A DNA stretch of 43,031 nt from Elusimicrobiota bacterium (GTDB lineage Bacteria; Elusimicrobiota; Elusimicrobia; FEN-1173), in contig JAKLDV010000008.1 in NCBI GenBank assembly GCA_022703335.1, positions 1-43,031 on the forward strand, in the 5' to 3' direction. This document shows, piece after piece, positions 1 through 43,031 of this stretch (position 1 is the first letter of the stretch; the number at the start of each line of letters is the position of its first letter). The position numbers and the translations under genes were made by a program. A model generated the notes under the pieces. It made no database searches, had not been told where the DNA came from, and saw only the letters and a program-made list of their open reading frames with translations.

Positions 1-1
1 G

Positions 2-364
2 GCCGGGCTCATGCCCCTCACCGACGACGAGTACACGCGCGGCAAATGCGGCTTCAAGATCCTGCAGTACATGGCCGTCGGCGCCGTGCCCATCGGCGTG
101 CCGCTCATCACCGGCCCGGCGGTGCTCACCACGGTCCTCCTGTTGACGGCGGAACATCACTACGTCATCACGGGCCCGGCCATCCTCCTGAACGTCCTGT
201 TCGCCGGGCTGGTGTTCGGTTTCGCCGAGCCCATCCACGATTTTCTGGGGAAGGCCGGCACCAAGACGATCTCCAAGATCGCCCACCTGCTGTTGGCCGC
301 CATCGCCGTGATGATGGTGCGCAAGGGGCTGGCGCAGATCATCGCCACCGGCGGGTTCATGTGA
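2..364 (+). CDS. MarC family integral membrane protein (3' part only)
   Basis: The reading frame is open from the left edge of the window, so the N-terminal part of the gene lies outside; a Met codon at 11 is probably internal. The visible 120 residues contain hydrophobic helices and the stretch PLITGPAVLTTVLLL, which matches the conserved PL-x-x-GP-x-x-x-T segment of the MarC (UPF0056) family. Family members are inner-membrane proteins of about 200-220 residues with six helices, so roughly the C-terminal half is seen. No transport substrate is firmly established for the family. The gene ends just before a lipoprotein gene on the same strand, probably in the same transcript. Confidence 0.85.
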   Translation, partial: AGLMPLTDDEYTRGKCGFKILQYMAVGAVPIGVPLITGPAVLTTVLLLTAEHHYVITGPAILLNVLFAGLVFGFAEPIHDFLGKAGTKTISKIAHLLLAAIAVMMVRKGLAQIIATGGFM

Positions 365-381
365 AAAAGTCGAGGACAATC

Positions 382-963
382 ATGCGCGCGCGAAACCTGC
401 TGGCCATCGGGGTCCTGATCTGTTCTTGCGCCTGTACCGGCCAAAAACAGAGCCCGACGACGGAAGCCCCCCCCAAAGAAGAGAAAAAGCAGGCGGCGAC
501 TTCCACGGAAGAGGCGACCGACCGGCTGCTCATGGCGCTCAATCAGGGGGACTACGCTCAATTCTCCCGGGAGTTCGACGACAAAATGAAGGCCGCCCTC
601 AACGAGGCGGAGTTCGCCAAGCTGCGGACGAACATTTTGGAGAAGATCGGCCTGTATCAGACCCGCGGGCTGCCCCGGACGCTCAAGCTCAAAGACGCCA
701 CGGTGATGGTCTACCGGGCGCGTTTCGAGAACGAGCCGGAGGCGGAGGTGCGGGTGGTTTTCCGCGAGGTCGGCGGCCAGCGGCGCGTGTCCGGCCTGTT
801 GTTCAACTCGCCCAAGCTGAGGGCGGCCGCCGCGCCCGCTCCCGCGGCGGAAACCAAGACCCCGGCGGCTTCGCCGGCCGACGCGAAGAAGGAGACGAAG
901 GCCGAGGTGCCTCCCGAAAAGAAAGACGAGGCCAAGCCAGGAACTCCCAAGGCATCGCAATAA
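382..963 (+). CDS. DUF3887-like lipoprotein
   Basis: The 193-residue product begins with positive residues and a hydrophobic run (LLAIGVLI) ending in a Cys-rich lipobox-like segment (CSCAC), so it is probably a lipoprotein. Residues about 40-145 carry a DUF3887-type pattern (ALNQGDYAQFSREFDDKMK, a GLYQ segment, then beta-strand-like repeats); the function of this domain is unknown. The tail from about 150 is low-complexity Ala/Pro/Lys/Glu and is probably a disordered spacer. ATG 382 is chosen because GAGGA lies six bases upstream; a GTG at 361 in the same frame overlaps the MarC stop but has no good ribosome site. Confidence 0.75.
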   Translation: MRARNLLAIGVLICSCACTGQKQSPTTEAPPKEEKKQAATSTEEATDRLLMALNQGDYAQFSREFDDKMKAALNEAEFAKLRTNILEKIGLYQTRGLPRTLKLKDATVMVYRARFENEPEAEVRVVFREVGGQRRVSGLLFNSPKLRAAAAPAPAAETKTPAASPADAKKETKAEVPPEKKDEAKPGTPKASQ

Positions 964-1117
964 AGGTTTCCGTCGCCCGGGGCCCGGCCGTCGGAAAAGG
1001 CGCGGCAACAATTTCAGGGGAGACGGCTCCGACGCGCAAAGCGAGTTGAAGCGTTTGAGGGGGCCGGTGATCGCGTGGAGCAGAGAGACTCCCGCTGAAT
1101 TTTATGGAGCGGTGCCA

Positions 1118-1200
1118 CCGCGAACGCACCCAACGATTTAGTGGGCCCCAACGCAGAGCTCTTGGGGCCAGCGGCACCGCATCGCGGTGGCGGCTCCGCT
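1118..1200 (+). repeat. tRNA-Ser-linked structured repeat, copy 1
   Basis: These 83 nt end exactly at the base before tRNA-Ser(UGA). They match copy 2 (3099-3181, opposite strand) at about 77 of 83 positions without gaps. Internal dyads are GGCCCCA (1144-1150) with TGGGGCC (1163-1169), and CACCGC-ATC-GCGGTG (1175-1189) with AGCGG/CCGCT arms outside it, so the single strand would fold into two hairpins directly against the tRNA. The function is unknown. Confidence 0.85.
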
Positions 1201-1287
1201 GGAGGGGTGGCCGAGTGGTTTAAGGCGCTGGTCTTGAAAACCAGTGTAGGCTAACACCTACCGGGGGTTCAAATCCCTCCCCCTCCG
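1201..1287 (+). tRNA. tRNA-Ser(UGA)
   Basis: This is an 87-nt class II tRNA. The acceptor stem is GGAGGGG (1201-1207) with CCCCTCC (1280-1286) and discriminator G1287. The anticodon arm is CTGGT-CTTGAAA-ACCAG with anticodon TGA, there is a long variable arm (GTAGGCTAACACCTAC), and the T arm is GGGGG-TTCAAAT-CCCTC. CCA is not encoded. The 83-nt repeat touches the 5' end, so no ordinary leader separates them. Confidence 0.97.
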
Positions 1288-1334
1288 TTTTTATTTGAGT
1301 TCCGATTAAGGTGGAAAGGCAGGACAATCGACGG

Positions 1335-1754
1335 ATGAGTCGTTTCAGGAAAATAGCGCTGGCGGTCTTGGTGGTGGGATTTTCGGGCGTTCTGGTGTTG
1401 GCCGGCGGGACATTCTATATGCTCCATGCGGAGGTCAAGCGGATTTGCGTCGAGGCCGGGAACCGGTTCGAGGGGGATTGTGTGGAGTCGTTGATCGCCA
1501 CGGTCAAGGCCGAGGAGCTTCCCTTTAAAACGAGGAACGAAGCCATTTGGGCCCTGGGACAGTTGGCCGACGCCAAGGCCCTTCCATATTTGACGGAAAT
1601 ACAGCCCAAGACCTTTTGTCAAAAACCGTGCGGCAATAAATACCTGTGCCGCTACGAATTGGACAAGGCCGTGAAATGGTGCACCCAGGGAAACCTCACC
1701 CGCTGGATGTATGCCCACCGGGAAGACTGGCTTGAAGAAGGACGGAAAGGTTGA
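1335..1754 (+). CDS. Small membrane-anchored protein of unknown function
   Basis: The 139-residue product has one N-terminal membrane helix (about residues 7-28) and a soluble C-terminal part. The segment FKTRNEAIWALGQLADAKALPYL resembles one HEAT-type helical repeat. The C-terminal half has several Cys residues (TFCQKPCGNKYLCRYE), which suggests disulfides in the periplasm. No named family is recognised. ATG 1335 is preferred over a GTG at 1311 because the latter adds only a short polar leader; the ribosome site (AGGCAGGA) is modest. It ends four bases before the nitroreductase start, so the two are probably co-transcribed. Confidence 0.7.
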   Translation: MSRFRKIALAVLVVGFSGVLVLAGGTFYMLHAEVKRICVEAGNRFEGDCVESLIATVKAEELPFKTRNEAIWALGQLADAKALPYLTEIQPKTFCQKPCGNKYLCRYELDKAVKWCTQGNLTRWMYAHREDWLEEGRKG

Positions 1755-1758
1755 CCCG

Positions 1759-2322
1759 ATGAACCCCGTGATTGAAAACATCAAGGCCCGGCGGTCCGTC
1801 CGGTTGTTCGACGGGAGGAAGATCGACAAAAAGACGCTCGAGGCGCTCATCGACGCGGCCCGTTGGGCGCCGACCGGGATGAACAGCCAGCCGTGGCGGT
1901 TCGTGGTGGCGCAGGGGGACGAGTTTCGGAAGAAGTTGTCCGCGTTGGCGCTGCCGCGCTATAAAAAATGGCTTGAGAAAATGCCGCAGGAACTGAAGGC
2001 CATGCGCCAGGAGGTCGACGAAAAAACGGGCGACCCCGCCTATTACGGCGCCCCCGTCGTCGTCTTCGTCATCGGCAAGGGCATGACGAGCGATTTCGAC
2101 TGCGCGATGGCGTGCCAGAACATCATGCTGGCCGCGCGGTCTTTGGGCATCGGGAGTTGTTGGGTGTACATCGGCCAACTGCCGCTGGACGACGCGGAGA
2201 TGCGCGGAGCGCTCGAATTGAAGGAGGGGGAAAAAGTGTACGGCCCCCTCGTGTTGGGTTACCCGAAAGGGAATTTCCCGGCGCCTCCGCCCAAAAAAGA
2301 CCCGCCGGTAAAATGGCTTTGA
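1759..2322 (+). CDS. Nitroreductase family FMN-dependent oxidoreductase
   Basis: The 187-residue product has the family opening IKARRSVRLFDGRKIDKKTLEALIDAARWAPTGMNSQPWRFVV, whose Arg-Arg-Ser and Asn-Ser-Gln-Pro segments contact FMN and form the dimer core. Further on are the mid-protein APVVVFV strand and GSCWVYIGQL, followed by the usual LGYPKG near the C-terminus. Members reduce nitro groups, quinones or flavins with NAD(P)H in the cytoplasm; the substrate here cannot be told. The length is normal for the short subgroup. ATG 1759 follows AAGGACGGAAAGG and lies four bases past the previous stop. Confidence 0.9.
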   Translation: MNPVIENIKARRSVRLFDGRKIDKKTLEALIDAARWAPTGMNSQPWRFVVAQGDEFRKKLSALALPRYKKWLEKMPQELKAMRQEVDEKTGDPAYYGAPVVVFVIGKGMTSDFDCAMACQNIMLAARSLGIGSCWVYIGQLPLDDAEMRGALELKEGEKVYGPLVLGYPKGNFPAPPPKKDPPVKWL

Positions 2323-2343
2323 ATAAAAGGTAAAGGAGCGTCC

Positions 2344-2889
2344 ATGAAAAAGAATCGGCTGGGCTTGATGTGGGGAATTTTCCTTCTGGGGGCGGGGCCC
2401 GCCTTGGCGGAGCCGTCGGAGTCCATCAAATACCTGATGAGCGAACGAATGAGCCTTTTCGACAACGGGCTCATGCGGATCGAGGAACATTTGTATCGGC
2501 ACTTGGGAGAAAATTGGGGCGTCCTTGTGAATTACGATTGGAACAAAAACGCCATTTTCGTCCGCGTGTGGCGGGACGACATCGAGGAGGCGCAGAAGAC
2601 CAAGGACAGCCCCACGCCGAAAGACATGGCCACGAGGGCCATCGGCGAAGTCAAAAAGTTCTGCGGATACAACGAGGACGGGAAACTGATCAACCCGGAT
2701 ACCGGAGGGCTGATCGGAAGTTATTTCAGTCATCGGGGGTATGTTTCCAAGCAGGAGCCGAAGAGCATCGTGGCGGACGTGAACGGCATTGTGGAGATCA
2801 CCGCGGCCGTTCAGGGAAAGAAAGAACGCATCGAGGGAAAGACCAAACTGACCGAGAAGAAAGTGAATTGGTCCACCGTAAAAAACTGA
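2344..2889 (+). CDS. Secreted protein of unknown function
   Basis: The 181-residue product starts with a clear signal peptide (MKKNRLGLMWGIFLLGAGPALA, cleavage after ALA), so the mature part of about 159 residues is periplasmic or outside. It is mixed alpha/beta with many charged residues and no motif I recognise. AAAGGAG lies just before ATG 2344. The gene is 21 bases after the nitroreductase and is followed by a strong terminator, so it ends the transcript that begins at or before 1335. Confidence 0.75.
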   Translation: MKKNRLGLMWGIFLLGAGPALAEPSESIKYLMSERMSLFDNGLMRIEEHLYRHLGENWGVLVNYDWNKNAIFVRVWRDDIEEAQKTKDSPTPKDMATRAIGEVKKFCGYNEDGKLINPDTGGLIGSYFSHRGYVSKQEPKSIVADVNGIVEITAAVQGKKERIEGKTKLTEKKVNWSTVKN

Positions 2890-2955
2890 AACGCCGGGGG
2901 AGACGATAGAAAATCGTCCGACCCGTTTTCGCCGCTGTTCGGCGGCCCAAAAAGA

Positions 2956-3002
2956 AACCCGCTTCGTGTCCGGCTCAAAAGAGAGCCCGAACGAAGCGGG
3001 TT
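2956..3002. terminator. Bidirectional intrinsic terminator
   Basis: The arms AACCCGCTTCGT (2956-2967) and ACGAAGCGGGTT (2991-3002) form a 12-bp stem, and an inner GGCTC/GAGCC stem lies in the loop. T-runs follow on the plus strand (3001-3005) and on the minus strand (TTTCTTTTT), so it can stop the upstream gene and also the minus-strand tRNA-Ser(GGA). Confidence 0.92.
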
Positions 3003-3011
3003 TTTAAATGG

Positions 3012-3098
3012 CGGAAGGGGAGGGATTTGAACCCTCGAGGACCTTTCAGCCCTACACGATTTCCAGTCGTGCCGTTTAAGCCGCTCACGCACCCTTCC
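3012..3098 (-). tRNA. tRNA-Ser(GGA)
   Basis: Read on the minus strand this is an 87-nt class II tRNA. The acceptor stem GGAAGGG (3098-3092) pairs with CCCTTCC (3019-3013), with discriminator G at 3012. The anticodon arm is CACGA-CTGGAAA-TCGTG with anticodon GGA; a long variable arm and a T arm GAGGG-TTCAAAT-CCCTC follow. CCA is not encoded. The 5' end abuts copy 2 of the 83-nt repeat, the same arrangement as at tRNA-Ser(UGA). Confidence 0.96.
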
Positions 3099-3181
3099 AG
3101 CGGAGTCGTCACCGCGATGCGGTGCCGCTGGCCCCAAAAGCGCTGCGTTGGGGCCCGTTAAATCGTTGGGTGCGTTCGCGG
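3099..3181 (-). repeat. tRNA-Ser-linked structured repeat, copy 2
   Basis: On the minus strand these 83 nt run directly into the 5' end of tRNA-Ser(GGA). They match copy 1 with about six substitutions and no gaps, although the two tRNAs themselves differ widely. The same two hairpins can form (GGCCCCA/TGGGGCC and CACCGC-ATC-GCGGTG). Confidence 0.85.
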
Positions 3182-3272
3182 CTGCGCCACCTCGCCGCCG
3201 CGGGCTCCGAGGAAAGGAGGCCCGCCTGGCCCGATTCAGCGGCGGATAGAAATCCGCCGGCAATCCACCGCC

Positions 3273-3339
3273 CGCACCCTTCCAGCGGAGTCGTCACCGC
3301 GATGCGGTGCCGTTGGCCCCAAAAGCGCTGCGTTGGAGC
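3273..3339 (-). repeat. Partial repeat copy 3 with a tRNA-Ser 5' remnant
   Basis: Positions 3284-3339 match the tRNA-proximal 56 nt of copy 2 with two differences. The match continues 11 nt into what would be the tRNA 5' end (GGAAGGGTGCG on the minus strand, 3283-3273), after which no tRNA follows. Next to it is a 7-bp hairpin, GGCGGAT-AGAA-ATCCGCC (3241-3258). The rest of the 313-base gap from 3099 to 3411 holds no gene that I can see. Confidence 0.75.
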
Positions 3340-3411
3340 CCATCACGAAACGGAATTATACTTGATTGAGGATGTGTTCTGCTGGGAATTTTTGGGGCCG
3401 CCCAGCCGGTG

Positions 3412-4824
3412 TCACCGCAGATAGCCCAAATCTTTAAGGTTCTCCAGGACATGCGGGTCGACGTCGCCCTTGCGCAGAGAGGCCCCCCGTTTCTGTTTCC
3501 ACCGCGCCAGTTTTTCCGATAGGTCCGAGAAGACATCGGGGCGGCGTCCTTTGACGTCGGTGAGTTCCGCCGGGTCGTTTTTGAGATCGAACAGCAGCAT
3601 TCGATCGTTGAACCCGTCGCGCAGCAGTTTGAATTCGTTGGTGCGGACGCACTCAAAATGTTGCCGGACCGAATAGCTGTAGGCGGGGAGGTCGGGCGGC
3701 GCGGCGGAGGCCAAGACGTCGACCCCGTCCATCGGCGATTTGTTTTCTATGCCCAGAAGTCCCAAAAGAGTCGGGAGGACGTCGGCCAGCCGGACCTGTT
3801 CGGCGATACGGCGTCCCGAAGGGAGGACTTTGGGATAGGAGATGATGAGGGGCACGCGTATTTGCCGGTCGTAGACCTCGGAGCCGTGTCGAAACCGCTG
3901 TCCGACATGGCTGCTTTCCCGGAGCGTTTCGCCGTGGTCGCCCACAAGGATCACCACGGTGTCGTCCAGGAGTCGGCGTTGTTGCAGGAGGGAAACGATC
4001 CGGGACAATTGGCTGTCGACGTGGGCGATCTCCCCCAAATACCAGGATTCGATCACGGCGTTGTCCTCCTCGGTGAGACGGAAGAAGGAAATGTCCGCCT
4101 CGGGGTGCGTTTGCAAAAGGGCGCTGGCGGCGGTTTTCTCCTCCGGGGTGATTCCCCGGGACAGGTAGCCGGGGGTTTGGCGACGGAGGGCCAGATAGGT
4201 TTCAAAGCGGACGGCCCCGGGACTTCTTTCCCGGCGGAATCGTTCCGGCGGAAAATAGGGGGCGTGGGGGTCGAAGTAATGGACCCACAGGAAAAAGGGG
4301 GCCGGGCCGGTTTTTTCCAGCCGGCGGAGCGCGCGGTCGGTGGTGTCCTCGGCGAACCGTTCCGGGGAGGAGAAATCGCCGTCGACGGTTTTGAACCCGC
4401 GCAGATAGCCGTCGGTCAGCAGATGTTTGACGCTCACGAACGCGGCGGTGTCGTAGCCGTTCGCCGCGAGGAGGCCGGCCAGGGTGGGCGGGTCTTTTTC
4501 CAGGACGATGCCGTTTTCATAGACCCCGTGCTCGTCGGGGGAAAGTCCGGTGAAGAGGGTGATGTGGGCCGGATCCGTGACGGGGATGGGTGTGATGGCC
4601 TGTTCGAAGAGGACCCCTCGGGCCGCGAGGCCGTCGAGGGTGGGGGTCTCGGCGGTGGGATGGCCGTAGCAGGCGAGATGGTCCGCCCGCGTGGTGTCGA
4701 GGGTGATGAGGAGGACGTTCGGTTTTTGCGGCGGCCCCTGGGCGGGAATGTTTCGGGAGGGCGCCGTGAGGGCCGCCAGGAGGAGCGGCAGGAGGAAGAG
4801 GTTTTTTTTCGGAGACGAGGTCAT
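3412..4824 (-). CDS. Sulfatase-fold (alkaline phosphatase superfamily) protein, probably exported
   Basis: The 470-residue product has an N-terminal hydrophobic segment (about 9-22), then the sulfatase core. NVLLITLDTTRADHLACYG holds the first metal Asp (D43), PVTDPAHITLFTG is the active-site loop, a central FFLWVHYFDPHAPYFPP follows, and VGDHGETL holds the second metal motif. In true sulfatases the nucleophile loop is C/S-x-P-x-R; here the equivalent is T83-D-P-A-H, so formylglycine cannot be made at that position. A phosphodiesterase or transferase role is therefore as likely as sulfate hydrolysis. The start overlaps the stop of the SGNH gene by four bases (ATGA), which indicates translational coupling. 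Confidence 0.88.
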   Translation of the reverse strand: MTSSPKKNLFLLPLLLAALTAPSRNIPAQGPPQKPNVLLITLDTTRADHLACYGHPTAETPTLDGLAARGVLFEQAITPIPVTDPAHITLFTGLSPDEHGVYENGIVLEKDPPTLAGLLAANGYDTAAFVSVKHLLTDGYLRGFKTVDGDFSSPERFAEDTTDRALRRLEKTGPAPFFLWVHYFDPHAPYFPPERFRRERSPGAVRFETYLALRRQTPGYLSRGITPEEKTAASALLQTHPEADISFFRLTEEDNAVIESWYLGEIAHVDSQLSRIVSLLQQRRLLDDTVVILVGDHGETLRESSHVGQRFRHGSEVYDRQIRVPLIISYPKVLPSGRRIAEQVRLADVLPTLLGLLGIENKSPMDGVDVLASAAPPDLPAYSYSVRQHFECVRTNEFKLLRDGFNDRMLLFDLKNDPAELTDVKGRRPDVFSDLSEKLARWKQKRGASLRKGDVDPHVLENLKDLGYLR

Positions 4825-5972
4825 TGCAGGAACAGTTTACTCGTTGTGTGGCGGCGCGGGGAGTTTAGGACGTCGGCCAGCCGGCGTTCCCAGGTTTTTG
4901 GCGGAGCGTTCCTTTGTTCGTGCGGGATCGGCTCCTTCAGCGTCGGATCGAGCGTCCGGAGGAAAGCGCTCAACTCGCCGGCGATCAGCGCATGGGCTTC
5001 GGCCGACCAGTGTGTGCCGGCATGGAAACGTTTTTTGGCGTCCGGGAATTTCGCGAGGGCCGGGCGAACGGAGAAATAGGGGATCCCGTGGGAACGGCAG
5101 TGGTCCTCCAGTTGGTTTTCAGCAGGGCTGGCGTCGGGGGAAGAGAGTTCGTCGTGGATGGGCATGAACACAACGAGGGGGGCCGCGCCGGCGGCGCGGG
5201 CCACGCGGCAGAATTCCTCCAGAAGGGCGGTGGTGAGCCGCCACTCGCCCGGCGTGTCTCGGGGGGAGAAGAGGGTTTTGAGGAGGCGAAAGAGTTTCGG
5301 ATGAAAAAATTCCCAACGGACAATTTCATCCGGCGAAGGGACCGGGAAATTCTCCAAAAGCAAGTCCTGTCCATGGAGTCGGAATCGCGGTTTGGCGGCC
5401 CAGGGGAAGGTCGTGCTGTTGCGGGGGATGTCGCAGGTGACGAACCCGAGGATGACGACGTCGGGGTGGTATGTCAGCCCCTCCTGCCGAAGATAAAGAA
5501 GCATCTGGTCGTGTCCGTACCCCATCACGCCGAAATTCAGGACTTCCGTGTTGGGCAGCAGATGTTCCAACCGGGCGGGATAGGTTTCGGCGTCCGATAA
5601 TTTGGCCGCGGCCGCGTAGGAGTCGCCGAAGACGGCCACCCGCCGGACGTGGGGCGGTTTTTCGTCGGCGTATTCACGGCGGCCGCGCAGTTCGCGGGAG
5701 TTCGAGTGGAAACCCGTGCGATCATTCCGGACTCCCGGGCGGAGGGCCCATCCGCGGACCGGATCGAATCGTTCCGCGGGGTCGAGAGGGAGGGCGGGTT
5801 TTTGTTGTCGGACGGTCCAGAGATATCGCCGGATTTCGGAATCTTGGAACCGGGAAAAATCAGACGGCCAGAGACGCACAAGGGACAGACGCGTGGCGAT
5901 TTCCAAGAACAGAAGGAGGATCAGGATGTACGGTAAAAGGATCCACCGGCCGACCCGGTTCGGGAAACGCAT
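4821..5972 (-). CDS. Membrane-anchored SGNH/GDSL-type hydrolase
   Basis: The 383-residue product has one N-terminal membrane helix (about 10-27) followed by a large domain outside the membrane. RRVAVFGDSYA carries the GDS block with candidate nucleophile S118, NFGVMGYGHDQ is the block II-like Gly turn, and GTHWSAEAH near residue 340 carries the likely catalytic His, with Gly where the family usually has Asp two residues before it. Such proteins hydrolyse esters or move acyl groups on surface glycans. It is the first gene of a two-gene operon with the sulfatase-fold protein, which suggests a shared job on a modified surface polymer. The substrate is unknown. Confidence 0.8.
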   Translation of the reverse strand: MRFPNRVGRWILLPYILILLLFLEIATRLSLVRLWPSDFSRFQDSEIRRYLWTVRQQKPALPLDPAERFDPVRGWALRPGVRNDRTGFHSNSRELRGRREYADEKPPHVRRVAVFGDSYAAAAKLSDAETYPARLEHLLPNTEVLNFGVMGYGHDQMLLYLRQEGLTYHPDVVILGFVTCDIPRNSTTFPWAAKPRFRLHGQDLLLENFPVPSPDEIVRWEFFHPKLFRLLKTLFSPRDTPGEWRLTTALLEEFCRVARAAGAAPLVVFMPIHDELSSPDASPAENQLEDHCRSHGIPYFSVRPALAKFPDAKKRFHAGTHWSAEAHALIAGELSAFLRTLDPTLKEPIPHEQRNAPPKTWERRLADVLNSPRRHTTSKLFLQ

Positions 5973-6249
5973 GGAGACGATTATATCGAAAAATCGAGTG
6001 GAGCGGGCGCATTTTTAGGGATTTTTCGGGCCACTCCGGCCGAAAATTAAATAAAATCACATTGTCAATTCGTATCAATTTTTAATTACACGGGACGGGG
6101 GCCCGAGGGAGAGGGCCTCGGACCTTTGTCGAGAGGGGGAAGGAGAGTATTTGGCGTCATGGGGGGCCTTTGTACGTTTCCCCGCTTTATTGGAATCACG
6201 GCAATTGGATCAACCCGGACAAAGTTCAAAAAAGGCGGTGTTTTTTCCC

Positions 6250-6279
6250 TTGACGGCGCGCGGGGAACTTTGTTAACAT
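6250..6279 (+). promoter_or_regulatory. Sigma-70-type promoter before the DUF4912 gene
   Basis: TTGACG (6250-6255) and TTAACA (6273-6278) are separated by 17 bp. Transcription would begin near 6286, giving a leader of about 150 nt. The region 5973-6249 between the divergent genes is partly AT-rich and shows nothing else that I recognise. Confidence 0.6.
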
Positions 6280-6304
6280 ACCGCACCTACGAGAATGGGC
6301 AGCA

Positions 6305-6334
6305 ACGCCATCCGCATTCCGCGATGGCGTTTTC
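6305..6334 (+). promoter_or_regulatory. Terminator-like hairpin in the DUF4912 leader
   Basis: ACGCCATC (6305-6312) pairs with GATGGCGT (6323-6330), followed by TTTC. It lies downstream of the promoter at 6250 and about 100 nt before the start codon, so it may act as a weak attenuator or simply as a leader stem. Confidence 0.45.
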
Positions 6335-6435
6335 GGTGTAGTCCTCGAAGTACCCCGGCAGACTCTCTATGGAAACGAACCAATTTTTCCGTATGTGTGG
6401 TTTTTTGCCCTCATTATATTAAGTGGAGGAGAATC

Positions 6436-7311
6436 ATGAGTTCATCGTCTTCGTCTAACGTCCCCAGTTCCACGCCGCCCTCTCAGGGTTTCGTGGAGAC
6501 GGGGCCTGGTCTTCCGCGGGATTACGGCGTTACCCGGCTTGTCCTCATCCCCCGGGACCCTCAGTGGATGCACGCGTATTGGGAGGTGGCCCCCTACACG
6601 TGGCAGGAGGCGGAGAAAAATTTCGGGTCGGCGGTGCGGACCTCCGGCCGGGCCGTGCTGCGGCTGCATTGCGGCGACGGCGCGTCCGCCAAGACGTTCG
6701 ACGTCAACATCCACCTGGACGCGCGCAACTGGTACATCTTCAGTCCGGCGCGCGGAGGCCTGTGGCACGCCGAGCTGGGGATGCTCCTGCCCGACGGGCG
6801 CTTTGTGCTGCTGGCGATCTCCAACGAGATCCGCCTGCCCACCGGGCAGGTGTCCGACGTGATCGACGAGAAGTGGGCGGTGATGAAGGCCGACTGGGAG
6901 AGGCTTTTCGAGCTCTCCGGCGGCGGCAAGCTCGGCGCCGGCTCTCTGGATGTGGCCCGCATGTTGGCCCAGCGATGGGAACTGCTCCGCGCCGTGTCCT
7001 CCTGGATGGGCGCGCCGGGCGGCGCGTCGTGGTCCGGCATGCCCGGGTCTTCCTGGGCGCGGCCGCCCCAGGCGCACAAGGGGTTCTGGCTGGAGGCCGA
7101 CTGCGAACTGATCGTCTACGGAGCCACCGAACCGGACGCCAAGGTCACCATGCAGGGCAACCCCATCACGCTGAACCCGGACGGCACCTTTTCCTTCCGT
7201 TTCGCCCTCCCCGACGGGAAACTGGAGATCCCGATCCACGCGACGAACCGCGACGGCGACATGTCCAAGAGCGTGGATTTCACCGTCACGCGAGCCACCC
7301 AGCGGACTTGA
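6436..7311 (+). CDS. DUF4912 domain protein
   Basis: The 291-residue product has a Ser/Pro-rich start and then the DUF4912 domain (about 25-140), marked by VTRLVLIPRDPQWMHAYWEV, a pattern of aromatic residues and an HLDARNWYIF segment. DUF4912 proteins are of unknown biochemical role; the fold resembles carbohydrate-binding beta-sandwich modules. The C-terminal part contains a second beta-rich segment (ELIVYGATEPDAKVTMQG...NPDGTFSFRFALPDG) like a bacterial Ig-type repeat. GTGGAGGAG precedes ATG 6436. The next gene is a GH57 branching enzyme, so a part in glycogen handling is a reasonable inference. Confidence 0.85.
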   Translation: MSSSSSSNVPSSTPPSQGFVETGPGLPRDYGVTRLVLIPRDPQWMHAYWEVAPYTWQEAEKNFGSAVRTSGRAVLRLHCGDGASAKTFDVNIHLDARNWYIFSPARGGLWHAELGMLLPDGRFVLLAISNEIRLPTGQVSDVIDEKWAVMKADWERLFELSGGGKLGAGSLDVARMLAQRWELLRAVSSWMGAPGGASWSGMPGSSWARPPQAHKGFWLEADCELIVYGATEPDAKVTMQGNPITLNPDGTFSFRFALPDGKLEIPIHATNRDGDMSKSVDFTVTRATQRT

Positions 7312-7417
7312 TCCGCCGGTGGGGGCGCGCGTGAGGGGTTCCATGGGTAAAGCATCATCGGCCGCGGACATGCCCGGCCCGGCTCCGTTGTTTTTCCCGT
7401 CATCGAGGTGACCCTGT

Positions 7418-9010
7418 ATGGCTGACCCGCAAGGCTATCTGTGTCTCGTTCTCCACGCGCACCTGCCGTTCGTGCGCCATCCGGAATATCCCGACTTTCT
7501 CGAAGAAGACTGGCTCTACGAGGCCATCACCGAAACCTACGTTCCCCTGCTGGACATGATGGAGCGGCTGGCCGCGGAAGGCGTGCACTACCGGCTGACG
7601 ATGTCCCTCACGCCGCCGCTGTGCAACATGCTTTCCGACGATCTCCTGCTGTCGCGTTACCAGAAAAAACTGCACAAGCTCCTGGAGCTGGCCGACAAGG
7701 AACTGCACCGCACGCGCAGCCTGCCGGCGGCGTTCCAGGAGACGGCGCGGATGTATCACCACAACCTGAACAAGGCGCGGGAGATCTTCGAGGCCTCGCA
7801 CGGACGGTTATTGACCCGCTTCAAGGCCCTGCAGGACGCGGGGAATCTGGAAATTTTGACCTGCGGCGCCACGCACGGCTACCTCCCGTTGATGATCCAC
7901 GAGGAGGCGCGCCGGGCGCAGATCCGCGTGGCGGTGCAGGACTACCACCGGCATTTCGGCCGGGCCCCGCGCGGCATCTGGCTTCCGGAATGCGCCTACG
8001 CCCCCGGCGTGGACAAGCTTTTACGCGAGAACGGCATCTCGTTCTCGTTCCTGGATTCGCACGGCGTCCTGTTCGGCGTGCCGCGCCCGCGGTTCGGCGT
8101 GTTCGCCCCGATCTATTCCCCCGGCGGCGTGGCGTTCTTCGGCCGCGACATGGAGACCGCCCATCAGGTGTGGTCGGCGGAGCAGGGATATCCCGGCGAC
8201 TACAGCTACCGCGAGTTCTACCGCGACCTGGGCTACGATCTGGAGTACAACTACATCCGTCCTTATCTGCACGAGGACGGCGTGCGGCGGAACATCGGGA
8301 TTAAATACTACAAGGTCACCGGCCGTGTGTCTTTGTCGGAAAAAGAGCCGTACTCTCCCAGCCACGCCCGGGAAACCGCCGCGTCCCATGCGGGCAACTT
8401 CCTCTTCAACCGCGAACGCCAGGTGGAGTATCTCAAGGGCGTGATGGGCCGCCCCCCGGTGATCGCCTCCATTTACGACGCCGAACTGTTCGGCCACTGG
8501 TGGTTCGAGGGGCCGTCCTTCCTGGAATACCTCCTCAAAAAGATCCACTACGACCAACAGGTCTTCAAAACCACCACGCCGAAGGAATATCTGGACAAGT
8601 TTCCCGAGCAGCAGATCGTGGAGCCGGAGCCGTCCTCCTGGGGCGACAAGGGCTATCACGAGGTGTGGTTGAACGCCTCCAACGACTGGATCTATCCGCA
8701 CCTGCACATCTGCGCGGAGAGGATGATCCATCTGGCCAAGAAACACGCCAACGCCGAGGGCCTTCTGAAGCGGGCGTTGAACCAGTTGGCCCGGGAACTC
8801 CTTCTGGCGCAGTCGTCCGACTGGGCGTTCCTGATGACCGTCGGCACGGCCCGCACCTACTCCGACCGGCGCACGAGGGAACACGTCAGCCGGTTCCTGG
8901 AACTCTTCCACCAGATACAGGAGAACCGTCTGCGGGAGGACTTCGTCCGTTCCCTGGAAGAGCGCGACAACATTTTTCCTTGGATAGACTACAAGGTCTA
9001 CCAATCGTAA
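7418..9010 (+). CDS. GH57 family 1,4-alpha-glucan branching enzyme
   Basis: The 530-residue product is a full-length glycoside hydrolase family 57 protein. The family motifs are visible: LVLHAHLPFVRHPE at the N-terminus (H13, H15), WLPECAY with the nucleophile E191, and IYDAELFGHWWFEGP with the acid/base D354, then an alpha-helical C-terminal domain (EVWLNASNDWIYPHLH...SSDWAFLMTVGTARTY). This matches the branching-enzyme subgroup, which cuts alpha-1,4 chains and re-joins them as alpha-1,6 branches during glycogen synthesis in the cytoplasm. The gene follows DUF4912 by 107 bases. The closest alternative is a 4-alpha-glucanotransferase. Confidence 0.92.
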   Translation: MADPQGYLCLVLHAHLPFVRHPEYPDFLEEDWLYEAITETYVPLLDMMERLAAEGVHYRLTMSLTPPLCNMLSDDLLLSRYQKKLHKLLELADKELHRTRSLPAAFQETARMYHHNLNKAREIFEASHGRLLTRFKALQDAGNLEILTCGATHGYLPLMIHEEARRAQIRVAVQDYHRHFGRAPRGIWLPECAYAPGVDKLLRENGISFSFLDSHGVLFGVPRPRFGVFAPIYSPGGVAFFGRDMETAHQVWSAEQGYPGDYSYREFYRDLGYDLEYNYIRPYLHEDGVRRNIGIKYYKVTGRVSLSEKEPYSPSHARETAASHAGNFLFNRERQVEYLKGVMGRPPVIASIYDAELFGHWWFEGPSFLEYLLKKIHYDQQVFKTTTPKEYLDKFPEQQIVEPEPSSWGDKGYHEVWLNASNDWIYPHLHICAERMIHLAKKHANAEGLLKRALNQLARELLLAQSSDWAFLMTVGTARTYSDRRTREHVSRFLELFHQIQENRLREDFVRSLEERDNIFPWIDYKVYQS

Positions 9011-9062
9011 CGGCAACGCGTCATCTTTGATGCACTCATTCCTTAAAGGAGGTCTCACCCCC

Positions 9063-9914
9063 ATGCGGCAAAGTCGGCTCTGGTTGTTGTTCGTTGTTGT
9101 GGCCCCTCTGGCGGCCATGGCGCACGGCGAACCGTTCTTCTCGGAACGCGCCGTCCCCATCGATACCAAGATCGTGGAAGTCGGCCTGGCGCCCAGCCAG
9201 CGTCAGGATAAATACAAGGTGGCCAACGTGGAGCAGAAGAACACGCTCCGGCGGGTGGACCTGCAGGCGCGCTGGTCCCCCAAAAAACAGTGGGAGACGA
9301 AGCTGGTGTTGCCGTATATCAACAACAAGGTCAGCGGCGGCACCGATTCCGACACCGATTCCGGACTGGGGCAGACCATCCTGGCCGGCAAATACGCCTT
9401 CCGAAAAAACAAGGCGGTGCAGGCCCAATTGGAGGTCCCCACCGGCGACCAGGACAAGCTCCTGAGCGAAGGGTTCAACCTGGGCGTGTCCTACTTGGCG
9501 GAAGGAGAACTTTCCAAAGACGTGCACGGCATTTTCAACGCCGGGTATCTGTTCAAGTCGGAGTTCAAAAGCGATTTCGACGTCGCCGGGCAGTCGCGCA
9601 TCAAGGTCAACCCGGGAGAGGTGTTGTTCGCTTCGGTGGCGATGGAAAGGCCCTACCGCGGGAAGATCCTCACGGGCGAACTCTACTTCGCGCGCGTCGG
9701 CAAAACCAAGTCGGCGGGCAAGTCGGTGAGCAACTCCGACGGCAACGTCATCAACTTGGCGTGCGGGCTCACCAAGGACTGGAAAGAATGGCGGTTCAAG
9801 GGCGCCCTCGCCCTCGGGATCGGGGACGAGGAGGTTTCCAGCTACGACCTCACCCGTCCCGCCGGCGACTGGCGGCTGCTGTTCTGCGCCACGCGGCGTT
9901 TCCAGCTGAAATAA
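9063..9914 (+). CDS. Putative outer-membrane beta-barrel protein
   Basis: The 283-residue product has a signal peptide (MRQSRLWLLFVVVAPLAAMAHG). The mature part is rich in alternating beta-strands typical of a small barrel (RRVDLQARWSPKKQWETKLVLPYINNK, GQTILAGKYAFRKNKAVQAQLEVPTGD) and ends in Phe-Gln-Leu-Lys. The layout resembles the MetA-pathway or phenol-degradation type outer-membrane family, whose substrates are mostly unknown. AAAGGAGG lies 10 bases before ATG 9063. It sits 52 bases after the branching enzyme and 25 before the YfaP-like lipoprotein. Confidence 0.7.
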   Translation: MRQSRLWLLFVVVAPLAAMAHGEPFFSERAVPIDTKIVEVGLAPSQRQDKYKVANVEQKNTLRRVDLQARWSPKKQWETKLVLPYINNKVSGGTDSDTDSGLGQTILAGKYAFRKNKAVQAQLEVPTGDQDKLLSEGFNLGVSYLAEGELSKDVHGIFNAGYLFKSEFKSDFDVAGQSRIKVNPGEVLFASVAMERPYRGKILTGELYFARVGKTKSAGKSVSNSDGNVINLACGLTKDWKEWRFKGALALGIGDEEVSSYDLTRPAGDWRLLFCATRRFQLK

Positions 9915-9939
9915 TTTAAGCGCTAAGGAGGATTTGATT

Positions 9940-10962
9940 ATGAATCGTTACGGCATGAAAAAATTCGTCGCGTTTGTTCTTGCGATGGGCCTCGTTCTGC
10001 CCGCCTGCAAGAGCAACAACGTGTCTTCCAAGATCCTCGGCGGCGCCGATGTCGCTACCGGCACCCCGACACTCTCGACCGCTCTCGCCGGACTGACCTC
10101 GTACATCTCCGGGGTTTCCAGCGGCGGAACCAACGCGGTGCCGCAGAACGGAACCATCCCCTCCGGCACGGCGGCGGGGCTCAACCCGACCGTCGCCGGC
10201 AACACCGGCGTCATCAACGGCGGGTCTTCCCAGTTGTCGCTGGTGACAGCGCAGGCGTTTCGTTACTGTAACGTGGCGGTGTCCAATCTCGCGGCGGCTC
10301 CGGCGGCCGCGGCCCCCTCGGCGGCGCAGTCCATCGCGGGCTATTATCTGTTGGCGCTTCCCGCCGATGCCACCACGCTCACCCTGGACTTGAACATCGG
10401 CCAGGCCCTGCCCGGCTCCTTCCATTGTTTCGTGACACTGCAGGACGCCAGCGGCAACATCGGGCCCATCGAGGACATCAGCATCACCCAGGTGGCCACG
10501 GTGGGCACCGGGGACGTTCAGGTCAGTCTGTCGTGGGACACCAAGGCCGACATCGACCTGCATGTGGTGGACCCCAACAACGTGGAGGTCTGGTACGGGG
10601 ACAAAGCCCCGACGACCACCAAGGGGACGTTGGACCTGGATTCCAACGTCGGGTGTCCCAGCACCGGCATCAGCAACGAGAACATCACCTGGCCGACGGG
10701 CACGGCGGTGGCCGGCACCTACATCGTTCGGGTGGACAACTACAACGATTGCAGTCTGGGAACCGCGTCCAACTGCGTGATCACGGTGCGCGTAGCCGGG
10801 GTCACCAAAACCTTCGCCAAAACCTTCGCCGTCAATTCGGACGATGCGGGCGGGGCGGGGTCCGGTGTGGAGATCTGCCGGTTCACCAACGCCGGGGCGT
10901 TTTCTGCGCCGCAACCGAACCTGACGCGGTCCATCGGCACCAAACCCGCGGTGTGTCAGTAA
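9940..10962 (+). CDS. YfaP/DUF2135-like lipoprotein
   Basis: The 340-residue product has a lipoprotein signal (FVLAMGLVLPAC, lipobox LPAC). A long Gly/Ser/Ala/Thr-rich region of low complexity follows to about residue 180. Residues about 185-280 form a DUF2135 (YfaP-type) domain: VQVSLSWDTKADIDLHVVDPNNVEVWYGDK, then TLDLDSNVGC and AGTYIVRVDNYNDC. The acidic Asp-Ile-Asp and Asp-Leu-Asp residues could bind calcium. Such domains are found in secreted surface proteins of unknown role. The gene has AAGGAGG before ATG 9940 and ends at a strong terminator. Confidence 0.8.
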   Translation: MNRYGMKKFVAFVLAMGLVLPACKSNNVSSKILGGADVATGTPTLSTALAGLTSYISGVSSGGTNAVPQNGTIPSGTAAGLNPTVAGNTGVINGGSSQLSLVTAQAFRYCNVAVSNLAAAPAAAAPSAAQSIAGYYLLALPADATTLTLDLNIGQALPGSFHCFVTLQDASGNIGPIEDISITQVATVGTGDVQVSLSWDTKADIDLHVVDPNNVEVWYGDKAPTTTKGTLDLDSNVGCPSTGISNENITWPTGTAVAGTYIVRVDNYNDCSLGTASNCVITVRVAGVTKTFAKTFAVNSDDAGGAGSGVEICRFTNAGAFSAPQPNLTRSIGTKPAVCQ

Positions 10963-10986
10963 GCTGACCGCGCGGTAGGACTTCAG

Positions 10987-11028
10987 GGGCCGGATGGAGG
11001 GATTCCCCCCATCCGGCCCTTTTCTTTT
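10987..11028 (+). terminator. Intrinsic terminator after the YfaP-like gene
   Basis: GGGCCGGATGG (10987-10997) and CCATCCGGCCC (11009-11019) form an 11-bp stem followed by TTTTCTTTT. It closes the transcription unit that begins at 6250. Confidence 0.93.
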
Positions 11029-11147
11029 CCGGCTCTTTAGGTCGGCGGGTTTCTGAAAAACCTCCACGGGATGGGAGCGGCCCGATGAATCGGGCGATTT
11101 GATGCGATCCGGGGACGCTGTTCCGTCCCGAAGCAGAGCATTTTTTC

Positions 11148-11177
11148 TTGACACCATGGGGAGAGATGCGGTATAAT
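11148..11177 (+). promoter_or_regulatory. Strong consensus promoter of groESL
   Basis: TTGACA (11148-11153) and TATAAT (11172-11177) are both perfect sigma-70 boxes with an 18-bp spacer. No CIRCE element (TTAGCACTC and its inverted copy) is present between 10963 and 11301, so HrcA control is not indicated. Confidence 0.9.
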
Positions 11178-11212
11178 GGACACACACCGGAAGTGTTGCC
11201 CGCGTTAGAATA

Positions 11213-11262
11213 GGCGATGTTTTCCGTGTGAAAACGCCAATCGTGATGGTTGGCATTTTTTT
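11213..11262 (+). promoter_or_regulatory. Attenuator-like leader of groES
   Basis: GCCAATC (11236-11242) pairs with GGTTGGC (11248-11254) around a GTGAT loop and is followed by ATTTTTTT, the form of an intrinsic terminator. An alternative stem, GGC...GTTTTC (11213-11224) with GAAAAC-GCC (11230-11238), uses the same GCC and would exclude it. It lies between promoter and groES, so it could set read-through. No known riboswitch class is recognised. Confidence 0.6.
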
Positions 11263-11301
11263 GAAGTTTTAATTAGCAGTCAATACAAGGAGGTGCTAAA
11301 A

Positions 11302-13348
<2,047 letters not shown>

Positions 13349-13373
13349 AACCTTGTAACAAATTAAGTAACAA

Positions 13374-13409
13374 GAAGGGAGGGCTCCCATCGAGCCCTCC
13401 CTTCTTTCT
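13374..13409 (+). terminator. Intrinsic terminator after groEL
   Basis: GAAGGGAGGGCTC (13374-13386) pairs over 13 bp with GAGCCCTCCCTTC (13392-13404) around a CCATC loop, followed by TTTCT. Confidence 0.95.
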
Positions 13410-13453
13410 GTACCAGGAAAACCGAAACGCCGCGTTTTTTCAATCAAAGCGGC

Positions 13454-13482
13454 TTGACAAAGCACCGTTTTAAGGGGATACT
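13454..13482 (+). promoter_or_regulatory. Promoter of the TPR-FliF/FliG-MotAB operon
   Basis: TTGACA (13454-13459) and GATACT (13477-13482) have a 17-bp spacer. The expected start near 13489 leaves only about six bases before ATG 13495, so the first message would be nearly leaderless. Confidence 0.65.
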
Positions 13483-13494
13483 TAACACGGATAA

Positions 13495-14274
13495 ATGCCT
13501 ATTTTCCTGTCCGGAGGGGATTTAAAGTCTCGTCGGAGGGGCGTGGCGCTTTGCGTTCTGGGGGGATTCCTCTTGGTTCTTTGCGAGTGTTGCGCGCCGA
13601 TGGCGACGTCTGCCCGTTCTTCGTCGCAGATCGACAAGGAGCGGGCGATGGAGTTCTATAAAGACGCGCGCGGATACGTGAATACCTACGAGTTCGCGGC
13701 CGCGGTGGGCAGCATCCATCAGGCGGCGCAATTCGATCCGAGTTCGGTCGAGATCAAGGCCTACGACCGGCGGCTGGAACGCGTTCTGGAACTGTTCGAC
13801 GACCGCATCCGCCAGGAGAACCAGAGCCATGTTTTTTTGGAGGGCCTGAGCAAATACATCGCCGCCGAATACCAGACGGCCCTCCTGTGTCTGGGCAGCG
13901 CCCTCGGCAACTGGCCGCTGGACGACCGGCTCCAGCGGTTCATCGGGGAAATCGAGAAGGAGACCGGATACAAGCTCGACCGCAACAACGTGCGGCCCAC
14001 GCCCGAACTGGTTTCCTTGAAGCTGGAAAAGGCGTCGGAGAATTTCAACGAGAACCGGCTCACCGAAGCGATGATCCTCTGCCGGGAAGTGATTTTGCTG
14101 GAGCCGGACAACGCCCTGGCGTATAAACGGATGGGGTCCATCCATTTCGCCCAGGGGAATTTCGAGCAGGCCCGCGATCTCTGGAGACAGGCGCTGGCCT
14201 TGGAACCGGAGGACGAGGAATTGACTCGGTTCGTTCAATTGGCCGAAGAGAAAATGAAACGGGGCAAAAAATGA
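13495..14274 (+). CDS. TPR protein, probable lipoprotein, first gene of the motor operon
   Basis: The 259-residue product has an N-terminal hydrophobic segment ending in Cys residues (LGGFLLVLCECC), consistent with a lipoprotein or secreted protein. TPR-like helix pairs follow: one near residues 50-90 (AMEFYKDARGYVNTYEFAAAVGSIHQAAQFDPSS), one near 115-145, and two clear repeats near the C-terminus (ENRLTEAMILCREVILLEPDNALAYKRMGSIHFAQGNFEQARDLWRQALALEPED). TPRs bind other proteins, so a scaffold in the envelope is likely. The stop overlaps the next start by four bases (ATGA). ATG 13495 is chosen because it lies just after the promoter and includes the signal; no good ribosome site is visible. 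Confidence 0.75.
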   Translation: MPIFLSGGDLKSRRRGVALCVLGGFLLVLCECCAPMATSARSSSQIDKERAMEFYKDARGYVNTYEFAAAVGSIHQAAQFDPSSVEIKAYDRRLERVLELFDDRIRQENQSHVFLEGLSKYIAAEYQTALLCLGSALGNWPLDDRLQRFIGEIEKETGYKLDRNNVRPTPELVSLKLEKASENFNENRLTEAMILCREVILLEPDNALAYKRMGSIHFAQGNFEQARDLWRQALALEPEDEELTRFVQLAEEKMKRGKK

Positions 14275-15830
14275 AACGACCCCTTGTCGTCCTTTCACTG
14301 CTGGGGGCCCTCGCCGCCGTCGCGGCGGCGGGTTCCCTTGTGGAGGACGAGATCCGTTTCAGCCGGGACCTGCAGACGCGCATCCAGGTGGCGTTGGACC
14401 AGTTGATGGGGGAACGGAAGGCCATCGCCCTGGTGAACGTGCAGTTGGAGATTTCCGAAGAGATGAAGTCCCGGTTGGACAAGGCCCTCGGAGCTTCGCA
14501 GCCCCAAAAAACCGTCGCGGTGACGGAGGGGGCCAAATGGACCTCGCCGGCGACGTCCGCGGCGTCGTCGGGGCTGCCGGGGTTCCCCGCCAAAGTGCAG
14601 AAGGAGCAGGGCACGGCGACCGTGATCTCCGTGGCGCCGCCCACCCAGGCTTGGGACCCGGCGGCTTTCCTCTCGGCCGGGATCGCCATCAAGAAAGTCT
14701 ACGTCAAGGTGCTGCTGGACAAAGGGCTGTCGGCGGGCGCGGAGAACACCGCCCGCGCGGTGGTGGCGAATTTCGTCGGCATCGATCCGGCGCGCGGGGA
14801 CGTGATTGAGATCGCGCGGATACGCATGCCCTCCAAGTTCGAGGAGGCCCTGCAGAACCCGGCCCTCCTGTCGCCGATATTGCAGAAAGCCGCTACCCTG
14901 TCCGTGGTGATGTTGACGGCCATGTGTTTCTTCGTCCTGGGGCTGGCGGCGCTCGCCACGGTGCGGCGTTCGGTGGATCGGCTGGCCTCCGCGGTGCGGA
15001 CGCTCCAGCCGGTGGATACCCACGCGGCCTTGACCGGTCCCGACGGCAAGCAGCCCCTCCTGACGGCGGAGCTCGCCTCCCCCGCGGACCGTTCCGCGCC
15101 GGGGATGCCCGAGCGGACCCTGCCGCACTACCCCGAACTCACTTTCGAGGTGCCCGCCGACAAGGTGGCCTACCTGCTGGAATTTTTGTCGAACGAGGAG
15201 ATGGAGACCGTGGCGCTGGTGTTGCAGCACCTCACGCCGTCGGCGAAGTCGGCGTTTCTGGCGTTGCTCTCGCCGGAACAGGCGGGCGAGGTGGTGATGG
15301 CCATGTCCCGGCCGTCGGTGGTGGATTTGGAGAAACTGCAGCGGCTCAAGGAAGCCGTGGAGAAGCACATCCGGGGCAGCACCGGCGGGGTGCAGGCGGT
15401 GGTGGACATGCTCAACGCCTCCGGTCCCGGCATGCGCCGCCAGCTCCTGGAGTCCATCACGCAGAAGGACCCGGCGCTGGGGACGGCGGTTCGGGAACGG
15501 ATATTCATCTTCGAGGATCTGGACAAGCTCAGCCAGCAGGAGCTGGCGCGGGTGGTGTCCAACGTGCAGCTGTCGGATCTGGCGGTGGCCATCCTCAAAC
15601 AATCGGCGGAACTGAAAACGCGCATCAAGACGGTGCTCCCGGAGCTGACGTGGAAAGTGCTGGAAGAGGAATCTCAGCACCGCGGGCCCTCGTCGACCGA
15701 CGAAAAGATCGGGGAGGCGCAGGACCGTGTCCTGCGCACCGTGTACAAGCTGATCCGTGAGGGGCAGATCTCCCCGTCCTTCGTCCGGTTGCCGGGTCGG
15801 TTGGGCGTTCCGGCCGGGAAATCGGCGTGA
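14271..15830 (+). CDS. FliF C-terminal domain fused to FliG (membrane rotor protein)
   Basis: The 519-residue product joins two flagellar rotor parts. After a signal or membrane helix (about 4-21), residues about 25-190 match the YscJ/FliF C-terminal ring-building region: a DLQTRIQVALDQLMGERKAIALVNVQLEIS segment, then IKKVYVKVLLDKGLS and the FVGIDPARGDVIEIARIRMP signature. A second membrane helix spans about 208-230. Residues about 295-505 match FliG middle and C-terminal domains (HLTPSAKSAFLALLSPEQAGEVVMAM, VRERIFIFEDLDKLSQQELARVVSNVQ, then EKIGEAQDRVLRTVYKLIREGQI). The topology puts the ring domain in the periplasm and FliG in the cytoplasm, as in a real C-ring. The first two FliF ring domains and FliG-N are missing. 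MotA follows 13 bases later. Confidence 0.85.
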   Translation: MKRPLVVLSLLGALAAVAAAGSLVEDEIRFSRDLQTRIQVALDQLMGERKAIALVNVQLEISEEMKSRLDKALGASQPQKTVAVTEGAKWTSPATSAASSGLPGFPAKVQKEQGTATVISVAPPTQAWDPAAFLSAGIAIKKVYVKVLLDKGLSAGAENTARAVVANFVGIDPARGDVIEIARIRMPSKFEEALQNPALLSPILQKAATLSVVMLTAMCFFVLGLAALATVRRSVDRLASAVRTLQPVDTHAALTGPDGKQPLLTAELASPADRSAPGMPERTLPHYPELTFEVPADKVAYLLEFLSNEEMETVALVLQHLTPSAKSAFLALLSPEQAGEVVMAMSRPSVVDLEKLQRLKEAVEKHIRGSTGGVQAVVDMLNASGPGMRRQLLESITQKDPALGTAVRERIFIFEDLDKLSQQELARVVSNVQLSDLAVAILKQSAELKTRIKTVLPELTWKVLEEESQHRGPSSTDEKIGEAQDRVLRTVYKLIREGQISPSFVRLPGRLGVPAGKSA

Positions 15831-15843
15831 GCGGAGAATTTTT

Positions 15844-16629
15844 ATGGACCTGATGACAATCGTTGGACTGCTGGGCGGCGTGACGGTCATCGTGTTCGGG
15901 ATGATCCAGGGACAGAGTTGGGCGTCCTTCCTGAACGCACACGGGGTGGTGTTGGTGTTGGGCGGCACCATCTTCGCCACCATGATCAACTCCTCTGCCC
16001 GGGAACTGTGGGACGCGTTCCTGGCGGGGTTGTCCCTCTTGAAGACGCAATCCACCCCTTCGCCGGAGCAGAGCATCTCTCAGTTGGTGCGTCTGGCGCA
16101 GAAGGCCCGCCGCGACGGGGCCATGTCGTTGAAGGACGAGGCGCGCCACGTCGGCGACGGTTTTTTCTCCCGTGCCATCCAGGTCAGTCTGTCCAGTCCC
16201 GATCAGAAGACCGCCTACGAGATCCTGGCCAAAGAGATCAACATGATCCGCGCCCGGCACCGCGAGGTGGGCAACCTGTTCCGCACCATGGGTCTTTTGG
16301 GGCCGATGTTCGGACTTCTGGGGACGTTGATCGGCATCGTGTCGGTTTTGAAGAACATGTCCGATCCCCGCAGCGTCGGTCCGTCCATGGCCCTGGCGTT
16401 GTCGTCCGCGTTCTACGGGATCCTCTTCGCCAACCTGATCTGCGTGCCGGTGGCCGGCAAGCTGCGGATGCGGAGCCTGAACGAGGCCATCGCGAAGGAA
16501 CTCATCGTGGAAGGCATCCTGGCCGTCGTCTTCACCAATGAGATGCCGCTCTTCATCCAGACCCGCCTCCACGCCTACCTGCAGAAACGGCAGAACGGGG
16601 AATCCTCCCCGCCGGAGAAAAAAGCCTGA
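15844..16629 (+). CDS. motA: MotA-type stator protein
   Basis: The 261-residue product has two membrane helices near the N-terminus (about 4-20 and 33-50). A cytoplasmic loop holds LAQKARRDGAMSLKDEA, the position of the charged residues that touch FliG in flagellar MotA (R90 and E99 here). Two further helices follow in GLLGPMFGLLGTLIGIV and ALALSSAFYGILFANLICVPVAGKL. Length and order are those of flagellar MotA, not of the shorter ExbB/TolQ proteins. With MotB it would form a proton or sodium channel that drives the FliG-bearing protein encoded just before it. It overlaps motB by one base (TGATG). Confidence 0.93.
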   Translation: MDLMTIVGLLGGVTVIVFGMIQGQSWASFLNAHGVVLVLGGTIFATMINSSARELWDAFLAGLSLLKTQSTPSPEQSISQLVRLAQKARRDGAMSLKDEARHVGDGFFSRAIQVSLSSPDQKTAYEILAKEINMIRARHREVGNLFRTMGLLGPMFGLLGTLIGIVSVLKNMSDPRSVGPSMALALSSAFYGILFANLICVPVAGKLRMRSLNEAIAKELIVEGILAVVFTNEMPLFIQTRLHAYLQKRQNGESSPPEKKA

Positions 16630-17324
16630 TGCAGATTTTCCGCGAGCGGGAGGAGGACCTCGAGAACCTTCTGAACCGTGGCGCGTTGTGGGCCGTGACC
16701 TACGGCGACCTCATGTCCTATCTGATGATTTTTTTCCTCCTCCTGTTCGTTTTTTCGCTCACCGGCGGCACGGCTTTCGAGGAAGGGATCTCCATCATCC
16801 AGGAATCCTTCGGCGGCCAGGTGAACCAGGCGCGCATCGACCGGGCCATTCGGCGGAGCCAGGAGGAGATCATCGCCAAAGACGTGCGGCAGGCTTTCGT
16901 CGACCAGGGGTTGCAGCAGATGACGGGCGTGGAGATTTCCGAGGACCGCATCCGCATCACCCTGCGCGAGCCCATCCTCTTCGCCTCGGGCAAGGCTTTC
17001 CTGAAACCGGAGGCGTTCCCGATATTGCACGGCGTGGCCGAGATCATGCGGAACCAGCCCCACCCGCTGATGATCGAAGGCCACACCGACAACGTGCCGG
17101 TGGGGATCCGGAACGAATACGAATCCAACTGGCAGTTGTCCATGGCGCGCGCCTACACGGTGATACGGTATTTTGTGGACGTGGAAGGGCTCGATCCGAA
17201 GAGATTGTCCGGGGTGGGGTACGGCGAGTATCAGCCGGTCGTGCCGAACACGTCGACGGACAACCGGGCGCGCAACCGCCGCATCGACATCAGCCTGTTG
17301 CGTTCCGCCGCCTCGGCCTGGTGA
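16629..17324 (+). CDS. motB: MotB-type stator protein with OmpA-like domain
   Basis: The 231-residue product has one membrane helix with the motif WAVTYGDLMSYLMIFFLLLFVFS; D27 is the ion-carrying aspartate. A short linker follows. Residues about 110-228 form an OmpA/MotB peptidoglycan-binding domain (ILFASGKAFLKPEAFPIL, IEGHTDNVPVG, LSMARAYTVIRYF, LSGVGYGEYQPVVPNTSTDNRARNRRIDI). It is shorter than most flagellar MotB proteins, mainly in the linker. It anchors the MotA channel to the cell wall. It is the last gene of the operon and ends 19 bases from the convergent metF gene. Confidence 0.94.
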   Translation: MQIFREREEDLENLLNRGALWAVTYGDLMSYLMIFFLLLFVFSLTGGTAFEEGISIIQESFGGQVNQARIDRAIRRSQEEIIAKDVRQAFVDQGLQQMTGVEISEDRIRITLREPILFASGKAFLKPEAFPILHGVAEIMRNQPHPLMIEGHTDNVPVGIRNEYESNWQLSMARAYTVIRYFVDVEGLDPKRLSGVGYGEYQPVVPNTSTDNRARNRRIDISLLRSAASAW

Positions 17325-17343
17325 TGGGAAGCGGGGTCGGTTT

Positions 17344-18210
17344 TTAAGACCGGCGCAGCCGGCGCAGGATTTCCGTGGTGGAGTGGGAGCGGTTCATGGT
17401 GTAGAAATGGATCCCGGGGGCCCCGCCCCGGAGGAGTTCGGCGCACTGTTGCGCCGCGTGGTCGATCCCGATCTGGACCACCGCCGCCTTGTCGTCGGGG
17501 TGAGCCTCGAGCCGGGAAAGAAGGGCCGGCGGCAGGGTGGCCCCGCAACTGGTGGTGAAGCGCTTGATCTGATGGGCGTTGGTCACCGGCATGATCCCGG
17601 CGAGGATGGGGGCCTGGATCCCGATGGCCCGCGCCCGTTCGACGAATTTGAAGTAGACGGTGTTGTCGAAGAAGAGCTGGGTCACGACGAAATCGGCGCC
17701 GGCGTCCACCTTTTGCTTTAAGTTCCGCAGGTCCAGTTCTTTATCGGGGCATTCCACATGACCTTCCGGATAACCGGCCACGCCGATACAGAACTTCCAG
17801 CCCTGGCGGATGTGGGCCACCAGCTCGTTGGCGTGGCGGAACCCGTCGGGGTGCGGCACGAAGTAGGGGTGGTCGCGCGGCGGGTCGCCGCGGAGCGCCA
17901 GGATGTTTTCGACGCCTTTTTTCTGGAGTTCGTCGAGCACCGCGCTGATCTCCCAGGAAGAAGCTCCGACGCAGGTGAGATGCGCCATGCTTTCCACCCG
18001 CAGGTCCGTTTTGATGGCCGACACGGTGTCTATGGTTTTTCGCTGGGTGCCGCCGCCGGCCCCCCAGGTGACTGAAATGAAGGTGGGGTCAAGCGTCCGC
18101 AGGTCACGTGCGGTCTGCATGAGCTGGGCCACGTCGTCGTCGGTCTTCGGGGGAAAAAATTCGAAGGAGAACGACGGCTTCACGGTTTTGATCAGTTCGG
18201 AGATTTTCAT
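17344..18210 (-). CDS. metF: Methylenetetrahydrofolate reductase
   Basis: The 288-residue product has the MetF barrel. SFEFFPPKTDDD carries the catalytic Glu near the N-terminus, VTWGAGGGTQRKTIDTV is the folate and FAD region, and HLTCVG, NILALRGDPP and FVVTQLFFDN follow in the usual order. It reduces 5,10-methylene-THF to 5-methyl-THF for methionine synthesis in the cytoplasm. It is transcribed toward motB and away from an SDR gene only 63 bases away that looks like a pteridine reductase, so both may serve folate metabolism. No S-box or other methionine leader fits in the short gap. Confidence 0.96.
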   Translation of the reverse strand: MKISELIKTVKPSFSFEFFPPKTDDDVAQLMQTARDLRTLDPTFISVTWGAGGGTQRKTIDTVSAIKTDLRVESMAHLTCVGASSWEISAVLDELQKKGVENILALRGDPPRDHPYFVPHPDGFRHANELVAHIRQGWKFCIGVAGYPEGHVECPDKELDLRNLKQKVDAGADFVVTQLFFDNTVYFKFVERARAIGIQAPILAGIMPVTNAHQIKRFTTSCGATLPPALLSRLEAHPDDKAAVVQIGIDHAAQQCAELLRGGAPGIHFYTMNRSHSTTEILRRLRRS

Positions 18211-18273
18211 GCGCAGAGGAGTTTACAATTTTTTTCGCGGGCTGTGCGACGCGCTTTAGGGGAGGCGGCGAAG

Positions 18274-19032
18274 GTGAACCTGGAAGGGAAGGTGTCTCTG
18301 GTGACGGGCGGGACCCGCATGGGGCGGGAGATCGCCCTGGCGTTGGCGCGGCAAGGCTGCCGCGTGGCCATGCTTTACCGGCGCTCCCGGAGCGAGGCGG
18401 AAGCCACGGTGCGGGCGGTCCGGAACTGGGGCGTGGAGGCGATGGCCCTGCGCGTGGACCTGGCGCGGGCGGAGGACCTGGACCGGGCGGTGCCGTCGGT
18501 GGAAAAGAAGTGGCGGCGTTTGGACGTCCTCGTCAATATGGCGTCGATGTACGAGCGAGTGCCGCTGGGCGGACTGGCCGGCAAGCCGTCCGGCCGCGCC
18601 CGGCCGAGTTGGCGCCGCGCCCTGAACACCGACCTGCGGGCGGCGTATCTGCTTTCCCTGCGGGCGGCCCCGCTCATGCGGCGGACCGGCGGCGGCCGCA
18701 TCATCAATTTTTCGGATTGGACCGCGGTCAGCGGGCGGCCCCGGTATAAGGACCGCCTGCCGTATTACGTCGCCAAGACCGGGGTGAAGGGGCTGACCGA
18801 ATCGTTGGCCCTGGAGCTCGCCCCCGCCATCCTCGTCAACGCGGTGGCGCCGGGGCCGATCCTGCCGCCCGCCGGCCTCTCCCGGAGCGAAAACCGGGAC
18901 GTCGTCCGCGCCACGCCGCTGCGGCGATGGGGCGGCCCGGAGGAGATCACCAAGGCCGTGTTGTTCTTCATCCACTCGGATTTTGTGACGGGAGAATGTC
19001 TCCGCGTGGACGGCGGACGGCATCTGTGCTGA
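18274..19032 (+). CDS. Short-chain dehydrogenase, pteridine-reductase-like
   Basis: The 252-residue product is an SDR. Its nucleotide turn is VTGGTRMGREIA, one residue shorter than the usual TGxxxGxG but with the Arg seen in pteridine reductases (TGxxxRxG). Further motifs are the NMAS segment, NFSDWTA with the catalytic Ser, YYVAKTG with YxxxK, and VNAVAPGPILPP, which resembles FolM and PTR1 proteins that reduce dihydropterins with NADPH. The close divergent metF gene supports a folate or pterin role, but this is inference. GTG 18274 is chosen because GGGGAGG lies just upstream; a GTG at 18244 adds ten residues without a ribosome site. Confidence 0.85.
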   Translation: MNLEGKVSLVTGGTRMGREIALALARQGCRVAMLYRRSRSEAEATVRAVRNWGVEAMALRVDLARAEDLDRAVPSVEKKWRRLDVLVNMASMYERVPLGGLAGKPSGRARPSWRRALNTDLRAAYLLSLRAAPLMRRTGGGRIINFSDWTAVSGRPRYKDRLPYYVAKTGVKGLTESLALELAPAILVNAVAPGPILPPAGLSRSENRDVVRATPLRRWGGPEEITKAVLFFIHSDFVTGECLRVDGGRHLC

Positions 19033-19036
19033 TCCC

Positions 19037-19663
19037 ATGAAGACCCGCCCCGTGCCCTCGCCGGTCGTGCCCCCGGCCTCCCCGGCGGTCCGGTGGGGCT
19101 ATATTTTGGGAGGGGTGCTCTGCGGCATCGGCCTGATCGTTTTGTCGGTGGCGTTCGGGCAGGCGCTGCGCACCGCGACGCGCGGTTATCAATCGGTCGC
19201 GGTGCCGGGCACGCAGACCCTGGAGATCCGCGCCCCCGGTTTTTACACCGGCTTGTATCTGCACAAGGATCCCGGCCCCATGCCTGTTGAAGAGATCGCC
19301 CGCCTGGCGGTGTCGATCCATGATATCGAGGGCGGTGTCTATCTGCCCGTCGAGGCGGCCCCTCCGGGGCAGGTTTTCCGACGAGGGAGCCAGACCGGAA
19401 TGCTCTTGTTCCAGTGCGAATTCCCCCAGAAGGGCCGGTATCTGTTGGACGCCGTCTACCCGGCCGACGTGGCCGGCCCCAAGGCGGAGATCCTCCTGTT
19501 GCACGAGGCGCTTCAAAACAACAGGTCGGACATCGCGGCCGGGATCATCTTCTGTCTTGTGTTCTGCGGGGCGGGGACGTATGTGATGCTTCGCGCCCGC
19601 CGGCAGGCGGCGCGCGACCGGGAGTCGGCTCAAGTGCCGTCGGTCAAGAAGAAACAGCGTTGA
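19037..19663 (+). CDS. Two-helix membrane protein of unknown function
   Basis: The 208-residue product has a Pro-rich cytoplasmic start and a membrane helix at about 20-42. A periplasmic beta-rich domain of about 115 residues follows (QTLEIRAPGFYTGLYLHKDPGP...GMLLFQCEFPQKGRYLLDAVYP). A second helix (about 167-186) and a basic C-terminal tail complete it. The TGLYLH...GRYLL pattern is like a small beta-sandwich domain, but no named family is recognised. It starts four bases after the SDR stop and is probably co-transcribed with it. Confidence 0.75.
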   Translation: MKTRPVPSPVVPPASPAVRWGYILGGVLCGIGLIVLSVAFGQALRTATRGYQSVAVPGTQTLEIRAPGFYTGLYLHKDPGPMPVEEIARLAVSIHDIEGGVYLPVEAAPPGQVFRRGSQTGMLLFQCEFPQKGRYLLDAVYPADVAGPKAEILLLHEALQNNRSDIAAGIIFCLVFCGAGTYVMLRARRQAARDRESAQVPSVKKKQR

Positions 19664-19665
19664 CG

Positions 19666-19690
19666 AAGTTCCCGTTCCGGGAACTTTTCC
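19666..19690 (+). terminator. Weak terminator-like hairpin
   Basis: AAGTTCCC (19666-19673) pairs with GGGAACTT (19679-19686) around GTTCC, followed by only TTCC. It begins three bases past the stop codon of the membrane protein. Confidence 0.4.
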
Positions 19691-19744
19691 CGGAAGAGGG
19701 CGTTTTAATCGGTGAAGGAAAGGAAGGTCAAAGGAGATGCGTTC

Positions 19745-20329
19745 ATGCGTATGAAACAGCTGGCGGTGATTTTGTTTTTGGCGGGATTTTTGGGAACGGC
19801 CCGGGCCGCCGACACCTATAAGATCGATCCGGCCCATTCGTCCATTGGCTTCTCCGTGAAACATTTGGTCATATCCACGGTCAAGGGGAACTTCACGGAT
19901 TATGCGGGCACGATCCTTTTCAATGAGAAGGACGTCACGAAATCCTCCGTGAAAGTCGTCATCAAGTCGGCCAGCATCAACACCGGCATCGCGGCCCGCG
20001 ACAACCATCTCCGCTCGCCCGATTTCTTCGCCACGGAGAAGTATCCCGAACTGACGTTCGAGAGCAAGCGGGTGGAAAAGCGGCCCGAGGGGTATGCGGC
20101 GATGGGCACGCTGACGATGCGGGGGGTTTCGAAAGAAGTGGTGCTGCCGTTCACCCTGTCCGGGCCCATCACGGACCCCTGGGGCAAGTCGCGCATCGCC
20201 GCCGAATCGGGGTTGACGGTCAACCGGCAGGACTATGGAGTTTCCTGGAGCCAGAAGCTGGACAACGGCGGCCTGGTGGTCAGTGATGAGGTGAAGATCG
20301 AGCTGGCGGTGGAAGCCGTCAAGGAGTGA
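19745..20329 (+). CDS. YceI family periplasmic protein
   Basis: The 194-residue product has a signal peptide (LAVILFLAGFLGTARA). The mature part is a full YceI lipocalin-like barrel: YKIDPAHSSIGFSVKHLVISTVKGNF, SINTGIAARDNHLRSPDFFATEKYPELTF, and a C-terminal KSRIAAESGLTVNRQDYGVSW. Family members bind polyprenoid or other amphiphilic molecules in the periplasm; the ligand here is unknown. ATG 19745 follows AAAGGAG by eight bases; an upstream start at 19712 would put extra charge before the signal. A strong terminator lies 22 bases after the stop. Confidence 0.95.
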   Translation: MRMKQLAVILFLAGFLGTARAADTYKIDPAHSSIGFSVKHLVISTVKGNFTDYAGTILFNEKDVTKSSVKVVIKSASINTGIAARDNHLRSPDFFATEKYPELTFESKRVEKRPEGYAAMGTLTMRGVSKEVVLPFTLSGPITDPWGKSRIAAESGLTVNRQDYGVSWSQKLDNGGLVVSDEVKIELAVEAVKE

Positions 20330-20351
20330 CGGGCGGATAAAAAGTCAGACA

Positions 20352-20380
20352 GGCCGGCGACATCCGTCGCCGGCCTTTTC
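20352..20380 (+). terminator. Intrinsic terminator after the YceI gene
   Basis: GGCCGGCGAC (20352-20361) and GTCGCCGGCC (20366-20375) form a perfect 10-bp stem with an ATCC loop, followed by TTTTC. Confidence 0.9.
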
Positions 20381-20501
20381 GTTTGCGGGCGATGGCCCGT
20401 CAACGGGGCCGGCCGGGGGAGAGGCCGGGGATGTGATATAGTATGGGCAGGGAGAAACGAAATTTCCCCCGTACGCTCTCGCCGGTCGGAGAACCGAAAA
20501 A

Positions 20502-21746
20502 ATGACGGGAACCTTCCATCCGCCGCGCCATCGCACCGCGGCGACCTACCTGGGGTGTCTGGCGGGCCTTTTGACGTCTCTGGCGACGTTGGTCTTGCTC
20601 TCCGGATTTCCACCTCCGGGGACGTTTGCCGCCCTGTTTCCCTCAACGAATCCCCGCGTGGCGGAGGCACGTTATTGGAGAACCGCCTGCGCCGGTGTCC
20701 AATGCGGCCTGTGTCCGTTCCATTGTTTTTTGCCGGAAGGGGCCCGGGGCCGTTGCCGCGTCCGGATGAACGTCGGCGGCCGGTTGAAAACCCTCGTCCA
20801 GAACAGCCCCGTGTCCGTCCACATCGACCCCATCGAAAAGAAACCCGTGTTCCATCTCTTGCCGGGAACGGGCATTTATTCCATCGCCACCGTCGGCTGC
20901 AACCTCGCCTGCGATTTCTGCCAGAATTGGGAAATTTCTCAGGCTTATCCGGAACAGATCAAAGACGGGGTCGTGGTGCCGAGGGAGGTGCGGTTCGCGG
21001 GGCGGAGGCAGGGCCGGCCGACGTTCGAGTTGCGGCAGGAGGCGGTCCAGACGATGACCCCGGCGGAGGTCGTCCGGGCCGCGCGGGACACGGGGTGTCG
21101 TTCCATCGCCTACACGTATTCGGAGCCGGTCGTTTTCTTTGAATATGTCCTGGAAACCGCCAAGCGGGCCAAAGAGAACGGGTTGCGGAACGTGATGGTA
21201 TCGGCCGGATACATCAGTCCGGGACCGTTGGCCGAGCTCGCGCCCTATCTCGACGTGGTTAAAATCGACCTGAAGGGTTTCGATGAGGGATATTACCGGG
21301 GGACGGTGGGGGGAGAGCTTCGGTTTGTCTTGCGGACGTTGTTGGAATTGAAAAAACTCGGCGTGCTGACGGAGATCGTCAACCTGGTGGTGCCGACGTT
21401 GAACGATAAAGAGGAGGATTTCGACCGGCTTTCCCGGTGGGTCCGGGAGAACCTCGGGGAAGAGACGCCGGTGTTCTTTTCCAGATTCACCCCGCAATAC
21501 AAGGCCACCCATCTGCCGGCGACTCCGCTGGAGACCCTGGAGCGGGCCTACGCCTCGGCCCGCCGCGCCGGACTGAAATTCGTCTATCTGGGAAATGTGC
21601 CCGGCCATCCGGCCGAATCCACCTATTGTCCCCGGTGTGGAGGAGCCCTTGTGCGGCGGCACGGCTATGCGGTTCTGGAGAACCGGATCGGAAAAGACGG
21701 GACATGCCCGGACTGTCACAAGAAAATACCCGGTCGATGGGGTTGA
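20502..21746 (+). CDS. amrS: AmmeMemoRadiSam system radical SAM enzyme
   Basis: The 414-residue product has an N-terminal hydrophobic segment (about 14-35). A Cys-rich region follows (C63, C68, C71, C75, C85), then the radical SAM motif CNLACDFCQNW (C133, C137, C140). The sequence GTGIYSIATVGCNLACDFCQNWEIS and the later YTYSEPVVFFEY, VVKIDLKGFDE and LVVPTLNDKEED match the AmmeMemoRadiSam family, related to pyruvate formate-lyase activators. The C-terminus carries two CxxC pairs (YCPRCGG, CPDCHKK) like a zinc ribbon. The Memo-AMMECR1 fusion lies 17 bases downstream. The substrate of the system is unknown. The hydrophobic start is unusual for a cytosolic iron-sulfur enzyme. Confidence 0.93.
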   Translation: MTGTFHPPRHRTAATYLGCLAGLLTSLATLVLLSGFPPPGTFAALFPSTNPRVAEARYWRTACAGVQCGLCPFHCFLPEGARGRCRVRMNVGGRLKTLVQNSPVSVHIDPIEKKPVFHLLPGTGIYSIATVGCNLACDFCQNWEISQAYPEQIKDGVVVPREVRFAGRRQGRPTFELRQEAVQTMTPAEVVRAARDTGCRSIAYTYSEPVVFFEYVLETAKRAKENGLRNVMVSAGYISPGPLAELAPYLDVVKIDLKGFDEGYYRGTVGGELRFVLRTLLELKKLGVLTEIVNLVVPTLNDKEEDFDRLSRWVRENLGEETPVFFSRFTPQYKATHLPATPLETLERAYASARRAGLKFVYLGNVPGHPAESTYCPRCGGALVRRHGYAVLENRIGKDGTCPDCHKKIPGRWG

Positions 21747-21763
21747 GAAAAGGAGGGGAGACG

Positions 21764-23245
21764 ATGAAAAGGATCCCGGCGATTTTTTGTTTGACGGTGT
21801 GGGGGGCGGGTTTGTGGGCGGGGGAGGCGCGTCCTCCCGCGGTGGCGGGGCAGTTCTATCCGTCCTCTCCCGGCGCCTTGAAGGAAACGGTCGACGCACT
21901 TCTCTCGAAGGCGCCGTCGCACGAGTTGAGGGGCGACGTCGTCGCCTTGTGGGTGCCGCACGCCGGATACGTTTATTCCGGCGCGGTGGCGGCGGAAGCT
22001 TTCAAATGCCTGAGCAAAGAGGTCCGGACCGTTGTCCTTCTCGGTCCGTCTCACCATGTTTGGGTCAAATCGGCGGCGGTCTACGGCGAAGGGCGTTTCA
22101 AAACGCCGCTCGGCGAGGTGGACGTGGACGAGGAACTGGCCGGCCGACTGCTTGGCCTGTCGCCTCTGTTCGAGAGGCTGCCTTCGGCGCACGCGCGGGA
22201 GCATTCCCTCGAAGTGCAGCTCCCGTTCCTCCAGCGAGGATTGTCGAAATTCAAGATACTTCCGATTCTGACGAATGTCGAGGACCCCGCGCAGGCGCGA
22301 CGGCTGGGGGCGGCCCTCGCCGAGGCGTTGCGCGGCCGGAAAGCCGTCCTCGTCATCTCTTCCGATTTGTCGCACTATCCGACGAGGGAGGTGGCCCGGC
22401 GGGCGGACGAGACGTTTTTGCGAGCGGCGGGGCGGATGGATCCGGAATATCTCCGGCTCACGTCTCAGGTCACGTTGGGGCGCGGCGAGGAGCAATTGCA
22501 AACCACGGCCTGCGGACAGGGGGCGCTCATGACGGGGATTTGCGCGGCCAAGGCCCTGGGGGCCGACAGCCTGCGGGTGCTGCGATACGTCAATTCCGGC
22601 GAAATCCCTGAGATCGGCGACCCGAACCGCGCGGTGGGATACGCCGCCGCGGTTTTTGTGAACGCGGGGACCGCCGTTCCGCGGGAGTTTGTTTTGAAAC
22701 CGGCCGACAAGGCGGCCCTGCTGTCGGCGGCTCGACGGTCCATCGGGAAAGCTCTCGACGGCGGCGCCTACGCGCCGGAGGCGATGGCGGAGAACGCGGA
22801 GTTGAACCTTCCGGCCGCGGTGTTCGTCACCCTCCAGGAACGGGGCCGGTTGCGGGGATGTATCGGCACCACGACCCCGCAATCCAGCCTGTGGGAGGGG
22901 GTCCGGTATTTCGCCCGGGCCGCCGCCTTCGATGACCCGCGTTTCCCGCCGGTGCAGAAAGGGGAACTGGACGAGCTGCACATCGAGATATCCGTTTTGT
23001 CCGTGCCGGAGAGAGTGAAGGACGCCTCCGTTGTTCAGCCGGGACGGCACGGGGTGATCGTGCGGCGAAAGGACCGGATGGGCCTGTTTTTGCCGACGGT
23101 TTGGGAACAGTTGCCGGACAAGGCGATGTTCCTGTCCGAATTGTGCTCGCAGAAGGCGGGACTTCCGGAGGATTGCTGGGAGGACCCGGAGGTGGAGCTG
23201 AGCGTTTTTACGACCGACGTTTTCGAAGAGCCGAAAAGACCTTAG
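21764..23245 (+). CDS. Memo-AMMECR1 fusion protein of the AmmeMemoRadiSam system, probably exported
   Basis: The 493-residue product fuses two partners of the system. A signal-peptide-like start (MKRIPAIFCLTVWGAGLWAG) is followed by the Memo domain (about 24-300) with PPAVAGQFYP, PHAGYVYSG, GPSHH (94-98), EHSLEVQLPFLQ, SSDLSHY (199-205) and C250; Memo is related to non-haem iron dioxygenases. Residues about 310-490 form the AMMECR1 domain with LRGCIG (363-368) and FDDPRFPPV. AAAAGGAGGGG precedes ATG 21764. Its 3' end overlaps the end of the convergent membrane gene by 38 bases. The biochemical role of the fusion is not established. Confidence 0.93.
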   Translation: MKRIPAIFCLTVWGAGLWAGEARPPAVAGQFYPSSPGALKETVDALLSKAPSHELRGDVVALWVPHAGYVYSGAVAAEAFKCLSKEVRTVVLLGPSHHVWVKSAAVYGEGRFKTPLGEVDVDEELAGRLLGLSPLFERLPSAHAREHSLEVQLPFLQRGLSKFKILPILTNVEDPAQARRLGAALAEALRGRKAVLVISSDLSHYPTREVARRADETFLRAAGRMDPEYLRLTSQVTLGRGEEQLQTTACGQGALMTGICAAKALGADSLRVLRYVNSGEIPEIGDPNRAVGYAAAVFVNAGTAVPREFVLKPADKAALLSAARRSIGKALDGGAYAPEAMAENAELNLPAAVFVTLQERGRLRGCIGTTTPQSSLWEGVRYFARAAAFDDPRFPPVQKGELDELHIEISVLSVPERVKDASVVQPGRHGVIVRRKDRMGLFLPTVWEQLPDKAMFLSELCSQKAGLPEDCWEDPEVELSVFTTDVFEEPKRP

Positions 23246-25349
23246 AGACGACGAGCGATAGGAAAAGAAGTCCCGTCGACACGAAGAGCGCCCCCGCGTG
23301 TCCCAGGAGAGGGGAGAGGAATGTCCCCGTCAGAAAAACGCCCAGGGCGGCGCCCCAGAGGTCGGCGGAATAGAACCCGCCGGCTTTTTCTGTTCTTCCG
23401 CTGGAGGCCCGCGAAAAAGTCCACCCGACCAAGAATCCGCCGGCCGACAGGAGAGCCATCGCCGCCGGTAGCGGCGCCGTGAACGACGGGAGCCGGTCCA
23501 GTTCGACGGCGGTCAAGGCGCAGAGTCCCGCCATAAGAACGGTCGCCCGGCCCAGCGCCGCGCCGTTCGGAGGGGGCCCGCTCCGCCGGAAGCCGCAGAA
23601 ACTGCCCGCGCTCAGCCCGCCCATGAAAGCCGCCGTCAGAATTCCGATCTGCCAATAGAGCGCGCCGGAGGCGGCCTGAAAAACATAGAGGAGGACGATT
23701 TCCAGGGACATGGCGGCGAACCCCACGGCGAAGAGCGTTGAATTTTCCGGCAAGGTGGCGGGGTCCTTCCAGTGGCGAGCGGCTTTTTTTAAAAGGAGCG
23801 CCAACAGGACCATCGCCGCCACCACCCCCAAAAGGTCCGGGGACGAAACGAACTTGGTCAGCCAGACGCGCCACGTGAGGAAGATGGCGACGGGGAAAAG
23901 GTCGCTGTTGGGGACGACGTGCCGGAGGTCGTCCAGTCGGAGTCGGAGGAGGTTTCGGCGTTCCGGTTGAAGCGTCCATTCGAACGTTTTGGGATGCAAG
24001 GCCGTTGTTTCAAGCCGTCGCTGATGATGTCGGGCCGCCAGGGCCTGCGGATCCAGGAGAATTTCCCGGTTCGCCGCCAGGACCGTCAAGGCGGCGCCGG
24101 GGAGGAGTTCCTGAAACGGGAAGGATTTTTCGACGGCCCGAAGGATGCTGGCGTTGGCGAAGAGGGTCTCCGGAGAGAGATAATTGTCAGAGGAGGCCAG
24201 GGAGAACGAAAGCAGTCCGTTCTCCTCTAATCCTTGCCGCGCGGCACTGAAAAATTCTTCGGTGAAGAGCCGGTTGCCGGAGATGTTCTGCGGTTCGGGC
24301 AGGGATTGAAGGATGACGTCGTAGGTGCGGGGATGTTCCTTGATCCAGGTCCGCGGGTCGGTGAAATGGAACCGGATCCGTTCATCCCGCCGGGGGCCGG
24401 GATCGTCGCCGTCGAGCGGTCCGCGGAAGAGGTCCCACGCGCGCTTGTCCGTCAGAACGATGTCCAGCGCGTCAACGGGGTGTTTGAGTATTTCTCCGGC
24501 GGCCAACGCCCCCGGCAGGCCGAGGACCAGGATGCGGCGCGGGTTCGGATGACAGAGGAGCGGCCAATGAGCCAGCCGTTCGTATCGTTCGGGGTCGGGC
24601 CACTGGGCTGAGATGGACCCGTTTTCGAAGAAGAGCAGGTCCGCTTTCCAGCGGGCGACGGCGGCGTGGGCGTAGGGCGTTTCCCGCGTCGCCACAAGCG
24701 GATATCTCCTCCACTGAGCGCGTCGGGTCCCGTTGTCCAGCGGCCGGGCGCCGGCCGCGAAGAGAAGTCCGAGGCACAGGAAGAGGGACGTCGTTTTGGG
24801 GGCGGCTCGGCGGAAGAGGAAAAAATTCAAGGCGGCCAATGTCGCTCCGGAAACCGAAAGGACACCGAGAGAGGAATTTCCCAGGTCGAAGAAAAGCAGG
24901 GAGAGGCCCCCCCCGGCCAACGCCCCGAGCCCCTCCAGAAAATAGGTCCGTCCCGGCGCGTTTCGCCCCCCGTTTTTTTCGGCGAGGACGACGTTGGCCG
25001 AGAAAGTTTTCCCAAAAAGCCAGCCCGCGGCCGCCAGCGTAACGAAGGGCAGGGTGACGGTGAAAAACAGGCCGGCCGGACGGCCCGGCGGCAGGAAGAG
25101 CCGGGAGAGCCGTATCAAAAGGTCCGTCGCCGGAACGGTGAGCGCCAAGAGGCCCAGGTGGAGCGGGAACCGTGTCCTGGTTTTGGGGTCCGGGGGGTGG
25201 GACGCCCCGACCGCCGTCCAGAAAAGCCATGCGGCGAACGTCGACGCCAGAGCCAGCTCGTTTCCGGGAAAAAGGAACGCCAATTCCCGCAGGAGAATCG
25301 TTTGCGCAAGCAGGGAATAAAGACCGATCCAGAAGATGAGGAAATCCAT
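23208..25349 (-). CDS. Polytopic membrane protein with a degenerate spermidine-synthase-like domain
   Basis: The 713-residue product has hydrophobic helices over about residues 1-210 and again over about 485-710. Between them is a methyltransferase-fold domain like spermidine synthase. The SAM-binding motif is degenerate: ILVLGLPGALAAGEILKHP replaces the usual GGGDG. The catalytic Asp-Leu-Pro-Asp-Pro is replaced by QSLPEP, while NRLFTEEFFSAARQGLEENGLLSF is well kept. Aminopropyl transfer is therefore doubtful. The opening helix motif LLAQTILLRELAFLFPGNELAL is typical of membrane-bound SpeE-like proteins. It is convergent with the Memo fusion and divergent from the NapH-like gene. Confidence 0.8.
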   Translation of the reverse strand: MDFLIFWIGLYSLLAQTILLRELAFLFPGNELALASTFAAWLFWTAVGASHPPDPKTRTRFPLHLGLLALTVPATDLLIRLSRLFLPPGRPAGLFFTVTLPFVTLAAAGWLFGKTFSANVVLAEKNGGRNAPGRTYFLEGLGALAGGGLSLLFFDLGNSSLGVLSVSGATLAALNFFLFRRAAPKTTSLFLCLGLLFAAGARPLDNGTRRAQWRRYPLVATRETPYAHAAVARWKADLLFFENGSISAQWPDPERYERLAHWPLLCHPNPRRILVLGLPGALAAGEILKHPVDALDIVLTDKRAWDLFRGPLDGDDPGPRRDERIRFHFTDPRTWIKEHPRTYDVILQSLPEPQNISGNRLFTEEFFSAARQGLEENGLLSFSLASSDNYLSPETLFANASILRAVEKSFPFQELLPGAALTVLAANREILLDPQALAARHHQRRLETTALHPKTFEWTLQPERRNLLRLRLDDLRHVVPNSDLFPVAIFLTWRVWLTKFVSSPDLLGVVAAMVLLALLLKKAARHWKDPATLPENSTLFAVGFAAMSLEIVLLYVFQAASGALYWQIGILTAAFMGGLSAGSFCGFRRSGPPPNGAALGRATVLMAGLCALTAVELDRLPSFTAPLPAAMALLSAGGFLVGWTFSRASSGRTEKAGGFYSADLWGAALGVFLTGTFLSPLLGHAGALFVSTGLLFLSLVVSKVFSALRKRRS

Positions 25350-25447
25350 AAAATCATTTTAGTCCAAACGGGGGCGGCGTTCCAGTGCGGCGGCCGGTTT
25401 TTTTCTAAAATGAAGGCGGTATGAGCTGTTTTTGGAGAAGCTGAAAG

Positions 25448-26599
25448 ATGAAAAGGGCGGAGAACGCGAAATCGTTCCGGGGCAGCTTTTTGTTGGCCTT
25501 CCTGCTGGCCGCGGCGCTTTCCACGGCGGCGCTGTGGCGTGAGGAAGGGGAATTCCTGACGGCGGCCCGGTTGGGATGGGCGTGTTTTGTGGGCGCGATC
25601 GCTTTCCTGATCTTTTATACCGGCCGGATATCGCGGTGGCGCGCGCTCTTCTTCATCGTTTCCGCCTGGGCCTTCGTGGCGTATTTCAAGGCGTTCATTT
25701 TCGGGTTGGGGAACAACGCTTTTTTCTCTCCGAAGATTCAGGAGGTGCCGTTTTGTCATATCGCCATCGCTTCGTCCTTCCTCAACGCGCTCTATCAGCA
25801 GTATCTGGCGTTTCGAAGCGGTTCGTGGGGATTGTGGGGGCCGCTCTCTTTGGGCGTCCTCTGGCTGGGGGTGACGCTCGCCATCGGACAGGGATGGTGT
25901 TCCTGGGCCTGCTATTACGGCGGCCTGGATGAGGGATTCGGCCGTGTTTTGAAAAAGCCGTTGTTCCGGGATTTCCGTCTTCCGGAGAGGATGCGGGACC
26001 TCCCGGCCGCCGTGTTGTTGGTGATGCTTTTCGTTTCGCTGAGCGCCTTGTTGCCGGTGTTCTGTCTTTGGGTCTGCCCGTTGAAGGTGACGACGGCTTT
26101 CTTGGATACGGAGAGGGCGACGCGGCTCATTCAGCTGGCGGTTTTTTCCATTTCCGGAGCGTTGAGTCTGGTCCTGTTGCCGCTGGCCCTGAAGAAACGC
26201 GTTTTTTGCGGGCTGCTCTGCCCGTTCGGGGCCTGGCAGGCTTTTTGGGGAAGGATCAATCCGTTTCGCGTCAGCATCGACGGCGACAAATGCACGGGCT
26301 GCGGCCGATGCCTGAAAGTCTGTCCGACCTTCGTGTTGAACGACGGCACGCTTCAAAACCAGACGGTCAGCGCCTATTGCAATCGCTGCGGGGAATGCGT
26401 CGATGCGTGTTCGACGGGCGCCCTTTCCTACACCGTCTGGGGGCGGTCGTTGCCCGTCCGTCCGGGTTTTCCGGGGGAACTGGCGGACGTGCGCGTGTTT
26501 TTCGTGATGTCGGCGCTCGGGGTGGGTGGGGCGGTGGGAGGCGTGTATGTGCCGGATCTGATGTCTCGGATTTTTTCATGGCTGGCGGGCGCTCCGTGA
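25448..26599 (+). CDS. NapH/CcoG-like membrane polyferredoxin
   Basis: The 383-residue product has several membrane helices. Two CxxxCP-type loops typical of the NapH/NosR/RdxA group are present: GWCSWACYYGG and VFCGLLCPFGAWQAFWG, with a further FCLWVCPLK. Near the C-terminus are two ferredoxin 4Fe-4S motifs (CTGCGRCLKVCP and CNRCGECVDACSTGAL). Such proteins pass electrons from the cytoplasm or quinols to periplasmic acceptors or to metal-centre assembly. Next to the AmmeMemoRadiSam genes it could supply electrons, which is inference. It overlaps the TauE/SafE gene. Confidence 0.88.
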   Translation: MKRAENAKSFRGSFLLAFLLAAALSTAALWREEGEFLTAARLGWACFVGAIAFLIFYTGRISRWRALFFIVSAWAFVAYFKAFIFGLGNNAFFSPKIQEVPFCHIAIASSFLNALYQQYLAFRSGSWGLWGPLSLGVLWLGVTLAIGQGWCSWACYYGGLDEGFGRVLKKPLFRDFRLPERMRDLPAAVLLVMLFVSLSALLPVFCLWVCPLKVTTAFLDTERATRLIQLAVFSISGALSLVLLPLALKKRVFCGLLCPFGAWQAFWGRINPFRVSIDGDKCTGCGRCLKVCPTFVLNDGTLQNQTVSAYCNRCGECVDACSTGALSYTVWGRSLPVRPGFPGELADVRVFFVMSALGVGGAVGGVYVPDLMSRIFSWLAGAP

Positions 26600-27213
26600 C
26601 TTGGGCGTGGGAGGGGGTCATGTTGGGGTTGGCGACGGGTCCTTACTGCCTGACGGCCTGCGCGCCGATGTTGGTGCCGTACGTGTTGGCGTCCGTCGAG
26701 GGGCGCCGGCGGAGAGGGCTGCTCACCCTCGGCGAATTTTTGACGGGCCGTTTTTTGGCCTACGTCCTTTTCGGCGCCGCCGCGGGATTTTTCAGCGGCC
26801 GTTTTTCAGGGACGCTCCCCGCCCGCGGCGTGGCGGCGGCCGTTTTCGGGGCGGGCGTCTTGATGCTTTTGTATTCCCTCCCGAAAACGTTCCCCACCGT
26901 TCGAATGTGCGCGCACATGAACGCGTTTCCCGGGCTTCGTCGTCTCCCGCTGGCGCTGGGTTTTTTGGCGGGGATAAACATCTGTCCGCCGTTCCTGGCC
27001 GGCGTGGCGCGCGTGCTGGAATCCGGATCGGCCGGATTCGGCGGGGTCTATTTCGCGGCATTTTTCGCCGGGACCAGCGTGTATCTTTTGCCGCTGGCGG
27101 CGGCCCTCCCGTTCACGCACATCAAACGGCTGCAGTCCATCGGGACGTTGGCTTGCGGCGTGGCGGGGCTGTGGTTCATGGGAACGGGGGTGGTGGGACT
27201 CCTGAAGGGGTGA
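26578..27213 (+). CDS. TauE/SafE (DsbD-like) family membrane protein
   Basis: The protein of about 200 residues has six hydrophobic helices and a Cys pair in TM1 (GPYCLTACAPMLVPYVLA), then GEFLTGRFLAYVLFGAAAGFFSG and LGFLAGINICPPFLAGV, the pattern of DsbD_2 or sulfite-exporter-like proteins often found near cytochrome c or iron-sulfur maturation genes. Three starts are possible: ATG 26578 (no ribosome site, used here), GTG 26596 (overlaps the previous stop as GTGA) and ATG 26620 (GGAGGGGG just before it). All are in the same frame. It probably moves thiols, metal ions or electrons across the membrane with the polyferredoxin encoded before it. Confidence 0.82.
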   Translation: MAGGRSVTWAWEGVMLGLATGPYCLTACAPMLVPYVLASVEGRRRRGLLTLGEFLTGRFLAYVLFGAAAGFFSGRFSGTLPARGVAAAVFGAGVLMLLYSLPKTFPTVRMCAHMNAFPGLRRLPLALGFLAGINICPPFLAGVARVLESGSAGFGGVYFAAFFAGTSVYLLPLAAALPFTHIKRLQSIGTLACGVAGLWFMGTGVVGLLKG

Positions 27214-27254
27214 CATCGTCCGTTCGCGCCGCGCCGGCGTTGAAATCACCGGAC

Positions 27255-27281
27255 CCCGCCGAAAGGCGGGATTTTTATTTT
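27255..27281 (+). terminator. Intrinsic terminator of the polyferredoxin-TauE unit
   Basis: CCCGCC (27255-27260), a GAAA tetraloop and GGCGGG (27265-27270) are followed by ATTTTTATTTT. The T-run overlaps the last codons of the convergent histidine kinase gene. Confidence 0.88.
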
Positions 27282-28645
27282 CGGGAACGGGGCTTCAGAG
27301 GGAGGGTGAAAGAAAAGGTGGCGCCGGCGCCGGGCCGGCTCGCCGCCCAGATCCGCCCGCCGTGGGCCTCCACGATGCGTTTGCAGATGGCCAGCCCCAA
27401 ACCGGTGCTTTTTTCGTCGCGCTGAGCTTTGGTCGGTCCCCGGCCGTATTCCACGAAAAGGCGGGAGATGTCCTCGGGCGAGAGTCCGGGCCCCTGGTCC
27501 GAAACGACGATGAGGAGCTCGTCCCCGTCTTTCCGGGCGGCCACGGCGACGGTGGTGTTCTGCGGGGAATATTTCATGGCGTTCGACAGGAGGTTGTCGA
27601 TCACCTGGCCGATGCGGTGCGGGTCCAGGGAGACGGGCGGGATGTCTTTTTCCACGGCGAGGGTCAGTTTGTATTTTCGTGATTCGGCGAGGAGGGCGTT
27701 GGCGGCGTGGAGTCCCTGGAGGAATTCGGCGATGTTCACTTCGCGCGGGGACAGCGTCAACTGGCCCTTGATGATGGCGTTGACGTCGAGGAGGTTGTTG
27801 ATGAGTTCCAACATCCGTTCGCAGGATTTTTCCGCCAGCTCCGTGTACTTCAGCGCTTTTTCCGGGATGGGACCGAATCCGTTGTTCTTCATGTGGGCCA
27901 GGTAGATGAGCAGGACGCTCAAGGGGTGGCGCAGGTCGTGCGTGGCGATGCCGAGGAAGCGGCTTTTCAGCTCGCTCAGTTCGGACACCTGGGCGAGGGT
28001 CCTCCCTTTTTCAAGGATGAGGGAAATCTGACCGGCGATGAACTGGAAGAGCTCCACGTGGGCCGTGCGATAGGCGTCCGCTTCCCGGCTTGAGAAAAAA
28101 AGGAACCCGAGGGGCTTGCCCTGGGCCGCGAGGGGGCAGGTGAGGCTGGAACGCATCCCCTCTTCGACGATCAAATGGGTGGAGTGCGACCGGGGGTGTT
28201 CCCGCAGGTAGGCGCGGAGATCGTTGAGGATGCGCGGCCGGCCCGTTTCGAGGATGCCTTTGAGGCTGCTGCCCTCCAACGGCGCGGAGTATCCCACGGG
28301 GAGTTTGGTCTCCGGCGAGTCGGAACGCGCCCAGAAGGATGTCACGCTCAGCCCGGAGTCGTCCAGAACGGACGCTCCGATGCGGTTGTAGGGGATGAGG
28401 CGGTGGAACGATTCGTAGATTCTGTCGAGGATTTCTTCCGGATGGCGGCCGGTGTTGACCTCCTCCACGAGTTTCCAGAGGGTCACGGTCTCATTTTCCT
28501 TTTGCGACACATGCCGGCGGAGGGATTCCAGGGCCTGGCCGAGGTGTCCGAGCGCGTCGTCCGGGCCGGGGTCTGTCGTCCCGGAAAAATCGCCCCGCTG
28601 CAGGGCCGATACCATGTCGATGTATTTTGGAATCCGAGGGTCCAT
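27275..28645 (-). CDS. Cytosolic GAF-domain sensor histidine kinase
   Basis: The 456-residue product has no membrane helix. Residues about 60-215 form a GAF sensor domain (EEILDRIYESFHRLIPYNRIGASVLD...GMRSSLTCPLAAQGKPLGFLFFSS). The HisKA domain has phosphoacceptor H236 in ATHDLRHPL. The catalytic domain shows the N box (QVIDNLLSNAMKYSP), G1 (VSDQGPGLSPEDI), and the GLGLAICKRIVEAHGG box near the C-terminus. It would autophosphorylate and pass phosphate to a response regulator; none lies next to it, so it is an orphan here. The ligand of the GAF domain is unknown. Confidence 0.95.
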   Translation of the reverse strand: MDPRIPKYIDMVSALQRGDFSGTTDPGPDDALGHLGQALESLRRHVSQKENETVTLWKLVEEVNTGRHPEEILDRIYESFHRLIPYNRIGASVLDDSGLSVTSFWARSDSPETKLPVGYSAPLEGSSLKGILETGRPRILNDLRAYLREHPRSHSTHLIVEEGMRSSLTCPLAAQGKPLGFLFFSSREADAYRTAHVELFQFIAGQISLILEKGRTLAQVSELSELKSRFLGIATHDLRHPLSVLLIYLAHMKNNGFGPIPEKALKYTELAEKSCERMLELINNLLDVNAIIKGQLTLSPREVNIAEFLQGLHAANALLAESRKYKLTLAVEKDIPPVSLDPHRIGQVIDNLLSNAMKYSPQNTTVAVAARKDGDELLIVVSDQGPGLSPEDISRLFVEYGRGPTKAQRDEKSTGLGLAICKRIVEAHGGRIWAASRPGAGATFSFTLPLKPRSRK

Positions 28646-28729
28646 GGGATTAGTATATCAAGCGCGTTCTTCCCTCGCCACGGCCGACGTTTTCAGGAGA
28701 GGGGTCAACGGCGCGGGCGAGGGCCGACA

Positions 28730-30199
28730 TCAATGCGTTCGGCTCGCGTGTTCCCGGCGGGCGGCGGCCGCGATTTTTTCCAGCATTCCGGAAAATATGT
28801 ATTTGTGGAAGGGATAAAGGGCATACCAGGAGAGGAATCCGAAAAGCCCTTTGGGATCGAAGATGGCGGATTGGCAGATCTCGGAAGAGCTCCCCTCGCC
28901 GGACACCTCGAACTGCAGCCAGGCCCGCCCCGGCAGCCGCAGTTCCGCCCGCAGCAGGAGTTCCCGCCCCGGTTCGACGTATTCCACGCGATAGCAATCG
29001 AGCACGTCCCCCACGGCCAAGTCTTCCGGGTGCCGACGTCCCCGGCGCATGCCCACGCCTCCCACAAGTTCGTCGAGAAATCCCCGGAATTGCCAGAGCC
29101 AATCGGCGTGATACCATCCGCGGGTCCCGCCGATGCGCTGGATCGGAGCAAAGGCGGAGGCGGCCGGGACATCCAACCGCACCGTCCGGCAATCGAGGAT
29201 ACGGGAACCGATGCGGACGCCTTTCCGACCGGGCGCTTCCTTGATGGCGGGGGATTCTCCCCAGCGGGACCGGCGGAACGAGTCGTCTTCCCGGCTCAGG
29301 GCGGTCGCCAGCGCTTCGCGGAACCCGGTCGGCCGGAGGCCGAAGACGCGGGTCGCGGCGTGGTCGGAGACGACGGTGGGGTTGCGGAGACTTTCGAAGA
29401 GTTTTTCGCCCACGGCGGCGTATTCCGGCACCACCAGTTTGAGCCACAGGCAGGAGAGGGGCCGCGGCAACAGGGGTACGGGAAGGATCAGGCGTCCTAA
29501 TCCCCGTTGACGGGCGTATTCCCGGAGGATGTCGCCGTAGGAGACGACGTCCCGGCCGCCGATCTCGAAGGTGCGATGGCCATCCTCGGGCAACTCCAGC
29601 GCGGCGCGGAAGTAGGCCAGAAGGTCCTGGATGCTGATCGGCTGCGTGAGGTTTGTAACCCAGCGGGGGGCGAGCATGATCGGCAGGCGTTGTACGAGGC
29701 AGCGGATCAGTTCGAACGAGAGACTTCCGGCGCCGATGACGATGGAGGCGCGGAACTCGATGACCGGGACGCCGGAGGACCGAAGGACGTCGCCGACGGC
29801 CCGGCGGCTCTTCAAGTGGGGGGAAAGGGTGTCGTGCGGATCGCCGAGTCCGCCGAGGTAGATGATGCGGCGCACGCCCGCGGCCTTGGCGGCGAAGGCG
29901 AAGTTTTGCGCCCCCCGCCGTTCCTCCGCCTCGAAATTTTCACGCGCCTTGAGGGAGTGGATGAAATAGTAGGCCGTGTGCACGCCGTCCATGGCCCGCC
30001 GGAGACTTTGGGAATCCAGCACGTCGCCGAGCACGGTGCTCGTGGTGTCCGGGGAACCGCGGCGAACGAGTTCCCGGCGCACCAGGCAGCGCACGGGAAA
30101 ATGGTCGTGTTCCAGCAGGGAGAGGAGGCAACCGCCGATGTAGCCGGTCGCGCCCGTCAGGAGCACGAGGGGTTTGGAGGACCCGGCGTCGGCTGTCAT
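28730..30199 (-). CDS. NAD(P)-binding SDR with C-terminal DUF2867
   Basis: The 489-residue product has an N-terminal atypical SDR domain (TGATGYIGGCLLSLLEHDHFPVRCLVR, then YYFIHSL, RIIYLGGLGD and a VIEFRASIVIGAGSLSFELIRCL segment). A C-terminal DUF2867 domain (about 330-480) follows, with WYHADWLWQFRGFLDELVGGVGMRRGRRHP and GLFGFLSWYALYPFHKYIFSGML. Such fusions are common; their substrate is unknown and may be a lipid or quinone-like molecule. ATG 30199 is chosen because the glycine motif follows at once; longer reading is Arg/Pro-rich noise. It starts 14 bases after the OmpA-like gene and ends the three-gene minus-strand operon. Confidence 0.85.
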   Translation of the reverse strand: MTADAGSSKPLVLLTGATGYIGGCLLSLLEHDHFPVRCLVRRELVRRGSPDTTSTVLGDVLDSQSLRRAMDGVHTAYYFIHSLKARENFEAEERRGAQNFAFAAKAAGVRRIIYLGGLGDPHDTLSPHLKSRRAVGDVLRSSGVPVIEFRASIVIGAGSLSFELIRCLVQRLPIMLAPRWVTNLTQPISIQDLLAYFRAALELPEDGHRTFEIGGRDVVSYGDILREYARQRGLGRLILPVPLLPRPLSCLWLKLVVPEYAAVGEKLFESLRNPTVVSDHAATRVFGLRPTGFREALATALSREDDSFRRSRWGESPAIKEAPGRKGVRIGSRILDCRTVRLDVPAASAFAPIQRIGGTRGWYHADWLWQFRGFLDELVGGVGMRRGRRHPEDLAVGDVLDCYRVEYVEPGRELLLRAELRLPGRAWLQFEVSGEGSSSEICQSAIFDPKGLFGFLSWYALYPFHKYIFSGMLEKIAAAARREHASRTH

Positions 30200-30213
30200 G
30201 CGGGGAGGGGGAT

Positions 30214-31380
30214 TCAGGGCGCGGGGGCGTCCGGAAGGGGGTCCGGCGGCGGGGCGGGAGGGGCGGTGAAGAGGATTTCTATCCGGTTGACGTCCCGGAA
30301 TTTTCCGCCCAGGCCGTGCACCTCCAGGCGCGTGGCGGAGACGCCGCCTTTGACCAGCGCGCTGTAGATCGCCCACACCTGGGCGCTGGACAGATCCACG
30401 CGTCTCGTCGAAGTTTTCTCTGAACCGGCATAGCCGTTGAGCAGGAGACGGTGGGTGGGGTGGGATTTTGCAAGCGAGAACAGTTGATTCAGGGCGGAGT
30501 CGGGCCCGGCGGCCTTCAGCGAACTGGAGTTGGCGGGGTCAAAGAGCGAATCACTGGGAGCGATCACCTTGAAACCGCCGTCCGGAAGAGGGGTGATTTT
30601 CATCGCCGAGGCGGCGCTGGCCAGGGCCGTGGTCGAGTCGACGGAAATTTGGAGCGGCGAAGAAAGCGTTTGTTGATTCCCGGCGGCGTCTTCCACGATG
30701 AATTCGGTCCGGTAGGAGCCGTTGTCTGCAAAGGATTGGGTCTGCTGGGTGCGGCCGTCCCAGCTCGGGGACGCCGCCCCGTTTTCGAAGCCGCCCGTGG
30801 AGGAGAAGATGGACAGGGTTGGGGTGTCGTCGGAAAAAATACGCAGCTCCCAGTGGGACAGGCCGATCGAGTCTTCCGCCCGAAGAAGAAAACCGACCGC
30901 TTGCTCCGGGCCGGGAGAAAAGATGGGCGTGGAGAGTTCCACCGTGGCGAGGGGAGGGGTCAAATCCACGACGAGGTCGACGGCGGGGGAGGCGGCCTTG
31001 TTTCGGGACGCCCATACGCGGGCTTGAGCGACATAGACGCCTTCTCGGGCGGTTTTGTGGGCGAGCGTGACCCCGGCCCATTCGAGAAGTCCGGGAGGTG
31101 TTCCCCGTCCGCCGTCGCGCCATACCCGTCTTCCCAAGGCGTCGTAAAGCACGATGCGCCACTTGTGGATGTTCTCGAGACCCTGTGTGCCGAAGAGAAA
31201 GTAGACGGCATCCTTCCGGCCGTCGCCGTTCGGTGAAAAAATCAGCGGGTCCGCTTCCAGGGAGAGAGCTTTCTTTTCGGCCCCTCGGAGAGGGAGGACG
31301 GGAACGAAGACGGCCAGGAGGACGAACAGGGAAAGCGTCCGTCGGCGTTTGATCGAAGTGGGCGGGATCGAGCCGGTCAT
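30214..31380 (-). CDS. Periplasmic protein with FlgD-Ig-like repeats and OmpA-like C-terminus
   Basis: The 388-residue product has an N-terminal signal sequence (LSLFVLLAVFVPVLPLRG). DPLIFSPNGDGRKDAVYF and WRIVLYDALGRRVWRDGG are the FlgD-Ig/gliding type C-terminal-like beta motif. A second beta-sandwich follows, and from about residue 285 there is an OmpA-type domain (LNQLFSLAKSHPTHRLLLNGYAGSEKTSTRRVDLSSAQVWAIYSALVKGGVSATRLEVHGLGG). The OmpA part is diverged (NGYAGSE where GHTD is usual), so wall binding is uncertain. The tail is Pro-rich. It overlaps the AsmA gene by four bases (ATGA). Confidence 0.8.
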   Translation of the reverse strand: MTGSIPPTSIKRRRTLSLFVLLAVFVPVLPLRGAEKKALSLEADPLIFSPNGDGRKDAVYFLFGTQGLENIHKWRIVLYDALGRRVWRDGGRGTPPGLLEWAGVTLAHKTAREGVYVAQARVWASRNKAASPAVDLVVDLTPPLATVELSTPIFSPGPEQAVGFLLRAEDSIGLSHWELRIFSDDTPTLSIFSSTGGFENGAASPSWDGRTQQTQSFADNGSYRTEFIVEDAAGNQQTLSSPLQISVDSTTALASAASAMKITPLPDGGFKVIAPSDSLFDPANSSSLKAAGPDSALNQLFSLAKSHPTHRLLLNGYAGSEKTSTRRVDLSSAQVWAIYSALVKGGVSATRLEVHGLGGKFRDVNRIEILFTAPPAPPPDPLPDAPAP

Positions 31381-34073
31381 TTTTTCTTGAAAAGTTTGTC
31401 CAGGGCTTTTTGGCCCTGTTCGATGGTTTTCAATATTTGTTTTTCGCCCTGTACGGGAAGCGAAGGTTTCTGATCCTTGTCCTGCGGGGATTGGAGGGAG
31501 TCTTTCAACCGTTCCACGCCTTTCTTCAAGAGGTTCTGGGCCGCTTGTCGAGCGGCGCTGTCCAGGTCCACGGCGACGGCGGGGTCCGTCAGGGGACCCT
31601 TGATGACGGCCTCCAGCGTGAGAGCGCCGTCTTCTCCGATGACCCAGTCACCGACGGTCCCGAGGGCGGATTCCATCGGCAGTTTGAACGTGGCGCGCAG
31701 GTCCGCGAGCAGGGTGGAGAGTTTCAGCGTCCCGCGGACGGCGATGTCCATCTGTGAACTGTCGATCATGAAATCCCGCGTTTCTAGGAGGCCGTCCTTC
31801 ATTTGGAAATGAGACGACAGGCGGCTGTAGGTGAGGTCGGCGGCGTCCTTTTTTAGGATTTTATTAATTTTGACGGCCAACGGGAGGTTATAAATTTTAC
31901 CGTCGTCGGCGGAGAGCTCCGCCGTGCCGTTCCAGTGGAGCATCTCGGAATCGACCTCGGTCAGGTTCCACGCCAGGCGGAACCGGCGGCCGATGTAATT
32001 GGGGTGGGAGAGGGTCTCTATCTTGAAATGGCCCTCGGCTTTGGCCAACGAAAGGGCCGGTTCCGTCGCGGCCGGCGCGCCGGCCGGTCGGACGGGAACG
32101 GCCGATGAGGATGTTTCAGAAAAAACCTTCTGCAGCTTTCCGGCATCCAGCGTTGCGAGCTCGCCTTCGCACCAGAGTTCCGGTTTGGAGAAGTTCTTCA
32201 GCTGGGAGCGGACGAGGAGGGGCTCGCCGTTGAATCGGCCTTTCAGGAGAGAGGTTTCCATCGAATCCATGGAAAACGCCACGTCGCCTTCGAACTCCGA
32301 GAAGACGAGCCCGGCCTTGGGGACCGCCCCGAAATTTTTGAGCGTCAGGGAGCCGCTGATCCGCGGGGCGGCGAGCGTGCCGGCGAGTTGGAGATCCAGC
32401 GAGGTCCGGCCCGAAAGGCCGTATTCTTTTATGAGCGGGACCGCCGGAGAGAGCGACTCAAGGGAGACCGGGGGGATTTTGAAGGAGAGCCCCATGTCGG
32501 CTGTTCCGGGGAGGTCCGAAATGTTTCCGTGGCCCGTGAGGGACAGGGACTCCATCGACAGTTGGAAATTTTTCAGCAGGAGATTCTTGCGGTCGGACAA
32601 CCGAACGTCGGCCAGGAGGGCGAGGGGTTTTCCGGAAGGTTTTTGGAAATAGCCGGCATAGGAGACGGCCGCCTCGTCGGCGAGAAGTTGGAAGCGGAAC
32701 GAGGGCCGGTCCAGGGTGCCGCCCACGTTTATTTTTGCGCTCAGGGGGCCGGAAAGGCGCAGGTCGGCGGGGAGAGGGGGGGCGCTTGTCGGTAGTTCGA
32801 GTCCGCCGAACTCCCCGCGGACATCGAGGGGAGAACCGCCCACGGGGTCTTTTATCGTGATTTTGCCGTCCAGACGCAAAGGGGCGTTTTCCCGTTTTTT
32901 CACCAGGGAAGCGTAGCGGAACGTCGCCCGGTCGCCGGTGAAATGGAAGGACATCGTCGCTTGTTTTAGGGTGCCGCGCGCCTCCACTTTCCCTTGCAGG
33001 GGGCCGGTGAGGGAGAGGTCGGGAAAGAGGGGGGACTTTTGCGCGCTCAGGTTGGAGACGGCCAGGACGCCGGCAAAGCCGATTTTTTTCAGCGGGTCGG
33101 TCAGAGAGAGATCGGGGGCCACGGCGGCCGTCAGGCCGGCGCCGCGGAGGGAGAGGTCCCCCCGAATCGACATTTTTTCCAGGTTGCCGTTCAGATGCAG
33201 TTCGCCGCGGAGGTCCATGTCCGAGAGGCCGATGGGCATGGAGAAAAAGGGAACGAGGTCTTGCGCCCTCAGCGGTTCCGGATGGAGCCGGAGATCGATC
33301 GAGGGGGAATGGAAGTCGGTTATCCGGCCGCCGGCGGAGACGGTCGTTTTCCCGGTTTTTAGACGGAACTCATCCAGCTCGAGGGAGCCGTTCGGCGAGG
33401 GGAGCAGCGTTCCCCGCAGGAGGACCTGCGCTTCGAACGGTTTTCCGGAGAGGGACCCGTTGAGACGCCCGGCGAGGCGGATGCGACCGGGGGTGGTCAA
33501 CGAAAAACCGGAAACCGAGAGGTCCATGTCCGTCATCGACAGGTTCACGGCGGCGGAGGATTTGTCCACGAAGCGGATGTCCGCTTTCCGAACGTCGAGT
33601 TGTTGAATAAAAAGGGACGGGGCCGCTTCGGATCGGGGAACGCTCCCGGGCGCGGGGACGACGGCCGGCGCCGTGCCCGAAGACAGGAGGTCCGAGTAAT
33701 TATAGGAACCGTCGGCGAAACGGATGAGGCGGATATCCGGTTTTTCCAAAGTCAGGCTTTTGAGGACGAGGTCGCCGCGCAGGAGCGGCCAAAGACGGGG
33801 TTTCACCGACAGGGATTTTCCCGAGATGAACGTTCCGGCCTGCAGGTTCGGCGGTTCGGAAAGGGTGAATCCATCGAGGCGGAGGCCCCGGAAGAGTCCC
33901 ACGGAGACGGCATCGAACCGCAGTTCGCGGTTCAAATGTCGGCGGGCCTGTTCTCCGGCGATCTCCGCCAATTTCGGAGGAGGGAAACGCCATTGGAGGA
34001 ACAGGGTCAGCCCCAGGATCCCGAAGACCAGGATCCCGATAACGACGGCGGTGAGGAGCAGCGCTTTTTTCAT
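31377..34073 (-). CDS. AsmA family envelope protein
   Basis: The 898-residue product has one N-terminal membrane helix (about 4-27) and then a long periplasmic domain of repeated beta-strand segments. The AsmA/YhdP hallmarks are visible: the AsmA N-terminal pattern after the helix (HLNRELRFDAVSVGLFRGLRLDGFTLSEPP, LVLKSLTLEKPDIRLIRFADGSYNYSDLL) and a C-terminal ALTLEAVIKGPLTDPAVAVDLDSAARQAAQNLLK. These proteins are thought to bridge inner and outer membranes and carry phospholipids. It is the first gene of a minus-strand operon of three. Confidence 0.9.
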   Translation of the reverse strand: MKKALLLTAVVIGILVFGILGLTLFLQWRFPPPKLAEIAGEQARRHLNRELRFDAVSVGLFRGLRLDGFTLSEPPNLQAGTFISGKSLSVKPRLWPLLRGDLVLKSLTLEKPDIRLIRFADGSYNYSDLLSSGTAPAVVPAPGSVPRSEAAPSLFIQQLDVRKADIRFVDKSSAAVNLSMTDMDLSVSGFSLTTPGRIRLAGRLNGSLSGKPFEAQVLLRGTLLPSPNGSLELDEFRLKTGKTTVSAGGRITDFHSPSIDLRLHPEPLRAQDLVPFFSMPIGLSDMDLRGELHLNGNLEKMSIRGDLSLRGAGLTAAVAPDLSLTDPLKKIGFAGVLAVSNLSAQKSPLFPDLSLTGPLQGKVEARGTLKQATMSFHFTGDRATFRYASLVKKRENAPLRLDGKITIKDPVGGSPLDVRGEFGGLELPTSAPPLPADLRLSGPLSAKINVGGTLDRPSFRFQLLADEAAVSYAGYFQKPSGKPLALLADVRLSDRKNLLLKNFQLSMESLSLTGHGNISDLPGTADMGLSFKIPPVSLESLSPAVPLIKEYGLSGRTSLDLQLAGTLAAPRISGSLTLKNFGAVPKAGLVFSEFEGDVAFSMDSMETSLLKGRFNGEPLLVRSQLKNFSKPELWCEGELATLDAGKLQKVFSETSSSAVPVRPAGAPAATEPALSLAKAEGHFKIETLSHPNYIGRRFRLAWNLTEVDSEMLHWNGTAELSADDGKIYNLPLAVKINKILKKDAADLTYSRLSSHFQMKDGLLETRDFMIDSSQMDIAVRGTLKLSTLLADLRATFKLPMESALGTVGDWVIGEDGALTLEAVIKGPLTDPAVAVDLDSAARQAAQNLLKKGVERLKDSLQSPQDKDQKPSLPVQGEKQILKTIEQGQKALDKLFKKK

Positions 34074-34143
34074 ATCGGGGACAGGAGACTCCGACGAAAG
34101 GATACGGGATGGCGTCCGGCCGCGGGCGCGCTTTTAAAGATAA

Positions 34144-34149
34144 ATTATA
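34144..34149 (-). promoter_or_regulatory. Probable -10 box for the AsmA operon
   Basis: TATAAT is read on the minus strand at 34149-34144, about 70 bases before the AsmA start. No good -35 box is seen at the right distance. Confidence 0.45.
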
Positions 34150-34191
34150 GACCATTTTTATCGAGAGTTACCCGTTCCGCGGCGACAGATT

Positions 34192-34200
34192 TGTTATAAT
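34192..34200 (+). promoter_or_regulatory. Extended -10 promoter of the radical SAM operon
   Basis: TGTTATAAT (34192-34200) is a TGnTATAAT extended -10. A start near 34207 gives a leader of about 105 nt before GTG 34313. It stands back to back with the AsmA -10 box. Confidence 0.65.
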
Positions 34201-34312
34201 TTTACCTCGGTTTCAGTTCCATCGAACATCCCCAAGCCCTTTCGTTTTGGCGATATGTTCCGCGAGTCAACCGTGATGAATCAAGAGACAGGTTTCTGGA
34301 GGACGGGAATCC

Positions 34313-35563
34313 GTGTCAGGGCCAAAATCCAAACAGTTGAGGTATCTCCAGGAGGCCGTTCGGTTAAATCGAGCGCGCTACGAAGGCCTCCGCGAGGTTC
34401 ACCGCGCCCCCCTGCGGAAACGGAAATTATTGAGGTCTCTGCTGCGCGGAGGGGTGCGGGAGCTGAACGGCGGAAAAACGTTGTACGTGGGGCAAATGTC
34501 CCCGTCTTGTCGGCTCTGTTTGAGAGGGAAATCCACGAGTTTCAAGTTGACCGTCCAATGCAACAGGGGCTGTTTTTATTGTCCGAACCTGAAAGGGGAC
34601 AAAAACACTCCGCGCCCCGAAAACTTCATTGCGTACCAGGCCCCGTCGTTGAAAGAGGTGATCAGATCCGTCGAGGACGCCCGTTCTCGGGGGTGCAGCA
34701 TCACCGGGGGAGAACCGTTCCTGGAATTCCCGCGGACGCTGGTGTACATCCGGGCCTTGCGCCGCCGGTTCGGCCCGCGGTTCCGCATCCATCTCTACAC
34801 CAACGGACTCCTGGCCACCGACCGGAGATTGAGGCGGTTGAAGCGCGCCGGGCTGGACGAGATCCGTTTTGACCTGGCGGCCATCGGGTACAAGACCGCC
34901 CCCGTCTACCGGGCCTTGAAATATTTTGAGCACGTCGGCGTCGAGATCCCCGCGGTGCCGGGCGATGAGGAAAAGGTAAAAAAAATAATGCTGGAGCTGG
35001 ACGCGGCGGGGGTCCGCTATCTCAATCTGAACGAACTCTATTTCATACGGGCGAACGTTTCGCGATTGAAGGAGCATGGTTTTTCCGCGGTCTGCGAGGG
35101 GAGGCGCCCCGTGCACGACGGGTTCGAGGGGAGAATGTATCCGGTCAAGGAAAGCGAGCCGGCCGCCGCCCGCTTGCTGGCCTTTGCCGCAAAGAACCTC
35201 CGGCGGCTTTCGGTGCATTACTGCACCTGCGCCGCAAAACGGAACAACCACGATCAGCAGCTGAAGCGGCTCGCCCGAACCTGCCGCAAAAGCCATGAAC
35301 GGATAGACCCGACCGGATTGCTTGAAAAACTGGTGGTGCGCACGGACGACCCCCGCCGGACGGAAAGAGAACTTCTGGCGGCCGGATTCCCGAGGAAACG
35401 GATACATTATTCCCGGTCCAAGAAGCGTTTGGAGGCGAGCGTGGATTGCGCCAAGAGGCTTTCCTCCCGAGGTTATCTATACGCCTTGGTCAAGGTCCTG
35501 CCGGCCGACGCGTTCGCGGATGTTTCCGAACATCCTCTGGAATCGGGGGCGGGGCGGCTCTAG
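34313..35563 (+). CDS. Radical SAM protein, first of a paralogous pair
   Basis: The 416-residue product has the radical SAM motif CNRGCFYC (C83, C87, C90), preceded by an extra SPSCRLC pair (C66, C69) that may bind an auxiliary cluster. ITGGEPFLEF is the GGE strand that holds SAM. The middle part (YTNGLLATDRRLRRLKRAGLDEIRFDLAA) is a normal partial barrel. A C-terminal extension from about residue 290 contains HYCTC and a basic tail. The protein that follows shares this plan. GTG 34313 follows GGAGG by about nine bases. It opens a five-gene operon with a B12 radical SAM enzyme and a glycosyltransferase, so a natural-product or peptide modification is likely; the substrate is unknown. Confidence 0.88.
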   Translation: MSGPKSKQLRYLQEAVRLNRARYEGLREVHRAPLRKRKLLRSLLRGGVRELNGGKTLYVGQMSPSCRLCLRGKSTSFKLTVQCNRGCFYCPNLKGDKNTPRPENFIAYQAPSLKEVIRSVEDARSRGCSITGGEPFLEFPRTLVYIRALRRRFGPRFRIHLYTNGLLATDRRLRRLKRAGLDEIRFDLAAIGYKTAPVYRALKYFEHVGVEIPAVPGDEEKVKKIMLELDAAGVRYLNLNELYFIRANVSRLKEHGFSAVCEGRRPVHDGFEGRMYPVKESEPAAARLLAFAAKNLRRLSVHYCTCAAKRNNHDQQLKRLARTCRKSHERIDPTGLLEKLVVRTDDPRRTERELLAAGFPRKRIHYSRSKKRLEASVDCAKRLSSRGYLYALVKVLPADAFADVSEHPLESGAGRL

Positions 35564-35602
35564 CCCGTTCGCCGACCGCCTCCCGCGACAATCATTCTTC
35601 CC

Positions 35603-36916
35603 ATGTTCCCGCCCTCCCTTGAACGCGAAAAACGGTTCGATTTTTGCGGTTGCCCCTCGGTAAAGTCTCGCGAGGCGCGCGGTCTCGTGCGAACGCGGGA
35701 CCGGCTTGTCGCCGAGTGCCTGTCCATGGGCGCCCGGGCGCATGGCGGGAATCCGAATAAAATCCATGCCGGGCCGCTGTCTCCGGGATGCCGGTTGTGC
35801 GCCGAAGGGAAGTGGTCCTGCCTGTTCATGGGGCGGTTTTGCCGTCGAGGCTGTTTTTTCTGCCTGCAGTCGCAGCGGGAGAAAAAGGCGGCGCTCCGCG
35901 AAAAGCCCACCGGTTTTAGGCCCCGCTCCGCCGAGGAATACCGTGAATTCGTCCGCCGGGCCGGATATCGGGGAGTGGCTTTTTCGGGGGGCGAACCCCT
36001 CTGGTTCTTCGACGAATTGATCGAGTATGTGACGGCTTTGCGGAAAGGCGCCGGCCCGCGTCTCGCCATCTGGGTCTATACGAGCGGCGATTTTATGACC
36101 GAGCGGAGGTTGAGGGAATTGAAGAGCGCCGGGGTGGACGAGTTGCGGTTCAACATCGCCGCGCGGAATTACAGCCTGACCGCGCTCTCCCGGGCGGCCA
36201 AACACTTCGAGAATGTGACCGTTGAAATCCCCGCCATCCCGGAGGACACGACCCGGCTTTTGGCGCTGTTGCCCCGGTTGCGTTCGGCGGGGGTCAAATA
36301 TCTGAATTTGCACCAGCTGACGGCGTCCGCCCACAACAGCGACGCCTTGGCCCGTCGGGGCTATCGGATCCACAAAAACGGGGAGGGGTACCCGGCGGTG
36401 GGCCCCGTCGTGGAATCCGAACTGGCGGCGTTGCGCCTCCTGCGCGAGGGGTTGGCGTCCGGCCCGCCCCTGCCCATCCACTATTGTTCCGCCCGCTATA
36501 AGGAACTTTTCCAGGCGCGCGCGCACCGTCAGCGGTTGGCCGAATATTTCACCGGCGAAACGGCGGCACTTCGGCGCGCGTCGAAGGTGACGTCCGCGGG
36601 ATATCTGCGGCGACGGGTCCCCGACGACGGCCGGCGGACGGTTCCGTCGAAGGTGTGCTATCTCGATTTCCGTTCCCCCGCCGATTCGGGAAACGAACAC
36701 GGCGTTTTTAGCCGGGGGAGGATCGTCAAAGAGGTTCCGTTGAAGTCCGCCGGGGAACGGCGTCTCTTTGAGAAATTCTTTCTGTCGGCGGTGGCGGACG
36801 AGTCCGTCGTCGGGGCGATCCTTGCGGAAAACAAAAAGGATTCCGGGGTTGCGCGGTTCCTGCGGCGATTTGAGAATCTGGAATATCTGCCGGTTTCCTT
36901 GGACCGGTATTGTTGA
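35603..36916 (+). CDS. Radical SAM protein, second of a paralogous pair
   Basis: The 437-residue product has CRRGCFFC (C80, C84, C87) and the same upstream pair, SPGCRLC (C63, C66), as its neighbour, plus FSGGEPLWF. The N-terminal FDFCGCP adds two more Cys. A central DELRFNIAARNYSLTALSRAAKHFENVTVEIPAIPED aligns with the first protein, and PIHYCSARYKELFQ corresponds to its HYCTC region. The pair clearly came from one ancestor. The C-terminus differs and may set substrate choice. It starts 39 bases after the first gene and ends 14 bases before the third. Confidence 0.88.
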   Translation: MFPPSLEREKRFDFCGCPSVKSREARGLVRTRDRLVAECLSMGARAHGGNPNKIHAGPLSPGCRLCAEGKWSCLFMGRFCRRGCFFCLQSQREKKAALREKPTGFRPRSAEEYREFVRRAGYRGVAFSGGEPLWFFDELIEYVTALRKGAGPRLAIWVYTSGDFMTERRLRELKSAGVDELRFNIAARNYSLTALSRAAKHFENVTVEIPAIPEDTTRLLALLPRLRSAGVKYLNLHQLTASAHNSDALARRGYRIHKNGEGYPAVGPVVESELAALRLLREGLASGPPLPIHYCSARYKELFQARAHRQRLAEYFTGETAALRRASKVTSAGYLRRRVPDDGRRTVPSKVCYLDFRSPADSGNEHGVFSRGRIVKEVPLKSAGERRLFEKFFLSAVADESVVGAILAENKKDSGVARFLRRFENLEYLPVSLDRYC

Positions 36917-36930
36917 CGCCGGGGGGCGAC

Positions 36931-38067
36931 GTGAAGAACGTCTTCTACGACTTCGTTGAGCGGGTTGTCCGGGAAAAGACGGGCCATTTCATCAACTGGC
37001 CGCTCGCCGGGGTTTTGGCGCGGAAAAAATTGTGGCGGAAACTGTTCAACTACCTGATCGTGCAGGCGCAGTTCCACTTTCAGACGTCGTGGGTCTTCGG
37101 CCGACCCTACTACCTGTGTTTCGATCCCGTGACCGCGTGCAATTTGAAGTGCCCGCTCTGCAAGATCGGGACGATGGAGTTCCCAAAGCCGCGCGAGCGC
37201 ATGGACATGGCCGTCTTTCGAAAGATATTGGACACGCTGGGGCCGGAACTGCTGCAGGTCGACATCTACGTGCACGGGGAGCCGTTGCTGAACCCCGACG
37301 TTTACGAAATGATCTCGTACTGCAAGAAATACAAAACGACGGTCAAGATGAGCAGCAACCTTCAGGAGGTGGACGCCGACCGTCTCGTCGGCTCCGGCCT
37401 GGACCAGCTCTTCGTGGCGATCGACGGGGCGACCCAGGAGACCTATGAAAAGTACCGGATGGGTGGGTCGCTGGAGAAGGCCTTCACCAACGCGCGGAAC
37501 ATCCTGGCGGCCCGCCGCCGGGCGGGAAAAAAGACGCCGCTCGTGACGTGGAAATACATCGTCTTCCGGCACAACGAGGCCGAGATCGATTTGGCGAAAA
37601 AGGCGGCGGCCGAGATGGGGTTCGATGAGATCGATTTTAACGGGGCCATTGTGAAGGACGCCGCCGATCCGACCCAGATGCACACGTGGGTCCCGCAAAA
37701 CCCGGAACACAGCCTCTATGCCCCGCCGGCGACCGCGCCGTCTCCCGCCGCCCCCGCCTTGCAGAAGAGCGTCGACTTGAGCGTGAGGAAACCGCAATGC
37801 AATTGGCCGTGGATCTCGGCCACCCTGGATCCGCGCGGCAACGTGCAAACCTGTTGCGTCTCCGTCCGGCCCGAAGAGGACATGGGCAACATCATGGAAT
37901 CGCGCTGGGGGGCGATATGGAACAACGCGCGATACCGTCGCGCCCGCCGTTTTCTGGCCCGGCATCGTCCCTCCGCGGCCGGATGGAACATCCCGTGCGA
38001 GCGGTGTCGGGCGGCCGGGAACATCAATCTGTCCCTGACCGAACACTTGCTGCGGAGGGGGCTGTGA
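36931..38067 (+). CDS. Radical SAM/SPASM-like protein
   Basis: The 378-residue product has the radical SAM motif CNLKCPLC (C70, C74, C77) after FDPVTA. VDIYVHGEPLLNPDVYEMI and MSSNLQEVDADRLVGSGLDQLFVAIDGATQETYEKYR are strands of the barrel. A C-terminal SPASM-type Cys set follows (PQCNWPWISATLDPRGNVQTCCVS...GNIMESRWGAIWNNARYRRARRF...IPCERC) for an auxiliary cluster. Proteins with this plan include peptide maturases and anaerobic sulfatase-maturing enzymes. GTG 36931 is preferred over TTG 36913, which overlaps the previous stop. The stop overlaps the next start by four bases (GTGA). Confidence 0.9.
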   Translation: MKNVFYDFVERVVREKTGHFINWPLAGVLARKKLWRKLFNYLIVQAQFHFQTSWVFGRPYYLCFDPVTACNLKCPLCKIGTMEFPKPRERMDMAVFRKILDTLGPELLQVDIYVHGEPLLNPDVYEMISYCKKYKTTVKMSSNLQEVDADRLVGSGLDQLFVAIDGATQETYEKYRMGGSLEKAFTNARNILAARRRAGKKTPLVTWKYIVFRHNEAEIDLAKKAAAEMGFDEIDFNGAIVKDAADPTQMHTWVPQNPEHSLYAPPATAPSPAAPALQKSVDLSVRKPQCNWPWISATLDPRGNVQTCCVSVRPEEDMGNIMESRWGAIWNNARYRRARRFLARHRPSAAGWNIPCERCRAAGNINLSLTEHLLRRGL

Positions 38068-40049
38068 GGCCGCCGCGTTCTCGTGCCGTGCGGGTGGCGC
38101 TCGTCGTCATGCCGTTCCAGCCCGTGGAGACGCCCAATCTCGGGGCCTCCATCCTGAAAAGCCGTCTGCGCCGGGCGGGGGTGGAATGTCGCGTCCTTTA
38201 TTTCAATGTGGAGTTCGCCCGGATCGTCGGCCTGGAGAGATACGCGCGCCTCCTCGGTCTGAAGATAGCGCCGGAGATCCTTTTTTCTCATGCCCTTTTC
38301 GGGAAAGCCGGGACGCGGGAAATCCGATATCCCCGGCCGCTGGGGGCGGTCCTGACGAAGGCGGGGATGTTCGGCGAGGAGATACGGGCGGGCCTGCGCG
38401 GGGACATGGCGGCCGTCGAGAGGTTGGCGGAACGGCAGGCCCCGCGGTTCCGGGAAGCCTGCCTGTCGGCCGCGTCTTGGGGCGACTACGACGTGGTCGG
38501 TTTCTCGAGCATTTTCAACAGCCACGTCGCGTCACTGGGGTTGGCGCGGGACATAAAGGAACGGCATCCCGATACCAAAATCGTTTTCGGCGGATCCAAC
38601 GTGGAGGGGATCATGGGACGGGAAACGCTGCGGGCGTTTCCCTGGGTCGATTTTGTGGTCGGCGGGGAGGCGGAGGATACGTTTCCCGCCCTGTTGTCGG
38701 CGTTGAAAGCGGGACGTTCCCCCGACGCGATCCCCGGCGTTTCTTATCGGGACGCCCGGGGTCTCCACGGGAACCATTCCTTGCCGCCGCCGGTCGACCT
38801 GGGGGAGAGCGTCCCGCCGGATTTCTCGGATTACTTCGGCGCCTTGGAAAGAGGGGGGCTGCGGAAATCCCTGCGGCCGGTCGTCGTTTTCGAGAGCGCC
38901 CGCGGTTGTTGGTGGGGGGAGCGCGGTCCCTGCGCGTTCTGCGGGCTGAACGGGCTGTCGATGACGTTCCGCCGGAAGCCGCCCCGGAAGATCCTGCGGG
39001 AGATTTTCGACGCGATGAGGAGATACCGCGTCAGCGATTTTCACGCCGCGGACCGCGTCTGGGATCCCGCCCACGCGACGACGTTTTTGCCGCTCCTCTC
39101 CCGCGAACTGAAGAAGAGAAGGCTCGATGTGGGCATGCTCTACGAGGTGCGGCCCACCATAACGAAAAAACATCTGGACCTTCTCGCCCGGGCGGGCGTC
39201 ACCGACGTGCAGCCCGGCCTGGAAACTCTCGATACCGCCATCCTGAAGCGGATGAACAAGGGGACGACGGCCCTTCGGAACGTGCAGACGTTGAAACACT
39301 GCCGGGAGGCGGACATCTTTCCGCGCTGGAATTTCCTTTACGGCCTGCCCGGCGAAAAAGCGTCCGCGTATCGGCGCATGGCCCGGCTGTTGCCGAAGAT
39401 ACAGCATCTCCCGCCGCCCACGATGGTGACGCCGGTGCGCATCGAAAGGTTCAGCCCCTTGCACCGGCACCCGGGGCGTTTCGGATTGAAGAACCTCCGC
39501 CCCGCCGCGCTTTACGGGTGGGCCTATCCCCAAAGCCGGGTCCGTCTCAAAGACCTGGCGTATTATTTTGAAGGCCAATTCCGGAAGGACTGCGTCCCCC
39601 CCTGGGCGGCGATCGCGTCGTTCCGGAGACGCCTGGAGCGGTGGAACGCCCTCTCCCGCCACAGCTTTTTGTTCCACCGGCATGCCTGGGATTCGTTGAT
39701 CGTTTACGACCATCGGCCGCGCTCCCTTTCCCAGGGGGTGCGCCCTTTCCGGATACGCCGCTATGAGGGGACGTCGTCCGCCGAGATATACGAGGCGTGC
39801 GCCGCCGGCCGGACGACCCGGGAGGTGGAGCGGACATTGAAACGTCGACGCCCGAAGGGGAGGTTTCCTCAAGTAGAGATTCGGCGGGCGTTGCGCCGCT
39901 TCGTGCGGGACGGGATCATGCTGGAGGAAGGCGGCCGCTTCCTCGCGCTGTCGCTGCCGTTCGCCGCCTGTCCCCCGGCCGTTAAAAGGAAAGTGATGCT
40001 CCTGGAAAAGATGCGCGGCATTTTCCATGAGGGGAGACGGGCCGAATAA
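38064..40049 (+). CDS. Cobalamin-binding radical SAM enzyme of the RiPP-maturase (methyltransferase) type
   Basis: The 661-residue product has an N-terminal B12-binding Rossmann region (about 8-220; VGFSSIFNSHVASLGLARDIKERHPDTKIVFGGSNVEGIMGRE, then DFVVGGEAEDTFPALL). The radical SAM domain has the unusual C-x7-C-x2-C spacing in RGCWWGERGPCAFCGLNG (C282, C290, C293). The sequence LYEVRPTITKKHLDLLARAGVTDVQPGLETLDTAILKRMNKGTTALRNVQTLKHC and WNFLYGLPGEKASAYRRMARLLPKIQHLPPPT are typical of the family that methylates ribosomal peptides (RiPP maturation radical SAM protein 1). Residues after about 500 form a further helical region and a winged-helix-like end. It overlaps its neighbours on both sides. 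Confidence 0.9.
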   Translation: MRPPRSRAVRVALVVMPFQPVETPNLGASILKSRLRRAGVECRVLYFNVEFARIVGLERYARLLGLKIAPEILFSHALFGKAGTREIRYPRPLGAVLTKAGMFGEEIRAGLRGDMAAVERLAERQAPRFREACLSAASWGDYDVVGFSSIFNSHVASLGLARDIKERHPDTKIVFGGSNVEGIMGRETLRAFPWVDFVVGGEAEDTFPALLSALKAGRSPDAIPGVSYRDARGLHGNHSLPPPVDLGESVPPDFSDYFGALERGGLRKSLRPVVVFESARGCWWGERGPCAFCGLNGLSMTFRRKPPRKILREIFDAMRRYRVSDFHAADRVWDPAHATTFLPLLSRELKKRRLDVGMLYEVRPTITKKHLDLLARAGVTDVQPGLETLDTAILKRMNKGTTALRNVQTLKHCREADIFPRWNFLYGLPGEKASAYRRMARLLPKIQHLPPPTMVTPVRIERFSPLHRHPGRFGLKNLRPAALYGWAYPQSRVRLKDLAYYFEGQFRKDCVPPWAAIASFRRRLERWNALSRHSFLFHRHAWDSLIVYDHRPRSLSQGVRPFRIRRYEGTSSAEIYEACAAGRTTREVERTLKRRRPKGRFPQVEIRRALRRFVRDGIMLEEGGRFLALSLPFAACPPAVKRKVMLLEKMRGIFHEGRRAE

Positions 40050-41236
40050 TGGGCGACCTTTCGGGCCCGGACCCGATCCGTGTGGCGGTTTTCTCCTATA
40101 CGCTGGACGACCCGACCTGCCATCGCTACCTGGACATGTTGGCCGCGGCCGAGCGGCCTTCCCACATAAAACTGACCGTGTGGACCACCTTCCGACCGAC
40201 GGCGAAGACGCTGCGCTCCTGGCGCCCGCGCCTTTCCTGGCACAGTTTTTTTTCCTCCCGCCGCCGTCCGAGCCCGCGCCGTTACGCCCGGGTCTTCGCC
40301 GATCACCTTCGGCGGGAGAACGTTTCCATCGTGCATTGGGCATTTTTGAGGGAGCTCGGTTTTTCCGCCTGGCGGGCGTTGACCCGGGCGGCCCGGCCCC
40401 AGGCAAGGACGGTCTGGACCCACCACATCGTTTCCGAGATGACGGCGGCCTATCGGAAATCAGCGGCCTTCCGGGGACTGGACAGGATCGTCGTCCTTTC
40501 TCGGGCGATGAAAAAGCATTTGCTCGCCGATCACCCCGCCGGACCGCCGTCCCGCTTCCGGGTCATCCCCAACGGCACGGACGCGTCCTATTGGCGCCGG
40601 GGCGGGTTTTCCGGGAAAAGGGACCGCCGGCTTTTTCTGGCGGTCGCTCGGATCAACGCGGACAAGGGTCTCCATCAGCTGCTGTGGGCGTTTTGCGGGA
40701 TCCAAAAAGAATTTCCGGACGCGCGCCTCTTCGTCGCGGGGAAGGTCGATCTTCAGCCGGATTATTACCGTCGGCTGAAAAGGTTGGCGGAGAAGCTGGG
40801 AGTGCGGAGCCACGTGACTTTTTTGGGCGAGGTCACGCCGGAGACGTTGCGCCGTCTCTATCACCGGAGCCTGTGCTGTGTCCAGCCTTCGCTGAACGAA
40901 GGGGTCAGTTTCGCGGCCCTCGAGGCGTGCGCGGCGGGATGCCCGCTGGTTTTGACGCGGACCGGAGGGATCGAGGAGATTTTACGGCACGGGCGGGACT
41001 GCCTTTTTGTGCCGAAGGGGGACCCCGACCTCTTGCAGAAGGCGATGCGGCGGATGTTGGTGGAACCGGGACTGAGGGAGCGCTTGGCCCGGAACGCCCG
41101 CCGCCGGGCGCTTGCGCAGGATGAGCGGGCGGTGTCGCGCGCCTACATCCGGCTTTACGAGGAGTTGGCCGCCGAGGGGCGGTCCGCACGGGGTTTCGAG
41201 AGGAGACTTGAACCGAAAACCGCGGAATTCCTATGA
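40049..41236 (+). CDS. GT4 family glycosyltransferase
   Basis: The 395-residue product is a GT-B glycosyltransferase. The N-terminal domain has ARTVWTHHIVSEMTAAYRKS and RIVVLSRAMKKHLLADHP. The C-terminal domain has RRLFLAVARINADKGLHQLLWAF, a SHVTFLGEV segment and the donor-binding QPSLNEGVSFAALEACAAGCPLVLTRTGGIEEI with the E-x7-E pattern of retaining GT4 enzymes. It would move a sugar from a nucleotide donor to an acceptor in the cytoplasm. It overlaps the B12 enzyme gene by one base (TAATG), so it probably acts on the same product. Confidence 0.92.
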   Translation: MGDLSGPDPIRVAVFSYTLDDPTCHRYLDMLAAAERPSHIKLTVWTTFRPTAKTLRSWRPRLSWHSFFSSRRRPSPRRYARVFADHLRRENVSIVHWAFLRELGFSAWRALTRAARPQARTVWTHHIVSEMTAAYRKSAAFRGLDRIVVLSRAMKKHLLADHPAGPPSRFRVIPNGTDASYWRRGGFSGKRDRRLFLAVARINADKGLHQLLWAFCGIQKEFPDARLFVAGKVDLQPDYYRRLKRLAEKLGVRSHVTFLGEVTPETLRRLYHRSLCCVQPSLNEGVSFAALEACAAGCPLVLTRTGGIEEILRHGRDCLFVPKGDPDLLQKAMRRMLVEPGLRERLARNARRRALAQDERAVSRAYIRLYEELAAEGRSARGFERRLEPKTAEFL

Positions 41237-41310
41237 TGTGACGGGGGGCATCTCGGGAAAACAAGTAAATTGATTTCAGCCCCCCACCGGGCTCGACTTC
41301 GCTGCGCCCT

Positions 41311-41504
41311 GCTCGAACAACGCGGTTGTTCTTCGAGCGACCGTCCCAACCTCAGACGGAAGAGGGACGGCCCCGCAACACCTCCGCCGCGACGGCGGGA
41401 CCTGTAACTCAGGCCCCGCGTTGCCGCTGGGCAACGTCCCGGTTTGTCGGATGGGGCACGTGTTCGGTGGTGGGGGCCGGAGGGAGTCGAGAAGCTGCTG
41501 GCCC
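41311..41504 (+). other. Structured intergenic region, possible RNA element
   Basis: The 305-base gap 41237-41541 has no convincing gene. It holds several stems: GCTCGAA (41311-41317) with TTCGAGC (41332-41338); CCGTCCC (41341-41347) with GGGACGG (41364-41370); an outer CGGGAC (41396-41401)/GTCCCG (41436-41441) enclosing CTG-TAACTCAG and GTTGCC-GCTG-GGCAAC (41420-41435), a three-way junction; and GGGCC (41474-41478) with GGCCC (41500-41504). It does not match a riboswitch, RNase P, SRP, tmRNA or 6S RNA that I know. It may be a leader for the next two genes. Confidence 0.45.
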
Positions 41505-41541
41505 TCACGGGATACTCCTCATGTGACGAAACGGAGAGACC

Positions 41542-42051
41542 ATGGACGATAAAACAATGAATCCCCCGGCGCCGTCCGGACCGGAACGCCGCAAACTGCC
41601 CGACGCGCCCACGCGCAAAGTGCTTTTTCTCTGGATTGCGCTCATGCCGGCGGTGTTGTGGGTCCTGCAGAAGTTCTTCCACGAACGGTTCTATCAATAC
41701 GACGGACAGCGTTGGGGACTTTCGCCGCTGGGGAGCGCTTGCGTGTTCGGCGCGGCGGCGTTGCTGGCGGCGGGGCTGTGTTCCGCTTTTTACAAGGTGA
41801 AGTATGGGAAGTTCCATTTCATCGCCGTGGCCCGTGTGGTGCGCGGCATCCTCTCGCTTTTCCTCATCGCCGTTGTTTTCGTCTGGCCGATCGCCATGAT
41901 GATCGTGGCCATCAATCCCGTCCACGCCGCCTATCTGGCGGTGCTGGTGGCGCTGGGGATCGCGGGGCTGACGATCCTCATCCGGCTGGCGATGCCGCCG
42001 GAGGCGGGGTTCTGGCGGGACTGGATTCACGACACCCTGCTTCGATGGTGA
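41542..42051 (+). CDS. Membrane protein of unknown function
   Basis: The 169-residue product has a Pro-rich, charged start (about 1-28) and four hydrophobic helices near residues 28-43, 62-83, 95-120 and 127-147. No motif I recognise is present. The charged end HDTLLRW is cytoplasmic if the count is right. ATG 41542 follows GGAGAG. A phospholipase-D-like gene starts seven bases after its stop, so the two are probably one unit, which the structured region upstream may control. Confidence 0.75.
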   Translation: MDDKTMNPPAPSGPERRKLPDAPTRKVLFLWIALMPAVLWVLQKFFHERFYQYDGQRWGLSPLGSACVFGAAALLAAGLCSAFYKVKYGKFHFIAVARVVRGILSLFLIAVVFVWPIAMMIVAINPVHAAYLAVLVALGIAGLTILIRLAMPPEAGFWRDWIHDTLLRW

Positions 42052-42058
42052 TATCGGC

Positions 42059-42703
42059 ATGAGGGAGAGCACACGTTTCGGAGCGCTGTGCGCGGTTCTC
42101 TTGGCCGTGTCCGCCGCCGCGTTCGGGGAGGAAGTGGAGCTGGGCGAGGCCCCGTCCCTGGATCCCTACGAGATTTCCATCAATCCCGACGAGAACACCG
42201 CCGGGACGCCCGTGAGCGTGGACGTGGCGGAGTTCGGGGCCTCCACCGTCACCAGCGTCTATTTCTCACCGGAAGACGATTGCGACAACGTCATCATCGG
42301 CTGGCTTTCCCAGGCGCGCCGCTCCATCGACGCGGCGGTCTTCCTCATCAGCCATCCCGGCATCGCCGACGCCCTGGCGCAGGCCCACCTGAAGGGCGTG
42401 AAGGTCCGGGTCATCATGGACGGGGAGCAGGCGGATTTCAAGGTCGCGTCGGACGAATTTCTGGAGCGGGCCGGGGTGCCGCTGCGGCGGAGTTTTTCGA
42501 AGGGGAGCATGCACAACAAATTCGCCGTCATCGACGGCCGGACGGTGTTGACCGGGAGCTACAACTGGACGGTGGGCGGAGCCTCCGTCAACGACGAGAA
42601 TCTCATCGTCCTGCATCAGGCCGCCGCCGTGTTCCAAAGGAAGTTCGACCAGCTTTGGGCCCGGTGCGTCGCGGGGACCCCGTCGCGCCGAAGGTTCGAA
42701 TAG
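42059..42703 (+). CDS. Exported phospholipase-D-like protein (single HKD motif)
   Basis: The 214-residue product has a signal sequence (FGALCAVLLAVSAAAFG). After a spacer the PLD fold begins (VYFSPEDDCDNVIIGWLSQARRSIDAAVFLISHPGIADALAQAHLKGVKVRVIMDGEQ) and ends with MHNKFAVIDGRTVLTGSYNWT, an H-x-K-x4-D motif. One motif per chain is the plan of Nuc-type nucleases and related proteins, which work as dimers. It could cut nucleic acid or a lipid in the periplasm. It lies seven bases after the membrane protein gene. Confidence 0.9.
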   Translation: MRESTRFGALCAVLLAVSAAAFGEEVELGEAPSLDPYEISINPDENTAGTPVSVDVAEFGASTVTSVYFSPEDDCDNVIIGWLSQARRSIDAAVFLISHPGIADALAQAHLKGVKVRVIMDGEQADFKVASDEFLERAGVPLRRSFSKGSMHNKFAVIDGRTVLTGSYNWTVGGASVNDENLIVLHQAAAVFQRKFDQLWARCVAGTPSRRRFE

Positions 42704-42771
42704 AATCTACTAAAGTTTAATAGATAAAAATCGTTTACTAAAACATGGACAAACCGACGTTCGGCGCCGCG

Positions 42772-42800
42772 TTGACCGACGGAACCCCTTTTGCTACTAT
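42772..42800 (+). promoter_or_regulatory. Promoter of the AtpZ/AtpI gene
   Basis: TTGACC (42772-42777) and TACTAT (42795-42800) have a 17-bp spacer. The expected start falls at or very near the GTG at 42807, so the message would be leaderless. Confidence 0.7.
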
Positions 42801-42806
42801 GGCCGC

Positions 42807-43031
42807 GTGAACGTGGATTTTCCGAACGACGAAAAACGTCCGTTCCGCCGGTTTTCCCGCCCCCCGCGATGGCAGAGCGTCTATGGGGGCACCCAGTTGG
42901 CGGTGTCCGTTCTGTTCGGCTTGTTCACCGGCTATTACATAGACAAACGGTATGCTCTTTTCCCCTGGCTGACGTTGCTGGGCGCGGCCGCCGGACTGGC
43001 CTTGGGGCTCTACAGTTTCCTCCGGCCGTAT
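42807..43031 (+). CDS. AtpZ/AtpI family protein (5' part only)
   Basis: The first 75 residues are visible and the frame stays open at the right edge. After a basic start (DEKRPFRRFSRPPRW) come two helices around a turn: QLAVSVLFGLFTGYYIDKRYALFPWLTLLGAAAGLALGLYSFL. The G-Y-Y-I-D-K turn and the G-x3-G helix are the pattern of AtpZ/AtpI, small proteins coded at the head of F-type ATP synthase operons. They help assemble the c ring or carry magnesium. GTG 42807 is chosen because it falls at the promoter start site; there is no ribosome site. GTG 42813 is a possible alternative. Confidence 0.8.
   Translation, partial: MNVDFPNDEKRPFRRFSRPPRWQSVYGGTQLAVSVLFGLFTGYYIDKRYALFPWLTLLGAAAGLALGLYSFLRPY

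Follow-up and report, generated by a model that had tools for sequence, protein, structure and literature searches.

The window, that is, the whole 43,031-nucleotide stretch of DNA that was analysed, contains a compact operon joining parts of a flagellar rotor with a stator, and the question it raises is whether these genes belong to a flagellum or to another machine driven by MotAB. The operon consists of four tightly packed genes on the forward strand (13495-17324), as the open reading frame coordinates confirm: a TPR protein with an N-terminal signal or anchor (13495..14274; Pfam TPR_2, 2e-9), a 519-aa fusion of FliF (RBM3 and collar), a transmembrane segment and FliG (middle and C-terminal domains) (14271..15830), a MotA stator subunit of the flagellar, PomA-like type (15844..16629), and a MotB stator subunit with a transmembrane Asp27, a plug region and an OmpA-like peptidoglycan-binding domain (16629..17324). 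The TPR and fusion genes overlap by ATGA, a 13-base gap separates the fusion from motA, and motA and motB overlap by TGATG, as the first-pass annotation had described. The single promoter proposed in that annotation holds only in part: a weak promoter-like site, TTGACA-17-GATACT, is present on the forward strand (13454..13482) with 10 of 12 consensus matches, but this is close to chance, by which 0.7 such sites would arise in the region. The TPR protein had also been read as a lipoprotein, which is not supported: its LCECC makes a poor lipobox, and in its TPR-only homologues the signal peptide is of the ordinary kind and lacks a lipobox. The operon is flanked by no barrel, surface-protein or Che gene. 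Elsewhere in the window, a gene upstream of groES (9934-10962) encodes a 342-aa protein with a lipoprotein-like start and no family match at E<=0.05.

The fusion protein shows three Pfam domains: YscJ_FliF_C at residues 137-184 (26.6 bits, cut-off 23.8), FliG_M at 302-369 (47.1 bits) and FliG_C at 394-500 (65.3 bits). Since the FliF match is short, this part was examined further by profile and structure comparison. An hhalign comparison of the periplasmic parts of 34 fusions with flagellar FliF gives a probability of 98.7 and an E value of 1.8e-16; the span corresponds to E. coli FliF 230-433, which is RBM3 plus the collar, and PG and RGD motifs are common to both sides. The alignment reaches no other part of FliF, RBM1 and RBM2 being absent from the fusion, and PF01514 (YscJ_FliF), present in the flagellar FliF of genome G032, does not figure in the family matches listed for these fusions. 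FliG_N is also absent. The AlphaFold2 monomer of the window fusion, predicted from the 34-sequence alignment, has a mean pLDDT of 78.5, and a Foldseek search against the PDB places FliG structures at the top (E 4.1e-11; T. maritima FliG_C with an rmsd of 1.1 over ~90 residues), followed by FliF S-ring/RBM3 structures (E ~1e-3). Two hydrophobic segments, 6-24 and 210-228, agree with the topology first assigned, with the FliF C-terminus and FliG both cytoplasmic; among the fusions the segment near residue 210 is kept and the N-terminal one usually too, and flagellar FliG has no hydrophobic segment near 210. The reading of the protein as the C-terminal domain of FliF, followed by a membrane helix and by the middle and C-terminal domains of FliG, is thus borne out by Pfam, profile-profile and structure comparison, and the profile searches, named beforehand as a way in which it could fail, support both FliF RBM3 and FliG_MC.

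The MotA of the window gives 76.6 bits with Pfam MotA_ExbB and 191.9 bits with the PomA model, versus 16.8 with TolQ, and matches PomA in the PDB at E 4.7e-41. The MotB shows the Pfam domains OmpA (66.7 bits) and MotB_plug (39.6 bits), and its key Asp, the ion carrier in such proteins, is indeed found at residue 27, within YGDL. Two other loci (L051:10541-11284 and L060:3439-4194) show paired MotB proteins in which one partner has Asn for the channel Asp (YGNMM and YGNLM), hinting at uneven MotB pairs.

FliG_C meets MotA via charged residues, and this interface is partly altered. In the alignment, FliG R281 and the EHPQ motif, which we take to be the FliM-contact region of FliG, are missing in 34/34 fusions, R297 is lost in all of them but one ambiguous row, and positions 288 and 289 are mostly acidic or Q. 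The MotA proteins linked to fusions are basic at 88 or 89 in almost every row, and their position 96 (E98 in E. coli) holds E, Q, R or K; the window MotA keeps the R88/R89 basic pair and has K for E96. In E. coli, FliG R281 pairs with MotA E98 (PMC12505986). Since R281 is replaced in all fusions, torque coupling cannot match the flagellar one in detail, and on this alignment the FliG-MotA contact chemistry is partly rewired.

The assembly that contains the window (2.66 Mb, 268 contigs, 96.2% complete, phylum Elusimicrobiota) shows FliG_C at four places: contig C247, which holds the window, C74, C51 and C209. Three of these fusion paralogues are complete and that of C51 is cut by the contig end. 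No FliF_C match is found in this genome outside the window at E<=0.001, and in the other fusions the FliF part shows only in the profile comparison. MotA/ExbB genes are found at seven loci, of which four belong to fusion-type systems (the window, C209, C51 and C267), so that four flagellar-type MotA genes stand alongside four fusions. Contig C267 starts with an FlbD-like end, followed by a MotA gene (product 75% identical to that of L076) and a MotB gene; as this is the order downstream of class-A fusions, C267 is probably the missing half of the C74 system. The search of this genome for FlhA gives no match, and the FliM/FliN C-terminal domain (PF01052, FliMN_C) is likewise absent from it, the control genomes being positive in both cases. 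On these searches and that for FliF_C, the second condition named in advance as refuting the reading, a complete flagellar gene set elsewhere with a separate fliF and fliG, did not come about. Loss of the presumed FliM-contact motif fits this absence of FliM.

Among 295 Elusimicrobiota genomes, 120 contain FliG_C and three contain FlhA, which is missing from 118 of the 120 genomes with FliG_C. FlhA occurs with flagellar FliF/FliG loci in G032:C2, G246:C208 and G215:C78 (L080, L086, L081 and L202), where a binning error is possible, and in G215 a flagellar FliG and a fusion are found side by side. A megablast of the G032 MotA against plasmids gives no match. From these loci, flagella seem to exist within Elusimicrobiota, in contrast with published statements that the phylum lacks flagellar genes (PMC11257099, PMC7031533). 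Relatives of the fusion were sought among 84,980 species with an alignment of the 640-aa class, carrying the patterns of that class only; the best 79 loci include entries titled Elusimicrobia, Elusimicrobiota, Endomicrobia or plain 'bacterium'. A scan of genome contigs with the single window protein finds no relative, and viral contigs contain none. The fusion is likely restricted to Elusimicrobiota. In the FliG tree the window protein groups with L065 and L066 (support 100/100). The same tree parts the fusions from flagellar FliG at only 80/95 support and has no outgroup, and the suggestion that the operon is an ancestral form of the flagellum is neither shown nor needed.

The neighbourhoods of 40 fusion loci show a recurrent set of partners. 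Most fusions have a MotA gene nearby, together with a PorV-TPR or a TPR protein gene. The order TPR - fusion - MotA - MotB - MotB is found in L053, L054 and L085, and a version with barrel and TPRs in many more; the search for the same order in related genomes, proposed with the first annotation, thus succeeds. MotA and MotB are also linked to the fusion in the clade of the window (L065, L066). The barrel with C-terminal TPRs belongs to the PorV family (NF033709), with 112-124 bits in the two tested proteins (cut-off 90) and weaker scores in others. Giant proteins encoded upstream of fusions show C-terminal tails like FlgD_ig/Por_Secre_tail (type-IX-like, CTD), mostly below cut-off. Other neighbours are coiled-coil proteins of about 700-2100 aa, FlbD (73 aa, 77.8 bits) beside MotA, one or two MotB proteins, histidine kinases and response regulators. 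Over ~200 aa the TPR protein of the window aligns with PorV-TPR proteins at their residues ~330-545 (best E 4e-25), and it matches a TPR-only protein at E 3.5e-26; by these alignments it is a homologue of the TPR half at the C-terminus of the PorV-TPR outer-membrane proteins adjoining other fusions, so that the window operon has the look of a reduced form that lacks the barrel. The linkage of the motor with a PorV-family barrel and CTD cargo is found in relatives and in contig C74 of the window's own genome, not in the window operon.

Chemosensory genes adjoin fusions at three loci. In C209, genes for CheA, CheB, CheR, CheW and an MCP adjoin those of the fusion and MotA and run divergently from them, on the opposite strand, and this cluster also contains a gene for a HEAT-repeat protein with nine matched stretches (L008:5147-7108). 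L195 shows on one strand PorV-TPR, fusion, coiled coil, CheY-like, two CheW, CheR, CheB and CheA. L196 shows CheB, CheA, an actin-like ATPase, two CheC, CheD, response regulators, a CTD protein, PorV-TPR, fusion and coiled coil, the Che genes sharing a same-strand run with the fusion. The actin-like ATPases (FtsA/MreB/PilM-like) adjoining CheA in these clusters are located at L195:3-989 and L196:3578-5806. This co-location at three loci is suggestive. CheW is found in 33 genomes of the phylum, 28 of which have FliG_C (Fisher p 5e-8, uncorrected for shared ancestry and genome size). A strict link between fusion and chemotaxis was considered and rejected, as only 28/120 FliG_C genomes have CheW; since it is missing in the other 92, chemosensory control is a variant and not the rule.

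The best fit to these data is the reading first put forward for this operon, a MotAB-driven machine that is not a flagellum. FliF RBM3 builds the S-ring of the flagellum. By its periplasmic RBM3/collar the fusion would polymerise into an inner-membrane ring whose cytoplasmic face bears the middle and C-terminal domains of FliG. Stators of the composition MotA5B2, anchored to peptidoglycan by MotB, would push on the charged helix of FliG_C, so that the ring is turned or strained. The periplasmic TPR protein, in most relatives fused to the PorV-type barrel, would connect the ring with the outer membrane and with surface proteins that bear type-IX-like C-terminal tails. We consider it reasonably probable that such a non-flagellar ring moves parts of the envelope or surface, most likely in signal-controlled surface (gliding) motility or in the traffic of surface adhesins. 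Several points stand against this proposal: Elusimicrobiota isolates are reported as non-motile (PMC11257099), most fusion genomes lack CheW, R281 is replaced throughout, the window operon has no adjoining barrel, surface-protein or Che gene, and the structure prediction is of a monomer.

The motor could instead power secretion or outer-membrane assembly, as a type-IX-like counterpart of GldLM with display of CTD proteins as its main product and no cell movement. The PorV-family barrels adjoining most fusions and the CTD-tailed giant proteins upstream suit such a role, and so do the SprA-like frames (~1800 aa, with similarity below the curated cut-off) found in 254/295 genomes, for example in G247:C95, G267:C7 (L201) and G000:C26 (L198); the genome of the window shows a partial TIGR04189 match, below cut-off and at a contig edge. 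A type-IX-like secretion pathway is likely present across the phylum. However, PorV-family genes occur in 271/295 genomes and SprA-like genes in 254, versus at most 120 with the fusion, and both are present even in a gut family almost without fusions. This far wider distribution indicates that the pathway is present independently of the motor, and we therefore prefer motility or surface traffic over secretion as the main use, with moderate confidence; the Che genes at three loci also point to taxis. Secretion as the main product is rather unlikely. The GldLM system of type IX secretion and Bacteroidota gliding has in common with the Elusimicrobiota loci a MotAB-like motor and a PorV-family barrel with CTD-tailed surface proteins nearby, but the Elusimicrobiota system has a FliF/FliG ring and a flagellar-type MotAB, and its PorV/SprA-like genes occur without the fusion too.

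A less probable alternative is that the complex is an envelope sensor and not a motor, its attached histidine kinases reading stator ion flow or ring strain. Histidine kinase genes do lie beside many fusions, and in the clade of the window L197 and its close relative L066 have HisKA-HATPase fused in frame to FliF_C-FliG_M-FliG_C (L066:5591-8110, L197:8023-10506), the domains having been identified by search in L197. Yet most fusions are not fused to a kinase, and the coiled-coil, barrel and surface-protein partners exceed the needs of a sensor; we regard a sensor as improbable. The idea that the operon is left over from a lost flagellum and decaying could draw on the FlhA and flagellar FliF/FliG loci of G032, G246 and G215, but is very hard to reconcile with four paralogues and four matched MotA genes in one genome, a gene order conserved across the phylum, the absence of disrupted frames among the aligned loci, and the presence of both flagellar FliG and fusion in G215. 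Among relatives, dN/dS is about 0.09-0.28 in the computable fusion pairs, a set outside which the window gene falls, its nearest relatives being too distant; values well below 1 indicate constraint and argue against decay. Least credible of all is that the operon provides the rotor of an ordinary flagellum, the remaining genes of which fall in the few percent missing from this assembly, fragmented as it is, given the lack of FlhA in 118/120 FliG_C genomes and of FliMN_C here, and the loss of R281 and EHPQ in every aligned fusion.

With the flagellar rotor and stator the operon shares FliF RBM3/collar and its second transmembrane segment, FliG_M, FliG_C, the cytoplasmic position of the FliF C-terminus and FliG, a PomA-type MotA with a basic pair, a MotB with Asp and OmpA and, in relatives, FlbD beside MotA. 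It differs in that the rotor is one polypeptide, without RBM1/RBM2, FliG_N, FliM/N or FlhA and without R281 and EHPQ, and in that the partners in relatives are TPR, PorV and CTD proteins instead of rod, hook and filament. The Agl-Glt system of Myxococcus (AglRQS-Glt) likewise brings together MotAB homologues, TPR proteins, partners in the outer membrane and signal control; to our knowledge it uses no homologue of FliG or FliF. Its AglRS proteins fall in the class of generic (GIT) transporters (PMC12505986), whereas the MotA proteins linked to fusions match flagellar models. The window MotB resembles ZorB of the Zorya system (83.7 bits), a general MotB resemblance, but the window MotA has no ZorA match in PADLOC and Zorya ZorAB includes no FliF/FliG ring. 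One survey does not decide what orphan rotor genes do (PMC12199754). No description of the system was found in the open-access literature, to which the search extended, so that a prior description elsewhere is possible.

FliG rotors are known from flagella. Here the rotor part of the flagellar motor is apparently used without a flagellum, with several paralogous systems in one genome, which would give the FliG rotor a second role in nature. Whether these loci form a distinct family of rotary machines of Elusimicrobiota, often several per genome, that moves outer-membrane and surface proteins and in some lineages is under chemosensory or kinase control, allowing directed movement without flagella, seems to us evenly balanced. 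If so, one polypeptide and MotAB would offer a minimal two-part rotor for structural work, and a phylum described as non-motile would gain a possible route to movement.

Follow-up and report, generated by a model that had tools for sequence, protein, structure and literature searches.

What do four radical SAM enzymes and a glycosyltransferase act on when they are encoded in one compact operon and no precursor peptide gene accompanies them? The question is raised by a locus of an Elusimicrobiota bacterium, located within the 43,031-nt stretch of DNA analysed here (GCA_022703335.1, contig JAKLDV010000008.1, positions 1-43,031, forward strand), which we refer to as the window. The original prediction proposed a pathway that modifies a peptide or a small core and then glycosylates it, with a substrate that is either coded elsewhere or not a peptide at all. 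We consider it moderately probable that the products of the five genes, A to E, are RiPP-type tailoring enzymes for a Lys/Arg-rich peptide that carries the motif YxxPxLxxxGxL and is coded elsewhere in the genome.

Operon architecture

The five genes follow one another closely on the + strand. Genes A (34313..35563, 416 aa) and B (35603..36916, 437 aa) encode paralogous radical SAM proteins (PF04055, 63.1 and 51.5 bits), gene C (36931..38067, 378 aa) a radical SAM/SPASM protein (PF04055 and PF13186 above cut-off), gene D (38064..40049, 661 aa) a B12-binding radical SAM C-methyltransferase, and gene E (40049..41236, 395 aa) a GT4 glycosyltransferase. These coordinates reproduce the spacing originally described, with gaps of 39 bases between A and B and of 14 between B and C, an overlap of four bases (GTGA) between C and D, and an overlap of one base (TAATG) between D and E. 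Each of the five is called strongly by a home-made coding model for which the window served as training sequence, the start of C being placed at a TTG at 36910, 21 bases before the GTG at 36931. All five genes are intact and retain their catalytic motifs. Upstream of A, the extended −10 element TGTTATAAT (34192..34200, +) is presumed from its match to the consensus to be the operon promoter; it is the sole match to TGNTATAAT in the window, with 0.04 expected by chance, and this part of the original description likewise stands. Because the element is absent from the list returned by a sigma-70 scan of the window, it would be an extended −10 without a good −35 match.

Two further features of the window lie outside the operon. 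The 305-base intergenic stretch that follows E (41237-41541) recurs in part on contig C76 (85%), C211, C2 and others, and is probably an interspersed repeat. Another radical SAM domain is encoded at 20502-21746 (PF04055 at 20883-21422).

Gene D and its RRE-like domain

Judged by its sequence, D clearly belongs to the RiPP C-methyltransferase family rather than among lipid or cofactor enzymes, as had been proposed. It scores 570.7 bits against TIGR03975 (cut-off 281.85), covering positions 1-606 of the 606 in the profile, and we place it there because the next-best NCBIfam family, BchE, reaches only 78.4 bits against a cut-off of 481.35. The other lipid or cofactor B12 enzymes considered, HpnJ (59.3 bits vs a cut-off of 577.6) and BzaD (61.9 vs 450), are equally far from acceptance. 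Pfam recognizes Radical_SAM and a B12-binding domain (PF02310 above cut-off), and the C-x7-C-x2-C spacing reported earlier for the fourth protein is seen in D as C282-x7-C290-x2-C293, all three Cys being conserved without exception across an alignment of 30 sequences.

The AlphaFold2 model of D (pLDDT 87.9) ends in a C-terminal domain, at about residues 536-615, whose elements run strand-strand-strand-helix-helix-helix, the order required of RREs (PMC12710340). Profile comparison gives a suggestive likeness to PqqD (E 7e-5, probability 62), with no match to Pfam PqqD. Together, the predicted model and the profile comparison suggest that the RRE-like region (residues ~530-640; 39651..39983, +) may be a leader-binding RRE. 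The remainder of D best matches the folds of OxsB, TokK, CysS and TsrM, all B12 radical SAM enzymes, and of AprD4; because the leading structural matches (VIA-align) stop near residue 530-560 and barely cover the C-terminal domain, nothing is concluded from them about that domain.

Recurrence of the gene set

A homologue of D at 1e-40 is present in 5 of 98 related genomes, the window's genome counted. The original prediction had staked itself on the five genes being conserved as a set, and here it failed: the complete A-E set was found nowhere else among the genomes compared, and no relative of A, B, C or E at 1e-5 lay within 10 kb of the 80 nearest D homologues from named genomes, in a neighbourhood search that confirmed the presence of the D matches themselves. 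Elsewhere in the window's own genome, locus C236 holds an A/B-like gene, four D-like genes and genes for a GT4, a GT2, a YdjC protein and a sulfotransferase, and in G086:C105 A-like, GT4 and D-like genes form a single-strand run; in both loci the A/B-like, D-like and GT4 genes stand together with a short peptide of the kind described below. Relatives of C in the peptide loci are weakly similar at most.

The D of the window and the D of C252, another locus of this genome, are sisters (48% identity, support 100/100), and the D-like enzymes from peptide loci, ten out of ten, fall in one group (99/96) apart from 26 others; this group also includes one Acidobacteriota enzyme with no YxxP peptide nearby.

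Genes A, B, C and E

The claim that all four radical SAM proteins have distinct Cys plans holds for D alone, since A, B and C share C-x3-C-x2-C; A and B are 38% identical. Pfam finds Radical_SAM in all three and additionally SPASM in C, and SPASM proteins often act on peptides. No named NCBIfam family lies above cut-off for A, and C falls below every specific NCBIfam cut-off. The A/B family, which lacks a curated name and which we take to be possibly COG2108, occurs in 34 of 294 genomes of the window's phylum. An archaeal homologue of A, from Methanoperedens, is alike in the C-terminal part too, as judged by eye, and adjoins a gene resembling polyprenyl diphosphate synthase (L217:1471-2496). 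Sequence searches of the PDB returned weak matches only, to BtrN for B and to cytosylglucuronate decarboxylase for C, and a predicted structure of B built from an alignment with A only (pLDDT 57) was unusable.

Members of the A/B family also keep company with the His-Xaa-Ser system. A relative directly adjoins HxsB in G297, and another closes the HxsD-HxsB gene group in G026. His-Xaa-Ser systems with an A/B-family gene in the same group are located at L182:802-4404 and L199:7030-9317, with HxsB above cut-off in both and additionally HxsD-like and HxsC4-like proteins in L182. The likeness ends there: A and B score far below the HxsC cut-off (TIGR03977, 30.6 and 20.6 bits vs 267.9), so they were rejected as HxsC, and the operon has neither HxsB nor HxsD. 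The closest relative of B (44%) is found in L065 (G061:C51), where two A/B members are grouped with further radical SAM genes, an AhbD-like gene and genes resembling methyltransferases. Locus C258 of the window's genome (L219, L220) packs about 17 radical SAM genes into about 26 kb, several with B12 domains and some related to C; comparable runs from a number of other genomes in the class are those of L222, L223, L225, L226 and L227.

Gene E encodes a GT4 with a Glycos_transf_1 domain (PF00534, 123.9 bits) and an N-terminal D-P-T-x-x-R motif (DDPTCHR), resembling several GT4s that lie next to the peptides (SDPTYNR, SDPTYHR).

The search for a precursor

A ribosome-binding-site and coding scan of 33500-43031 found no precursor ORF, and no YxxP peptide, intact or decayed, was detected in the window by motif or by a 25-peptide profile run in all six frames (best score 4.7), in agreement with the original view that no precursor gene is evident nearby. 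A scan for short genes with known leader types had also been proposed. Over the whole genome, the nitrile-hydratase-like leader of proteusins (TIGR03793) had no match at E 1, and the Nif11 leader gave one sub-threshold match on another contig (17.8 vs 23.8 bits); none thus exceeded the cut-off, and YxxP-type peptides were found instead.

These peptides are short (about 35-50 aa), rich in Lys and Arg, share the motif YxxPxLxxxGxL and are encoded in the same gene groups as D paralogues. The motif is present in six D loci, namely C252 and C236 of the window's genome and, in its relatives, three of G086 and one of G088, the distance to a D-like gene ranging from a few hundred bases to about 8 kb. 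The C252 peptide (35 aa, MRRKVRSSKPAGKKTYKKPSITKHGRLHVYASPPF) adjoins the closest paralogue of D; a strong ribosome-binding site (AAGGAG, ending seven bases ahead of the ATG) precedes it, so that it could be made independently of the operon. Scans found neither a sigma-70 promoter nor a terminator around it. The C236 peptide is 41 aa long. In a leave-one-out profile test each of the six peptides ranked 1-4 among 53,465 ORFs, with E-values that were weak (0.08 to 2.4) for all but C236. The peptide of G086:C80 surfaced by motif scan, gene calls being over-extended in places in these GC-rich loci.

A profile of the six peptides, run on 340 genomes of the window's phylum, retrieved 36 distinct peptides, the window's genome yielding only those of C236 and C252. 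An E-like GT4 lies within 1.5 kb of 22 of the 36, mostly directly downstream on the same strand. Control loci (1.56 Mb) contained zero such peptides, a contrast that may be overstated as they are mostly from other phyla. Synonymous divergence (pS) exceeds nonsynonymous (pN) in 42 of 42 peptide pairs, although choosing pairs by protein likeness favours this outcome. G005, a genome from the same order, repeats the C236 grouping of peptide, GT4, YdjC and GT2 genes, and PqqD-domain proteins accompany two of the peptides.

Two other kinds of product were met in these loci. At L056:7558-7986 and L275 ~6670-7119 a YxxP peptide is fused to, or lies just before, an S74 endosialidase-chaperone-like domain; the long G086:C105 product is such a fusion of the peptide motif with an S74 chaperone domain. 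At L059:8102-8245 and L060:5951-6094 (G057 and G040) a 47-aa peptide (MNPTLTENKTKLRLNKEELLAKLAAGPASVNGGDKPNRNTIFVAVGC and a close relative) lies directly beside a D-like gene and is likely the precursor of another leader type; being of that type and absent from the window's genome, it was discarded as the operon's substrate.

Comparison with known systems

The nearest enzymatic parallel is offered by PoyB and PoyC of the polytheonamide pathway, the proteusin enzymes of TIGR03975: D is a full-length member of the same family, with the B12 domain and the Cx7Cx2C motif (motif per PMC5682303), and C-terminal RRE fusions have been reported among proteusins (PMC7470986), as the RRE-like C-terminal domain of D would be. 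The operon differs in that D is accompanied by a GT4 and by A/B-type radical SAM enzymes, and the nitrile-hydratase-like leader of proteusins is absent here, the peptides beside the D paralogues having YxxP leaders instead.

The leaders resemble those of lasso peptides, with which they share the motif YxxPxLxxxG. The rhodolasso model (cut-off 30) gives one relative 21.9 bits, and the neighbour of that relative scores 53.2 bits on a lasso PqqD model, both values being sub-threshold; on lasso precursor models the C252 peptide scores 12.6 bits vs 33 and that of C236 has no match. In contrast to lasso peptides, the clusters here contain radical SAM, B12 and GT4 enzymes, and no asparagine-synthase-like lasso cyclase was found by Pfam among the genes examined in C236, C252 and G086:C105. 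A second parallel is provided by the LPP peptides of Bacillota, which are non-lasso RiPPs whose YxxP leader motif is bound by an RRE (PMC13381572); they differ in consensus (YxxPxVLxHQxIxFETxxS) and host phylum, and the text of that paper makes no mention of radical SAM enzymes (PMC13381572).

Proposed pathway

For the substrate gene, the 35-aa peptide of C252 is the likeliest candidate and the 41-aa peptide of C236 the second. The peptide would be supplied in trans, probably from C252, and its leader would dock on the RRE-like C-terminal domain of D. By analogy with its family, D would then methylate the core, the part after the leader motif, at an unactivated carbon, with methylcobalamin as the methyl donor and a 5′-deoxyadenosyl radical taking the hydrogen as in PoyC, which methylates a peptide valine and makes 5′-deoxyadenosine and whose kind has the Cx7Cx2C motif (PMC5682303). 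Additional radical reactions, on the peptide or on its sugar, may be the task of A, B and C, and E would add the sugar. Of the earlier guesses, that of a substrate coded elsewhere has become the favoured reading, with peptides lying beside D paralogues, and a non-peptide substrate is kept as its rival. The modify-then-glycosylate pathway gains support from the peptides present in D-paralogue gene groups and beside E-like GT4s; that the window's enzymes act on the C252 and C236 peptides is a link that we infer.

Alternative explanations

The product could instead be a surface glycan, glycolipid or small metabolite, in which D C-methylates a sugar or polyol, A-C perform radical chemistry and E transfers the result. 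We regard this as unlikely, though it accounts readily for a window without a precursor and for the glycan-type genes (GT2, YdjC, sulfotransferase, epimerases, UbiA) around the D paralogues; moreover, the fold of D resembles AprD4 and OxsB too, and D homologues of Nitrospina have no small ORF nearby. Such a product sits poorly with the TIGR03975 score of D, which is far above the cut-off, with its RRE-like C-terminal domain, and with the presence, within the gene groups that hold its closest paralogues, of peptides bearing an RRE-type motif.

A second alternative, which we judge improbable, is that A-E are RiPP tailoring enzymes that make no use of the C252 and C236 peptides, their own precursor having been lost or having diverged beyond recognition. 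Each of these peptides is nearer its own D copies than the operon, neither motif nor profile finds a peptide in the window, and the repeat directly downstream of E makes a rearrangement there possible; yet no decayed peptide is seen in any frame of the window, and the intact genes with their catalytic motifs argue that a substrate still exists. Finally, it is similarly doubtful that the short peptides are small basic regulatory or structural proteins travelling with glycan clusters, their link to D and E being incidental: their composition is very basic, glycan genes often surround them, 14 of the 36 have no E-like GT4 nearby and none reaches the cut-off of a curated precursor model (NCBIfam for six peptides, Pfam for three), but their motif fits the RRE-bound [Y/W]xxPx[L/V/I/F/A] (PMC13381572), the rhodolasso score of 21.9 bits belongs to one of them, and several have PqqD proteins and B12 radical SAM enzymes as neighbours.

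Outlook

Of wider reach than the operon itself is the family of peptides and GT4s, found beyond the window. Glycosylation is uncommon among RiPPs (PMC8120280). It is possible, and we propose it tentatively, that these genes represent a RiPP class widespread in the phylum and without a name in the libraries searched, with a short basic peptide, a lasso-like YxxP leader (often TKHG), no lasso cyclase, B12 radical SAM C-methyltransferases that carry an RRE, and a GT4 of its own, for which a second, precursor-less operon would act in trans in the genome studied here. To our knowledge, no RiPP combines C-methylation by a B12 radical SAM enzyme with glycosylation. The peptides recur in many genomes of one phylum and give concrete peptide-enzyme pairs for heterologous expression, and the system makes it testable whether a RiPP tailoring operon can use a precursor coded on another contig.
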